The translations under genes and the position numbers were made by a program. A stretch of DNA of 64,000 nucleotides from positions 1 to 64,000 of the forward strand of contig JAHEWK010000016.1 of the NCBI GenBank assembly GCA_020740775.1, given 5' to 3'. Source of the stretch: Ilyonectria destructans (Eukaryota; Ascomycota; Sordariomycetes; Hypocreales; Nectriaceae). The number at the start of each line of letters is the position of its first letter. Position 1 is the first letter of the stretch. Under the pieces are notes generated by a model. That model was not told the origin of the DNA. It did not search any database and worked only from the letters and a program-made list of their open reading frames with translations. This document shows positions 1-64,000 of this stretch, piece by piece.

Positions 1-133
1 CCTAACCCTAACCCTAACCCTAACCCTAACCCTAACCCTAACCCTAACCCTAACCCTAACCCTAACCCTAACCCTAACCCTAACCCTAACCCTAACCCTA
101 ACCCTAACCCTAACCCTAACCCTAACCCTAACC
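1..133. repeat. Telomeric repeat (CCCTAA)n
   Basis: About 22 uninterrupted CCCTAA units run from base 1, followed by one degenerate unit at about 134-139 and then unique sequence. This is the C-rich strand, so the physical chromosome end lies to the left of the window. The repeat unit is the one used by most filamentous ascomycetes. Confidence 0.98.
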
Positions 134-1485
134 TACCCTAGGCGGGCTCGCAAAGGGGTCGGAGGGCAGGCGCTGCATCCAGAAGCCGGCTAGGACCTGC
201 AAGACCTCCCCCTCGAGCCTGCTGCTGCTGCTGCTTCTGTCTAGCTCTTCCTCCTCTTCTTCCTCTGCTTCCTCCTCTCCCCAGCTGCTGCTGCCGCCGC
301 TGCTGTTAGTCTCCTCCGCCGCCGCCGCCGCCGCCGCCGTCTGCAGCCGGCTCCAGAGCCCTTCGAGCTGGTCTCGCTGCGCCGGCGTAAAGGAGAAGGC
401 ATGCTGCTCGACGAGGTCGTCGGCGCCGAGGGGCAAGACCCTCATGCAGTAGCAGAGGAAGCGCTTGCTGTAGCCCAGGTACCAGTCCATGCTGGCCTTT
501 TCCTGCAAGGGCCCAAACGGCCGGCTGTGGGGGTCTTCGGGGTAGGGGCTGGCGAGGAAGAGCCGGCCGATGAGCGGCATCTCCTGCAGGCCCGCAACGC
601 AGCCGCGGAAGAAGATGCTGTCGAGGGCCTTCACGAGCAGCTCGAGGCCCGGCTCGTCCTCGGGCTGCGGCATACGGCTGGCCAGGTAGATGGGGCGCAG
701 GTCTCGGCCGCTAAAGTGATCCATCCAGCCTGTATGCCGCAGCCAGTTGGTAATCTCGTGCTTGCGAGCGCCGTCTTCGAGCATCTGGAGCTGCCTTTCC
801 TGCTGCTGGCCCTGCTCATAGTCCCACTGCAGCTGGATGCCCGCTGCTAGCTGGGCCTGCTGCCTCCTCCTAACCCTTCCGGCCTCGTCGTCTTCTTGGC
901 ATATAGCTGCTGCCGCCACTGTTGCCGTAGCAGCTGCCTTTTCCTCGTTGCCCTCCTCGTCGTCTCCCTTATTTGTTGCCGCCTCAGCTGCTGCAGTTGC
1001 TGCTACCCGGAAGTATCACTGCTTCTGCTGTGGCCTGGTAAAGAAGGTCTGGACCTCAACGCCGAACCAGAGGCCGTCTCTGGCCCGGCTGCTCCGTGCT
1101 TCGTGGACCTGGCTGCAGTGCCCTTTGCATAGCTTCCAGCTGACAGTAAGGAAGCCGGGGCACCGTCGGCAGCCGAAGCCGTGGCGGATCGGCAGCCCGG
1201 TAATAGGGGCTATAGGCTCCCTCGGCGGCAGCTGCTGCCTCTCGGCCGCTCCGGGCCGCTGCCAGCTCGGCCCCGTTAGGTCGCGCCCTATAGGCTAGCC
1301 GGTCGAGATCGGAGTGTTTTCGTTGTAAGTGGCTCTCTAGGTCGGCGACGGCATAGCCGTGGGTCTTGCAGACTAATGCCTGATGGGCGGGATAATAGAT
1401 AAGCCAGCTCTTGCTAGCAGTAATAATTGCTGGCGGCTGTAGCGGCTGTAGCTGCAGATAGATAGGCCTATTTAATCCCTCTGCC
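128..1485 (-). pseudogene. Telomere-linked helicase N-terminal (DUF3505-like) gene, truncated by the telomere
   Basis: The minus strand encodes a relic that reads toward the chromosome end. Its N-terminal part has a zinc-finger-like segment (CKTHGYAV ... ESHLQRKH) at about 1315-1370, a second Cys/His-rich segment (GFGCRRCPGF, LCKGHC) near 1120-1190, and then the conserved block ITNWLRHTGW ... IYLASRMP ... FLCYCMRV at about 430-770. This order matches the N-terminal region of subtelomeric RecQ-like helicase (TLH) proteins of ascomycetes as I know them. A frameshift lies near 1230 and a TGA at 1016-1018. The last open stretch ends in the telomere repeat, so no helicase domain remains. The low-complexity tail (poly-Ala, poly-Glu, Ser) is at 190-340. 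Telomere addition inside the gene is inferred from the abrupt join. Confidence 0.7.
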
Positions 1486-2177
1486 TCTTCCTTCTCTCCC
1501 TCTCTCTCTCTTTCTCTGCTGCTGCTGCTGCTGCTAGGTCCATTGAGTTGAGTCGGCCTATATAAAAGGGTATTATAGAAGGGGGGGGGGGGGGGGAGGG
1601 AAGAAAGGGAAACCGCCTCCTCCTTTCCTTCCCTCTTGAGTTTTTCCTTTATCTCGGCCGGGCGCTCGAAGAGGCGGTGCTGCGATTGGCTGGAGACCGG
1701 TCATCCTATGGTATACAGTCATCCTATGGTATTGTGGATGCGGCGCGGCCCGGGCGCGGCTTTTTCAGCCAATAGCGGCGCGGGAAACGGTCATCCTATG
1801 GTACCGGGCACCGTAGGATAACCGCGGATTAGCGGTTAGGGCTCTCTATGGCATCCTGACCTTGGTGGTGTGTATGCATTAGCAAGAGGCGTAAAGCAAC
1901 GTTTTGTAATTCGTCAACGTCGTTGTGGATTCCTTCATTCTTAAAACATTTTACTGAATTGTTCCTTTCGATGTTGGAATGACCGTTCCATCTCAAACAG
2001 GGGAGGCCTGCGATTGCAGGGATCCGACCAGATGCTGTTGCCTAGAATGGCTGCCTCCCATCATTGCTTCACGAAATGCTGAGTTCTGCTCCCCTCCTTC
2101 TCGTTCCTTCTATCCCTCGGGGTAAAGGAATATTGTGTTCGCATTTCTGGTCCCTTTGTTCATGTGGTTGCTGCCGT
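1486..2177. other. Low-complexity, gene-free stretch
   Basis: It contains a TC run (about 1495-1513), a CTG run (about 1517-1533), a pure G run (1581-1596) and three short direct repeats described separately. I see no credible gene. Confidence 0.6.
1701..1803. repeat. Three direct copies of TCATCCTATGGTA
   Basis: Exact 13-base copies start at 1701, 1719 and 1791. The last is followed by a near-inverted form (ACCGTAGGATA) at about 1810-1820. The function is unknown. Confidence 0.85.
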
Positions 2178-2394
2178 CCTGTTCCTGGGAAGGGTAGGAT
2201 ACTGATTTCTCTATTGATGCCGCCCTGCTCCTGGGAAAGGTGTGATACTGTTTTCTCTATTGCTGTCACCCTGTTCCTGGGAAAGGTAGGATACTGATTT
2301 CTCTATTACTGTCACCCTATTCCTAGGAAGGGTGGGATACTGCTTCCTTGCGCCGTCTCTGAGAAATCAGTATCCCGCCGTTCCCAGGAACAGG
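2178..2394. repeat. 46-base tandem repeat with an inverted partial copy
   Basis: Units begin at 2178, 2224, 2270 and 2316, an exact 46-base period. Each starts CCTGTTCCTGGGAAAGG or a close variant and contains ATACTGATTTCTCTATT. An inverted partial copy (GAGAAATCAGTATCC ... CCAGGAACAGG) follows at about 2360-2394, so the array can fold back on itself. Confidence 0.9.
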
Positions 2395-2442
2395 GCTACA
2401 TCAATAACACGGTTTCTTTTCAGACTTGACGTCCTGCAATTA

Positions 2443-3080
2443 TTAATTTTTTTTTTGCTTTGCGCCTTCCTGAACACCGCATTCTAGTCCTGTCAAGATC
2501 ATATCCCATGCACGCCAATGTGCGGGGGCTTGCGTTAGGGCATGTTCCCACGGCCTCTTCATCCGCACCTCCCCTCGCCCAAGCGAAAGCCATCCCAGTG
2601 CATATGCATACAGGTACTGGCTCAAATAGCCCGCCCGCACGTCGAGCAGCGGCAACCGATCCGGCGCATCGATCGGCCACCGCGTGCGCGCGACGAAGCT
2701 GCTTCCCATCACCACAAGCCACCCCCAACGCGACAACGCGTCGTACGCCCCGTCCGACACGGACGGCAGCGCGCCGCCACACGCCCCCGCCAGCCCCGCC
2801 GCGGCGATGTCGAAGGCCAGCAGCGTGGCTGAGTACCACACAGGCCCGCGCGCGCCGCGCAGCGCGCCCCACTGGGCACGCAAGCAGCCCGTGACGGTGC
2901 CGATGTCCCAGTGTGGGAGGACCAGGATGTGGGCGATGGGGTAGCCGGCGATGCTGTAGAGAGCTGTCGGGACACCGAGCCGCCACAGCTTCGCGCGCAC
3001 AAAAGCCGCCACCCCGCTGGCGTTGCCGCCCTTCGGGCTAACAGCTTGAGCTTGTAGGGGAGGCCAGAGATGTGAAGTAT
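2443..3080 (-). pseudogene. Fragment of a membrane-protein gene, family uncertain
   Basis: The minus strand is open for about 210 codons, but no ATG starts it: the open stretch begins in the middle of a coding-like sequence and includes an in-frame GTG at 3012. The product has several hydrophobic stretches (ALYSIAGYPIAHILVLP, SATLLAFDIAAAGLAG, GWLVVMGSSFVA, YLYAYALGWLSLG). The pattern of a short basic segment (FVRAKLWRLGVP) before hydrophobic helices recalls acyltransferase-3-type membrane proteins, but this is only a resemblance. GC content is much higher than in neighbouring sequence. About 110 bases are duplicated in opposite orientation at 5628-5737. It is probably a gene fragment cut off from its 5' exons. 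Confidence 0.4.
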
Positions 3081-3809
3081 CCCATGTGCCTAGTCTTATT
3101 CTGATTAGCTGCTTTGAAAATGTGGCTTAAGATTGAAATGCCCCTCCGTCCAGTCCGACCGGTGGCGGCGAATTGTCAGCCACGGTTGGCATTTTCAAGA
3201 GCGATATATGTGATACAGTACCGAAGCGCCGTGGCGCATTTCGCCAGGGATTCATTGGGCCAAGGCAGCAAGGCGAACAGCTCATCACTGCATCCACCAT
3301 TTTCGCTGCCTGATATGAACTAACTTACGCCTGATTCTACGCCCCTAACCTTTCGGAACCAACTTTCGCCAAGTAGTTCACAATTGGTTCTCCTTGCTCC
3401 AACCTAGCCACATCCTGCCAAATGGTGACTTACTCTTTTGACCACAGAGCAAGGTTGCTTCGTACAACTTCGTGTCCCGAGAGGAAGCAGGTAATCGGTC
3501 GTTCCTTGCTCCAGTCTCGCGGCTGCACACCCAACAGATATCGACGCCATCTCAAATAATTACACTATAGGCTGCCGTAGTGGTCATCAGTCCTGTGGCT
3601 CGATGGCCAGTGCGGGGGATTAGACACTGCCTGTGAACTTCATAAGGCGACAACTGCGCTTACGATTCACATTGAGGCGTACCACCCGCTTTACGTCGAG
3701 GTGGTGGCCTAGATGGTCAGATGGTGCAGTCAATTATTCAATGATGATAGGTTCGATCCTTGCTATATATCGCTAGATTATTCTGAGTGCAGATCTGTAC
3801 ACTACGCAT
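3081..3809. other. No gene seen; possible tRNA-like pol III boxes
   Basis: At about 3703-3760 the plus strand has an A-box-like segment (TGGCCTAGATGG) and, about 48 bases on, a B-box-like GGTTCGATCC. The intervening sequence does not fold convincingly as a tRNA for me, so I do not call one. A decayed tRNA or tRNA-derived SINE is possible. Confidence 0.3.
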
Positions 3810-5010
3810 TTAGCAATTTGTTCGCCCATTCCAATACGCTTCGCCGAGACTGGTGTAGTTGCCGCACGGCATCCTGATCGTCTCGCAGCAGGCTACGATG
3901 AACATGACTGCCATAAAAGCCCATATCGTGATGGTATAAACCTTGTACCACGGCGCAGAGACGCAAGGTATGATTGTCGACTGGGTTCCGCCGCTGGAAA
4001 AGTACTTGATGTAGATAACACACGAGAGTGTCATAAAGTAGAGGTAAAACGCGCCTAGCAACATCGTCGTCAAGGACCTCTCCCAGACATCCTGGGCAAG
4101 CAAAGGTGTTGCCTATAGGAGAGCCAGAGTCCAGGCCCCAAGAAGTAAGGTCAGGTACGTGTATCGAAACCCGACGCTCGGCAAATAGGATGTGGGCCGG
4201 AAGCGGGAGACTACCCGCACTTCTCTTACAGAAGACGAGAGCATACCCGACTCCGAATCTATCGAGGATTTGCCCCGGCCGTCATCGATCTGCTGTAGTG
4301 GATCGGTATGCTGTGCTGCCAGTTCTAGCCATATGTTATCCCGGGTAGTATATAAGAAGTCCAAAGTCAGCCAGCCCGCTGCAAAAAGGCAGAAGAATCT
4401 AAGGATGGATAAGGGATAGAAGATAAGATTTACAGCGTCCTGAATGCCAGAATTAGCCCTATTGACCCCCTTAAAGACTCCAGTGAATATATAGAAAGCC
4501 TGGAGGCCCTGCAGCGTGATAATAAGAGTCTTTATCGACTCCCACGACCAAAGCTCGGCTCTCGAGCGCGGCGGCAAGTTCGTACAGTAAGGCAAACTCG
4601 CGATTATCATATCTTCGGAACCATCCCAACCCCGAACCGTCCAGAACAGCGCATTACTGGCAGCTATATCTGTGGCGGACCAGTCGCGGGCGCGGATCCG
4701 TCTGTTAGCGATAGCAGCGTAGCGCTATATGATAGATATGGGATTGTACATGCAGATGAAGTCGTGCCATCTCGGCTCCCTCTTGCAGAGAATTGAAGGA
4801 TGCGGGACACTACCGGCGATATGGGCGATGAGAGGCGCTAGGGCGAGAGTGAAGATTGCTATCTATTCCGAGAAGCCGATGCTATGGCTCTGGTAGGTGA
4901 AAGGGTAGATGATAATATTAACTATGATGGCAGTTGCCTACTTGTAGATGGACGATCGTGGCTACGATATGCGAGATCCTTGGAGATGTGGCCTGGTGAG
5001 TAAAGTACCG
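3810..5010 (-). pseudogene. Multi-pass membrane protein gene broken by TAG codons
   Basis: A single minus-strand frame can be followed for about 1.2 kb, interrupted only by stops, all of them TAG in the stretch I translated (for example after the residues LGAWTLALL and after YNPISII). It encodes repeated hydrophobic segments, including AIFTLALAPLIAHIAG, FYPLSILRFFCLFAAGWLTL, RYTYLTLLLGAWTLALL, MLLGAFYLYFMTLSCVIYI and ITIWAFMAVMFIVACC. Several of the TAGs fall where Trp would fit, as expected from TGG-to-TAG transitions. It ends with a TAA at about 3810. I do not recognise the family; it looks like a fungal integral membrane protein with at least five helices. Confidence 0.55.
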
Positions 5011-5552
5011 GGTCCAAGTTATCTGTGAGGTCGAGAAAAACTCGTTTTGGTGTTTTCTGAAGCTGGGTCCGATCAACCTGGCCTTAGCACAAATTGCCAC
5101 AGCAAGTCGGCTTTAAGTGGAGCTTCTGACAAACGATCTGGAGTATATTCCTTAGATGCTTACTCAGCCGCCTTATTGCTTCCAAGACGGTTGTCCCTGG
5201 TAACCAGTATGGCCAGCTACCGAAAGACCAGTGGCGTAAGGAGGTCTTCAGATGGTTTGACATTTCCATGATCATGATCCAGTCGGCCTTTCTCGAATTC
5301 GCAACCGGACCCTTAGATCCAGTCCTACAGCCATTAGTTTCGCCCCCAGACGACGCTGAGATCCAGCGAAGTTGTAGGAGCCAACGCGTCCGAAATGTTG
5401 CCGGAGTGCGTAACTTCAACCCTGTCGCTATCCTCGCACTCGTCTTTCCCGGGCTCTCCATCATCGCGGCCGGGCTTACTCTGGATACGGCGGTAGGATG
5501 GTTTCAGGGCCGGACTAAGCTCGGGGACCATCGCCGGCTGCAGAGTAGAACC

Positions 5553-5597
5553 TGTTCTGTCTCTGTTCTGTCTCTGTTCTGTCTCTGTTCTGTCTCT
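5553..5597. repeat. 11-base tandem repeat (GTTCTGTCTCT)x4
   Basis: Four perfect 11-base units sit immediately before the inverted duplicate of the 2.8 kb region. Confidence 0.85.
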
Positions 5598-5627
5598 GGC
5601 TGTGGATCCCCATGGTTTGGCAGCTAC

Positions 5628-5737
5628 CACGGGCTGCCTGCGTGCCCAGTGGGGCGCGCTGCGTGGCGCGCGCGGGCCCGTGTGGTGCTCGGCCACGCTG
5701 CTGGCCTTCGACATCGCCGCGGCGGGGCTGACGGGGG
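5628..5737 (+). repeat. Inverted duplicate of part of the 2.4-3.0 kb gene fragment
   Basis: The plus strand here matches the minus strand of 2783-2893 with only a few differences; both encode GCLRAQWGALRGARGPVW and then SATLLAFDIAAAGL. A further short match (GGCGTACGACGCGT) follows after a deletion. Confidence 0.85.
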
Positions 5738-6369
5738 CCGGACTGGGCGTACGACGCGTCAGACACCCGGCATGCTACGAACGATGCCACACAATACTAC
5801 AGATCACAGACAGACCTGCCCACTGTCGCTCCCCCCAAAACACAGTTGCGGAGGATTGGCCCCCCTTCGCCACTCAACAAGGTCTGCCGACGTCATGCAG
5901 GAGCTCTCATACTCAGTAATTCAACATCTCGAAACGAGCGGAGCATCGCACGACGCGAAGCGGTTGATGCCAGCTATAGTCACCATCGCGAGTGGTCGCA
6001 CTCACAGAACGAATACATTACCATATAGGACCCAGCAGGAGGTAACGAAACTAGAAGGATGCAAAAGATGATATACAGAAGGACATCAATTTTAGGACAT
6101 CAATTTTCGTCCTCGGGCAGGAATGCTTGAGGCTGTCTTCTGCGCAATCATCGAACTGCGATCATCGTCTGACTGCGTGCCTGGACGCAGTTGCCCCTCG
6201 GCTTTCTACCAGAGCCAGCCCATTATAATTGATATGCTGCCCCAGTGTACGGCGTTGGGTCGCTAGAGGAAATGTTCGTCTCTCAAAATAAGTATGGGCG
6301 GCTTCTAGTGTCAAATGGCACTGCTGAAGCAGTCACTATGCTCTATATAAATATCTTTTTAGACCTCTA
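5738..6369. other. No gene seen
   Basis: Mixed-composition sequence. A 14-base direct duplication (AGGACATCAATTTT, twice) is visible near 6080-6106. Nothing else is supported. Confidence 0.5.
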
Positions 6370-8554
6370 TTAATGTACATGCTCATTCGCTATGTCGTCT
6401 CTCAAAGAACGGTAATGTGCCACACAGGCTCTCGTAGTAGGGTGATCAGATCCGAGAACTTCCACATAACCGTCACAGGCCCTCTCATACAGCCTAGCCG
6501 CCTCTGAGAAGCGGGTCTGTCCGTGGAAGAGGTAGGCTAGGTTGTAAACGCTCGTGAGCGTGTCCGGATGCTGTCTGCCGAGTACCTTCTCCCGAGCATC
6601 CAAAGCTCGTCGATTCATTTGCTCCGCCTCCCCGTACTTTCCCTGGTATTGCAGCACCAACGCAAGATTGCTGATGCTCGTGAGCGTGTCCGGATGCTGT
6701 CTGCCGAGTACCTTCTCCCGAGCATCCAGAGCTCGTCGATTTATCTGCTCCGCCTCCTTGTACTTTCCCTGGTATCGCAGCACCAACGCAAGATTGCTGA
6801 TGCTCGTGAGCGTAGAAGGATGCTCTCTGCCGAGCACCTTCTCGCTTGCATCCAGAGCTCGTCGCTTTATCTGCTCCGCCTCCTTATACTTTCCCTGGTA
6901 TTACAGCACCCCCGTAAGATTGCTGATGCTTGTAAGCGTAGAAGGATACTCTCTGCCAAGCACCTTCTCGCGAGCATCTAGAGCTCGTCGATTTATCTGC
7001 TCCGCCTCCTCGTACTTTCCCTGGTATCGCAGCACCAACGCAAGATTGTTAATGCTCGCGAGCGTGTCCGGATGCTGTCTGCCGAGCACCTTCTCGCTTG
7101 TATCCAGAGCTCGTCGATTCATCTGCTCCGCCTCCTTATACATCCCCTTCATCCACCGATACCATCCTGCGTTGGTAAGCAGCCTGGCCCACCTTAAAAC
7201 ATCCTCAGTACTATTTGGCTCCTCTTTAAGAATTTTATTAATATGGGGATCCAATCTCTTGCATTCCGGCCAGTTTTTATATTCCCCTGATGGATATTGG
7301 TCTGACATAACCTTTAGAAACTCCTGCTTCTACCGCTGCGTATCGCCATCTGATAGCCACAGCTGCGTGCAAAATTGCACCAAGGCATGCATCTCCAATA
7401 GATCTAGCTTGGCTGTCACCTCTACTAGTAAGTAGTCACGGAGCACCTCAAGGTCCTCATTAAGGTTATCCTCGCTATCTTCACTATAGTTATATGCATA
7501 TGCTTGAAGCATAGGCTCGGGGATCCCTTGGGGATTGAAGAAGCTTAAAAAGGAAAGCAGGTCGATAGCTGAGGGCCGTTCGCGATGGATTTACTCGAAG
7601 GTAATCTGCCATATAGTGACGATCGAGTTAGAGGCGTTCTCGTCCCGACGGAGGTTGCCGCCGTCTCTGTTGAGGAGGCTCGCCTTCTTCTTATGGCTTC
7701 TCCGGAACTCGTCCATATAAGTCGGTACCGATATGCGAGGCCTCCTTTGCTTGATGTAAGCGGCAGCCTGGGTTATTGCAAGAGGCATGTAGTTAAGATC
7801 ATCAACGAGATCTGCTATTACCATATCATCCTCAGTGCACTCCCCAAGCCTATTCTGGAGAAGCTGTAGGGCTTGGCTTTTCTCTATCCTCGGCATATTG
7901 CAGATAGTATCTGGACCAGCCAGCCTTACTGCCGCATCCGTGTTGCGAGATGTAATGATGATCGATCCGTAACCGGTCTTTGGTAGGAATGACGCTAGTG
8001 ACTGGTTGCGTGAGCCATGGGGGCCCGGAAAGAATACCTCAATGGAATTGGCATTGTTGAGCACTATTATCCATAGTCCATTCTCCTCGTTGTATAGCCA
8101 GGTATGTACCAGCTGGAGTATATTGCGCTTTGGATTATCTCGTCCGGGAAGCTGTAGTTTATCGGCGATATTTCGGTATGCCTCCTCGAAATGGGCCCTG
8201 GAGCTTGTATATACCCAGAAAACCCAGGTGTCTGGTGACGCCTGTCGGACTTTGTGTGCGTAATGGATTGCAACCTGTGATTTCCTTGGTCTGTCAGTAA
8301 AGTCTTTGGGCCATGGGGCACACAGCCTACCCGATGCCACCGAGCCCGACGAGCGCAGCGCGGCTGCCCGGTTGTGCGGTTTGATCTTGCAGCCAGAGTA
8401 TGATGTCCGTCCGCTTAACGAACTTGGGATCTGGCGGGAAAGGGATAGTCGAGAAGGGTCGGATAGATCGCGGTGGGGCATGGCCGCTAAAATTGTAGTT
8501 GATCGTACTACCGCCAGACGCGTACACGCCGGCAAACACATGATCACCGCTCAC
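6370..8554 (-). pseudogene. NB-ARC-TPR NLR receptor with three premature stops
   Basis: Minus-strand NLR. The N-terminus carries a Gly/Asn-rich motif (SGDHVFAGVY ... GGSTINYNF), then the linker PFSTIPFPPDPKFVKRTDIILW and the P-loop VGLGGIGKSQVA. A 46-base intron (8285-8330) splits the P-loop Gly codon. The nucleotide-binding domain continues with WVFWVYTSSRAHFEEAY, WIIVLNNAN (Walker B-like), GSIIITSRN and LNYMPLAITQAAAYI. After a winged-helix-like region come about six 42-residue kinesin-light-chain-type TPRs (YEEAEQINRRALDAREKVLG ... HPDTLTSISNLA). In-frame stops are TAA 7591-7593, TAG 7330-7332 and TAA 6901-6903, each one transition from Gln or Trp. The first in-frame initiator at 8554 is GTG and no upstream ATG is seen, so the start is lost or lies in another exon. 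In related proteins such receptors trigger heterokaryon-incompatibility-type cell death. Confidence 0.85.
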
Positions 8555-9075
8555 TGGCGCTTGGAAGCTGGTATGACTTATGGAAGCAACAGGTTGTATG
8601 CCTCTTCACCTCTTGCAAGCATGCTGCCGGTATTTCACCAGATCGAGTTTCAGTCAGGCTGCGTATACGATATGTCTGCGGCTGAGAAGAGGCGTGACGC
8701 TGCGTAGGACGAATCACAGCTCAGCTGCAGGAGCGAATTAAAATCGCAGCCGGTCTAGAATGCGGCCTCGTCCAAAACACCAGCAACACCGGCCGGACGT
8801 ATATGGCAGTCTCTATTATCACTTTGATGCATGTTATTTGTGTATAAGTTCGCACGGAGTTTGTAGCCTAGAGTAACATACAAGATATATGATGCGGTGA
8901 GACAACGTAGCAACAAATTCGAACGAACACGATGGGGCAATAACCGTTCTCTCAGCCCATGCTAGCGCGGGCATCTGATAAGATTTCAGATCATCGCCCC
9001 GCATAGACGAGCCGAACCGAGAGCAAGCGACTGCTGTGCTCGTATCTTAGCTCACCCGTATACCCCTCTTCCTCG
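8555..9075. other. Intergenic region between the NLR and the PNP gene
   Basis: About 520 bases; no open frame of note. It should hold the NLR promoter and possibly a lost first exon. Confidence 0.5.
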
Positions 9076-10386
9076 TTAGCTCTGCGGCCCGAAAATGAAG
9101 TTGACGGTCCCTCCCGTCGTGTGGGTTCCCGGGATGACGTATTGGCCTGAGATAGGCCCGTGGAAAATCGGCCTATGCGAGGCATTGGCTGTTTGGTTCT
9201 GTTGAGGTATGCTGGCCGCGGAACCGTTGCGGCTCCCGGTGTCTTTATTGCCGCCAGCCCTGTTCGCAAGTATCGCAGACGAACTATACTTACCGTTGCC
9301 CGCGGATGCTTTCAGAGCTTTGTCAGTTTGGATATAGCCTTCTAGAATTGCCTTGGATGCTGCGGCCGCCGTCGCCGCTGTAAAATTCTGCTATCCCTTA
9401 TGCTTATGAGAGTCCGTATAGTTGCATACACCCTTAACTACGATACAGGGAACTTCATCCCAGACCCCAGCGCCTTCTATCTTAAATGCAACTACGCCTG
9501 CTTCCCTTGAGAACCTGTTTCGGTTGGCAGCCGACTTCATTACGGTATCTCCCGATGCAACCGCCCCTATATGTACTGCCGGCTGCCGAGCTGTATCGCT
9601 GTTATTGTGCTCTGACTGCCGTTTTGCCTGGAGCCGTTCCCTCGTGACAAGATGTTCGTCGTCGCATCTGAGATCTGCGCATGACGAGCTGAGGGCCTCG
9701 TCGCAAATGGGGTCTGCGTCGCTGAAGTAATCGCGGCAACTACATGTCGGCGATACGCGGTGCTTGTGACGGTAGGTCGGCTCGAATAGCCTGTCTTCTG
9801 CCAGTCCGGGGTAGTCGTACTTGCCCCGACGCCTTGTCTGGGCGACGTTGGCCTGCGGCTGCCGAAGAAAACGGGCAGTCCGTTATTCGAGCTGGTTGAG
9901 GCCCCGGTCGGTCTTGAATAGAGCGAGCAGATTGCGGACGTCTTTGTTCGGCCGGCCAAGATTGTCCTCGACGGTATTCTTGCGTACAAACTTGTCAGGA
10001 TACTGCCGGCCGAAATCGTACTGTACGACGGTCTTGCTGATGACTATATTGCCTAATAAAACCTTGTCGTCTCGGCCGCAAGGTATAGCTCCGCACATGC
10101 CGACGAGAAGGGCCAGTTGCAAGCCTCCGTAGCTCGATTGCATGCTGGCAGCCGCGCTGGCCGCGTTGGTCTTGCCCATATGCGGCAAGAGGGCCAGAAC
10201 GACATTATATTTGCCTATACGGCCAGTTGTATAGCTGTTAGGGTCTCCGACCGCTCGTCCGTACCGATCGCTATCTTCGTCCCAGAACTCGTCGAAGATG
10301 TAAGATACGGCGTCGTACTCGAGCGGCAGTGCGCAGATGATTGCGACCTCGAAGTCGTCACGGCGAGAAGGCTGCGGAGATGACAT
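9076..10386 (-). pseudogene. PNP_UDP (nucleoside phosphorylase-like) domain protein ending in an NLR-shared motif
   Basis: A single minus-strand frame of 437 codons from an ATG at 10386 (MSSPQPSRRDDFEVAIICAL). The sequence is a phosphorylase-superfamily domain as found at the N-terminus of many fungal NLRs: EYDAVSYIFDEFWDED, GRIGKYNVVLALLPHMGK, LLVGMCGAIP, GNIVISKTVVQYDFGRQ, GAVASGDTVMKSAANR, and the catalytic-region segment FKIEGAGVWDEVPCIVVKG followed by CNYTDSHKHKG. Here the domain is not fused to an NB-ARC. After about 400 residues the protein ends with SGQYVIPGTHTTGGTVNF and a TAA at 9076. The two premature stops are TAA 9883-9885 (after NQLE) and TAG 9391-9393 (after KHKG, where Trp is expected). 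It is divergent from the plus-strand NLR. Confidence 0.85.
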
Positions 10387-10640
10387 GATCAGATGGGAAG
10401 AGGACAACCTGAGTGTTTGGGGCCTCGCTTTCGAAGCAGTTCAAAGCTCCGTGTGTGTTGACAGATGCATGGTGTTTGCACGTGGCGAGGAGCCTGTTCA
10501 GCTGCGGGGTCTCCAAAGTAGGGCTGTGCCAACAGCGCTTCGAGCGGGCAAGGCTGCACTTTACACCCCATCTATTCCAAACCACACTTGCGAACAAGTT
10601 GCTACTCTCAGAGGGCTATGCCCCAGGGACAGCGGTGACA
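10387..10640. promoter_or_regulatory. Shared divergent promoter of the PNP gene and the plus-strand NLR
   Basis: 254 bases separate the two start codons (10386 on minus, 10641 on plus). No clear TATA box is visible. Co-regulation is inferred from the geometry only. Confidence 0.5.
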
Positions 10641-12453
10641 ATGGACGCACCCACTTATTTCCATAACACAGTCAGTGGTCAAAATACTATCGCCGCCCCG
10701 CAAGCATCCCATGGCGGATCGAATAACTTCCACTTCTATGGACCCGGCGCGCCAATCCCGGCAGCTGGCCGAAATCCACCCGATCGCAAGCCATTCTCGA
10801 CAGTGCCCTTTCCACTTGATCCCGACTTTGTTGACCGTTCCGATATCCTGAAATGGATGCATGGAAAATGTGCCAGACCTGCTTCTCGTATCGCGCTCGT
10901 CGGCCTTGGCGGCATAGGGTAAGTCTAGAGATAGCGCAACTATGTCGTCCCTCGACTCACGATTAAAGAAAATCGCAGCTTGCCATTCAATATGTGCATC
11001 AAGTCCGGCAGCGCTCGCCCAATATATGGGTCTTCTGGGTCTATGCTAGCACTCGAGGGCGATTTGAAGAGGCCTACCAGTCTATCGCGAAGAGACTCGA
11101 ACTGCCCCGGCGGAATGATCCTAATATTGATGTCTTTCGACTTGTAAGCGAATGGCTCTGCGCCGAGGAGAACGGGCGGTGGGAGATGATCCTTGATAAT
11201 GCCGACGATGCCGATATCTTCTTCTCGACTGCACAAACACGGCTTGCCTCATTCTTGCCGCAGAGCTGTAACGGATCCATCGTCGTTATATCGCGAAGTA
11301 TGGATGTAGCAGAAAGACTGGTGGATGGTCGGAGGAACGTCTTTGTGATGCCGGCAATGGAAAGTGATGAGGCATGCCAACTGCTGCGAGGAAAACTCGG
11401 AGTTAGCTATGACAATGGAGCTGCGGCTGACTTAGTACGTGCTCTTAACTATATGCCTCTTGCAATCACGCAGGCCGCCGCCTTTATTAATTGCCGAGCC
11501 CCGTGAATGTCAATACCCATATACCTAAATGAGTTTCGGAGGAGCGACAAGTAAAAGGCAAACCTCCTCAACAAAGATGCAGGTGACCTCCGTTGAGATA
11601 AGTCTGCTTCCAATTCAGTCGTCACTATATGGCAGATCACCTTCGACCAGATCCGTCGCGAGCGGCCATCGGCTGCCGACTTGCTCTCCATTATGAGCTT
11701 CTTTTATCCCCAGGGAATTCCCGAGTCTGTGCTTTAAGTATATGTATGTGGCCTTAAGGATGACCTGGACGATGACCTTGAGGTCCTCTGCGGATACTTA
11801 TTAGTGGCGGTAACAGCTGATGAAGAAATATTCGAGATGTATGCCTTAGTGCAATTTTGCTTGCAGGTGTGGCTACTATCATTTGGCGATATGCAATAGT
11901 GGGAGCGGGAGTTTCTGAAAGTGATGTCAGACCAGTATCCACTGGGAGTGTATGAAGCCTGGGCGGAATGCCAGAGATTGGATCCCCATATTGAAGCGAT
12001 TGTTAAAGAAGAGCCAGGTGATAGCGAAGATGTTTTAAGGTGGGCTAGGCTGCTTACTAATGCAGGATAGCATCGGCAGACGAGGGGGAGGTATAATGAG
12101 GCAGAGCAGATGAACCGACGAGCTCTGGATGCGAGGGAGAGAGAGAGAGAGAGAGTTGTATTTAACGCCAGGGGAGCGCGGGGCGCTCCTGCCTCCCTGG
12201 GGGCATGTGGCGTGCAGAAGACTATCTAACATCTGACAGCTAACAGCTAAGCTAACAGCAGCTATAGGATATCCTGCACATCTGGCCTAGTAGATAGGTA
12301 AGTTTCAATCCGCACCCGTAGGCTCCTTCATTCGAGCTCGTGTTCGGTCTGTAGCTGGCTTAAGGGGTCTTGAAGTCAAGGTCTTAGGTCGTTGAGAGAG
12401 TCTCTCAAGGGCTGCTAGAGCTGCTAGCAGGGAAAGAAAAGGGTTCTGCTGGC

Positions 12454-15400
12454 CTATCTCTTGAGAGAGGGCGGGCAGATTATCTCGAAGAACCGAGTGG
12501 TCTCCAGGAAGTCAGCAAAGTCTGTAGGGCTAGCTATTAGACGTAGCCAGTAGTCCCTTGGGGTCTTTGGTTTGGGCTTAAAGACCGGCCACAGCTGCTG
12601 CAGCTGCTTAGTCTTCCGACAGTAGATGAGATGCTCTGGGGCCCGAAGCCCTCCGCATGAGCAGCGTTGGTTGTCATTATGTTTGAACCGGCGATGATAC
12701 CAATCGAAGTCCCCGTGGCCTAACCTTGCGGCTAGCAGGTTGTGTAGGACTGGGCGAGGGAGGTCTAGTTCCTTTGGGCAGGCTAGGGAGGCTGTGAGAC
12801 CTAGGTCTCGATATCCTCTGCAGGTAGGGGCTGTTGCCACCCACCAGTCTGAGAATTGGGCTCTAGTCTTAGACCTTCGCAGGCCGCCGATTCCGGCTAT
12901 TGTAGGCGGCGCCCACTTATCTTCCGGAAGTGCGGCTCCTGCCTTTGCTAGCTGGTCGGCCTTTTCATTTCCTTCGATATCCTGATGCCCTGGGACCCAA
13001 TGGACCTAGACCCGGGCTGTGGCAGCTATCTGCTGGAAGTCTAGGAAGGCCTCTTGTGAGCTAGCTGGGGCATCCCCTAGCAGCCCTTGGATGACCGATG
13101 TGTTGTCAATGCAGGTGTGGATTTGAGTGTTCCGGTTGATCTGACAGGCTCGTCGGAGCCCGTGTCGGGCTCCTTCAACCTCTCCATCGAAGACTTCTGC
13201 AAGGCCAAGTCGGCCTTTTCCTTCGGCTACCTTCCTGCCTGCTCGGTAGATAACGTAGCCCCAGCCAACAGCTCCAGTGGGGCCCTTTGATCCGTCTGAA
13301 TAGACAATCAGATCGTTATCTGGGACTGTTTCCAGCCAGGCCCGGAAGGTCTTGGCTGTTTCCTCTTTGGACCCCTTATCGACTAGTGTTGCTGGAGGCG
13401 GCTGATGCCTCTTAGGCAGGATCTTCGGCCTTGGGGTTCTAGGGAGCAGTCTAGCTGCTCGCTGTATCCTTGTTCGTGCTGGCTGGAGCCCGCCGTAGCC
13501 CCTGCCTCGAGGAAACGGTCGTCTGGCTACTCTGTGTGTCAGAGGGTGGTCTTGATTAACAGTCCGAAGGCGTTGACCAAATCGTAGCTGAATCTTATCC
13601 AGGGCGATCTTCGCTGTAGGGATCCCGGCTTCCTTATAGAGGGTCAGGTTAGGGGCTATCCGCCAGACCGGAAGGATAGCTCGATTTGTCGTATTGATGA
13701 CGCTTTCAACCTCATCTAGCAGATGTTCCTGCCGGGTTGCGATGACCTGCTCTAGGTTCCGGCTTGCAGTCCGTCTTATCTTTGAGCTTCCCTCATACCA
13801 GACCTCTGCTCCGTACAGCAGGCTCGGCAGCACACAGGTCAGGGCTGCCTTTCTGAGGGATCCGGCTGGGGGACTCCGTTGGGTATTAGCTAGGCTTCGT
13901 AGATGGCTGGCCACTATTCTGGCCTTCTTTGCTCGTTTCTTTATATGCTCTTGGAATTGCAGCTTCTAATCGAACCAAACACCTAGCCAGCAGACTGAGC
14001 TTGTGCTAGGTTGGATAGAGAAGTTATATTCCGGCGCAGAGACCTCTGGGGCCTCATCTGACCTAGCCCTCGAGAAGAAGATTAGGTCTGCCTTTTCTGG
14101 GTCAAAAGTAACCTTATTCTCGGCTCCCCAATTGAGGATCTGACTGACGTCTCGACTCAGCAGCTCTGCATTCCTCTGGGGGGTCTTTTCGGTTCGTATA
14201 ATACAGATGTCATCTGCATAGCCGAAGCGGTGTATCTGGTCTTCCAGACAGATATCTGCTATATAGAGCAGGAAGAGAATTGGAGACAGAGGGGATCCTT
14301 GCGGCAGCCCACAGCGGATAGGGCCGGCTTCTGTTGTCGTATCGTCTAGCCGGATGCTAGCTAGCCGGCCTTCCATAAATGCCCCAACAAGCCGGACTAG
14401 CTGTTGCGGCCAGCCTTGTTGGATCATCCGTAGCATCAGCCTTCGTTGGAGGGTAGCATCAAAGGCGCCCTTTACATCAAGGGTAGCCATTGCAGCTGTG
14501 CCCCGATTCTCTAGGGCATGTTCGATCTCGTGTGTCACACAGGCTAGCAGGTCAGTGGCTGACCTGCCCGGCAGAGCCCCGATCTGCTGGGCGCTAAGAA
14601 CCTTGTGTAGGAGGGTTATCGTTGCTATCCTTCTTGCTGTTAGTCTCTCAAGCCCCTTGCCAAGGCAGGAAAGTAGGGAAATCGGTCTCCAGGCCCGGAC
14701 GTTCGTGTAGTCCTTCTTTCCCGGTTTCTTCATCATTACAACCTCAGCTGTGCGGAAGGCTTCCGGGAAGTATCCAATCTTTAGGCAGGCTTCAAATAGC
14801 TGTTGCACAAGGTCTCGGATAACATCCCAGCAGGCCTTCAGCAGCCGGACCGAGATACCGTCTGCGCCTGGAGACGTGCTTTTGACCTGGATAGTAGCTG
14901 CAGCTAGCTCTTCGTGTGAGATGTGGTGGTCCCACGGCAGCAGCCTCTGCGGCACGCTAGGGATTGCCAGGGGGTCTATTTCTAGATCTTCATTGCTGTC
15001 TCGTCTTTCGAGTAGGGCTTGCTTGAGTGTGTTAGCCTTCTCTGCTGAGTTTGTTATAACTCTTCCGCCTAAGGCTAGAGGCGGGGAGCTAATAGCTGGA
15101 CCGAGCTTGTGCCATTGGACAATCTCATAGAGTTCCTTGTCCGAGCTGATCCCGTCAACCCGGCTCTTCCAATAGCTGTCTTTTTCCTTTCGTACGACCT
15201 GAAGGAAGTCTCTGCGTTCCTCTAGCAGGATATCCCCTGGGTTGTCCCTCCGGGCTTTATGATAGGCCTTTCGGGCCCTATGGCTTACCTCTGACCACCA
15301 CGGGGCGCTGTGGTTGTTATTAGGTGGGTTCTGGATAGCCTCTGCGGCCTCTGTCAGGGCAGCTAGTAATGCAGCTGTAGCTGTATCAAGGTCTGACTTA

Positions 15401-16209
15401 GCCGGAGTCTTCGGCAGCTGGGGCTGGCTGCAGAGGCCTAATCTGACGAGGTTGATAAAGGTTTCTAGCTTGCTGTCCGGGATAGCTGGTCTTCGCTGTT
15501 CGATACAGATACCTTGGGGCTGTGGAAGGGTTATTAGGATGCCCTCGTGATCCCTCCCTGGGTGCAGCCGGCCTGTTACTCTAGCTGTTGCATGCGGAAT
15601 GTTTGAGAAGGCTAGATCGATCGTATGACCGCCATCTTGCGTTGGAACGCCTGCCTTGCCGATATAATTGAGCTGTTGGTCTGAGGCCCAAGCCGCTATC
15701 TCTAGACTATCGTTCCTCGTCTGTTCAGCCGCTGGATCCCAAGATCTGTGCCAGCTATTGAAATCCCCCGCGATAAGACATCGCGGCGGTATTGAGAGGT
15801 CTAGCAGAAGCCTTGTTACTTGGTTCAACGGGCTGTGTGGTTGTTTATAGATATTGATAATTTCGTAGCCGCTGACCTCTAGCCATAGAAGGTCTCGGCA
15901 GCTATCCCAGGGTCTCATCTGTTCTGTCTTCAGGCGGCTAGCCTTTCTGACGTACGATATGACCCTCGGTTGTGTCTCTTGATCCGTCCAATCGTCGATC
16001 GGAAGATAGGCCTTATAGCCTGGGTGGGAGGTAAAGAACTTCCTCCCGCCTCTCTCTGCCCAAGGCTCCTGGACTAGGATAACGTCGATCCGGTCTTCCC
16101 AGCAGAGCTGAAGGAAGGCCGAGTGTGCTGCAGCTGTCTTTCCGACATTACCCTGAGCTATCCGTAGAGGGGCCTTTTGGGCAGAGCGATTTCTTCTATA
16201 CCTCTTCAT
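12454..16209 (-). pseudogene. LINE ORF2: APE endonuclease, reverse transcriptase, RNase H
   Basis: One frame of 1252 codons from MKRYRRNRSAQKAPLRIAQG, broken by TAG at 13966-13968 (after WLGVWFD) and TAG at 13006-13008 (after IAATARV); both fit Gln codons. The endonuclease shows RIAQGNVGK, LVQEPW, LIAGDFNSWH and GRDHEGILI. The reverse transcriptase shows STSPGADGISVRLLKACW, WRPISLLSCLGKGLER, LDVKGAFDA, GLPQGSPLSPILFLLY and the active-site YADD. The RNase H shows LIVYSDGSKGPTGAVGWGYV, FDGEVEGARHG, CIDNTSVIQGL and VPGHQDIEGNEKAD. A CxC...H...C zinc motif (CSCGGLRAPEHLIYC) lies near the C-terminus. All catalytic motifs remain, so it decayed only recently. Confidence 0.92.
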
Positions 16210-17824
16210 TAATAAGGGTAGAAAAGGCGTTCGTGATATTGTAATTCTTCCGCGGGAGGTCCCGGCCCCGGCGTTGGCTGCTAGCTGGATGTGTGTTGCT
16301 AGCCTGCTGGCCTAGCTGCTGATCTAGCTGCTGACCTGGCTGCTGGTCTGGCTGCTGGTCTGGCTGCTGTGTGTTGACCTCTATCTCCATTTCGCCTTCC
16401 GACGATGTAGAGGTTAGGGAGCTGCTAGTTGAGGCCCTCCGGCTGTTGTTAGAAAGGTCGGGCATTGCGAAGGTGCTCTGGCTGTCTGTCTGTTGGGCCC
16501 GAATATAGCCTTTCTGACCGATCTTCCGGATAGCCCTGAGTTCCTTACTTGTCAGAGAGATTGTGTCGCCATTCTTCCGGATCGGCTTAGCAGGGCAGTT
16601 ATCGTGGCTAGCCGGGAAGGGTCCGTAGCAGTTAGAGCATCTTGGAGAGAGGCTGCAGGGCTGCTGGTGCCCCTCTTCCAGAGTGTTGCTGCAGGTCTCG
16701 CAGCGCTGTTACCGATGACAGTAGCGGTTGGTATGAAAGCCCTGACATCCTGGGTTGTGTCGTTGGATTGGGGCTTTCTTCTCAATTCGTCTCGCTAAAG
16801 CACTGATGCCGAATAGCCTGAATGGCTCGACCGGCTGGAGGAAGGAGGCTATCCAGGTCTTCCTTTCGGTATCGGTATTCTGGGCTGTGTGCCTTGACGG
16901 CTGTAGTCGAACGGGTCGTTGGCCTGTCTGTGCGATGACCTCATCTTCGATCGTCGCTTCCGTATTGATAAAGTCTCCCAAGATGTTAGGTAGCCTAGTC
17001 GGGCAGCTAGGGATAGCGTAATTGAACCACTTGACTGGCAGCTCGACCTTTGAGGCTCTAAGACAGAGCTGCAGTTGCTCTTAGCTAGCGATAAGCTTAT
17101 CGCGGATTGCTGCGTTGATCGGGCGGATAGAGAAGCCTGTTGCTGTATTATGGATGTCCGGTATCTCGGCTAGCGATAGGTCCAGGGCCCTACAAGTGGC
17201 CTCGCGCAGGGCAAAGTTCTTCAGGCTTCGGGCCCATTCGTGATGCTCCTGAGGGACCCTTACGAGGACCTGTAGGGGCTCTGCCTTTAGCTGTGGGCTT
17301 GCTTTTGCTGCTGCGGGCTTATTGCGGCTCTGTGATCTTGGCTGGCCCGGCTCGCTAGAGCTGCTAGCGATAGCTGCCCAGGTCTTCGGGCTGTCTGTAG
17401 TCTCAGCTGCCTGGCCTCCGTAGATACAGCTTGTCAGGTAGGTCGGGATGTCCTGGAATAGCTTCCGTAAGGCCTGTTGCTCGTTCCGGTCGGCGTTATC
17501 GACGATAGTATCAATTGCCTGTGCTAGCTGCTTGATCCCTTTGACGAAGGTGCCGAGTTCGGAGATGAGGGGGTCTAGGGGCCCCTGTTCTAGGGGCCCC
17601 TTTTCCCTCTGCTGGGACCTACCCGGGGCAGCTAGAGCCGGCTGCTTGGGGTATTCGGGCTGCGCTGTGCGTCTTCTCTTCGTGGGCGAGGAAGGCAATA
17701 GCTCCTCGCGATAGGTCTGCGGGCTGCTGTCCAGAATCATCTGGTATGCTAGATTGTTCCTGTGTGGGGTGCCCGGCAGAGCGGCCGTTGCAGCAGCCGG
17801 CGCGGGGACCGGCGCGGCAGCCAT
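16196..17824 (-). pseudogene. LINE ORF1 (gag-like) with zinc-knuckle region
   Basis: One frame of 543 codons from MAAAPVPAPAAATAALPGTP, with TAA at 17081-17083 (after DKLIAS) and TAA at 16709-16711 (after NRYCHR). The N-terminal half is Pro/Gln-rich and likely disordered. The C-terminal half has clustered Cys and His (CQGFHTNRYC, CETCSNTLEEGH, CSNCYGPFPASHDNC) typical of CCHC-type nucleic-acid binding in Tad ORF1. A Gln-Pro repeat (QQPDQQPGQQLDQQ) follows. The final residues NEEV and TAG overlap the ORF2 start codon by 14 bases. The ORF1 product would coat element RNA. Confidence 0.85.
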
Positions 17825-18275
17825 TGCGGGCCCGAGCTGTTGGGAGGGCGGCCGGATCTCTCGGAAGCCTCTGTTAAGGAAATTGCAGTAAATTACGTGA
17901 GGGCACTAACACTAGATGCCAAGAAAAAATAAATCAAGGGGAAGGTGATGCGAGGGAGAGGGTGCTTGACAGAGAGCATTCAGACACACTCACGAGCGTC
18001 AGCAATCTTGCGGGGGTGCTGCAAGACCAGGGAAAGTACGAGGAGGCAGAGCAGATGAACCGACGAGCTCTGGATGCTCAGGAGAAGGTGCTCGGCAGAG
18101 ACCATCCAGACACACTCACGAGCGTCAGCAATCTTACGTCGGTGCTGCAAGACCAGGGAAAGTACGAGGAGGCGGAGCAGATGAACCGACGAGCTCTGGA
18201 TGCTCAGGAGAAGGTGCTCGGCAGAGAGCATCCAGACACGCTCATAAGCATCAGCAATCTTGCGTCGGTGCTGCG

Positions 18276-18957
18276 CAAAATACGTCCCGTACTGATGCTC
18301 GACCCTCTGGAAGTGCGACTTGCCGAGGAGGAGCGGAGCGTACAAGTTGAGCCGCGTCAGGCGGATCTCGCCGTAGGCGTAGCGCAGGGAGACGTCTCGG
18401 TCTGCGATGTCTGCCAGGCTCGACGTGAAGTCGCAGAACTGCTCCCAAGTGATGTCTGGCGGGACGAGGCACAGGCTGGGGTCCTGGGCAATGCGCAAGT
18501 CGGACTCGTGCTGCACGAGATGGTAGTACGTCCGCAGGTAGCCGAGCGCCGCTTGTCGAATGTGTTCAAGTCCTCCGCTGCCGGTCTCTGTGCAGAGATA
18601 GTCCCTCCAGAATGCGTACGACGTGATGTACCGCGGGAGCGGCTTGATGAAGATGCGATCGTGGATCCACGCCAGGTGGAGCTTCGGGTCCTCCGTTACG
18701 ACGATGGTGCGCCGTTTCACTAACTGCCGGTGGAGAGGCGATATGTTTCCGCTGTCCTGTTTTGACATCCACCAGAGCCTATTAGCGACCCGGTCCAGAT
18801 CGTCCGAGCAGAATTCTCTGGCCAGCAAGTCCCATACCTTGCTTCGGTCCTGCAGAGGCACGCGGGGGTGTCCCGGCACGTGCTGGGCCGGCTCGTCTAG
18901 CTCCCGCGTTAGCTAATGCTCTGAAGCGAAGGGCGGTGTCAGGGCCATTGACATCAT
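18276..18957 (-). pseudogene. DUF6601-like membrane protein, C-terminus deleted
   Basis: The minus strand starts MMSMALTPPFASEH, has one TAG at about 18915, and continues LTRELDEPAQHVPGHPRVPL ... WDLLAREFCSDDLDRVANRLWWMSKQ ... SPLHRQLVKRRTIVVTEDP, LHLAWIHDRIFIKPLPRYI, YHLVQHESDLRIAQDPSL, VSLRYAYGEIRLTRLNLYAP and VEHQYGTYFA. This is the soluble part of a widespread fungal family (I recall it as DUF6601) that normally ends in transmembrane helices. Those are missing: the sequence breaks at about 18275 into the tail of the plus-strand TPR array. The family's function is unknown. Confidence 0.7.
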
Positions 18958-19189
18958 CGTGAAAGTAAGGAAGCAAAACTCAGTGTCGCCAGAATCACTA
19001 CCTCGTCAGGTGAGGCTGTGACCAGGCAGAACTATCTTTCATGTCACATGACCAGCTGCAGGCGAGATGCAGGTGATGACCCCTCACGACATAGCCCATC
19101 TCGCCTCTTTGCTGCCCAATCGAGCCCGAGCAACACTCGATCGCACCGTCGACTTCCCGCATGGGAATCCACCCAATACCTAGAACGAG

Positions 19190-19618
19190 ATGGCCACTGT
19201 GTCTAAATTGTTGGTGGTGGTCTTTGCGACCGCCAGCGTGGTACTGGTGACGGCGATTCTCATCGGGAGGCACCATGGACAGCCGTTGAAGCCACCGAAG
19301 CCCGAGAACACGGCACCACGCATCGATGACATCCCAGCCGATCACACCGATAACTTGGACCACAACCCGAAGTCTATTGTCAAGCAGGACCCGGTCCTGC
19401 GGAGAGACGCCGCTCTGGCGCCGAAGCACAAAAGGAGCCTGACCCTGCGCATGGATGACATCCCTGCCGATCAGACCGATAACCTGGACCGCAACCTGAA
19501 GTCTATTCTCGAGGAGGTTCCGGGCCTGCGGGGAGACGCCGATACCATGGTCCGTCGTTCTTTGGTGCCACATGGCAACGACTCCCTTTGTGCTACTATC
19601 TCGATCATCACGCTATGA
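19190..19618 (+). CDS. Small secreted or membrane-anchored repeat protein
   Basis: Intact 142-residue ORF. The N-terminus MATVSKLLVVVFATASVVLVTAIL is a signal peptide or signal anchor. The rest holds two imperfect repeats of about 40 residues, each containing DDIPAD-x-TDNLD-x-N-x-KSI, a Pro-x-LR segment and DA. Dibasic pairs end the units (LRR, KHKR before SL; VRR before SL), which is the spacing expected for Kex2 processing of a repeat precursor. There are two Cys at most. No family is recognised; it could be a small effector-like secreted protein or a processed-peptide precursor. There is no intron and no premature stop. Confidence 0.5.
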   Translation: MATVSKLLVVVFATASVVLVTAILIGRHHGQPLKPPKPENTAPRIDDIPADHTDNLDHNPKSIVKQDPVLRRDAALAPKHKRSLTLRMDDIPADQTDNLDRNLKSILEEVPGLRGDADTMVRRSLVPHGNDSLCATISIITL

Positions 19619-20073
19619 GACCCTACTCGGGACCAAAGGCAGTTTCATGGTTAAGTCCAACCTGGATATTACCAGCGCAGGCAAAGCTCTTGCTAAGACT
19701 TTATTTGAGGCGACCCAAGCGGTTCCCAAGGATTCACTATTCCACGACGATGTTTTCGAATCCACCTGCCAAAAGATCCATAATAGGAATGAGGGTCCGG
19801 TCGGTCGCATTCTCGCCTGATGGGAAACTCACCGACATCGGCTCTATAAACTTTGATGCTCAAGAAACACGACAGCGTGGGTACGATCTGAGCCCCGACC
19901 TCTCCTGGATTACATGGAATGGTCACAAGGCGGTATGGTTGCCGTCCGAATACCGACCTTCAGTCGCAGTCTGGCCTTTCGTACCGCCGTCGACGGTTGC
20001 CATCGGCTGCAGCTCAGGAAGAGCCATTGTCATCGGCTTCTCGGGACCGCCGTCCGGCCTTCCATCATCCTAA
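19600..20073 (+). pseudogene. Chimeric relic: DUF7924-like fragment joined to a WD40 tail
   Basis: The first part (about 19610-19793, frame of 19572) reads YETLLGTKGSFMVKSNLDIT ... ALAKTLFEATQAVPKDSLF ... CQKIHNRNEG, which resembles a common fungal domain I recall as DUF7924. At RNEG it breaks off and a different frame reads VRSVAFSPDGK ... GYDLSPDLSWITWNG, AVWLPSEYRP and VAIGCSSGRAIVIGFSG. That is the C-terminal end of a NACHT-WD40 protein; the intact gene at 47-49.9 kb ends GYGISADRVWITYQGQNLLW ... VALGCRSGRVLLFRFSG. Two gene ends are fused at about 19793. Confidence 0.65.
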
Positions 20074-20361
20074 ACCTTACCTTCGCGAGGTCGTTTGTTT
20101 CTTCTTGTCGTTTTTTCCTTACCTTTGTTAGGTGAAGGGCATAAGGAGTCCGCGAAAATTTATTTATCGCCTCCAGAGGCGGAGAATAGTCCAAAGACAC
20201 ACATGAGGCATCGAACGAGCAGATACACGGGTACGAGATTCTATTTTATCCCTTGACCAGCTTCCCTTCATCACTCTATCGAACATGATACTCGTCAAAA
20301 TCATCAGACCGCATCCACATTCGCATCTACATTCATGTCACATCCCCTCCATCTAACCTTC

Positions 20362-20520
20362 TCAGTTCTTTCCACCCGTCGGCACCTTGAAGAGCACCGC
20401 CCGTCCCTTGGGTCCATGGCCCAGCGCCTTGTCGACGCGGAACTTGAGCTAGAGGAAGTCGCCCTCCTTAAGCTCGACAATGTTGGCGTCGCACAGGGCC
20501 TCAGTCATGGTGGCGGTCAT
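20362..20520 (-). pseudogene. Short unassigned coding-like fragment
   Basis: The minus strand reads MTATMTEALCDANIVELKEG, DFL, a TAG, then LKFRVDKALGHGPKGRAVLF and KVPTGGKN before a TGA. The composition looks coding and the single TAG fits a Gln transition. No family is recognised. Confidence 0.3.
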
Positions 20521-20767
20521 GGGCGTGCGGTGGTGAGGCTGTGGCAGAGCATTCGTCTAGAGCTTAAGTAGGACTGAGCTCGGTTCTGAGCCCCATCACA
20601 AGGCCGATTTTACCACGGATTTCTACGAATGCTATCCACTTACACTGAACGGCATCGATGCCGTCATCTTCTCGGGTTTCCGAGCCTTCCGACTCACTGT
20701 GCATATAAAACCTGCGATCGGCCAGTTGAGATGTCAGATGTCAAGACACGGCATCAAATTCTCTCCG

Positions 20768-20962
20768 CTAAAGTCGCGGCAGATCCGTCTTCACACATTC
20801 GTCGAGAGCGTCAATGATTAAAAAGGTGCTCTTTAAGTTCGGATCTTGCAGAATATTGGTCAAAATCTCTCATAATGACACCCAGGCATTCACGTCCTCG
20901 AAGAGGCCTTTGCCGGCCTGGTCGTACTTTTTCCGCGCGTGTGGTATAAGCGATGGTTGCTG
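20768..20962 (-). pseudogene. NACHT-domain relic of an NLR
   Basis: The minus strand reads QQPSLIPHARKKYDQAGKGL, FEDVNAWVSL, a TGA, then EILTNILQDPNLKSTFLIID and ALDECVKTDLPRL before TAG. It is nearly the same as the NACHT of the 47 kb gene (KKYDHAGKGLFEDVNAWVAL ... NTFLIIDALDECV). No flanking parts of the gene survive here. Confidence 0.8.
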
Positions 20963-21453
20963 GTGTGTCTAGTCTCAGAGCGCAAACTGCACGTGCTTCA
21001 CGGGTAAATAGCGGTTTATTCCCCGGTCTTAAGACAGATTTTAAGTCCAAAGAAGCTTAAGGAACGAGATCGAAGCTGACACTTACAGATATATGATGAT
21101 TCTCGCACTCGTCGAGGGCATCACGTGAGGCAGAACGCAAGGCGGCGCAGAGCGGGGGAGGGAGGGGTAAACGTATGCCGAGTGCGATGACTCACTCAAA
21201 GTTTAGGCTGCAGGGGGAGCTGCAAATGCTAGTAGCCAGTTCTCAAAGAACAAATAACCTTGTGTTGGATCCGTTACGGTCAATTCAACCTGATGAATAG
21301 GGATCAATACAGTGATGATGATGTTGATGATTGCTTGTCCTCGTCATCCGGATCGGCCGGAAGAGGGGTTAGCATACCCCCCCCTTCTGACTAAGGTCCG
21401 GATATCAATCTATCAGAGGTTTCGTTATACAGGGTCGTATTCCAACAGTATCT
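20963..21453. other. No gene seen
   Basis: AT-rich toward the right, where the hAT element begins. Nothing else is supported. Confidence 0.5.
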
Positions 21454-24364
21454 ATATTCATGCATATTCATATAAGGGAGGCGTCCTGATTGGCTCAAAT
21501 TAGATCTGGGCCTCTGGAGCCGTTATGTTGAAGAACTTGCTTTTTGAGAGACATAGGTGATACCAACCTCTGACGGGAAGTCCGGACTTCCGGGCTACCG
21601 GTCTAAACAGTCTGTCTGAACAGCTGGAAGACCTTCCTTCCGGTTTGATCCAATGTATAACCCTTTGGTCTGATGTGACACACTCCAAATACACTTCATG
21701 CCAGCACCAATCTCCATACCCGACAATCTCTTATTAGATCTTAAAGAAAACTCTTCAGTTAACGCATGGCATGCAGTAACATACTGCGTATTAGCATCTA
21801 TGGCTTCTCAGGCTTCTGAGATATCAGTCTCATGGACTAACAACGCTTCTATCGGCTCGTTTGCATCGAAACGTTCATGGAATTTCAACGCCTTTTTCTA
21901 TATAGATTATCCCAATAAATACCTCCAAGTTGAGCTTGGCCTGAAGCGCAGAAAGACTAAGGGACATCGTGCTTACGTTTGTCTTCACTGTCAGAATCCT
22001 CTATGGTCGAATCGAGTGCCTGGCAACGCTATATACCCTGCAGAAACGGCTCACCGAGCCCTTATACGAGCAAGCGAGGCTGCAAATGATACTCCATCTA
22101 GTACATTTGCCTCGGGTGTTTCATCTGGCGCTATCGAGTTGTATATCGTCTCTCGCCCTTCGCAGGCTGCTCTCCGTAACTGTTTTAATAAGCAAGTCTA
22201 TATTGAGGCAGTTGTGGGGCTTCTAATAAGGCGCAGACTGCCCTTTTTGGCAGTTGAGTACTCTGAGCTGCGAGATCTGGCTCTAGTATGTAATCCAGCT
22301 ATCGGAGACCTTCTTATTAATAATTAAAAGCAGGCTATAAGCTATATTAACTCGAACTACTCGTTATACAGCTTACAGCTTGCCGAGAGCCTTTAAATAA
22401 TGCAGTCGAAGATATATATATCTTCTAATCTCTGGATATCGCCATATTGCTATAGCGTACTCGCTATATGCGTTTAATAGGTCGATAAGGACTTCAAGCT
22501 TCAGAAAGCACTACTAGGACTGCCAGAGTATAAATACAGCCATTCTGGTGCTATGCAGGCTGAGTTAATCGCTGGTACGCTACGGAAGTTCAATATTACT
22601 GCTCAAAACCTCGGCTATTATACAGGCAATAATGCTATATCAAACGACACCTATTTAGAGGAGCTATTAAAGATTTTGGAGGCGGAATCTGGTGTAAGTT
22701 TAACTTTTAGCCGCTAATACTGCTATAGCCTATACTAAATTATAGTATGGGCTGAATACCCTCACAAACGCCGCAGAATCCGCTGCATCGGCCATATTAT
22801 CAATCTCGCCTTATAAGCATTCCTTCTCGCTCGCTCAAAAGAAGCTCTTAGAGCTGCACTCAAAGCTACTGCCGATGAGCCCGGTTTAACTATGCTAGAG
22901 GAGTTCTCACAGCAATTACATAAGCTCGATCCAGCGGAGATTGCGGCACATTCAGACACCACAATACAGCAAGAACATCAGCAGGAAGAGCCACAGGAGC
23001 AGCCCACGAGAAGATCTATAAAGGCGAGAGGCAAGCGAGCCGCAACTATATATCAGCAAGCCAGCAATAACGATAAGCACTTTACTGGCTGGCAAGACAT
23101 TCCAGCGCTAGTAAAACTTCATACACTTACAGTCTATATACAGAGCTCAGCTCTACATAATAGCCAGTGGTACGATGCTGTAGGCAAGCAACTAGATATC
23201 GATAATATCACAAGATAGTCCTTATAGTATAAAGTTATTACTATTATATTAAAGAAGAAGCTACAGATCATTCAGTTTACTGCTGAACATGATAATAATC
23301 TTAAAGGTAATACTCTTAGCAGTAGGGATTAGGAAATGCTAGAAAGAACGGGAGAATTCCTTCAACCTTTCTATAAGGCCACGTTAGAAGCGGAAGGCGC
23401 TATGTCATCAATCTCACAGTCACTTGAGCTGCTGGACCTTCTTCTAGGATACTGCGAAAAGTGGAAGGTATACGGCTAAGTTTTATATCTTCCTGCTTTA
23501 TCTATAGCTTATACGGCATGCTAATCAGCTAATTAGGCCCACTACTCGCAGCCGAGCAATCTCGATGATCGTATAATTCACTCTATCGATATATACTGGT
23601 TTATACTCGATAAGTATTACACTAAGACTGAGGATGTCCCCGTATATACCGCCGCCCTCCTTCTCGATCCTTCTAAACGCAAGAGCTATATCGAAGAATG
23701 TTGGCCCGAGGAATGGCACGAGGGCGCGCTTGCCGCCGCCCGTAGTCTCTGGAAGGAGGAGTATAATGACGATGTCGAGATACTGCTCTCAGAGCAATCC
23801 TTAGCTGTGCCTGCTTTATTAAAGCGAAAGAAGGATACGATGCTCTCAAAGATGCGCTTAGAGCTGCGAAATAAGACGATAGCGAGAGCATAGGGCAAGG
23901 ATAATTTCAATAGCTTTATCTCAGAGGCTCCTATCGCACTTGCAGAGGGTACTACGCCCCTTTAATAGTGATATAGTGAGGACGTTCGTACAGCGTACCC
24001 AAGGCTTAGCCATATGGCTATCGATATCCTGTCGGTACCAGCAGAATCAGCAGAGCCAGAGCGGACCTTTTCAGGGGCTAGGCGCACAGCTAGATGGGAT
24101 AGGCTACGATTGCTGATTGAGAGCATTGAGAAGATTGAGTGTATCGGCAACTGGCTGCGAGAGGGACATATTAGACCGTCAGCTGAGGGCGGAATAGGCC
24201 TCCCGTGTGATCCAGAGGCTATAGAAGGTGATATATAATAGTGTACAGGTCAAACGGGAGCGATTGAGAAGTTTTCGGGCTATGTAGCTACGTCAATCGA
24301 TTCCTCCCACTTCACTGCAGTAACTTGGCATCACGTGAATCCTTATATGAATATGCATGAATAT
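21454..24364 (+). mobile_element. Degenerate hAT-family transposon
   Basis: A plus-strand frame starts MPAPISIPDNLLLDLKENSS at 21698. It carries a zinc-binding-like segment (VCLHCQNPLWSNR) and, after many TAA/TAG stops, the regions EYKYSHSGAMQAELIAGTLR, WHEGALAAARSLWKEEYNDD and the hAT C-terminal dimerisation block SHMAIDILSVPAESAEPERT followed by FSGARRTARWDRLRLLIESI. A perfect 24-base inverted repeat (ATATTCATGCATATTCATAT plus AAGG) lies at 21454-21477 and 24341-24364. The true ends and an 8-base target duplication were not located; similar AT-rich motifs continue to about 24440. The stops make it non-autonomous. Confidence 0.8.
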
Positions 24365-24443
24365 GTTATATGAATATGTGTTTCACTAGATAAGTTGAAT
24401 ATAATATGAATATAAGAAAATCAGTGCGAATATTCATATAGCC

Positions 24444-24917
24444 ATGTATGCCGCCAACAAGTCCCGTACAGCAGCCCCGAGGTATAAGCCAGGCGATTGG
24501 GTCTATCTGAGTTTGAAGAACGTAAAGACCACAAGATCATCGAAGAAGCTGGACTGGCTACATGCCAAGTACCAAGTGGTCCGGGAAGTTAACTCTCACT
24601 CCTATCAGTTGGACGTACCTGGTAGGATTCACCCAGTCTTTCACGTCGACCTATTACGCCCAGCATCGACAGACCACCTGCCCTCACAGAGACCAGATAA
24701 CACACAACCGGCACCTGTTCTAGTTGATGGCGAGGAGGAGTGGCAAGTAGAACGCATTTTGGATGAGCAGTGGAAGACTGAGGAAGGCGTAAGGCGCAAG
24801 GAAGCTTTAGTGAAGTTGGTTGGTTACTCTGAGCCTACGTGGGAACCCATTGGCAACCTGCAAGCTACCGCTCAGTGGAAGCTCTGGCGCAAGAACCACA
24901 AGAGGAGCCGCAGATAG
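24444..24917 (+). pseudogene. Ty3/gypsy pol C-terminus: integrase tail and chromodomain
   Basis: A 157-codon open stretch encodes the end of an integrase (APRYKPGDWVYLSLKNVKTT, KLDWLHAKYQVVREVNSHSY, RIHPVFHVDLLRPAS) followed by a chromodomain (WQVERILDEQW ... EALVKLVGYSEPTWEPIGNL). The upstream protease, RT and RNase H are absent; the hAT element lies just to the left. This is the 3' end of a chromovirus. It is followed by a polypurine tract (24936-24948) and a probable LTR. Confidence 0.9.
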
Positions 24918-24951
24918 CCCTCAACTTCTTCTCCCGGGAGGGAGGGGGTAA

Positions 24952-25467
24952 TGTCACTGGCCAGGGCCCATATCCTTGCGGCTGTGCCGCAAGACGTACT
25001 AGGCTCGTGCGCGCCAGTGATGAGAAATCGTTCCACAGCTCAGGGGCATTTAGGAACTTCTTTCTTTCTTCTTCATCTTTGATGTAAATAGCATCCTGGA
25101 CTAGATAGCTGGAATCCAGCTACTAGAGGCCGTTCACACTTACGACTATCTTAGATGGCTATTAATATACTTACTATCCTATTATTATCTGCAGAGAGTA
25201 AGAGGACGTTTAGTAGTGTATGATGTATGATGGCGCTGTTAAGAAGCCGGCTGAGGAGGGAGATAGTGGTGATGGCGTAGTGTATTCGATTATGGAGTAA
25301 AGCTGGGATCTACACGCCTTTACTGCTGCTGCTTAGCCTTAGTGATAGCCAATGGGTTGATGCACTTGCGTCACTAAAGGACATGAGCGATATGTAATCT
25401 GCCTAGTAGCTTTCTTTTATTACCTACCTAATTAACTCAGCTCTACTACGTCTCTCCCGAAGTCACA
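24952..25467 (+). repeat. Probable 3' LTR of the Ty3 element
   Basis: It begins TGTCACTGGCC three bases after the polypurine tract GGGAGGGAGGGGG and plausibly ends AGTCACA at 25467, giving about 516 bases. The right boundary is a judgement from the TG...CA rule; no second copy is in the window to confirm it. Confidence 0.6.
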
Positions 25468-25553
25468 CGACGTCACGCGATGTCTCACGATGTCTCACGA
25501 TGTCTGACGTTTTCTACCTTCGCGGGATTTGTCATGTGTTCGATCGAGTCTTG

Positions 25554-25677
25554 GCATTCGATATATATCGAATCTATGGGAGACGCATTCGATTCGATTC
25601 GAGTCTGCAGGAGGTGCATTCGATTCGACTCGAATCTATGGGAGTCGGATTCGATTCAATTCGAATCTACGGGAGTC
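25554..25677. repeat. 31-base tandem repeat, four units
   Basis: Units start at 25554, 25585, 25616 and 25647, an exact 31-base period. The core is GCATTCGATTCGATTCGAAT and each unit has an internal near-palindrome. It is followed by a 10-base run (ATTCGATAG-type) to about 25706. Confidence 0.9.
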
Positions 25678-25706
25678 ACATTCGATAGATTCGATAGATT
25701 CGATAG

Positions 25707-26282
25707 ATGTCTGACTCTGCAGGCGGGGTCGTTCAACAGCGAGGGTCAAGATAGGACGTGACAGAGAACGTGGTGGGAGACGAGACGACGATGTCGATAG
25801 GACCAGGACTCCGTTGAAGCTAATCCAGCCGAAAGTAGCCACAAGAATACCCGAGACTGGAGAGCTGGCCTACCTAAGCCCCGGGCTGACTCAACAAAGT
25901 TCAGAAAGCCAAGTCTCCGCAGAGGCCGTAACGGCCGGCCTGCTGGATGCAGGTCGACGGCGGCAGGGCCGCCCAACGACGAGGACCGGTGCACGACACG
26001 ACGGCGTCACCCACCCAAGACCTCCGTTGTGCCCGATCCAGCCGAGAAAGGTGGTGGCTCCAGACACCAGCGAGTCGAGGGCTGAGCCAAGCGCCGCAAG
26101 CGCGGATCAGCGGAACCGGCAGTTGCTGCCGCAGACAGGTCCAGTATTGCGAGCCTCGGACGAGCGCCTGGGCCGCGCGACCGTAGTAGTAGCCACCGAT
26201 CTCATCTCGTCACGTAATAAAGCGAACGGGGAGCTGGGGCAGGCATCGACGACCCTAAATACTTGGGAATAGTCGCCTAAGA
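25707..26282. other. GC-rich stretch without a convincing gene
   Basis: A plus-strand frame is open from 25814 to 26272 (152 codons), but its composition is Arg/Ser/Thr-rich with no hydrophobic core and no recognisable motif. I do not call it a gene. Confidence 0.4.
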
Positions 26283-27364
26283 TTATAGGAACCACATGGA
26301 CAAACCCAACAGGCCCAGACTATAAATCCACATATCTCGAACTCTGTGCCGCCCGGCTTCCGAAACCGACTCACCGTAGATGGTCTGGGAGTACCCGAGC
26401 GTGGAATTCCATTCTGGCGTGTCGTTCAAGCTACTGAGCAGAGTATCGGACCGATTCCCATCTATCACGCCCAGGAAGCTAATTGTAATCGGTCCGCCGA
26501 TAAACGACATTGGCCCTTCGTCATCATGGCCCAAGGTATTGCCACCGAATATTCCCCTGATCTCCAGAGAAGCAGAGCTGTTATCGAACCGGCCGGTCAC
26601 TCTAGGAAAGTCGGTAATATTCAATCGATCCAATAAGTTCCGCCTCTCCCGAATAACACCTCCATATAGAGCATCCGACGCACTCATGCACTGGCTGTAG
26701 TTGAACTGCGCCGGTTGAAGCCAGTCCGAGTAGTTTCGGTAACCGGAGAATGCGTACGAGGCGCCGGACAAGTGGGTCGTATTTAGCCGCCAGTAGGGGG
26801 GGGGTCGGCAATGTCGGCTGGTCGTATCGGTTCATTCTGCGATTCGTTGGTGATTCCGCGATCGTGGATTTATTCTAGGGTATATATAGGATTACCTACT
26901 CAACTGAATCAAAATCTCTGTATCTCATTGGTAGGACCATCGTCTGTGTTGCGGGTGGGGGTGATGTTGACGCTCTTGTCCCACGTCCGTAACGAGAATG
27001 TGAGCTCATTATTATCTTCAATATATCGATTCGATTTAACGATAGCCAAGCTAGAATCGTAGGAGATTTCGATGGCCGAACTCTGGAAGGTATCGCATTC
27101 GTTATCTTCGATATAATCCTGTGGCTCTATTCGGATCGTCGTCGTTCCATTGTAGTATCTACTGTCATCAGCTAGGGAATTCTCATTCGTGGCATGGGGT
27201 CTATTGGGGGACTGACGAGCCCGTCCACCGGTACAGGTAATATATGAGACCAGTGATATTGTCAGGACGGAGGTTGGATGCCGGATCAATCTCATCGCCA
27301 TAGGAACCAAGGGCTGTCGTCGCCGCCAACAGGATGGAGAGAGAGAGACGGACCGCGGACTTCA
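26283..27364 (-). pseudogene. Secreted glycoprotein gene with frameshifts
   Basis: The minus strand begins MKSAVRLSLSILLAATTALG (signal peptide), then DEIDPASNLRPDNITGLIYY, and shifts frame near 27200. The second segment has DDSRYYNGTTTIRIEPQDYI and SAIEISYDSSLAIVKSNRYI and ends in a TGA at about 26909. The third segment reads YWRLNTTHLSGASYAFSGYR and ends in a hydrophobic tail (MWIYSLGLLGLSMWFL), possibly a GPI signal. N-glycosylation sequons are numerous (NIT, NGT, NTT, NYS, NSS, NRS, NDT, NST). A run of nine C's near 26800 is a likely slippage site. It resembles large families of fungal secreted hypothetical proteins; the function is unknown. Confidence 0.55.
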
Positions 27365-28330
27365 TTTTCGCGCTGGATGCAGAGCGCGTCAGTAACCCGC
27401 TATATCACGTTTTAACCGATGACTCTGCAGTCTCTTTGCCAGGGCAAGCCTCTCGCCAGGCCTGACGGGGTCAGCGAGGCTACCCCATCTTAAGTACCCG
27501 TGGCACCCTCTACCCAACTCTCCGATGATCCAGCTCTCGCTCCTCGCGAGGGGTGGGCCAATTGTGCTGATCATATAACTCTGGGGCTAGTGCATGCTTA
27601 GAGCCTTGGCACATTCAGGGAGACGGTTGAAACTTCCTTAGTTCTCATATCGCAATTGAGCTTAACCTAAGTTAGAAAGTAGGGTCTTCCATTTTCAAGG
27701 CATTTCTCCACTTCAATCTCTTCGGTCATGTAACTATGGCTCTTATTAATTATAAAGATAACCTTAAATATTGACATTAAGACTGGGATTATTTTATTGC
27801 GCTGCTTCTTATAAATCCACGTTTCAGCAGTAAATCGAACCCACTGACTGCATTGTTCCCCCAAAACTACTTGTTTGACAGTTGAAATCAGACTTGACAA
27901 GGATGGGGGGAAACAAGCTCCGTCTGACATCCTTAGCCGCTCTTGGCAAAACTTGACCTTACTCGGAGAGGAAATAAAGGCGGTTGAATGCGATTGGATC
28001 ATCATCATGATTTGAGACAATAAGGACCATGGTAGGCTTGGAGCTCAACGGATTGAGAGTGACTGCCAAATTTGGCTGCCCAATGTCCCACGTCGATTGG
28101 GGCCTTACCGCGGTCGTGCAATTCCGGTGCAAGGATATGTGCAATAAGCTCCCTTCTGCAGAATAAGTCGGCTTCTGTTAGAAAAAGATCTTTGAGTGAC
28201 CCCGTCTAGGACTTTGAACCTTAACCGTACGACTTCAAACTTTAACCTTGATCCTGAAGTTAAGGGGGAACATTCAGTTCTTCCAACACGCGGAAGGGGC
28301 TAGGGTGGTGGCCGGCGGCGAGGCAGCTTC
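27365..28330. other. No gene seen
   Basis: Moderately AT-rich. The short open frames have no features. Presumed promoter of the secreted-protein gene at the left, otherwise unassigned. Confidence 0.5.
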
Positions 28331-28540
28331 CTAAAGGCGTCGGATGTGCGTTCCGATGACGTGCCAGACAGCTCGAAGAAGTTTTACGGTGATATTGTCC
28401 GCCCCTGGAGAGGTGTTGCCTATGCGAAGTGTCGCGTCTTGTGCTTCTTCTAAGGCTATTTGCTGACCCAACGCGAAGGATCTTCCATCTGGACTAGTTC
28501 GATGAAGCACGGAACCGTCGGCGGCGAATGTGACCCTCTC
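28331..28540 (-). pseudogene. LINE reverse-transcriptase fragment
   Basis: The minus strand reads ERVTFAADGSVLHRTSPDGR, then QQIALEEAQDATLRIGNTSP, GADNITVKLLRAVWHVIGTH and IRRL before TAG. The segment SPGADNITVKLLRAVWHVI aligns with SPGADGISVRLLKACWDVI of the LINE at 14.8 kb but is clearly divergent, so it comes from another LINE family. Neither end is preserved. Confidence 0.75.
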
Positions 28541-29509
28541 TCATTCAAAGTGAGAGGCGCAGTGAGGTTAAAGCCAACAGTCAGGGGCTATTCTCCCCTG
28601 TCTGGCCCGGTGATTTCCTCATTGGGTCTGGGCCTTGAACAGTAATCGGCTTGGTGTTGGATGGTCGCTTGGGCGGCTAGGCTTAAAATCTACCTCGTAG
28701 GCTGCTGGGGTGTTAGGAGAGGGATCCGCGCCCTCGCGGCGGGTGCCCTGCGGCCTTTTCCTGCGTACCGCCTCCAGCACCTCGCCATCCCAGAGTCGGT
28801 CGGGGCCCGAGGGTGCCCCGTCTTCTGTAGCTGCCAGAACGGCCGGAAGTCGGGTGGTTTTCGTAACCCAATTCCCTCGATCGGTCTAATAGGCGCACGG
28901 GCGCGCGCCAAGCAGATCACGTCTCCAGACAAAGCGGAGATGATCGACGGATTGACCTTTGGTAAGACGCGGCGCCTGCTTGGTGTGTGTGTTTCATATG
29001 CATGCGCCACCTCGCCGTCATTGGCCGCCATTCGGTTCATGTTTATGCGTTGTCTTTCAAGCGAACCAGCCGCCCAAATTGCACAGCCCCGGAGTCCGCC
29101 TTGAACACGTAATGACAGCACGTTTGCACGGCAATTCCTGCTGCCTTGGTGACTGGATCTCTGACAAGAAAAGAAATATAGCTGAGTGCTGGGGCCCAGG
29201 AGCTCCCGCCTTGAGCTGGACAACAGCACCCCTGCTGGGTGTCCCACAGCCCGAATGTCTGCATCGCGCTTGGCCCCGCATTAGAAGTTTGTAGCTATTC
29301 CCAAGGTGGGGTTGCAATGACAAGGGCTTAGACTCATTGCCTTGTGATGGGCTTTTAAAATACCCTCATTCTCCTACGCCCCTCTGGCGGCGTCTCTAAA
29401 GTCTAGGGGACACAAGGCCGGTAAAATCTTGGTAACACGCCTCGTTGACATTCTTTAAGCTCTGAAGAAACTCTAAAGTCAAAGCTAGAGTAATAACAGT
29501 GCTCCAGAG
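28541..29509. other. No convincing gene
   Basis: A minus-strand frame is open for 185 codons at 28690-29247, but it is rich in Arg/Pro, competes with two other open frames and shows no motif. It may be more of the decayed LINE. Confidence 0.4.
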
Positions 29510-31977
29510 ATGAAGACGCAATCACCATTTCTGTTCGGCTGGTGGCTCGGGTCGGCCCTTACCTTCGACTTTAAAGACCTAAGCGACCCAGTCTCACCCG
29601 CCTTCAATCTCAAGTTGGCCACAGGTTATGATTCAGGATTTAAACTCCAAAGGGAGCCAGAGCCCAGCTTTAATATTTCCAAGCAGATACCTGCCAATTC
29701 CAGCCTTTTTATCTCTAACTTGCTGGGTGATATTGATTTGTGGGACGATAATAGGGGCGAGGGTCTCCTGGAGAGGCAGACGAAAACCTATCTACCAGAG
29801 ACCTATTTATTATCCCCAATATCCAATACTAACTATTTAGGGTTCAGCTAACGCTATAAATTAGATATATACCCAAATAGCAAGTGCTGTCGCACTGGGC
29901 AAATATACATTACCAGCAGTTACTATCCGTCTGGAAACCAGCAGTATGGCTCATAAGGCTGCTACAATCCGGATAAAGATGAGATATATTGCAGTAGATC
30001 GGGGAAATACTATCCCAAAGAGTACGACTATATATCTAATAGTTATTGCCGCAAAGGAATAAAGCTATGTGGGAGTGGCTGCTATAACCCTAAGACTGAA
30101 ATATACTGCGGTTCTGGCACTGGAATATACCCCAAGACATCCACTTACGTGGCGGGTAGATACTGTCCCAAGGGCATAAAGAAGTGCGGGACTAGCAAAT
30201 ACTATAATCCGACCAAGGAGACCTGCTATCCAGCAAACTCAGGGCTTTATAGAAGACAGAATAATAGAGTCTGCACTCTCGACACCGTCTGCCCTAAGGA
30301 CAAGACTTATATGGGCGGCAACAGTTATTATCCTAATAGCCACAAGCTTTGCGGCACCAAGGGATACTACGATCCCAAGACGGAGACATACTGCGAAGAT
30401 ACAGAAGAGCACTGCCCGAAAGATTACAACTATCTGAAGGACGGCGAGTGCTGCCCCAAGGGGATAATCAAATGCAGAAAAAACAAATACTACAATCCCA
30501 AAACGCAGAACTGCTGCCAGGACCAATCGGGCGGAAACAACTGGGCCTGTAAATCCGGCTTTCAATATTGCATTGCTTCCAGTAGATGTTTCGACTCCAA
30601 GACCCAGAGATGTTGCGCCTCTGGGCCTTGCGATATCGAGGGATTATATTGCGACGGCAAATATTGCCCGAAGGGCTACATATGCAACAAAAACAAGAAG
30701 TACTACAAGAAACCTAAGCCTCGGACGTCGACGACTAAGGTGTGCCCGACACCAACAGCAACGAGGGCGCCCAGGCCGATGAAGACCATTGACTTTGTGT
30801 ACGACCGGAACCGTTCTGTTCGTCCCAAGAATGCGCCGCCTCCGAGGGACTACATGACTCTCTCGAACCACGCTGTCTTGATGAACATGTGTCGAGGCAT
30901 GAAAAAGATGAATGGTGGCAAGGGCACACAGACTGCCACGCTGACCCACGGTGGGAAATGCTGGCAGAAAAGGAACAGAGACATTATGTGTCCCGAAGGC
31001 TTTTGCAAGAACGCCATCGGCGAGTTCGTTGATCAGTTCTTCCCGGATGGCGTACATTCTTGGGCACAAGACGCTATTACGGCCGCTGGGGATCTTGAGT
31101 GTGATGAATTCCCGTTCGCGAGCTCTCTTCAGGGCGGCGACTCGGTGAATGGAGTCACCGTATGCCTTCCGGCTGACGACAACGGGTTCCAAGGTACCAC
31201 AATGAGCAAATTCTTCCGAAGGAAGAAGGGTGGTAGGGACATCGTCGCGGGTGAGGACTACATGATTAGAATCGTGGGATGGAACTGCGACAAGCAGGAG
31301 CCGTTCGGCAACCAGCGTAGAGATGTTTCAATGGACGTGTTTGAAGAGGTGGGTCCCATATCCTGGACAGGGTTGGCGAAGAGAGATGCCTTTGACGATA
31401 GCATCGACCGATATGGGGGTACGTTTCCACTTTGTCCCAACCGTTCTTTTTCATACTCACATCGATTTATAGAGGAGATGTATCACGGGTTCGACACGGA
31501 TAACTCAAAGTTGAACCTGATGACAATGCCGCTGGGAGACCTAACGGCCGGAACGTGAGTAACCGACGTCCTCCTAGAACTATTCTGATGCTGACGAAAC
31601 TGTCCCATAGATACCTCGTCGACCTCAACGTGACACAGGGAAACCTCAGCTATGTCGTAGTGGATTATGTCGGCAACAGTTTTGACGCAACCGTCTTATC
31701 CAACGGCAGCGTTCAATTCACTCTCGACGAGGACTGGCAGGCTGTCGTCTTATCAGGCACGACAGAAGAGGAAGAAGTTGAGCTTACGTATAAGGCAGAA
31801 ACGTTGCCGGACCCCGCGACGACTGAGCCTCCGACAACGGAGACCAAGGCCCCGTCCACGGCGACGGCCGCTCCGGCGCCTTCGTCCACGGACAACGCGG
31901 GCTACGCCATACAAGCGGGGGGTGCTGCCAAGGGTGTGGTAGTTGTTTGTGCTGTTGCGGCTATTTTGAACCAGTGA
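29510..31977 (+). pseudogene. Secreted Cys-rich repeat protein with NucA/NucB-type nuclease domain and GPI tail
   Basis: One frame runs from an ATG at 29510 (MKTQSPFLFGWWLGSALT, signal peptide) through exon 1 to 31554. A 56-base intron (31555-31610) follows, then exon 2 to 31977. Two TAA codons interrupt the N-terminal third (29849-29851 and about 29972-29974). The middle is a series of Cys-rich modules built on YC-x-KGIK-x-CG and YYNPKTE-x-YC, about six copies between 29870 and 30700. Next comes a nuclease-like domain: TIDFVYDRNRSVRPKNAPPP, FPDGVHSWAQDAI, CDEFPFASSLQGG, VCLPADDNGFQG and YMIRIVGWNCD. The CDE(F/Y)PFAS motif is characteristic of NucA/NucB DNases. The C-terminus is Thr/Pro-rich and ends in a hydrophobic tail (AAKGVVVVCAVAAILNQ), as in GPI-anchored proteins. 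If translation begins downstream of the stops, the nuclease part is intact. Confidence 0.75.
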
Positions 31978-34546
31978 ACTACTATTACTTAGTAACAAGG
32001 AAGACTCTGAGAGATTATTACCGTTTTCTTCTCCATGATGGTCAAACACCTCCATATTCTGTCTGAGAAATGCAGATCAACAAAGGTCAGCATATTCGAA
32101 AATTAGACATGTCGCGTGCTCTTGTCTCAGTCCATTCTATCGGGACAGAGTAACAAGAAAGAATGGTTCGTACACTGGATGGACCCTTGGGAAGCACCCC
32201 AGCCTGGGGTACCATTTTTAAGCTTGCCCTCTTGGGTCATAGTGGTATGTACGGAGGCCCATCCCAAAAGTTTCCGCCCAAGAAAAAGCAATCAGAACGC
32301 CACAACAAGGAGAAATACAAGGGGTACTTCAATCCAATTTGGTACCACTAAACGCTAATCAATATTAGAACGCTCTAGTTAGTAACTAGAAAGCAAGCTA
32401 CCTCTATGCCCTCTAAAGCTATAGAGAGGTTTAGCGGATGCCCTTCTGAAGCAAATTTACTCGCTCTGTACCTCTGAGTACTGACAGGGATCATAGGATG
32501 TGGCGCTGATCTTCTTGGGCGGAAACTTTTGGGATGGGCCTCCGTAAGCAATGGCAAATTGAGCCGCAGGCCTTAACACTGCTCTATTGTTGCCCAGTGC
32601 AGTGGTCCGTGCAAGTTGCCTGCTAGCTTGCCGCAACGTGGTTGAATCTGCCATCTTGATTGGTTAAAGCTCTGCGCCTGAAGCTGCTAAAATAGACCAT
32701 GGTCTGGCATCCCAATACATGCAGGGCCCTCGGGGCCCCTTCACAAGACACACCCAGACAGACAGACCCGGACAGTGTCAGCACTGAAGCAGGGCATCGA
32801 GGTACTTGTACGAGTAATCGCGGACACGCTGTTGTGATCTGAGCCCCACTTGCGGTCTGGCCTCATTCCTCCGTACCAAGGTTGACGACATGCCCCTGCA
32901 ACCTTCTAGCCAGCCACCTCAGCTCGACCAAGGCAACGTCCAGTTCGGACGGCAAAGTGCATGACTCTTTTGGTGTTGCTGCAGATTTGAGTATCAAGCA
33001 GCAATCGGTCAATGCATTTCCGGCAAAGTTGGTTGAGAAAATACCGCATCTTGCCGGTTGTATCCGCCTTGGCTGCTGCCGGTAGACAAGCAACTCATGG
33101 GTCTTTCGTATTGTGTGAGGCAAGACAGCAAGCTCAGTCACAACCAACACCTGCAATGCAGCACCATGTTTTTTCCTTTTGAGGGCGAATGCGATCTGCG
33201 CAGGGCAGGCCGGTCTGCCTTACTACGACTTGATGCTGGCAGTGTGTGCGGGGCAAGCAACACCATCCAGCTCCCCACTACTGCAACCTTCCGTGTCACC
33301 TCACAACTGAGACAAGATACCACCATTGATTCCCCATCCGGTCGCACTTGCTGCTGAGTCGTCAGTTTCTCCCCTCACTGCCCCACCACGACTTCTAATG
33401 CATCCTGTTACAAGGCAATTGCGTCTTACCCCTCTCGCACCAGAAAGTGACCCGTCAAGCCAAGTAACCGCCGTCTTGGCTTCAGGTCGCTCACCTCTAC
33501 ATTTGTCTGTTGATAAAGCGCCACCAAAAGTCTGATCCCCATGTCCCCCCACCACGACATGATCAGCTGCCTGCAACCAGGCACATGTCTGACGTGTGCT
33601 CATATCTGCTCTGCTTGTAAGACTCGACACCTACGACGGGGATGTTGTGGCTGCAGCCGGTCAAACAAGCCGTTTTTGGGGTCTTCGATAAGGGTCTCCA
33701 TCAAAACCCAAAACGGCAACAGATCGACGCCGTTTTCTCTTCCAGATGAATATCGAGCCCATCAAACAACGGATCTCAACATAACTCTGGCCCGATAGCT
33801 ACCCTAGAACCAAATCGTGAACTCATTTTGATAATGCAGCTTTTATTGGCATTCAACGAAAGCAGTACCATTAGAACTGTTAAACTTTTTTCACTCGGAC
33901 TATATAAATCACAATATGTCGGGTAGAGCATTGCATGACAAACAACAAAGTGAGGAAAAGAGGAGGCAGAAGGGAATGCGCACTCCACTAGTGCGGCCGC
34001 TAATAATGGCTTATGGCCTGAATGTGAGAGGAAGGTCCCTTTATTTCTCCTTTTTCCTCTGTTCCTCGCTTTCTTCCTTAGCTTTAGGTTACTGGCTGTA
34101 GTCGCCCAGCCAGGGCGTTGGGAATAACTTCAGCTTTGAACAACCGCTACCTACTGACGAATAGACTAATTCACTAATTAATCCACTACATCCATTCCAC
34201 TCCACGATAGCTTCAAATGGATACACTACACCGACCGGCTCCGTAGATTATGGTCCATCCACTCTACTGGGACGGTCAGTGGAGTGGATGGATTAATTTG
34301 AAACCCTGGTTAAGACACATGTGGAGATGCTCAAAATATTTACATCGCCCAACTTTGCTCTGAAGTACAGTTGATGATGCTTTCTTCGGTTGCATCCTTC
34401 CTTAACTCCTCTAGTAAAGCGGGGCGAAATAAGTAAACTCTACTAAAGTTGATTTTGGTATGTAGGACTAGGAGTCAATCACGTCAGATATCGCTATAAA
34501 CCATTCTCTATTTGGGTATCTCTTATATGCTCATGCCATAATCTTA
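31978..34546. other. Long stretch without a convincing gene
   Basis: Holds the inverted repeat at 32250-32546 and an imperfect inverted repeat around 34177-34300 (ATTAATCCA ... TCCACTCCAC versus GGAGTGGATGGATTAAT). Open frames at 32863-33800 have no motif and low-complexity content. I call no gene here. Confidence 0.5.
32250..32546. repeat. Inverted repeat of 35 bases, possible small TIR element
   Basis: TACGGAGGCCCATCCCAAAA, continuing to CCCAAGAA, lies at 32250-32284 on plus and in perfect reverse complement at 32512-32546. No target duplication is obvious at the outer edges, so the nature of the 297-base unit is open. Confidence 0.7.
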
Positions 34547-36143
34547 TCAAATTTCCAGAATGTCCGCCTTGAAAGCAGGCCAGTATGTCTCCTCAACCTA
34601 TCGTTGTAAACACTGCAAGGAGATGGCGAGCTTGTAAATGCCAAACTTAGTCTTCGTATCACCGATGGCGATAGAGTGGTAGAGCCTCGCCTTGTTATTC
34701 TTGAAGATAGTGGCAATAAAAAGCCAGCTATGTCCCTGGATGATGATGCCGGGCAGAAAATCGATGTGGTGCGCCGGCTGTTGATTCCTCCCCCAGACCA
34801 GACTCCGCCACTGCGCAGAGTGCCAGATGCCCATCTGGAGGATAGCATTATCCCAGTTTTCGGCATGCCGTTTCGTCTCAATGGAGATAGCAATCGGGTC
34901 CTTGTCAAAGTTGCCCCATTCGGTGTGGTTGATGGCCAGTCCGGGTCGCCCGAGGCGGCAGAGGTCCTCAATGGCCTCGTATGCCGGACTGTCTTCTTCT
35001 GGGCGGATGATGACGCAGAAGTCGACGTTTTTGGAAGGGGTATTCCTGGGCTTGAATTTACGTAGGATCTGGGCCGAAGTACTGTTATTTTATAAGAAGT
35101 GGAATACAAGTTAAAAGCGGCCGGGAACATACCAGTATCGATAATCTATTAAGCGTGATTGCTTTTGCCGAAAGACCTATAAAAGCAGAGGTGTATGGAC
35201 GTCCATATTCCAGGACAATTCGCCTTCTCCCTCATCGATACATAAAGCGGCACGAGTCACAATCTCTTGCGCAAGATCGAGAGACGGATATCGCCATTGC
35301 GGTAAGCCATGCGCATCATTTGGATCAAAGTACGCCCCATCTGGGATATTGGCACCGATCAACTGGATCAGTATCAGCTTCTCACCGTGTCACTCCGCGG
35401 AAGTCACTTACTGTCTCTCGCAGCTCCGTAGGGATGATCTTAGACCCATCACCAATCTTTGTGAGTTGTTGACATAGGGCCCGAAGAGACTCAGGTTGCA
35501 GGTCGCAATCTAGCTCGAAACTGACTGGCTTAAAGCCTGTTTCTTGCAGCCCAGCGTTGCGGCGCTGCCTCTTGGCGGATGACTGGTAAGATACGGACGA
35601 ATGGTTCGACGTGGACGATTGCGATAGGCCTGATGAAGCTCGAGACGGGGAGTCCTCATGCAAAGAGGGGGAGCCAAAGTCTTGGTTTGTTCCCCTGTGA
35701 ATGCGGCTGGGTCGCGGTATTTCTAGAGGATCACTGCTAATCAGGTCCAGAGACTCCAGCCTCGTCTCATTTGTGGCATCATGCCACTCCTCTTGCCGGG
35801 GTCGCTTGCTCGAAGATGCCATCTGATGTAGGAGTCGCTTATCGACGGCCGACGAATGCGCTTCCGAGTTCGTCGGCGTCGGCAGTCGGGAGGTGTCAGG
35901 CTCGCGGCTGAGCTTGACGCGCTTCGCTTGTCGATGGATGCAGCCGTCTTGTCGGCCGAGGTCCCAGTCGCGGTCGATGTCGGCGGAAGGTAATTCGAGG
36001 GAGTCAAGCCATGTAAAAACGGCACTTTGACGCATTTTCGAGTTTCCGTGGATTGCGGACGAGATGTCGGTCTTCTTTGATATTTGTGACTGGGGAACGT
36101 TATTGAAATCTGGGGGATAGGTGATGCGGGGGTAAGCAGGCAT
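34547..36143 (-). pseudogene. PD-(D/E)XK nuclease-like fungal protein with two stops
   Basis: Exon 1 (36143-35412) encodes a Ser-rich, probably disordered N-terminus (MPAYPRITYPPDFNNVPQSQ). The intron is 35363-35411. Exon 2 reads LIGANIPDGAYFDPNDAHGL ... CIDEGEGELSWNMDVHTPLL, then a TAG at 35177-35179, and resumes VFRQKQSRLIDYRY. A second intron (about 35075-35125) leads to CTSAQILRKFKPRNTPSKNV, DFCVIIRPEEDSPAYEAI, GLAINHTEWGNFDKDPIAIS and the nuclease core IETKRHAENWDNAILQMGIW ... FLPGIIIQGHSWLFIATIF. After LQCLQR comes a TAG (34598) where Trp fits, then VEETYWPAFKADILEI and TGA. This layout matches a widespread fungal protein with a PD-(D/E)XK-like fold; its role is unknown. Both stops are RIP-type. 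Confidence 0.72.
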
Positions 36144-36199
36144 TGGGACAAATGTGACGCGCTTCTTAGTAATCTTATCTTATCCGGGTCGGTCAGATA

Positions 36200-36434
36200 C
36201 AGTGGGTTGCAAAAAGTTTGAGTCCAAATCTAAGTACTGCGCAAAAAAGAGCTTAACCACATTAGGATAAGAGAATCTCGCCGCTTTAATAATCCTAACC
36301 TTAATCCAAAGTTTCCCGCTAACCTCTTCTGCTTGCTTAGGCCGTCTTGGGGCGGCGTGGTAGAATGCAGCCTAATAAAGCTAGCCATTCCTCGCGGTAC
36401 TTAGATTTGGATTCAAACCTATTGCATCCCACTG
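36200..36434. mobile_element. MITE with 39-base TIRs and TA target duplication
   Basis: The terminal sequence CAGTGGGTTGCAAAAAGTTT (left) and its inverted partner CAGTGGGATGCAATAGGTTT (right) continue as GAGTCCAAATCTAAGTAC and GAATCCAAATCTAAGTAC. The element is 235 bases and is flanked by TA at 36198-36199 and 36435-36436, as for Tc1/mariner-type MITEs. It sits 56 bases upstream of the PD-(D/E)XK gene start. Confidence 0.85.
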
Positions 36435-36560
36435 TACTGATTAGAGTTGATTTACAGATTGCGGGTAGATTGCGGGTAGGTCGTGATTAGCCAGGGGCTG
36501 TCCGAATACCGAGTAATCAACTGCGAATAGGACCTAGGGCCCTCCTTACCATCAGTAATA

Positions 36561-36724
36561 TTGCAATCAGAGTTCAAATCCACGACACTCCACGAGCACT
36601 TCCCATGGATTTAGGATCACCTAGTCATCCGTGCACTCGTGCGCGGATCCCTTTGCGCCACGTGCAACCCCTGAATCCACTCAACTGAGGCCTGAAGTTG
36701 AGTGGATTTGAACCCTGATTGCAG
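36561..36724. mobile_element. Small MITE-like element, TA flanks
   Basis: TTGCAATCAGAGTTCAAATC (left) and its inverted partner CTGCAATCAGGGTTCAAATC (right), both continuing CAC, bound a 164-base unit flanked by TA on each side. Confidence 0.6.
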
Positions 36725-37137
36725 TAGGATGCGTGAAGTTGGCACGAATGTGGAACGGGCGCCGTTACGCCTCACAAAATGAGGGGGTAGAATGTAATGG
36801 ATATGATTGGTCTAGAAGCTGGAATGGGGGGTGAAGACTTATTGAGTAAGGTGATAATCATTACTATAACAATCTGATAATACTGTACAAAGGGCGATAA
36901 CTTTCCGACATTCTTCTGCCTATCCTCCATTTCCACGGTTAACCCAAGATGGCTTTCCTCCGCGATTTACCTGCCACCGAGCACTGTTTGCGCATTCAGG
37001 ACGTCTTGTTCATGTAACTAGTATCCTTGTGCAATGTCTCCCCTTGGCCATGCCTTGTAATTATAAACTAGACCAATGTCAAGTTTCTCTGGCACAGGCT
37101 GAAGATGTCGAGTCACATGCTCCCGAAGTTGCTTTGG
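36725..37137. other. Intergenic, no gene seen
   Basis: Lies between the small MITE and the 3' end of the patatin gene; should hold that gene's polyadenylation region. Confidence 0.5.
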
Positions 37138-40100
37138 TCATGTTAACAAAAGACTCCTAACGAAAAAGAAGTAGGGGCTTGCCTTCAAGGTAAACGGCGA
37201 TCCGCTCACGGAAGCACTGTTCTCACGCTTGCCGTCAGATGACCCCTCATCATGTTGAAATGCCACTTCGATCGAGTTGTTTTCATCTTCATCCTCCACG
37301 TCAAGTGTGAATTTGACCTTCTTCATGAAAAAGGTGCCATTGCAAGAACCCAAGCTCTCTTCGGAAAACCCTTCTCGCCGTTCTGTTGCGCCTCGTACGA
37401 GAAAAAACGGGCCATTGCTGTTGGGCTTGTCTGCACCCTTCTGTAGCTGTTCGAGTAGTTTTTCGAGAGGGTTGGAATCCGAGTCTGGAGTAGCCATATC
37501 ACGAATACGGCATCGTATGGTACCCTCGATAGTCACCGCTTTCCCGTTTCCGGAGTGCCTGAATGTCTCCACATCCCAGTAGAAAAGCGAAGCCTTCAGT
37601 CTAGTAGCAGCCTCGGCAAGAGGGTCACGACCAGCGGCGGAGAAATTGTAAGAAGATACCAGTTGCCTCATCTCGTATAACCGTGCGTTGTCATCGTCCA
37701 GCTTGAATCCATGAGTTAAGCAGTTGACATTGAGACGAATTTTGGCGTTTTTTGTTTCTTGAGTATCCGCAATCCGGTCAAAGCAGTTGTTCGCCCGGGT
37801 TTTGACCCAGTCGGGAATGTAGGATGGCGTGATGTACGGCTTTTCGTCATTGGTAGCGATAGTCCCAGAACCAACAGAGAGTAACAGATCCAAGCCAATA
37901 TGATCAGGCCAAAGGCGTCTCTTCTCGGCAAATGCCAAGTCCGTTGGATTATTGTAAAACAAACCGCCGTCAAAGAGGGCATTTGTATCGGTAGATCCTT
38001 TGAAAGGTTCGAAGTAGTAAGGGGAAGCCCAGGTGGCTCGAGACCTAGCCAAGATGTTAGAGAACCAGCCACAGTTGACCATTGAGAGCCGATTTGAGAG
38101 AGTGGGGTAATACGCAGCCGAGGTTGGTCTTCGTGAGTCGAGATATGTCTTGTCATCTCCATAGTCGTAGTTGGCAAGAAGAAGCGATTTGTCGTCCCGA
38201 CTGACTGTTACCGCCACCTTCGCCAGATTCAATAATGTCCCAGAACTTGCAGGCGGGCGAAGACCAAAATGAGGTCTATCCGGACCAACAACACTTCGTA
38301 GCTTTGCCTCAAAATTCTTGCTGTCGTTAAAACTCTCTGGCCCACTTTGAAACCACGACCAAAACCAAGAAGGAGTAGGTTGGGGCTTAAACCTTCCATC
38401 CACTAGACGAGAAAACTTCTGGTCTACTGTCTCAAGATCCCAATCATGGACACCGAGTCCAATTGCTATAAAGCCGCCTAGCAAAAACCATCTGTCAGTA
38501 ACAAAGCCCGCGTTGTTTGCGAACTTAACACTCGACTATAGGTCTTACCTGCGTTTGTGCCAATAATGAGATCAAAGAACTTGGCAATAGGAATTCCCAA
38601 TCCGATCTTTTGCTCAAGTCGTCTCAGGATGGCCAGCTCTATCATCCCACGGGTTCCCCCACCGTCCAACGACAAGACTCGTACTCCTGCCAGCGGTGGC
38701 TGCAAAGCAACAGAGACCGGCCAACTGCCATTTGGCTCCGTGGAATGACAGAGCAAGCATTTGCTATGCCTGGCAATGTGAAACGAACCCAAAACGTTGT
38801 CTTGATCCTGAAATCGTTCGATGCAAGTTCCGCATATGTAGTGGCCGCATGGAAGACGATACTCTGGCTTTCGTACCAGACAGCCGAAGCATGGCACGTT
38901 GGAAAGGCCTCTTGTAGTATTTCCCGACTCTGCAACGGCTGCTGTGAGGTATCCAGAATTACAATTGAGTGTGCTCAGGTGAGTTTTCACCATCCAATTC
39001 CGCCGCTCGTATGCCGGTTGTGTGTTGACGTCGGAGATCAGTTCCCGAACTCGCTCGTCAACTTTCTTCACAAACTTGGCTGCCTCAAATCCTGCGGCAT
39101 CAAAATCCCCGCTGCCGAGTTCCCCTCCAGAGCTTTGATGCCCTCTGCCATGACCCTTCCGGGTGTTGGTACATTTCTCACCGTTCGGACCCATGAAAGC
39201 GCAGACAAGGCTCCGGCTCAAGGACTTTTCGGCCGCTGCGGCGATTTTCTCCTTGAGTTCGTTGCTTAGAACGGAATCGGGAGTAGCCACCAATTCCGGA
39301 TTGACGGCCTCGATGACCAGGGACTCTGCGATCGCCTTGGCTGTGAAGCCGAAACGAAGTTCTGTAATATCTTTCTCGAGAGCGAGATGAAGGAAATTGC
39401 CGAGATGGTCGGTTGCAGAACCGGGTAGTTCCATCCGCTGGCGGCTCCTGCTGAAATCAAAGGCTCTGGGCTCTCCGCTCGCCAAGTGTTTGAAAGCATG
39501 GCGGAACAGCAGCTGCATTTGTCCAGAGTCAAGACGTGCCCAGTTTTGTTGCCGCTTGAGGCTCACAATGCTCGCGTCGCCGTCGATGCAACTCCCAAGC
39601 TTCTCTAGGCAACTCATTACTTCCATAGGGCTGGACACTGCAACCCGGTTATAATGAGTTTGAGGGATGCAACGGATTGTGAACGACGAGTAGTGAAGGT
39701 TAACGAGGTCTTTGAGAGTAGAGACATTGCCCTATATCAGAAATTTGATCAGTCTCACGGCTCTAGTCTCTAGATGATGAGTGAAGTCAAGGGACTGGTT
39801 GTTCTGATGCGAGAAATTGGAAAAGACGGCCTCATGAACCAGTTGCAGTATTCTAAACGGCGTACCTTTTCCATTAGGTCCCGGAGGAAAGGGTTTGTCA
39901 AGGCTTCCTGCTCCATCGTCATGAAAACTTCATCCTCCAGGGTCCTGTGACCATCAACTTTGGAAGGGTTCCATTTGGCGGGATCCCAGTTATTGATGAT
40001 GACGATTGCCGACGGGATTGAGTATTGGTTCACCACATGGCTGGTGCAGATCTGGCTCCATTTCAGCAAGCTGGTGACGGCATCGCAAACTAATCTAGTC

Positions 40101-40917
40101 TGCTCAACTACCAAGCATATCACATCGCTGAAGATGTATAGGAAACATGGGTATATCTCCCTAGCCGCTTTGGCCCGATCGGTGGCGTGTACGCTGCTCT
40201 CTCCGATGCGGTAGTCTTGATAGCGTATGTCTTTGGAATACCATCGTGACTGATACTGGGCCGCAAGAGGCTCGGTCCCGTCAAAGCCCTCGCAGTCCGC
40301 AAAGAGGATAGGACTGTCTGTTGCGAACGTGGCGGGATCTGGGTATAAATTCACCTCGCCCGTCGTGGATCTGCAAGGAGTGCCGTCTGCGATAGCAGCC
40401 AGGGGACTCTCATGTTCATTTAACCCCTCGCCACCTCTAGCGGACATGAGACCCCTGACTTGATCGTGGTTTACGCCAGTGACTTTCCCTGAACTGAATA
40501 AATATTTGTTGGTTGGGATTTACCGATAGTAGATTTGCCCACTCCGGTTTGACCGACGAAGGCAACAAGTCTTGGGAACGTACGAATACATCCCGACCTG
40601 TTTCTTGATTCCAGCAAGAGGTGCTCGAAGCGCGGTGTCTCGATGAGCCACAGCAAGGAGTCTTTCGAATCCCGCCATATTCCAAACCACTTCGTACTTT
40701 CGTCCTGTTGGAAGAGCTTCTCTTTAGTCAGCTCAACCCACTTACCAACCTTCCCTAGCATCCATTTCACGGCTTTGTGCTCCTTAGAATCAACCTCTGG
40801 TTCATGCCCAGATCTGCTGTGGTGAAATTCAATGCAGATGTGGCAGAGCTTCAGGTTACACTGCGAGCAAGCATAAAGCTGTTCGACATTGGTGCAATTG
40901 AGACATGTATCCCTCAT
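37138..40917 (-). CDS. Zinc finger - P-loop GTPase - RING - patatin-like protein, intact, catalytic Ser replaced
   Basis: Four exons (40917-40524, 40458-39866, 39731-38549, 38477-37138) join to 3510 bases, 1169 residues, without a stop; all introns are GT...AG. Residues 5-33 form a Cys/His zinc-binding motif (C-x2-C-x8-C-x2-C-x4-C-x2-C-x3-HH). Residues 122-130 are a P-loop (GQTGVGKST), followed by DCEG and IIINNWDP, suggesting an AIG1/septin-like GTPase fold. Around 610-657 is a RING-type finger (CFGCLVRKPEYRLPCGHYIC and CLLC). The C-terminal patatin has DGGGTRG (about 685), GTNAGG (about 720) and DGGLFYNNP (about 893). The nucleophile motif GxSxG reads GTNAG: Asn (AAC) stands where Ser is expected, so lipase activity is doubtful. 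The intron interrupts this very motif. Patatin domains in fungi are common partners of NLR-type proteins. Likely cytosolic. Confidence 0.88.
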
Positions 40918-41253
40918 TGTTGATCAAAGTCCGTAGGTTTGGGTACTGATTGAAGAATCGAGCAGGAGTTCGCGATCGTTCTTCGTTAACTTCTAGCAGC
41001 GAAACATGGAAAAGTAATGTTTCATCCCTACCCAAAAAACGTTGATGCCCAACGGCTATCCTAGGCTACCTTGCAGCGTACTCAGGCGAACCAGTGTATA
41101 AATAAAATTTATTCTGCCCGGGAGGACTAACCTCATAGGGCCAGGTGTGCTAGGCTATTTACTGAAGAAAAAAAACACTTAAACTTACGTGCACGCAATT
41201 AAATTCCACTTTTAGGGAAAGTGAGAGCGGCCATAGGGATGTAAGGATGTAGG
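40918..41253. other. Upstream region of the patatin gene
   Basis: About 340 bases with no open frame of note; presumed promoter. Confidence 0.5.
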
Positions 41254-41612
41254 TCGGGACAGTCAAATGGCAAGGATTAATGCGCTAGGCAAGGGTTAAG
41301 AGACTCCATCTCTAGGCTAAGATCTGAATAGGAAATGGTGCCAAAAGTAAGCCCAATGGAGGTCCAGTACCGCGACACCCTTCCCAATGACGTCCGCTCT
41401 GCCTTCGACACGACCATAGACAGCAAAAACAGCGAAAGGTTTTCAACGAGGATGAATCGAGTTGGGATTGCAGAAACGGCCTACCCAAGAATGTATATTA
41501 GTGGATCTCTGCTCGATGTAAGACCGAGTTATTCCCATTCAGATCTTAGTCCAGAGATAGCGTCTCTTAACCCTTGCTTAGTGCATTGATCCCTGTCATT
41601 TGACTGTCCCGA
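41254..41612. mobile_element. Fold-back/MITE-like element with about 82-base TIRs
   Basis: TCGGGACAGTCAAATG at the left and its inverted copy at the right begin terminal repeats of about 82 bases that agree except for roughly a dozen positions, mostly transitions. Internal landmarks such as GCAAGGGTTAAGAGAC and CTAAGATCTGAAT are shared. A second partial end (CTGACTGTCCCGA) lies just outside on the right. No target duplication was identified. The 195-base centre is unrelated to the repeats and is open on the plus strand, so it may be captured sequence. Confidence 0.75.
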
Positions 41613-42195
41613 TCTGACTGTCCCGAGCCATTCCGCCTACAGACACCTCACACACGACGCGATCGCGCAGTTCATCTCCCACCAAGCAATTCCAAAAGAC
41701 GGCCAGTATGTTAAACCTGATGCGACCCGTTCGTTTCACGAAGAAGCGTGATCTTGGAAGTGTCTTTCCGGACGATGCTCAAAGGGTTTTTCGGGGCTCT
41801 CTCTGGGGTCGGGGCAAAAGACGAGAAGTATGCAGTCTGGCTTCGAAACCAGCAGGTCAAGAGACTTTCCGGAGGAAACGTTACTATTCAGGAAAACGCA
41901 AAAAATAAGTCGGTAGATAGTTTTGTAGGGCGGATACTAATAGTTCCCGTCTTCCTTTCAACCAAGCATTAGTTTCTGTGAATTGGCTGCTTCTGGAAAT
42001 AGAACCTCACTGAGTTTCGCCCTACCCAACTCATGATAGGATGCACCGCTGACACAATTTCAAGCAGATTGCCAGCTCGTAAGTGAGGTGCTGAGCGTTG
42101 ACAGCAGCAACACAATTTAAGTGGAGATTCTTACTATGAGATACTAGCAAATATCGGATAGGTGCCATTTGTCATCTCGAAACTTTCCGTGCATC
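41613..42195. other. No gene seen
   Basis: Short overlapping open frames at 41708-41972 have no recognisable motif. The 3' flank of the NACHT-WD40 gene lies at the right edge. Confidence 0.4.
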
Positions 42196-45100
42196 TTACG
42201 AGAAGTGCATCACCAACACCCTGCCTGAGTGACAGCCAATAGCAACCTTCGATCCCGAGACAGCTGAGCACGATCGCCGATAATCACAAGGAAGCCAAAG
42301 CATATCGACACCCTGTTTCATAATCCACGCGTTATCCTTACTCACTTGGTAAAAGTTGGGGTTGACTTCAACCAGATTTAGGATTTTGTCAATATCAAGC
42401 GATAGATCCCGATTTAAGACCAGTATATCGATAAGTAATCGGGGATTATATATCGGATCGAATGACTGTCGGAGGATGGTCTTGTCGATGTCAATATCCT
42501 GGATGCAGCTGCCGGTAGCCACACACCAGATTTTGATTACGTTATCGTTAGACCTCGAAGCTAGCCGTCGGCCATCTGCTGAGAAAGCAATTGATGTCAC
42601 ATTATCTTGATGACGGTCGAGTCGACGGCGGCACTTTCCATCGACCATGTTCCAAATGATGATGGTGTTATCACCTAAACCTGAAGCTAGCCACTGATTA
42701 CCTCCTGAAAATGCGATTGAGGTTATCCTGCCGTAGCTCTCAAGTTTCTGGATATGAGTTCTGGTAGCGGTATTCCAGATCGTGACTGTCTCGTCGGCAC
42801 CAGATGCTAGCAGTTTGTTGTCTGGGGAGAAGGTGATTAAGGTCCATGAAGGATCATAGCCCTGTAGCGTCATAAGGCATGTCCCAGTGGTTGCATCCCA
42901 AATCTTGATTGTTTGATCAACTGAGCTTGACGCCAGCCGCTGGCCATCTGTTGAGAAGGTGAGCGAGATTACCTCGCGGTTGTGACGTGGGAGTGCTTGA
43001 AAGCCAGTGCTTTCAGCCGTTTCCAAGCCCGCAACAGCCTCGTTCGAGCTCGATGTTAGATAATGACTGTCTGCTGAGACGTGCGCCGAGTTCACATCGC
43101 GGTTATGCCTCTCTAATGTCTGGTGGCAATTATCAACCGCTGCATCCCAGATTTTGATTGTTCGATCAGTCGAACCTGATGCTAGGTGCCGGCCATCTGT
43201 TGAGAATGCGATTGAGTTTACCTCACCGCTGTGTCCTTCTAGTGTCTTGAGGCAGTTGCCAGTAGTCACATCCCATATCTTGATTGTTCGATCAGTCGAA
43301 CCCGATGCCAGGTGCTGGCCAACTGCTGAGAATGCGATTGAGTTTACCTCATCGCTATGTCCTTCCAGTGTCTTAAGGCAGTTGCCAGTGGTCGTATCCC
43401 ATATCTTGATTGTCTGACCACCTGAGCCCGATGCTAGCCGCTGGTTGTTCATGGCGAAGGCGACCGACGCTACCCAACCATTACCGTGACCCTCTAATGT
43501 CCGGATGCAAGCGCCATTAGCTGTATTCCAGACTTTTATCTGGTCATTCGAACCCGACGCTAGCAGCTGGCCGTCTTCCGAGAAGGCAGATGTCGTCACT
43601 AAGTCGCGATGACCTTCCGACGTCTGAACGCACCTGCCGGTACCTGCCTCCCAGATTTCGATGGTATTGCCGCAAGAACCCAAAGCTATTCGGCAGCTGC
43701 CTACCGATATGGTGATTGATTTGACGGGACCCTTGAGCAAACACAGGTCCTTGTGCGTAGTGGTAGCCAGATCCCAAATCCTGATTGTCTGATCATCCGA
43801 GCTGGAAGCTAGTTGTTGACCATCTGGAGAAAATGCGATCAAGGTTACCCTATCCTTATGGCCCTCAAGTGTCTGGAGGCAACTGGCGGAAGCCATATCC
43901 CAGATCTTGATTGTGCGATCATCCGAGCCTGAAGCTAGCCGTCGGCTATTCGGCGATAATGCGATCGAATTCACCCTATCCTTATGGCCCTCCAGCGTCT
44001 GGACGCAGGTATTCCAGTCAACGTCCATAATCGGCTTCAGTATCATCCAATCCGGCTCTTCCTCCATGAAGATCTCTCTGACTAAGCTACGGGTGGGACT
44101 AAACACGATTGCTGATGCGTAAGCCTGCAATGGAGCAATCTCTATTGCCCGTTTGTGGGAAAGGATAAATCGGCGCGCATCTCGAAGTAGTTCTGTCAGT
44201 TGTGGCGCTTCTAGGTTTCCCTGGGAACATGTTAGGCCGTCCCTCAAGTGTAGAAATGAATTACGATAACTCACTATTAAAGCCTCGAGCTTCTGGATTG
44301 CTAGTACTCCCTCTGACATACTGCGTAGCAGACTAAGAGCTTCCAGCCAATATAGAAACTTCTTTTTGAGGAAGGCATAAACGACGTTGCCGTCCTGTAG
44401 GTCTCTCGTCCTCTCTGCGGGATCCGAGTCATCGAGATGGTCAGCCCAGTAGATACAAGAATATCGGGTTGAAGCCAATGGGTCAGGGTCGGGCGGCGAG
44501 ACCTGATCGATTAGGAATCCTGGGACGCGTAGGCTGTAAATGTCGCGTCGGAGCGTCTCTGACAGAGCTTCCAGGGACCTCGAGAAGATGGCATGGTGCT
44601 GATCTCTCATGCCAGAAGGAAAGAGATATGTATTCGAGGACAAGAAGTCCTTGGCAGACTGATGAATAATGTAGACAACTTTGTCTCTGATTGTCAGGAA
44701 GGAGCCGCACATGCTTGTAATCTTCGAAATGTGGTCATTCGTTTTCTGAATATACGACGGTAAGCCTGAGAGGTGACCTAATTCCTCCAGATGAAGTGGG
44801 CGATAGGCTGTGGTGACTGTCGACAGTATAGATCTACACAATTCGGGATTTCGCCGCCCCAGCCTTTGGATCTGTTACATCATTCGACCGTACAGAGCTT
44901 CCAAGCCAGCAGGCACCTCCTTTACGACGTCCAGTGCGTCCCAGGTCTCAGAGACTGAAAGCTCCTGGCAGACCAAGGCCACCCAAAGGAACGTATCATT
45001 TGCGTTCGAGGCTAAGTGTTGCTGGAGAGCATCCCGTGTTTCGCTGTCGTAGTTCTTCGATCGAGCTAGCTCTTCTACCTTGTACGTGATGTATTTGCTA

Positions 45101-45891
45101 ACAGCGGCGGAGATCGACTCATGGTTCAGCTCAAGACAGAGGTAGAGCTTCTGCGTGGCAGCGTTCAGGCGCTCCTCGATTCTTGGCAAGCCACGACTAG
45201 ACACGATCAGCTTAGCTTGAGATGAAGAGGATATGTGGACGAGCAAGTCGAGAAGCTGGTCACGATGTGTCTCGCACTCGTTAAGCGCGTCGATGATTAA
45301 GAAGGTGTTCTGCCGGCTCGAGTCCTGCAAGGTGTTGATCAGAATCTTAGCCAGAGCATCCCACTGGTTCGTATCCTCAAATAGCTATTTGCCCGCATGA
45401 TCGTACTTCTTCCGTACGTGCGACCTCAGTAACGGCTCCTGGGCGAGGAGGAGATAGAGGAGGTCGCAGAGCACGGACGTCGCGTTATTGAGGCGCACGT
45501 CGGTGGCCTGGCAGAAGAAATAGGACAGGCGATTGTCGGGTTCCTTCTTGAGCTCGTCGATGATGCCGCAGAGTAGCATTGTCTTGCCCTTGCCAGGATC
45601 TCCCTTGATCCAGAGCAGTCGGCTTTGTTCGTCGTCGCGCCATCGCCGGAAGTCCGCGTGGTCGAGGATCCAGCTGGATGAGTCTTTCAGCAGGCCGCCC
45701 TTTTGCCGTTCGATGCGCGTCTTGTCATCGCGGGGGTCGGTCAATCGTAGGTCGGCAAGGCATCGATCGCGGTTCGGCTCGTTGTAGTTGTGGACTTCAA
45801 TGTGGTTTCCCACATGAACTCTGCTATGGCCGTCGGTCCTGAGGTCCCTAACGGAGTTCATTGTACAGTCGTCACGGTTTGCTGATGCCAT
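42196..45891 (-). pseudogene. NACHT-WD40 NLR with N-terminal HET-S-type amyloid motif, two stops
   Basis: A single minus-strand frame from ATG 45891, about 1230 codons, broken only by TAG 45385-45387 (after YDHAGK) and TAA 44875-44877 (after YGRMM), both fitting Gln. The N-terminus is short: DGHSRVHVGNHIEVHNYN within the first 40 residues resembles the HET-s-related amyloid motif (G-x-S-R-V-x-x-G-N). Then come DPRDDKTRIERQKGGLL, the NACHT P-loop WIKGDPGKGKTMLLCGI, FLIIDALNE (Walker B) and KLIVSSRG. WD40 repeats start near 44040; I count 12 (such as TLEGHKDRVNSIALSPN, RRLASGSDDRTIKIWD), several degenerate. The family includes the NWD2/HET-E receptors of Podospora. It is divergent from the HET-S-like gene at 46089. 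Confidence 0.9.
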
Positions 45892-46088
45892 TCTGGCATT
45901 GTCAATGGTGAGGGAGGTTCCCAGCCCGAACCAGCTGGCGGCTCACAGTTGGCCGTGGCGGCGCTTAATGGACCACTGGGACACGTTCTTTCGTCAGCCG
46001 CAACATCCCCTCACATGGTGCAGCTTGTTCCAACAAAGCTCCCATCGGACACCAGAAATGCCCGCGTCGATTTACCCACACGACCAGC
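45892..46088. promoter_or_regulatory. Divergent intergenic region between the NLR and the HET-S-like gene
   Basis: 197 bases separate the start codons at 45891 (minus) and 46089 (plus), so the two genes share an upstream region. No specific box is evident. Confidence 0.5.
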
Positions 46089-46384
46089 ATGGCCGACGTT
46101 TTCGGCATTGTGGCCGGCCTTCTGAGCGTTGCGGCCCTGTTCAACTGCGTCAACTGCTTCCAGTACATCGGTCGAGACTGCGAACGCTGCCAACTGACTG
46201 GATTTGTGCGTTATCTGGAGAGGAAATTGAGGTGGACGAGCCCAGCTTGTTGGCTCCGCAGGATGCCGCTGCTGGTTCTAAAAGTGTCTTATCAGAGGCT
46301 GTAGTGCAGAAGGGTGAAGGAGTCACTGGGGGAAATTATGCAAAGGACATGAAGAGCGAGGAGGATGCGAGAGTGCTGGTCTGA
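46089..46384 (+). pseudogene. HET-S-like (HeLo domain) effector with internal deletion
   Basis: The first 36 codons (MADVFGIVAGLLSVAALFNC, then VNCFQYIGRDCERCQL) match the start of the HeLo domain of HET-S/LopB-type proteins. The frame then jumps: another frame reads LSGEEIEVDEPSLLAPQDAA, AGSKSVLSEAVVQKGEG and NYAKDMKSEEDARVL, followed by a TGA at 46382-46384. That second part corresponds to the linker and the beginning of the C-terminal amyloid repeat in this family. Most of the HeLo domain is therefore deleted (I estimate about 150 residues) and the second amyloid repeat is not readable. In intact relatives the amyloid motif of a neighbouring NLR templates the effector, which then acts on membranes to cause cell death. 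This copy cannot do so. Confidence 0.75.
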
Positions 46385-46979
46385 AATAAATGTAGCGAGA
46401 ACATTTCAGCGCATGGTTCGGGTGTTGCGGATCAGCCCACACCCGGGCGGCGGGGTATCTTCCAACAACAACCAAGGTGTTCATTCTTCATGCCGTCGGG
46501 AAGCGGGGGCCGAGAATGACGTTAGCTAGGTTACCGTTGACCTTAGGTTAAGTTAGATACATGCAATTTCTTAAGATGTCTACCGAATAATGGCTTTTTC
46601 AGACTTCGACGTCCCTGTGTTATTACCCTTTACCCTGCAGACCCCCACTAGGTCTATTTGGAGGTGGTGGTAGGAGTCAGAATTGAATCTACATCTGTCA
46701 TTGACATTCGATGGCCATTTTTGCTTTCTTAACCAACTGCTATTAATGCATCTTCGATTTAAATGAATGCAAGGCTTGATGTGTCCTCTATGAAGATGAG
46801 GGGCCCCCAAGGAGCCTCAAGCATCGTCTTCGAATTGCCGAAGCCATCTTTTACTAAGCCGTCCGGGCGACATCCGCCACAAGATGGCGCTGATAATTGG
46901 TGGGCTACGCGCCTCGTCTGCAGCCGTGTCACGCACGGGAACAAGTTTACGGCTGCTCCTCTGACTCTGCTGTGGCATC
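46385..46979. other. Intergenic region before the second NACHT-WD40 gene
   Basis: Contains remnants downstream of the HET-S-like gene and probably the promoter and missing first codons of the next NLR. No separate gene is supported. Confidence 0.5.
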
Positions 46980-49902
46980 CATATCGGTAACAACATCTAC
47001 GGAACAGAAGATCGCTGCCTAACAGACTTGCGATCGACCGATCCCCGCGACGACAAGACGCGCATCGAGCAGACCAAGGGCGGCCTGCTAGAAGACTCGT
47101 ACTGCTGGATTCTCAACAACGCCGATTTCCAACAATGGCGCAACGACGAACAGAGCCGGCTGCTCTGGATTAAGGGCGATCCTGGCAAGGGCAAGACCAT
47201 ATTGCTCTGCGGCATTATCAACGAGTTGAAGAAGGAGACCACGAACCTGTTATCCTACTTCTTCTGCCAGGGCACCGACTCGCGCATCAACAATGCAATG
47301 GCTGTGCTGCGAGGCCTTATCTACCTCATTGTCGCCCAGCAGCCATCGCTCATCCCGCACGTACGGAAAAAGTATGACCACGCCGGCAAAGGCCTCTTCG
47401 AGGACGTGAATGCGTGGGTGGCCTTGGCTGAGATCTTTGCAAACATTCTGCAAGATCCGAACTTGAAGAACACCTTCTTGATCATCGACGCGCTCGACGA
47501 ATGCGTGGCGAATCTGCCGGAACTTCTCGACTTGATTGTCGAGAAGTCATCTGAATCTCCTCGTGTCAAGTGGATCGTCTCCAGTCGCAACTGGCCGAAC
47601 ATCGAGGAGCAGCTGGAAACAGCCAGACAGAAAGTTAGGCTGTATCTCGAGCTAAACGAAAAGTCCATCTCCACTGCTGTCAGCATATATATCAGTCACA
47701 AGGTGGATCAATTGGCGCGGCTGAAAGGATACAATAATGAAATACGAGATGCCGTTCAAAAGCACTTATCCTCAAATGCAAACGACACGTTCCTCTGGGT
47801 GGCCTTGGTCTGTCAAGATCTCCGGAAGATCCCACGACGGAACACTCGCGCTAAGTTAAATGCGTTTCCTCCTGGACTTGATTCCCTTTACAAGCGAATG
47901 ATGGAGCAAATTCGCAATTCGGACAATTCTGACCTGTACATGGGCATACTTGCCCTCCTGACAATTGTCTATCAACCCATTACCCTACAGGAACTCACGT
48001 CTTTTGTCGATATTCTGGAGGACATTTCCAATGAGCTCGACTCTTTAGTGGAGATCATAGGGCTTTGCGGATCGTTCCTGACTCTTCGCGACCGTACCAT
48101 CTACTTCGTCCATCAGTCTGCTAAAGACTTTTTACTTACAAAGGCATCCAGTGAAATCTTCCCTTCTGGGATGGAAGAAGGTCACTATATCATCTTCTCG
48201 AGGTCGCTACTGGTGATGTCCAAGTCACTGCGACGCGACATGTACGGCCTATGCGCCCCTGGATTTCCCATCGACAAAGTCAAACTGCCTGACCCAGACC
48301 CGTTAGCCCCAGCACGGTACTCATGCATCTACTGGGTTGACCACCTAAGCGATGCCATCTCGCACAAGACTTCGACGTCTATCGACGACCTCCACGATGA
48401 AGGCACAGTCCATCAGTTTCTCTGCAAAAAGTACCTATACTGGCTAGAGGCGCTCAGCCTTCTCCGAGGCATGCCGGAAGGAGTGGTTGCGATGACAAAG
48501 CTTACGACATTGCTAGTAGGCAGATTACTTTATCATATGGAACCTATAGAACTGATGTGCTAATTAATGTTTCTATTAGGAAAGGCTTGATAAGTCCTAT
48601 TTATTGGACCTTGTTCGAGATGCACACAGGTTTATCCTATCATATGGATGGGCGATAGGGAATGCGCCTCTTCAGGCATATGCGTCGGCGCTTATATTTA
48701 GTCCTAGGCAGAATGTAACGAGAAAACTGTTTAAACGGGAAGAGCCAAATTGGATTATCACTAAACCGGCTGTAGCAGAGGATTGGGATGCATATCTGGC
48801 GACGCTCGAGGGCCATAGCAATAAGGTTCACTCGGTGGCCTTCTCGCCTGATAGCCAGCGCCTCGCCTCGGCGTCATATGATAAGACCGTCAAGGTCTGG
48901 AATGCCGCGACGGGTCACTGCCAGGCAACGCTCGAGGGCCATAGCTCTGGGGTTATGTCGGTGGCCTTTTCACCGAGTGGCGAGCGTCTCGCATCGGCGT
49001 CATATAACAAGACCGTCAAGATCTGGAATATTACGACCGGCCACTGCCAGACGACGCTCGAGGGCCATAGCCATACAATTCGGTCGGTAGCCTTCTCAAC
49101 TGATAGCCAGCATCTCGCATCAGCGTCAGATGACAAGACTGTCAAGGTCTGGGACGCCGCAACGGGCCACTGCCAGGCGACGCTTGAGGGCCATAGCAAT
49201 TGGGTTCAGTCGGTGGCCTTCTCGCCCGATGGCCAGCGTCTCATATCGGCGTCATTAGATAAGACTGTTAAGGTCTGGAATGCCGCGACGGATCACTGCC
49301 AGGCGACGCTCGAGGGCCATAGCTCTGGGGTTATGTCGGTGGCCTTTTCACCGAGTGGCGAGCGTCTCGCATCGGCGTCATATGACAAGACCGTCAAGAT
49401 CTGGAATATTACGACCGGCCACTGCCAGACGACGCTCGAGGGCCATAGCCATACAATTCAGTCGGTAGCCTTCTCACCCGATAGCCAGCGCCTCGCATCG
49501 GCGTCAGACGACAAGACTGTCAAAATCTGGGATGCCACGACGGGCCACTGCCAGGCGACGCTTCATGTAGGCAGGCGCCTCTATACGGTCCGTTTCGACG
49601 CAACCGGCGCTCGTCTTCTTACAGATGCTGGCACTTTTGGCTTGAGCGTGCCCTCACCCTCACTCTCGCCCTCGCCACCCGCTACACTGTCTGCATCCGG
49701 TCCTCTGCACCACCTACGCCAACGTCAAGGCTATGGCATCAGTGCCGATCGTGTATGGATCACATATCAAGGTCAGAACCTGCTCTGGCTCCCATCAGAG
49801 TGTCGCCCAGAGACGTCAGCGATCGCAGCATTGACTGTCGCTCTTGGCTGTAGGTCGGGGCGGGTCTTGCTGTTCCGGTTCTCAGGGGAATCTCCTGGTT
49901 AG
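46980..49902 (+). CDS. NACHT-WD40 NLR, open throughout, start codon not found
   Basis: The frame is open from 46965 with no ATG before the NACHT; the first residues (GIHIGNNIYGTEDRCLTDL) carry an amyloid-type motif, so the true start probably lies in an upstream exon or was lost. Then follow DPRDDKTRIEQTKGGLLEDS, the P-loop WIKGDPGKGKTILLCGI, FLIIDALDEC (Walker B), KWIVSSRNWP and the winged-helix-like region IYFVHQSAKDFL. A 64-base intron (48516-48579) follows LTTLL, and exon 2 reads ERLDKSYLLDLVRDAHRFIL. Six full WD40 repeats of 42 residues (TLEGHSSGVMSVAFSPSGER, LASASYDKTVKIWN types) and a partial seventh precede the C-terminal cap ending VALGCRSGRVLLFRFSG. Repeats 2-3 and 5-6 are almost identical at the DNA level, 378 bases apart. 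About 950 residues. Likely an incompatibility-type receptor. Confidence 0.88.
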
Positions 49903-51099
49903 GGTGCTATAGTAACCTGTCAATCGGTGTATTGGTCCATCGGTCAGTCCTCTGTTCTATATGTTTTGGTTTAATCTCTTTCTTTTGGAGAATCGTAAGG
50001 GTTGGTGTGTATCTAAATTACCATTTTAATTACGTTAAGATGGTTCGACAATCTTATATGACGTCAGACGTCCTGTAGTTTTATATCCTTAGCGAATGTA
50101 ATCACCTAGGAACGTGGAAGTATGGCATGTTTGACATAATAAGTACATTCCTTCCAACGAGCTCATTATTGCTTCTCTGTTATGCCATACTGCGGTTCCC
50201 TCAGTCAATGGTACTTTGTTTTCTTCCCGAAGACTACCCGATGTTCTTCTCTCTTTGCCCTCATAGGGACTTCCTCTCTGCACGGGGCTAGAGAAGATGG
50301 TCAATGGAATAGGGATTGAGGACAACAAGGGCGGTGGGCAAAGTTGGAATGCAATCAACTGCCAACTTATTGTACGACTGGTCTGTGCTAGACACACAAA
50401 CAATTGATGCTCCGTTGTTACGGCTAGCAAGCCCCAGGAACACCGTTTGGGTACTACCGTGGAACAGAACCAATCTCGGTTTGTCGTGGCCTCGCGCGTC
50501 TGGCGGTCGGTACACGGCTGACGACAGAGTATGGCCGTTGTAGATAGTAGAGCGGGGAAGGACGCTCGCGAGGCAGTCGTAAATCTGCTCTCAGCTTGGA
50601 CGATGCTGCAGTCGGGATGTTGCGTGTAGCCAACCAATTGCGGTCGCCATTTTGTTGCGATTACTCTCCGGGAAATTCTGACGACAGGCTGGTGAATGAG
50701 GTAGCCCAACAACATAGGCCAGAAGCCGGAAGCTGGGCTGTAGGATGGTCGCCGCATCGTGATATTGGACGCGACTGCGCGCAAGGTGGGGCAGTGTTTC
50801 CTACGGTCGCACATTACCACATGGGTGACAAAACCATGTACGAAAATGACTGGAGCTATTTCGCACATAGGCTTTCGGCGTTTTTATATGGGGCTACAGT
50901 ATTGATATGATAGCGCACTGTTTTTAATGTAGCAGAGCTGATGCCATACCAAGCGGTGCTGATGCCATTCCATCGGTGTTGATGCCATTCCATCGGCGCC
51001 GAAGCTCCAATAATACCGGTTCAGAGGGGGCGGGATATTACAACTGGAAGCCTTAGAAGGAGGTATAAACTCCGACCTCTACTACGATCTCGAACCTCT
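49903..51099. other. No convincing gene; short tandem repeat inside
   Basis: A minus-strand frame is open for 259 codons (50089-50868), but two other frames are also open there and no domain is visible; I leave it uncalled. A 20-21-base tandem repeat (GCTGATGCCATTCCATCGGT, three units) lies at 50937-50997. Confidence 0.45.
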
Positions 51100-52640
51100 G
51101 GTCTGCATCTTGCATAATACCGAGGCCCCATAAGGACTTAGAGCGCATTAAGGACTGGATCCTTAAGCAGCAGCAAGAAGGACTATCCATTGATACTATA
51201 TATGCCTATCTCCGCGACAATAGGTATATACTTAACGTCAGAACCCTAAAAAGGAGGTTAGCAGAATAGGATGCCCAGGAGTACTCCCCCCTTTACTTAA
51301 AGATTGATACTAATACCTTCATCAAGCTGATTAAAGGCTACTTCTACCGATATGGATATAGCAATACTTCTATTATCTGTAATCTCAAGCGATGCGGTAT
51401 TGAGATCTCCGAGCGGACTGTATAGAAGTATCGTCTGAAGTATAGTATAAAGCGGCGCTTCTGAGATCTAGCTGAATAATAGAAGGCTATTTAAAAAGTA
51501 AGAGAGTTCCTCTTTTAAGACGACCGTCAGTCTTCAAGTATCAGAGGATTTGGCAGGGGGTATCTATACCACTACATCTGCATCCGTGCCGGCGTCCTTA
51601 TCGGCCAGAATACCTTATATCGCGAGTATCAAATGAACCCAGAGTGGAAGAAGTGGGTCGAATAAAGACGCCTTACTGATTGGAAGCACCGGAAGAACTT
51701 CCAGGTTCCTAGGCCTAATTTTATGTGGTCTCTCGATGGGTACGGGAAGCTTAAGAACTTCAGCTTCTCTATCTACACCTGTATCGATACATACTCGAGA
51801 GCTATCATCTGGATATATATCGGCAGGGGGAATATAACTGCACTAAGTTCACTTAAATAGTTTCTACGGACCGTATCGTACTTAGGGGTCCGCCCCCTTT
51901 TCACCCGCTCGGATTATAGCATCGAGACTCCTCTTTGGGCTGGAGCCCAGGCGATTCTCGCCGATCTTAATCAGATAGAGTTTCAGAATACCACTGAGGA
52001 TAATAACTAATAAGTCCACAGGCAGGAAGCGAGACTGAGCTCTTATTATATCTGGGGCCTAAGTACATCAAACTAACAGATCGAGTCTTAGTGGGAAAAG
52101 CTACTTAAAGGTATCAGTTAGCGCTGGATTATATTCTCATACGAGCTAATTAATAGCAGCCTCTTCCAACTAAACTGTCTTACTCACCAGATCGCAGTGT
52201 ATACTCTCTATAGACCTATAATCCGTCAAGAGATTGCGGACTTCACGGAGATGTGGAACGGCTATTGCATCCGACCACAGAAGAATAGGGAGCATCTCGT
52301 CGCCGGGATCCCGATGGATCTGTATAATACAAGCGAAGTGGAGAACTGGGCTGTCTATCTAGAGCCTGCGGCTCGAGATGGGCTTGCCCAGATGATGGCT
52401 GCTTTTGATTCTATCGATATAGACGATCTTCTTGACCTAATAACAACGGACTGGTGTGATTAACAGCTCCGGGATCTTCAGTTCGATAGTCAGCTAGATG
52501 GGGAGCTTGATTATAAGCGACCACACCTTGCAATCTACTTACGGCTTAGAGACAAGATTCAGGTTTATCTCGACTGCAGGGCAAGTCCGGTGCTGAGCAT
52601 CCCAGAGAGTCCAGTTGGAGGGCAAGAGAGATTTGTATGT
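51100..52640 (+). mobile_element. Decayed rve-type DDE transposon (integrase-core transposase)
   Basis: The plus strand encodes one protein broken by more than ten TAA/TAG codons. It begins near LERIKDWILKQQQEGLSIDT, followed by IYAYLRDNRYILNVRTLKRR (helix-turn-helix-like) and later YKIRAG-type spacing. The catalytic core reads RPNFMWSLDGYGKLKNFSFS, IYTCIDTYSRAIIWIYIG (first Asp in the DGYGKL region) and FTRSDYSIETPLWAGAQ. The C-terminal part, open at 52197-52463, reads YTLYRPIIRQEIADFTEMWN, GYCIRPQKNREHLVAGIPMD. This resembles the integrase-core transposases of fungal IS3EU/Ginger-like elements. Ends and target duplication were not found. Confidence 0.65.
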
Positions 52641-52983
52641 AAAAAAGTACTCTATCGCACTCAAAAGCTGGCTGACAGTGCTTTAGCTTCAGCTCCTCGA
52701 GCAGAACTACCTTAAGCCTATTAACAATAGCCTCTCTGGAACTGAGCTACCTGGCGATATTATCAATAGTGTGGACGAGCTGATGGGGGACCTGAGTCAC
52801 CTTGAGCTAGAGTAACTACTATTTCCTCATCTATTTACGAGGATGCCGACTACTTGGCCTCCTTGTATCAACTCCTCGGGTTCCAGCAGCAGGACCATAG
52901 GCAGTGAAGGCAGGGCCAGCCGAGAGCTCCTTATCCTCTGCCTCTACTGAGAGTGCTGAGCTTATAGAGTCTCGAGCTCGTTT

Positions 52984-54070
52984 CTAACCCGCCTGGATCT
53001 CGTCTATATCGCTAGTAATAACCTCGATCTGGTCTTCTGCGCTAGCTCTTAAAGGAGGTAGAGCTGGGCTCAGAGAGGGGCTTAAGGAGGGCGAGTTGAA
53101 CTCGTTCCCGATTAATAAGGCTGGATGTACGTTCACCTCGGCCTTGACTAACTCTTTCTTGATTCCCTTCTCCTTTTTGAACGGCTTTACGGCTGACCTC
53201 GGTGTCTTGATATAACAAGGGGCCGGGACTTGTGGTCGAGGAGGCAATGGCTCATAGAAAACAAGGAAAAGGAGATATCTGCCCTCTGTTTTACTGAAAC
53301 AAAAAGGGCAGTCCTCGCCGAAAAGCTCTGCGACTGTCTGGTCTCTTCCAGTCGAGGTCGCTCAGCTCCGTAATACCCTCTTTAATATGGGCGTTCTGAA
53401 TGAGTCTCTTGTCGAATTAAAGAATAGAAGAGAGGGCAGGCTTATCCTTAAACTGAGGGAAGAAGATACTGTCGAACCAGAAGTAGACAGATAAAGATGG
53501 TTCCTCGTCGACGAAGGGGCGCAAAGCGACCTTCAGCAGCTCTCTAGCCAAAGACCACTGGGGCTCCTCGTCTTCGTCTAGTGTTTCCCATGGGTCAGGC
53601 CTCGTAAGGAAGACGGTGAGGCGCATCGAGATCTTTCGTCTGCTCTTGTTTTGGCTCTGTTTAGCCACAGCCTCACTGAGTTTCGACGAGCTCGCCCTCA
53701 TGCCCCTCGCGATCCGACTCTGGGTAAGTTTGGCATCTCGATACACGGCGGAGGGCCGCGATGCTGCGAGGATACGGCCAAGGCCGTCTCCAGAGCCGGT
53801 GAAGATCGTCTGTGAGGGCGTGGAACGATCAGAGGCTGTTAGGTCGATAGACTGTATAGCGGAGGAGGTGGAAGCTGTCTCAACGTCTCGAAACGGGACT
53901 GGCGAGCTATCGAGGATGGAGATACTCGTGGGCCAACGGCTCCCGCAATATGGACACAGATTCGACCCTGGGTAGCTATCGCGGATGAAATCGTGGCTCC
54001 GTTGGTACGATTTAGGGGCCACGGTCTTCGGAACATCGGGACATGTCTGCGATAGGACGTGATCGGGCAT
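52984..54070 (-). pseudogene. Hypothetical protein gene with a stop and a frameshift
   Basis: Starts MPDHVLSQTCPDVPKTVAPK at 54070. A first CxxC segment (NLCPYCGSRWP), a Ser-rich linker and RRKISMRLTVFLTRPDPWET ... YFWFDSIFFPQFKDKPALSS precede a TAA at 53417-53419. The frame resumes FDKRLIQNAHIKEGITELSD, shifts by one base near 53350, and continues TVAELFGEDCPFCFSKTEGR, YLLFLVFYEPLPPRPQVPAP and a Pro/Ser-rich tail to 52984. Paired CxxC motifs suggest a zinc-binding protein. I do not recognise the family; it may be a passenger of the adjacent DDE element or a host gene. Confidence 0.5.
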
Positions 54071-55246
54071 ATCTACGTACAAGACAAGGTCAGTCGCACA
54101 ATCTCATGATGGATAGACCCGAGCTTACTTAGGGAATGGATGGGGATAGCCCATAACAGCTATGGGGTGGTGATGTGCTGGGTATTGACGCTGGTGTGGA
54201 TGTGTGAGTGGAAGAATTGTGACGCGTCACCAGGAATTATCACGATATATTCCCTGGTGGGGATGCCATCTAAATGAAGAGATACCTTCCGGATAGTGCG
54301 CGGTACTGTAGTCTTGCAAGGGGGCACAAAATTACTAAGTATTTCCACATGGTTGAGGCTTCCCAAAAGGTTATGTCACCCATGTGGTAATGTGCGACCG
54401 TAGCCTACGGCGGCTGTGGCCTCAGGCAGCTAGGACCTCATACAGGCTCTAATTCCCTCGCTAGCTAGCTCGTGATAATCATAACAATACACACATCTTT
54501 GACCTCTTGACAGCATACGTCTATGTATTGAGACATGGAGCGGGGAAACCGGACACCAACAAGAATAAATCTGAATCAATCAACGCACAATAACGTCACT
54601 GAGCAAGGAAATGAGGGGTCTGACGTCAGTATTGTGCATGTGATAAAAGTGCACCCGACCGCACGGCCCAAGTCCCTTTTGATGCAACTGTCAGGAGATC
54701 GGATACACAACCCTCACAGTGCAAGAACGTTTAAGGGTCCGCGGGATGCTCCAAAAAGCTACAAATCGCCACAAGCATCTCTTCATGTCTGTTGGCTAGA
54801 TTTCGGATTGGCCAGCGGGGATATCCTTGGTCGATCTTAGACCAAACCCTGAGTGCCAAACGTCGAGGAAAAGTCCGGAAAATTGCCTCCATAGTGGAGA
54901 ACGCATTCCAGTTGGGTAGAGCTTGTTTAATGTGGCATGTGGAACATGTTAAATTCGCTTTTTGGTTGCATGATGGTACAGTGGGCGCTGGGCCTGGAGT
55001 AGCAGCTAGGATTTAATTCTATGGTAAGTATCAATTTCCGTCTCCCAGCCCGTTATTTCTCCGGTTGTCTTGGAGGGTGCTACTACCTTTTCTTTCTCGC
55101 AGATCCGTCAATACCAGTTACCATCATAGAAGCCATCCCAATACCGCCTAACCACGACCTTCGTAGCGCTCGAGGTGGTTCTCTTGGGACCCTTCGCACC
55201 GGATCTATTTCACTGCGTCGTACAAACCGCTCTCTGGCATTTGATA
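54071..55246. other. No gene seen
   Basis: Short open frames only; nothing with a recognisable domain. The right end should contain upstream sequence of the DUF7704-like gene. Confidence 0.5.
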
Positions 55247-55708
55247 ATGACGAGCGAGCCAGTCCTCAACTTCCCCTTCGCCTACCGCGCGCTGTTCCTC
55301 TACTTCGAACCTGTTGGAGCCTTCGTCGGCGCCCTGTTGCTCCACTTTCGCCCGGCGAGCTTCCTCAACGCCATGGCTCGGGCCGCCAAATACGCGCCGG
55401 ATAACCAGATTATCTACGACCAGCTTGCTGCGACATATATCCTGTTTGCGTTTAATGAACCCACTATCTTGCGCACTACGAATGACCTGCGGGTGTGGAG
55501 AGGGATCCTGATCGGTATCTTGGTGTGCGATGCTATACATTTATATGGGAGTTGGGCAGCTCTGGGCGGGACAGTGTTCTGGGATCCTCGTACCTGGAGG
55601 CCTGAAGACTGAGTGAACCTTGCGAGTCTTTGGGGACAGGCGGCCGTCCGGCTTGCTTTCGTGGCAGGAGTCGGGCTCAAAATCACCGAGACTGCGAAAA
55701 AAGAGTGA
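55247..55708 (+). pseudogene. DUF7704-like four-helix membrane protein with one premature stop
   Basis: From ATG 55247: MTSEPVLNFPFAYRALFLYF, EPVGAFVGALLLHFRPASFL, KYAPDNQIIYDQLAATYILF, AFNEPTILRTTNDLRVWRGI, LIGILVCDAIHLYGSWAALG, then WDPRTWRPED and TGA at 55610-55612. The frame continues at once with VNLASLWGQAAVRLAFVAGV to a TGA at 55706, and the stop stands where Trp is expected (TGG to TGA). The protein would have about 153 residues and four hydrophobic helices. This is a widespread fungal membrane family that I recall as DUF7704; its function is unknown. Confidence 0.72.
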
Positions 55709-57321
55709 TTGGATGTGTGGCTCGACGGGTGAGGATTTCTTTGTCATGGAGATGACCTTGTTCATTACAGACTTCTGCTCACCAGAGGTCAACATCCATT
55801 TCCGGGAACTCGGTCAACTGACAGGCGCAGGAGGATCGTCTTGGTCCGCGATGGGATCGGTACTTCCGCCCCTCCTTTTGTTGTTCCTTTGTCAAGGGGA
55901 TCTGAGTACAGAGTGAAGGCACCAGAGGCTCGGAGGTAGGATACTCCTGATCAACTGGTGGGTAGCGGTAGATAGACAGGGGCACAATTCCATTCCAACT
56001 TAATCGCACACCTCCCTTTCCACAGGAAGGGAGCCAGCAGCTATTTAAGCACATCTATCTACCTTGCTAGCCACTGTGGCTTCGGCGTACCTGACAGTCA
56101 AGCCATGGGAGGCATAAAGGCCTAGTTTTCTTATTTCCCCGCCAGCAAGTGTACCCAGTCGGAGTACAACTCAAAAACAGTCACCGCAGCTGGTTCAGTC
56201 CGTCCAACCCCACGGAGGAGGCGCCAGGGGCCAGAGGATTGTGAGTGCCGATTTGGAATACGACGGCCCCCGAGTTAACCAGCCCACAATTCGGGGGACC
56301 ATCTCCAAGACTCGAATTCCTCTCACCAAAACAACCAAGACATCGAGTCGCGAGACTCATCATCGGCGAGAGAAGGACTTCTTCGACTTAGTCAGAAGAT
56401 ATCAAAAATAGATCGCACTCCGAACAAGGAAAAACTTCCTGCAAACTAGGGCTGACCAGAGTTTCAATGCGGGACGTCCTAAATACAGACTAACATAGCG
56501 CATTCTTGAAGTGCCATCTGAAAGAAGCACAGCCAACTTCTTGTCAGCAAACGGTACCAAGATTCCGATAAATCGGCAATTCAGATAGTTTAGAGTAACG
56601 AATCCAAGGATAAGGGTGAATGGGAGGGCGAATGGCTTGAGCCTCAAAGCAGCCGAAACCCTGACTGCTTCTGGCTGTTCCCGGGGCGACCAACTGATCT
56701 TACTATGTATGATCTCAATTGTCAGTGGCGTACGCTGACTTGAGGGTCAGACTTCCGTAAATGTCATGAAATCATGACAAAGAACCCTGACAGCCACCAG
56801 CCACCAGCCACCAGCCAATACCAAGAAAGGTAATTCGCATTCTGACGTCAGATCATGTGGAATACGGTGCCAAAACTACAAGCGCTGTTTTATTGTGCCA
56901 CGGCCCTTCGGGCCACCGACTGGCTGCCATCACTTGGAATACGATAACGCACTGTGCGGTGCAAACTTCGTAAACGTCCTACGACTCGTCTGTAGTAATT
57001 AGCCTGTGGGCCATTCGCTGCTCCACGATTTGTTGCTTTGAGGCTAATTACTGCTCACCGGCTGGAGAACAGCTGTCGCGAGCGAGCGACCGTGTCGACT
57101 AGTTTGGCGATGGGAGTGAAGAGTTTCATTGCTGGCCCCAAGGGAAATCATGCCCCCATGTGATGAGGGAGGGCGTGCCTCGGAGGCGAGGTCGTGACAT
57201 CACTTATTAAAGTGCCACTCCCTGCGCCAAGCGGGAAGACTAGAATCATGTTGGCATCCGCTGGTTGAGTTGCTGACTTGCTGCTCGATTGCAGTTCCGA
57301 CGATCAAGACCCCCTTTCGCG
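55709..57321. other. Long intergenic region
   Basis: No convincing gene. A 7-base tandem repeat (CAGCCAC, four units) lies at 56791-56818. The right end is the presumed promoter of the P450; no clear TATA box was identified. Confidence 0.5.
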
Positions 57322-58890
57322 ATGTTGGAGACACTCCTGCGACCGACCCTCCTGGCACCGACCGTGCTGGTTCTGGCATACATAATCCACCAGCGCTTCT
57401 TCAAGAAATCTGAGCTTCCAGACCTCCCTATCATCGGTGTCCGCAAAGGCGATTGGTTTCCTCTTCTGCAAGCAAAATGGCGCAATTTCCTGGACTTCAA
57501 GGCGGCGGTCAACGAAGCATACAGACTACATAAGGAGCAGGCTGTCATATGTCCAGTGCTCGGAATGGGAAATGTGATCATCTTGCCAGCGTCCGAGACT
57601 CAGTTCGTCGTTGACCGGCCCGATCATATACTGAACATGCATGAACATACAATCCAGAGCCTACAGCTCGACTACACCGTCATGGATCCCTACCTGATCC
57701 ACAACCCGGTACACAACAAGCTCATCGTCACGACCCTGACGAACCAGATTGGCAACCTGGTTCCCGATGTCAGCGACGAGACGGCATGGAGTTTCGCCCA
57801 GCATTGGGGCACCGACACGACCGAGTGGAAGGAGGTCTGCGTGTACAGCACAATGCGCAAGGTCATCGGCAGCGTCACGAATCGCGTCTTCGTCGGGCTG
57901 CCGACGTGTCGCGACCCCGCGCTTCTCGACGCCGGTATGGCCTTCGCGCAGGACATACCCCTAGCATCGCAGGTCTTGCGCGTCTTCTGGAAGCCGGTGC
58001 GGGCGGTCGTTGCACCACTCGTCACGCTCTCTAATCGCATCCACACCAATCGGTTCTACCGCTTGCTGAAGCCAGAGATCGAACGCCGGCTTCAGGAGTA
58101 CGACGCTCGCCACAAAGACCCGGAGAGCAAGATGGCGACCCCCAACCGAAACGATTTCCTACAGTGGTCCATCAACCAGGCCAAGGAGTCGGGCGACCCT
58201 TACATGTACCACCCCAAGACGCTGTCGGGCAGGGTGCTGTTACTTAACTTCGCGGCGATCCACACGTCATCCTTCTCCATCACCCACGCGATCCTGGACC
58301 TGGTCAGCTCGAAGCAGGAGTACATTGCCGAGCTGCGCGCCCAAATCTCCTCCGTCCTCGCCGAGCACGGTGGCCAATGGAACAAGCGAGCCCTGGCCAA
58401 GATGCACAAGCTGGACTCGGTGCTGCGCGAGAGCGCGCGGCTCAACTCGTTCGTCACTATCGGCTTGCGGCGGCTAGTGGTCGCCGAGGAGGGCATGACG
58501 ACGCCCTCTGGCGTCCGCATCCCCAAGGGCTGTGTCGTCAGCGTGCACTCGTACCCGGTCCTGCAGGACCCGCAGGTCTACTCGGACGCGCAACAGTTCC
58601 AGCCCTTCCGCTTCGCCGAGCGGAGGCAGGACGAGAGCGTCGAGTACGTCAAGCGCGCCCGCAACGCCTTCGCCACCACGTCCAACTGTTACCTCGTCTT
58701 CGGCCAAGGTCGTAACGCCTGCCCCGGGCGCTTTTTCGCCGCCAACAAGCTCAAGCTCATGCTGGGCCACCTGGTCATGAACTACGACTTCGAGATGCAG
58801 GAGTCACGGCCGAGGAATATGTGGTTTGGTCTGAGGCGCGTGCCGCCAATGCAAGCCACGATCAAGGTCCGGAGGAGAGAGAAGGCTTGA
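57322..58890 (+). CDS. Cytochrome P450 monooxygenase, intact
   Basis: ATG at 57322 gives 522 residues without introns. The N-terminal anchor (MLETLLRPTLLAPTVLVLAY) targets the endoplasmic reticulum. Diagnostic motifs are an I-helix region (NFAAIHTSSFSITHAI, the oxygen-activating Thr context), the K-helix ExxR (ESARLNS), a PxRF-like segment (FQPFRFAERR) and the heme-binding loop FGQGRNACPGRFF with the Cys ligand. The length is normal for a fungal microsomal P450. The overall pattern is that of ent-kaurene-oxidase-like and mycotoxin-pathway P450s, but the substrate cannot be told from sequence. No other biosynthetic gene is adjacent in the window, so it is an orphan here. Third positions are GC-rich, unlike the RIP-damaged sequence around it. 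Confidence 0.93.
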   Translation: MLETLLRPTLLAPTVLVLAYIIHQRFFKKSELPDLPIIGVRKGDWFPLLQAKWRNFLDFKAAVNEAYRLHKEQAVICPVLGMGNVIILPASETQFVVDRPDHILNMHEHTIQSLQLDYTVMDPYLIHNPVHNKLIVTTLTNQIGNLVPDVSDETAWSFAQHWGTDTTEWKEVCVYSTMRKVIGSVTNRVFVGLPTCRDPALLDAGMAFAQDIPLASQVLRVFWKPVRAVVAPLVTLSNRIHTNRFYRLLKPEIERRLQEYDARHKDPESKMATPNRNDFLQWSINQAKESGDPYMYHPKTLSGRVLLLNFAAIHTSSFSITHAILDLVSSKQEYIAELRAQISSVLAEHGGQWNKRALAKMHKLDSVLRESARLNSFVTIGLRRLVVAEEGMTTPSGVRIPKGCVVSVHSYPVLQDPQVYSDAQQFQPFRFAERRQDESVEYVKRARNAFATTSNCYLVFGQGRNACPGRFFAANKLKLMLGHLVMNYDFEMQESRPRNMWFGLRRVPPMQATIKVRRREKA

Positions 58891-59439
58891 GTCGAATCAC
58901 GTGTCCATGCTCATCCGAAAATACCGGTTTAAGGCCGGCAACCAGTACTCCCACACAGGTGTTTTCACATCAGAAGCCCATATAGCCTCCTATTGGACCT
59001 GTGACCGGAGGAAGACTGGCCCACGCGGCCATGGTGAGTTGCATTGCAGTCGAGCCCGATGCGGAAACAAGCCACACCGATTCACCATCAGCCGTGAGCG
59101 GTCTACCCTGCAAGGCTGTGCGATATCAATGATATCAATGATCAATGATATATCTGGGAAGGACACTGGGAGAGGGTTAGGGAATAGACGTCACTAAGAC
59201 GTGCGTGTCTGTGAAAACAACTACGTCGGGGTATAAGTGGCATTTTATTATTCAGAAAATCAACGCGATCGATGTACCAGACAAAAAAACCTATGAATCG
59301 ATAGAAAACAACTACACAAACACAGTGCAGCCACTATTATTACTTTCTGACCTCTTGGGAGGATTTTAACAAGTCTAAAGGTGCCAAACGTTGACCCTGA
59401 ATACATTGTGATGGCCTGTGCTTCTAGCCGTCGACAAAG
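58891..59439. other. Intergenic, no gene seen
   Basis: Includes a short ATCAATGAT microrepeat near 59125-59155 and, at the right edge, the first copy of the MULE target duplication (59431-59439). Confidence 0.5.
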
Positions 59440-59985
59440 GGCGATCAATAGGGGGACGGGTACCCGTCCTTCTAAAATCGGACGGGGCCTGTCCTAATTA
59501 CTACGTTAAGTATAGCGCCTCCGCTGTCGGACTTCCCAAATTAGTGGACCAAGAGGTTATAGCTTATTTAGACAGGGACAAAGCAGAGACTGATCGTACT
59601 GAAGCTCAGGTAGCTCAAGGGACGGAAAATGGGCAATCGGTCACTGACAGAAGAGGCACGGGTGAGCTTTGGGACATGGCACAACAGAAAATTGGCGAAG
59701 AAGCCTTGTACTCGGCCATGGAGCAAGAGGAAAGCGGTATTGTAGTTCAACTATAGCCTTTAATTTTTTTGGGTTAAGATCACTGACAAAAAAATTGTTT
59801 AAATGTATTCTTATGACTCCTCAAAAGATGTAGGAGACTGGATCTCGAGCCAGGTTACATACCGAGGCAGTTGAATGAGACGAGTTAGGAAGTCCGACAG
59901 CGGAGGCGCTATACTTAATGCAGGAATTGGGACGGCGCCCGTCCAGTTTTATATGGACGGGTACCCCGTCCCCCTATTGATCGCC
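59440..59985. mobile_element. MULE-like non-autonomous element with about 105-base TIRs
   Basis: GGCGATCAATAGGGGGACGG at the left end has an inverted partner at the right end; the repeats run inward about 105 bases and share AAGTATAGCGCCTCCGCTGT followed by CGGACTTCC. The element is 546 bases and is flanked by a perfect 9-base target duplication TCGACAAAG (59431-59439 and 59986-59994). Long TIRs with a 9-base duplication are the hallmark of Mutator-like elements. The centre is unrelated to the TIRs and has an open plus-strand frame to 59756 that is probably not a gene. Confidence 0.85.
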
Positions 59986-59994
59986 TCGACAAAG

Positions 59995-62107
59995 GCAATC
60001 GAGCCGCCCGTTGAGTTGATCCTGCTCTGCACGAGGTCTGCCTCGGAAAACCTACTCCTTCCCGGGAAGCCACGCGGCCGGCAGTGACTACGCCTTAACA
60101 ACCCCGTCAGCCTTATGCTCCTTCTGGAGACCTTCCCACAGGAGTACCACAGCCTCGACAGGCTGTAACGGTGCCGCCCCATATCCGGTACGGGCCATAC
60201 GGTCGTGTAATCCAAGTTTGCACCTTAAGCCAGCCGCAACGGGCACTTATTCCCCGTCTCTAGGCTGACCGACATGCGCACCCGTCCTCTCGAGCCAGAA
60301 TACACTCTCCGCAGGTCTCTGTGGGCAGCCAGCCAGGGGGCGATACCCCGCCAGCACCTACGTCCGACGACCTGGGTGCGAGCCAGGCCCTGTCCGGCTC
60401 CCTGCCTTCTGGTCACTTATCCTGCTACGGCCCACCGGCATCCCCGGGCGCGACCCCGAGTCCGGCTTCCCGTTACCGCGAATCGTCTCCGAGACGCGGC
60501 CGACCATGTCTTGCAGATCAGAGACGCCGTGCGACCGCCACGCCGGCGCGGTCGTCTGCACTCCGTCCACTAACCGAACCAGCTTCCATCATATGATGTT
60601 CGGTCGCGGTGCGCTGTGTCATCGGGGCCGCATCGTCAGTGGCGACCTTTGCTCCTCGCGCAGCACACTCGACGCATGCGCGGGTGGTTCGGGCTTTCTG
60701 TGGTCTCTTCCTTAACAGATCCGACAACCTCCTGCTCCCGTCAGTCTTAACAACGTCCATTACGACCTGTTGATGGGTCAATGTGTGTATTGATGATGTG
60801 TAACTAGACGTCTCCCTTCCAGGGCGAGGGCTTGAGTCTCTCGGAGCTGACGGCTCTAGGGCTGTGACTGCGTTGACGTGGTGTCTCTGCACCTTCTGCT
60901 CCCATCCATGGCAACTTACTACCAACCATGAAAGCACTATTCATGTTAGACAAACTGGATATTGTAGGGCTGAACCCGGTCTTTGGCCGTGGGGTTAGGC
61001 TTAAAGAGGAGACTGAGCGACCAACCCTGGGGTTGGTCAGATCCTCGCAGGCTCAAACCTGCCCGATGTAAACAAAGGAAATTGAGCGTACCAGGCAGCT
61101 GCATAGTTCAACGAAAACATATTACAGCTGTAAGATTTCTATAGGTTATAAATCGGTAACTCGCTCATTTTATAAAATCCTCCGAGAGATATCCCATGAG
61201 AATAACACTGCTTCGCATGCAAGTCCACCTTCATTGTCATACCAAAACACACAATTTTGAGTGGTTCCGGAAGAAATTGGCATTACTGGGTTTTTATCTC
61301 TATGCAGAGATTCAGCACCTCGATATTCAAAGACGACCTCGAAGAGCAACGATGCCAAAAGAAAAGGACAAGTGCAACTTGGACCGTGGCATTTTGAATA
61401 AAAGAACTATAATGGGTGTGAAGTAAGGAGAGAAGGGGTAGAAGGGGGTTGATGTTGGCCTAAAAGAAAGAGCTAGAATATTCTAGCTTTCAGCTTATAG
61501 CGCAGACTCGAAGCGGGCCGGCTGGCCCGTCATTGATTTTGTTTGAGACAAGTGAAAAGTCCATCATGGCCCGAGCGCTTTGTGCTGGGGACGTCGCTTC
61601 AACTGTGCAAAACCAAACGTACAGATCCTCCAAACCCGGATTCTGGATATCTGTTAAAAACTACATCACTGAGCTTATACAACCCTTGCCTTTACGTGCA
61701 TACTATTTCCGTCAAATTGTGGGCCAAAAATGTCAACGGACTCTACACCCTACCTCTTCAATGAACTCTACCCCCCTGTCATTGCTAGCGCCGGCTTGAA
61801 ACCATTGAACTTTTCAACGAACTCCAGTACAATCCATTGAAGTATGCTTGAGTAGAAGCCTCCTTCGTATGATAAGTGTGAGACGCAAGATCGGAAGAGC
61901 GCAACAAGGTCATCACTTCAAGTCTTGACCTGGTTTAATTTGACTTATTTAGAGGTTTTACAGCTCATTTATCAGGCACATTCGTCAACTAGGGCTTTGG
62001 AAGGCAGAAGGTCAACAGACTTGTCAATTGGCGACATTGATCGCCACGGCATCGGAACGTGCTTTCATGAATGTCAGACGAGTCCATGCCTCGTTCTCAT
62101 AATCGCA
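59995..62107. other. No convincing gene
   Basis: 60000-60720 is GC-rich with several overlapping open frames (Arg/Pro/Ser-rich) and no motif; it may be an old element. The rest is AT-rich. No RNA gene was recognised. Confidence 0.45.
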
Positions 62108-63561
62108 TTATCGAACAGTCCGGACTGTTTCATCAAGCGCCTTTGCAAATCGGTCAATATTGTGGTTGTTCAACCCAGCCACCGATACTCGAGACGTTTC
62201 AACCATGTATACATGGAACTTTTCTGTGCATTCTCTATCAGCATCCAATGCAGTGCGAATGGAATGGCTATGGGAAGATGCCCTTACCTTCGAGATAAGA
62301 AATCTGGGGTTTACTGATCCCCAGATATGCAAACATGCCGGTCTGCTTAATCAAATGCGACCAGTCACGTGGGGTCTGTAGACGCAGTAACTCCTCGTGC
62401 AATCGCCGACGCATGGTTTGAATGCGTCTAGACATGACCACAAGATCCTTGGACCACTGCGCTTTGATGGATGGCGTGCTGAGGACTTGCGCAGCCACGC
62501 GAGCGCCGTATGCCGGAGGAGCAGTTATAGTCGAACGCTGTACACTCTGTAGGACTGAAGTCGCTACCTCGGCCGCTGAAGCTGACGCAAGAACACAGCT
62601 GACAAGGCCGATGCGCTCCCCGTAAAGGCCCATGTTCTTAGCCATGGAGAGACATACCGCGAGCTCGGTGTTGAGTTCGTCAAGGAAGTACCGAATGGGC
62701 CAGGCATCGTCGTCAAAAGAGCCCGAGTTGAACCCCAAATACGCAGAGTCGAAGATTGGAAATAGCTTCCGCTCAACGATAGTAGCACCAATAGCCTTCC
62801 ACTGTTCTCTCGATGGATCGCAACCGGTCGGGTTATGAGCGCATGTATGAAGCACGACAGGAGAAAATGGCTCGGCCTTTTTCAGGGCTTCTATGTACGA
62901 GTCGAAGTCAAACGCCCCGTTCTTGTAGCACGGAAGCTGGCCGACTTCGAAGCCGATCGTAGTGAACATCATGTCGTGGTTCACCCAGGTGGGATCGGTC
63001 ACGTAAATTGTCCTGGGAGCGTCCTGTAATCTTCTCAAAGCGAGCCCAATAAGGAGCAGAGCCCCAGTCCCCGACAAAGATTGGCATGATGCGACCTGGT
63101 CGGTTGACAATCCATTAGAAAGTTTGCTACAGGGTTCAATAAGGTGGGCTTACCCTCCCTTCTGCTAATGCGTCAGTCCCGTCAAACAGGAGCTTTGTCG
63201 TCTCGTCCAAGAACGGCTTGAAGCCAGCGATAGGCAAGTACTCATGGTTGAAATCACCAAGGCTTGCTTTGGCCATCTTGACCGATGGAAGTACCCACGG
63301 CTGCCCATCTTCGTCTCGATACGTGCCTTGGCCTAGATTGATCTTATCTGGGTGAGGATCTGCCAGAAAACGCCGGGTGACATCAAACTGGACATCAGGG
63401 GGAACAAGGTCGGCGAACTTGAAGACCGAAGAACGCGGCTGGGAGGTAGCCATGGTGACGCTTGACGTGGAAAATCGAGCACGAAGGCAAGGATACTGTT
63501 GGGTCAAGGCGAGATTGCGAGCCAGACGAGGCAAAGATCTTGGGGGAACTGTTAATGACAT
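62108..63561 (-). CDS. Aspartate aminotransferase, mitochondrial type, intact
   Basis: Three exons (63561-63154, 63095-62288, 62232-62108) with GT...AG introns of 58 and 55 bases join to 446 residues. The N-terminus (MSLTVPPRSLPRLARNLALT) is basic and Ser/Arg-rich, as in a mitochondrial presequence. Family motifs are INLGQGTYRDEDGQPWVLPS, SLSGTGALLLIG, VTDPTWVNHD, HTCAHNPTGCDPS, FDSAYLGFNSG and LSMAKNMGLYGERIG, where the Lys of AKN should bind pyridoxal phosphate. The C-terminal exon reads YMVETSRVSVAGLNNHNIDR. It interconverts aspartate and 2-oxoglutarate with oxaloacetate and glutamate. Residue changes such as CYKN for the usual YY-type context and SMAKN for SYAKN suggest a divergent paralogue rather than the housekeeping copy. 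Confidence 0.92.
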
Positions 63562-64000
63562 ATGGCATGGAGTATATGATGGTAAGGGAGGATCACCGAA
63601 CCTGTTTTCTTCTTACTTATTTGGACGAGGAGCTCTACGGCAAGATCAGCATCTGAAGGAATATTGGGGTTGTCTCTCTGCTCATCTTGCCGTCATGCCG
63701 ACGAAAATCTAAGCTATGCTTGTCCACGACTTCATGGAGGATCGAGTTCACCAACCGGTGCGGGGGCAATCATGGCAAAGCGAACAAATCACGGCTAGAT
63801 ATAATGTAGCCGAAAGCGTCCGCTGTGAGTCCAGGCTAACCCCGCTGTGGCTACCTCCGGGATCAAATCGCTTCGCCGAGGTTGAGCTTTTTCTTGCCCG
63901 CGATGCAGCCAACACTTTGACCCCCGTCTGGATTAACGGCACTCCAGACAGGAATCGTTGGGGATAAGCGCTTGCATTTTTGCCTCGTACCTAGTCACCT
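63562..64000. other. Upstream region of the aminotransferase gene
   Basis: About 440 bases to the window edge with no credible gene; presumed promoter. Confidence 0.5.

Follow-up and report, generated by a model that had tools for sequence, protein, structure and literature searches.

A degraded HET-S-type locus flanked by two NACHT-WD40 receptors in Ilyonectria destructans

HET-S systems and layout of the locus

Most descriptions of HET-S and NWD2 present them as an effector and a receptor encoded by linked genes, and in the sensor-helper NLR networks of plants several sensors act on few executors. Compared with those networks, the system considered here would rely on amyloid templating of a non-NLR effector, and no homology is claimed. 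The closest described system is het-S/NWD2 of Podospora anserina, with HRAM1 amyloid signalling, and our locus resembles what parts of PMC3321046, PMC4344463 and PMC4518210 describe in its gene neighbourhood, with genes in divergent or parallel order. It differs from it in that two receptors flank the effector, in that the effector is dead in the window (the whole 64-kb stretch analysed, contig C8 of the 71.7-Mb genome) and in sister copies, and in that receptors outnumber a single intact effector. An excess of receptors over effectors per motif, mostly unlinked, is reported in parts of PMC9815663 for a PNP_UDP-associated HRAM variant and basidiomycete amyloid NLRs, and the authors speculate there that many NLRs acting on one effector relieve linkage. 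Here the receptor excess is alike, whereas the class is canonical HET-S and linked, triple and effectorless loci occur in one genome, divergent enough for selection to be measured, where that speculation becomes directly testable. Among the titles that our paper searches listed, none concerned a receptor-effector-receptor trio for HET-S, which is a weak sign of absence.

In the window, receptor A, a het-S remnant and receptor B lie side by side, and all three are broken (Table 1). Pfam confirmed NACHT and WD40 in both flanking genes, as a first-pass annotation had proposed. We consider it reasonably likely, judging from sequence, that the window contains one copy, now dead, of a HET-S/NWD2-type cell-death cluster that has undergone duplication and belongs to a birth-and-death family with several amyloid-headed receptors on one HET-S, which would be a variant of HET-S/NWD2 signalling with a predicted function.

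Table 1. Positions of the features of the locus within the window.
Feature	Position	Strand	Basis
Receptor A, NACHT-WD40 with A head, broken	42196..45891	-	Pfam NPHP3_N/NACHT and 11 WD40 stretches; ORFs
Receptor A frame pieces (n=3)	45385-45942, 44875-45384, 42196-44874	-	ORFs
Receptor A HET-s-type amyloid head (r0)	45805..45858	-	PF17108, PF11558, R1 profile
Receptor A junction of A head and body of other origin, conserved DPRDDKTRI tract	45710..45735	-	Site-by-site comparison; 150-nt identity bins
Receptor A in-frame stop, NACHT region	45385..45387	-	ORFs
Receptor A second in-frame stop	44875..44877	-	ORFs
het-S remnant, HeLo start, then large internal deletion	46089..46196	+	PF14479 below cut-off; DNA alignment
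het-S remnant, linker, first prion-domain repeat (46334-46381) and stop; second repeat absent	46199..46384	+	PF11558; alignment
Receptor B gap of ~260 bp relative to sister copies (start codon and most of head)	46975..46982	+	Alignment with sisters
Receptor B amyloid head stub, IHIGNN	46977..46994	+	Alignment; low R1/R2 scores
Receptor B NACHT exon (type B), open, without start	46983..48515	+	ORFs, Pfam
Receptor B probable intron (GT...AG), same place as modelled intron of L032 receptor B	48516..48579	+	Inferred
Receptor B WD40 exon, six WD40 stretches	48580..49902	+	ORFs, Pfam

Three broken genes

PF17108 (HET-S) matched the N-terminus of receptor A with 25.1 bits (E 1.7e-5), above its cut-off of 24.3, PF11558 matched it below its own cut-off (E 3.7e-4), and the head scored 23.2 bits against an R1 profile built in this analysis. 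In receptor A this one HET-s motif precedes the NACHT and WD40 parts, as in NWD2-type receptors, and the suggested amyloid motif of the minus-strand receptor is borne out. Its reading frame is cut by two stops and, as read from the site-by-site comparison, receptor A combines an A head with a body of mosaic origin.

The HeLo family PF14479 matched the start of the het-S remnant, as expected from the first-pass annotation, with only 17.4 bits (E 0.004), which is below the cut-off of 23.2. At the DNA level, however, this piece and its promoter align unbroken with the first part of HeLo in L017, the intact gene, and in four sister stretches (L018, L023, L031 and L032). A HeLo scan of positions 46025-46304, a piece that represents another reading frame, found no family, and comparison of the remnant with phages gave no match. 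In the genome profile search PF11558 reached 26.3 bits at 46316-46435, with one stop inside (E 0.033 for the first repeat alone), which with the alignment upholds the proposed HeLo gene with a linker and a first HET-S-type repeat. The HeLo domain is incomplete owing to the internal deletion, and the prion domain ends at a stop after one repeat. That deletion, also noticed before, is borne out by the alignment with intact and sister copies and is not local to the window, being common to the window, L018 and L032 and in part to L023. Because it is largely shared among sister loci, the loss of het-S probably predates the duplications.

An open frame in the window spans the linker and the first repeat, and a remnant in use as a short single-repeat peptide, seeding or blocking HET-S, would fit it; we regard this as extremely improbable and discarded it, since the frame varies among copies, with a one-base difference in the linker of L018 and two stops in L023.

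Receptor B had been said to read through, which does not hold: compared with L018, L023 and L032, where type B heads are intact, it lacks the start codon together with the greater part of the head. Its NCBI protein (P0127) is labelled partial, and Pfam detected no HET-s motif in the receptor. The head stub scored 4.0 bits against R2 and -1.3 against R1, and with the head mostly deleted the single motif of NWD2-type receptors is missing.

The two stops of receptor A had been taken as RIP-type. The stops are real, but the composite RIP index was negative in all eight stretches for which it was computed (-0.62 to -0.71 in the window segments). Private changes of receptor B are C>T/G>A in excess (25/41), and just 9 of these 25 stand in a CpA/TpG context; RIP as the cause of decay was rejected, despite that excess, as neither index nor context fits.

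Sister loci, selection and the surviving HET-S

The trio of A, het-S and B occurs in the window, in L018 and in L023, the two extra copies lying at C13:966 kb and C13:426 kb, and a receptor adjoins the effector in these three and in L017. The proposed HET-S-type effector next to NLRs with related amyloid-type heads is supported, and its second flanking receptor recurs at two more places. By contrast, a degraded effector beside an intact receptor, as proposed for the window, fails there and applies to the sisters L018, L023 and L032.

A search of the genome for an intact HeLo effector of the same motif class, suggested by the first-pass annotation, yielded one. At C13:959530-960393, HeLo (196.5 bits) and a two-repeat prion domain (106.6 bits) match their full profiles in one frame with no stop, and the product matches the solved structures 2wvn and 2kj3 (HeLo, prion domain). 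This is the single intact het-S among 19 places counted. Another candidate, at C28, has every domain and was set aside for two frame changes, which may be an assembly error. Three short HET-S matches lie at C12:508 kb, C4:2079 kb and C27:14.5 kb.

Het-S is broken at the other 18 of these 19 places, both window receptors are broken, and receptor A of L018 ends next to a zinc-knuckle ORF (NCBI protein P0248, without WD40). All this suits a plain graveyard, in which, after duplication of the cluster and death of the effector, the receptors merely persist because they have had too little time to decay, with no trans signalling. We hold such a graveyard to be rather unlikely, given that dN/dS was 0.17-0.29 among four B copies (window B excluded), that tests on four pairs showed an excess of synonymous change (p 1.5e-5 to 3e-11) and that five receptors bearing HET-s-type heads have open NACHT-WD40 models. 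The A pair L018-L023 gave a dN/dS of 0.25. The truncated window B gave 0.23-0.35, close to the open copies (gene conversion left aside), so that dN/dS cannot date the loss of function.

Parts of PMC3321046 and PMC4344463 report that the Podospora het-S/nwd2 pair is polymorphic, with nwd2 inactive in het-s strains. An intact het-S may likewise sit in the trio of other strains, and under strain polymorphism each trio would have one there, kept by balancing selection, with dead alleles here. The main deletions are common to loci on different contigs, which in the one strain compared argues for an old loss and makes such polymorphism improbable.

The first-pass annotation had left a choice between a non-functional allele and an effector elsewhere. 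For the window copy the answer is a non-functional one, whereas purifying selection and the intact HET-S gene found at C13:959.5 kb favour the second option for the sister receptors. Several receptors on one HET-S, our preferred reading, is supported by the recurrence of the trio, the shared HeLo deletions, the constrained open receptors (five with full open models), the single intact HET-S, the apparent co-location of A-type and B-type receptors with HET-S in other fungi and head scores above shuffles (see below for both). It is weakened by the 41 HeLo matches in the genome, as effectors with other motifs could exist, by a C28 receptor whose head gave no score against the R1 and R2 profiles, and by the similar dN/dS of the truncated window B. 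In a working cluster, by analogy with what is established for Podospora, the WD40 repeats of each receptor would sense a ligand, NACHT would then drive receptor oligomerisation, the N-terminal motif would adopt the fold of one beta-solenoid rung, thereby templating the HET-S prion domain, and the HeLo domain would perforate the membrane. Surviving receptors would signal in trans to one HET-S, several receptors sharing one executioner, and with such trans signalling a receptor would keep its use after losing its linked effector.

Amyloid heads and their exchange

Heads scored 11-23 bits against R1 or 7-20 bits against R2, the best of 5000 shuffles reaching 5.0 and 9.5. A heads resemble R1 (22-23 bits, against 7-12), and B heads score about equally or are slightly R2-like. 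In other fungi, A-type and B-type receptors are each apparently co-located with a 92% identical HET-S; linkage was taken from equal lengths of the source contigs, with one length match (3,104) across different sources left out, and in one case from consecutive locus tags (B-type receptor and HET-S of Fusarium falciforme). In Dactylonectria macrodidyma an A'-like body, HET-S and B are on contigs of equal length.

One could read from these scores, from the three copies in which A and B both flank the effector and from the apparent co-location in D. macrodidyma that A and B are obligate partners copying rungs R1 and R2 of HET-S. We find this very unlikely: charge signs at positions 9 and 13 are the same in B as in A, which ruled out complementary charges, and L032 has a B with no A within the 9 kb examined.

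Both signs are reversed (+ at 9, - at 13) in a single one of 36 motif-bearing heads. This head, B' of L022 (C13:758 kb), is wedged between the remnant of an old head and its body. No donor for it was found in this genome, the three other matches spanning 74 of 261 bases, in the old-head part. Heads and bodies of receptors are, on this sequence record, exchangeable. As a tentative possibility, one surviving HET-S would serve a recombining receptor pool, its heads swapped where a conserved DNA hinge lies between the head and the P-loop, most heads (R1 signs) docking on R2 and B' on R1, with the wiring evolving by exchange and the executioner fixed. Near-identical NODs with distinct N-terminal domains have already been reported for fungal NLRs in parts of PMC4986451; what differs at L022 is an exchange fossil, a new amyloid head lying between old remnant and body, and this insertion represents one route to rewire amyloid receptors.

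Organization of the cluster and its copies in the genome

All three genes of the trio, namely a minus-strand NACHT-WD40 receptor (A), a het-S remnant and a plus-strand receptor (B), are broken in the window, which harbors a dead cluster that is ordinary in itself. Using Pfam profiles, we detected a HET-s-type motif at the N-terminus of receptor A with PF17108 (25.1 bits, cut-off 24.3), and its match to PF11558 (E 3.7e-4) was under the cut-off. The second prion repeat is absent from the het-S remnant. Compared with the sister loci L018, L023 and L032, receptor B carries a deletion of about 260 bp around 46975-46982, which removed its start and most of its amyloid head, and its NCBI entry (P0127) is partial.

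Components of the broken trio in the window (C8:1-64000)
Feature	Position	Strand	State
NACHT-WD40 receptor A	42196-45891	-	Three frame pieces, interrupted by two stops
In-frame stops of receptor A	45385-45387 and 44875-44877	-	
het-S remnant	46089-46384	+	HeLo start, large internal deletion, linker and first prion repeat, then stop
NACHT-WD40 receptor B	46983-49902	+	Open body, probable 64-nt intron

Patatin-like phospholipase pieces were also observed in the window at 37138-39731 on the minus strand and their PF01734 scores of 23.6 and 20.2 bits do not reach the cut-off of 27.7. RING-like and P-loop-like text was recognized by eye upstream, and the pieces perhaps correspond to another fungal immune-type gene.

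A search of the genome (71.67 Mb, 74 contigs) revealed the order of the trio, inverted, at L018 (C13:961.5-967.6 kb) and L023 (C13:423-431 kb), as well as a B receptor with a HeLo scrap at L032 (contig C40). At L017 (C13:956-960 kb), a related receptor, A', and an intact het-S gene are arranged back to back, the order on C13 being A', intact HET-S, B, dead HET-S and A over about 11 kb in total. Five open NACHT-WD40 models with HET-s-type heads were found: A' (P0244), B of L018 (P0124), B of L023 (P0126), B of L032 (a model of 1089 aa built in this analysis) and B' of L022 (P0125; C13:758 kb). In L023, receptor A consists of two open pieces; in L018 it has 613 aa, with WD40 absent in its NCBI entry (P0248). 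The family of this cluster is predicted to be a new variant of HET-S/NWD2 signalling. Receptor A of L018 is directly followed by a zinc-knuckle ORF (L018:6586-7809, minus strand), and the het-S scrap of L032 has a MULE transposase upstream (L032:2063-3085, minus strand).

Effector decay and constraint on the receptors

Only one of 19 het-S places, C13:959530-960393, is intact. This count, which is our own tally, takes in weak places such as C13:603 kb (E 0.13) and omits receptor heads, distant HeLo genes (at most 36% identity), in which other motifs may be present, and three short matches (C12:508 kb, C4:2079 kb and C27:14.5 kb). PF11558 matched 28 places in the genome and the intact HET-S protein, used as query, 39; HeLo matches amounted to 41, which implies that the genome has effectors of other classes as well. 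The C28 copy has every domain with two frame changes, the C2:2070 kb copy has three stops, the C4 copy (L031) has HeLo in frame with an unrelated tail, and the remaining places are fragments. In L031 (2235-4442, minus strand), the het-S promoter and HeLo run into this tail at the C-terminus within a single open frame (736 aa), the NCBI entry of which is a partial HeLo protein (P0095). Prion-domain fragments at L020:4647-4772, L021:5089-5280 and L025:4104-4310 adjoin helicase-like ORFs (DEAD in L020), the stretches of L020 and L021 being 93-97% identical.

The intact C13 HET-S matches solved Podospora HeLo and prion-domain chains, and carries histidine at residue 33 and aspartate at residue 23, the latter as in chain 2wvn. 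PMC3531502 reports that H33P turns HET-S HET-s-like; residues 33 and 23 do not settle whether the C13 protein would belong to the HET-S or the HET-s class. Among the best 120 matches, proteins of Dactylonectria estremocensis, Fusarium oxysporum and F. falciforme reach 92-95% identity to the intact C13 HET-S, compared with 53-80% for the other larger copies in its own genome, a difference that could reflect either strong constraint or intergeneric transfer.

We aligned the het-S copies of the window, L018, L023 and L032, the C4 copy and the intact gene (L017). The window, L018 and L032 have one main HeLo junction in common, together with small deletions of 18 and 3 bases. The L023 copy agrees with them at the left breakpoint and in a second deletion (about 43 bases), keeps about 57 extra HeLo bases and lacks the 18- and 3-base deletions. 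The simplest history would be a single broken het-S ancestor with one branch trimmed further; alternatively, the broken form would have spread by gene conversion. The effector was probably the first to die, before the duplications.

The dead effector (K 0.02-0.105) and the DNA that follows it (0.06-0.09) have diverged to the same order as B synonymous sites (0.05-0.19). NG86 estimates of dN/dS over the NACHT exon, in which concerted evolution is ignored, were 0.17-0.35 for the ten pairs of five B copies (0.17-0.29 for the six pairs without the window copy and 0.23-0.35 for the four including it) and 0.25 for the L018-L023 pair of A. Synonymous change was in excess in four tested pairs (p 1.5e-5 to 3e-11, with rounded site totals for the A pair). 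Since the truncated window B gives nearly equal ratios, dN/dS cannot date when a copy stopped working. The receptors appear to have lived on after effector loss.

Head types and exchange between receptors

Profiles of the two prion-domain repeats were made from 115 R1 and 107 R2 sequences, the best of 5000 shuffles scoring 5.0 (R1) and 9.5 (R2). The A heads (n = 3) scored 22-23 bits with R1 and 7-12 with R2, the R2 values of L018 and L023 (7.4 and 6.8) being not above chance against the shuffles. Scores with R1 and R2 were 11-12 and 11-14 bits for B heads (n = 3), 19.2 and 18.7 for A', and 12.5 and 19.7 for B', and neither the truncated window B head nor the C28 head passed either profile. Our own pattern recovered the motif in 36 of 231 receptor proteins among the best 120 of each search; in these heads, some of which are near copies of one another, position 9 is negative in 22 and position 13 positive in 28, as in R1, and five are positive at position 9, with only B' combining this with a negative position 13. 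According to PMC4344463, the charges at positions 4 and 9 of NWD2 complement those of repeat 2. Such complementarity fits a docking of R1-type heads on R2, and we infer that the B' head would dock on R1.

The minus-strand receptor of the window is a mosaic. In 150-nt bins against eight comparison stretches from seven loci, its nearest relative was A at 46000-45701 (93-97%), C13:746 at 45700-44951 (84-93%), C18 and C33 at 44950-44501 (85-94%) and C39 or C13:746 at 44500-44051 (83-96%). The switch from head to body falls within a conserved tract encoding DPRDDKTRI, and the C39 relative has NACHT_N (PF17100) where others carry the head. The body of L022 was at least 0.98 identical to B of L032 in 15 of 17 bins of 100 nt; its new head sits between the old B-head remnant and the body, and no other match to the new-head DNA was found in this genome. 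Heads with A-type linkers, as classed by our own pattern (which could not split 3 of 42 listed sequences), stand on B-like bodies in F. oxysporum (P0130), D. macrodidyma (P0131) and the C28 receptor. As judged from these comparisons, heads and bodies are exchangeable; near-identical NOD domains with distinct N-termini are already described in PMC4986451. Upstream of the body of the C13:746 kb receptor (L054), a glycine/glutamine/asparagine-rich stretch is readable in another frame and may be another amyloid-type head.

Linkage of receptors and effectors

In the working cycle taken from Podospora (PMC3321046, PMC4344463 and PMC3531502), receptor oligomerisation would fold the heads into a beta-solenoid, the folded heads would template the HET-S prion domain, and HeLo would then damage the membrane. 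The addition made by the present family is evolutionary, in that receptors outlive their linked effectors. NLR genes are next to 98 of 155 HeLo-related genes (PMC4518210); linkage is thus frequent without being universal, and small NLR clusters are described as frequent in Sordariales in PMC12258605. PMC9815663 speculates that linkage would become less necessary where many NLRs act on one effector; for the HET-S class, loci of the kind described here are the outcome expected under that idea.

Among the best 120 matches of each search, a receptor is placed on the same contig as HET-S, as deduced from equal source-sequence lengths that do not imply spacing, in F. falciforme (B-type, 83% identity, consecutive locus tags 014828/014829), F. 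oxysporum (A-type, 70%), Thelonectria olida (68% to A'), Chaetomidium leptoderma (62%), F. oxysporum f. sp. matthiolae (54%) and two further contigs. In the same lists, Dactylonectria macrodidyma has a receptor body resembling A' (87%), a HET-S that is shortened and a receptor with a B head, all on source sequences of equal length (947,865). In its protein P0246, an A'-like body is joined to a PF05699-listed segment, which we take to be of the hAT family, in place of the amyloid head.
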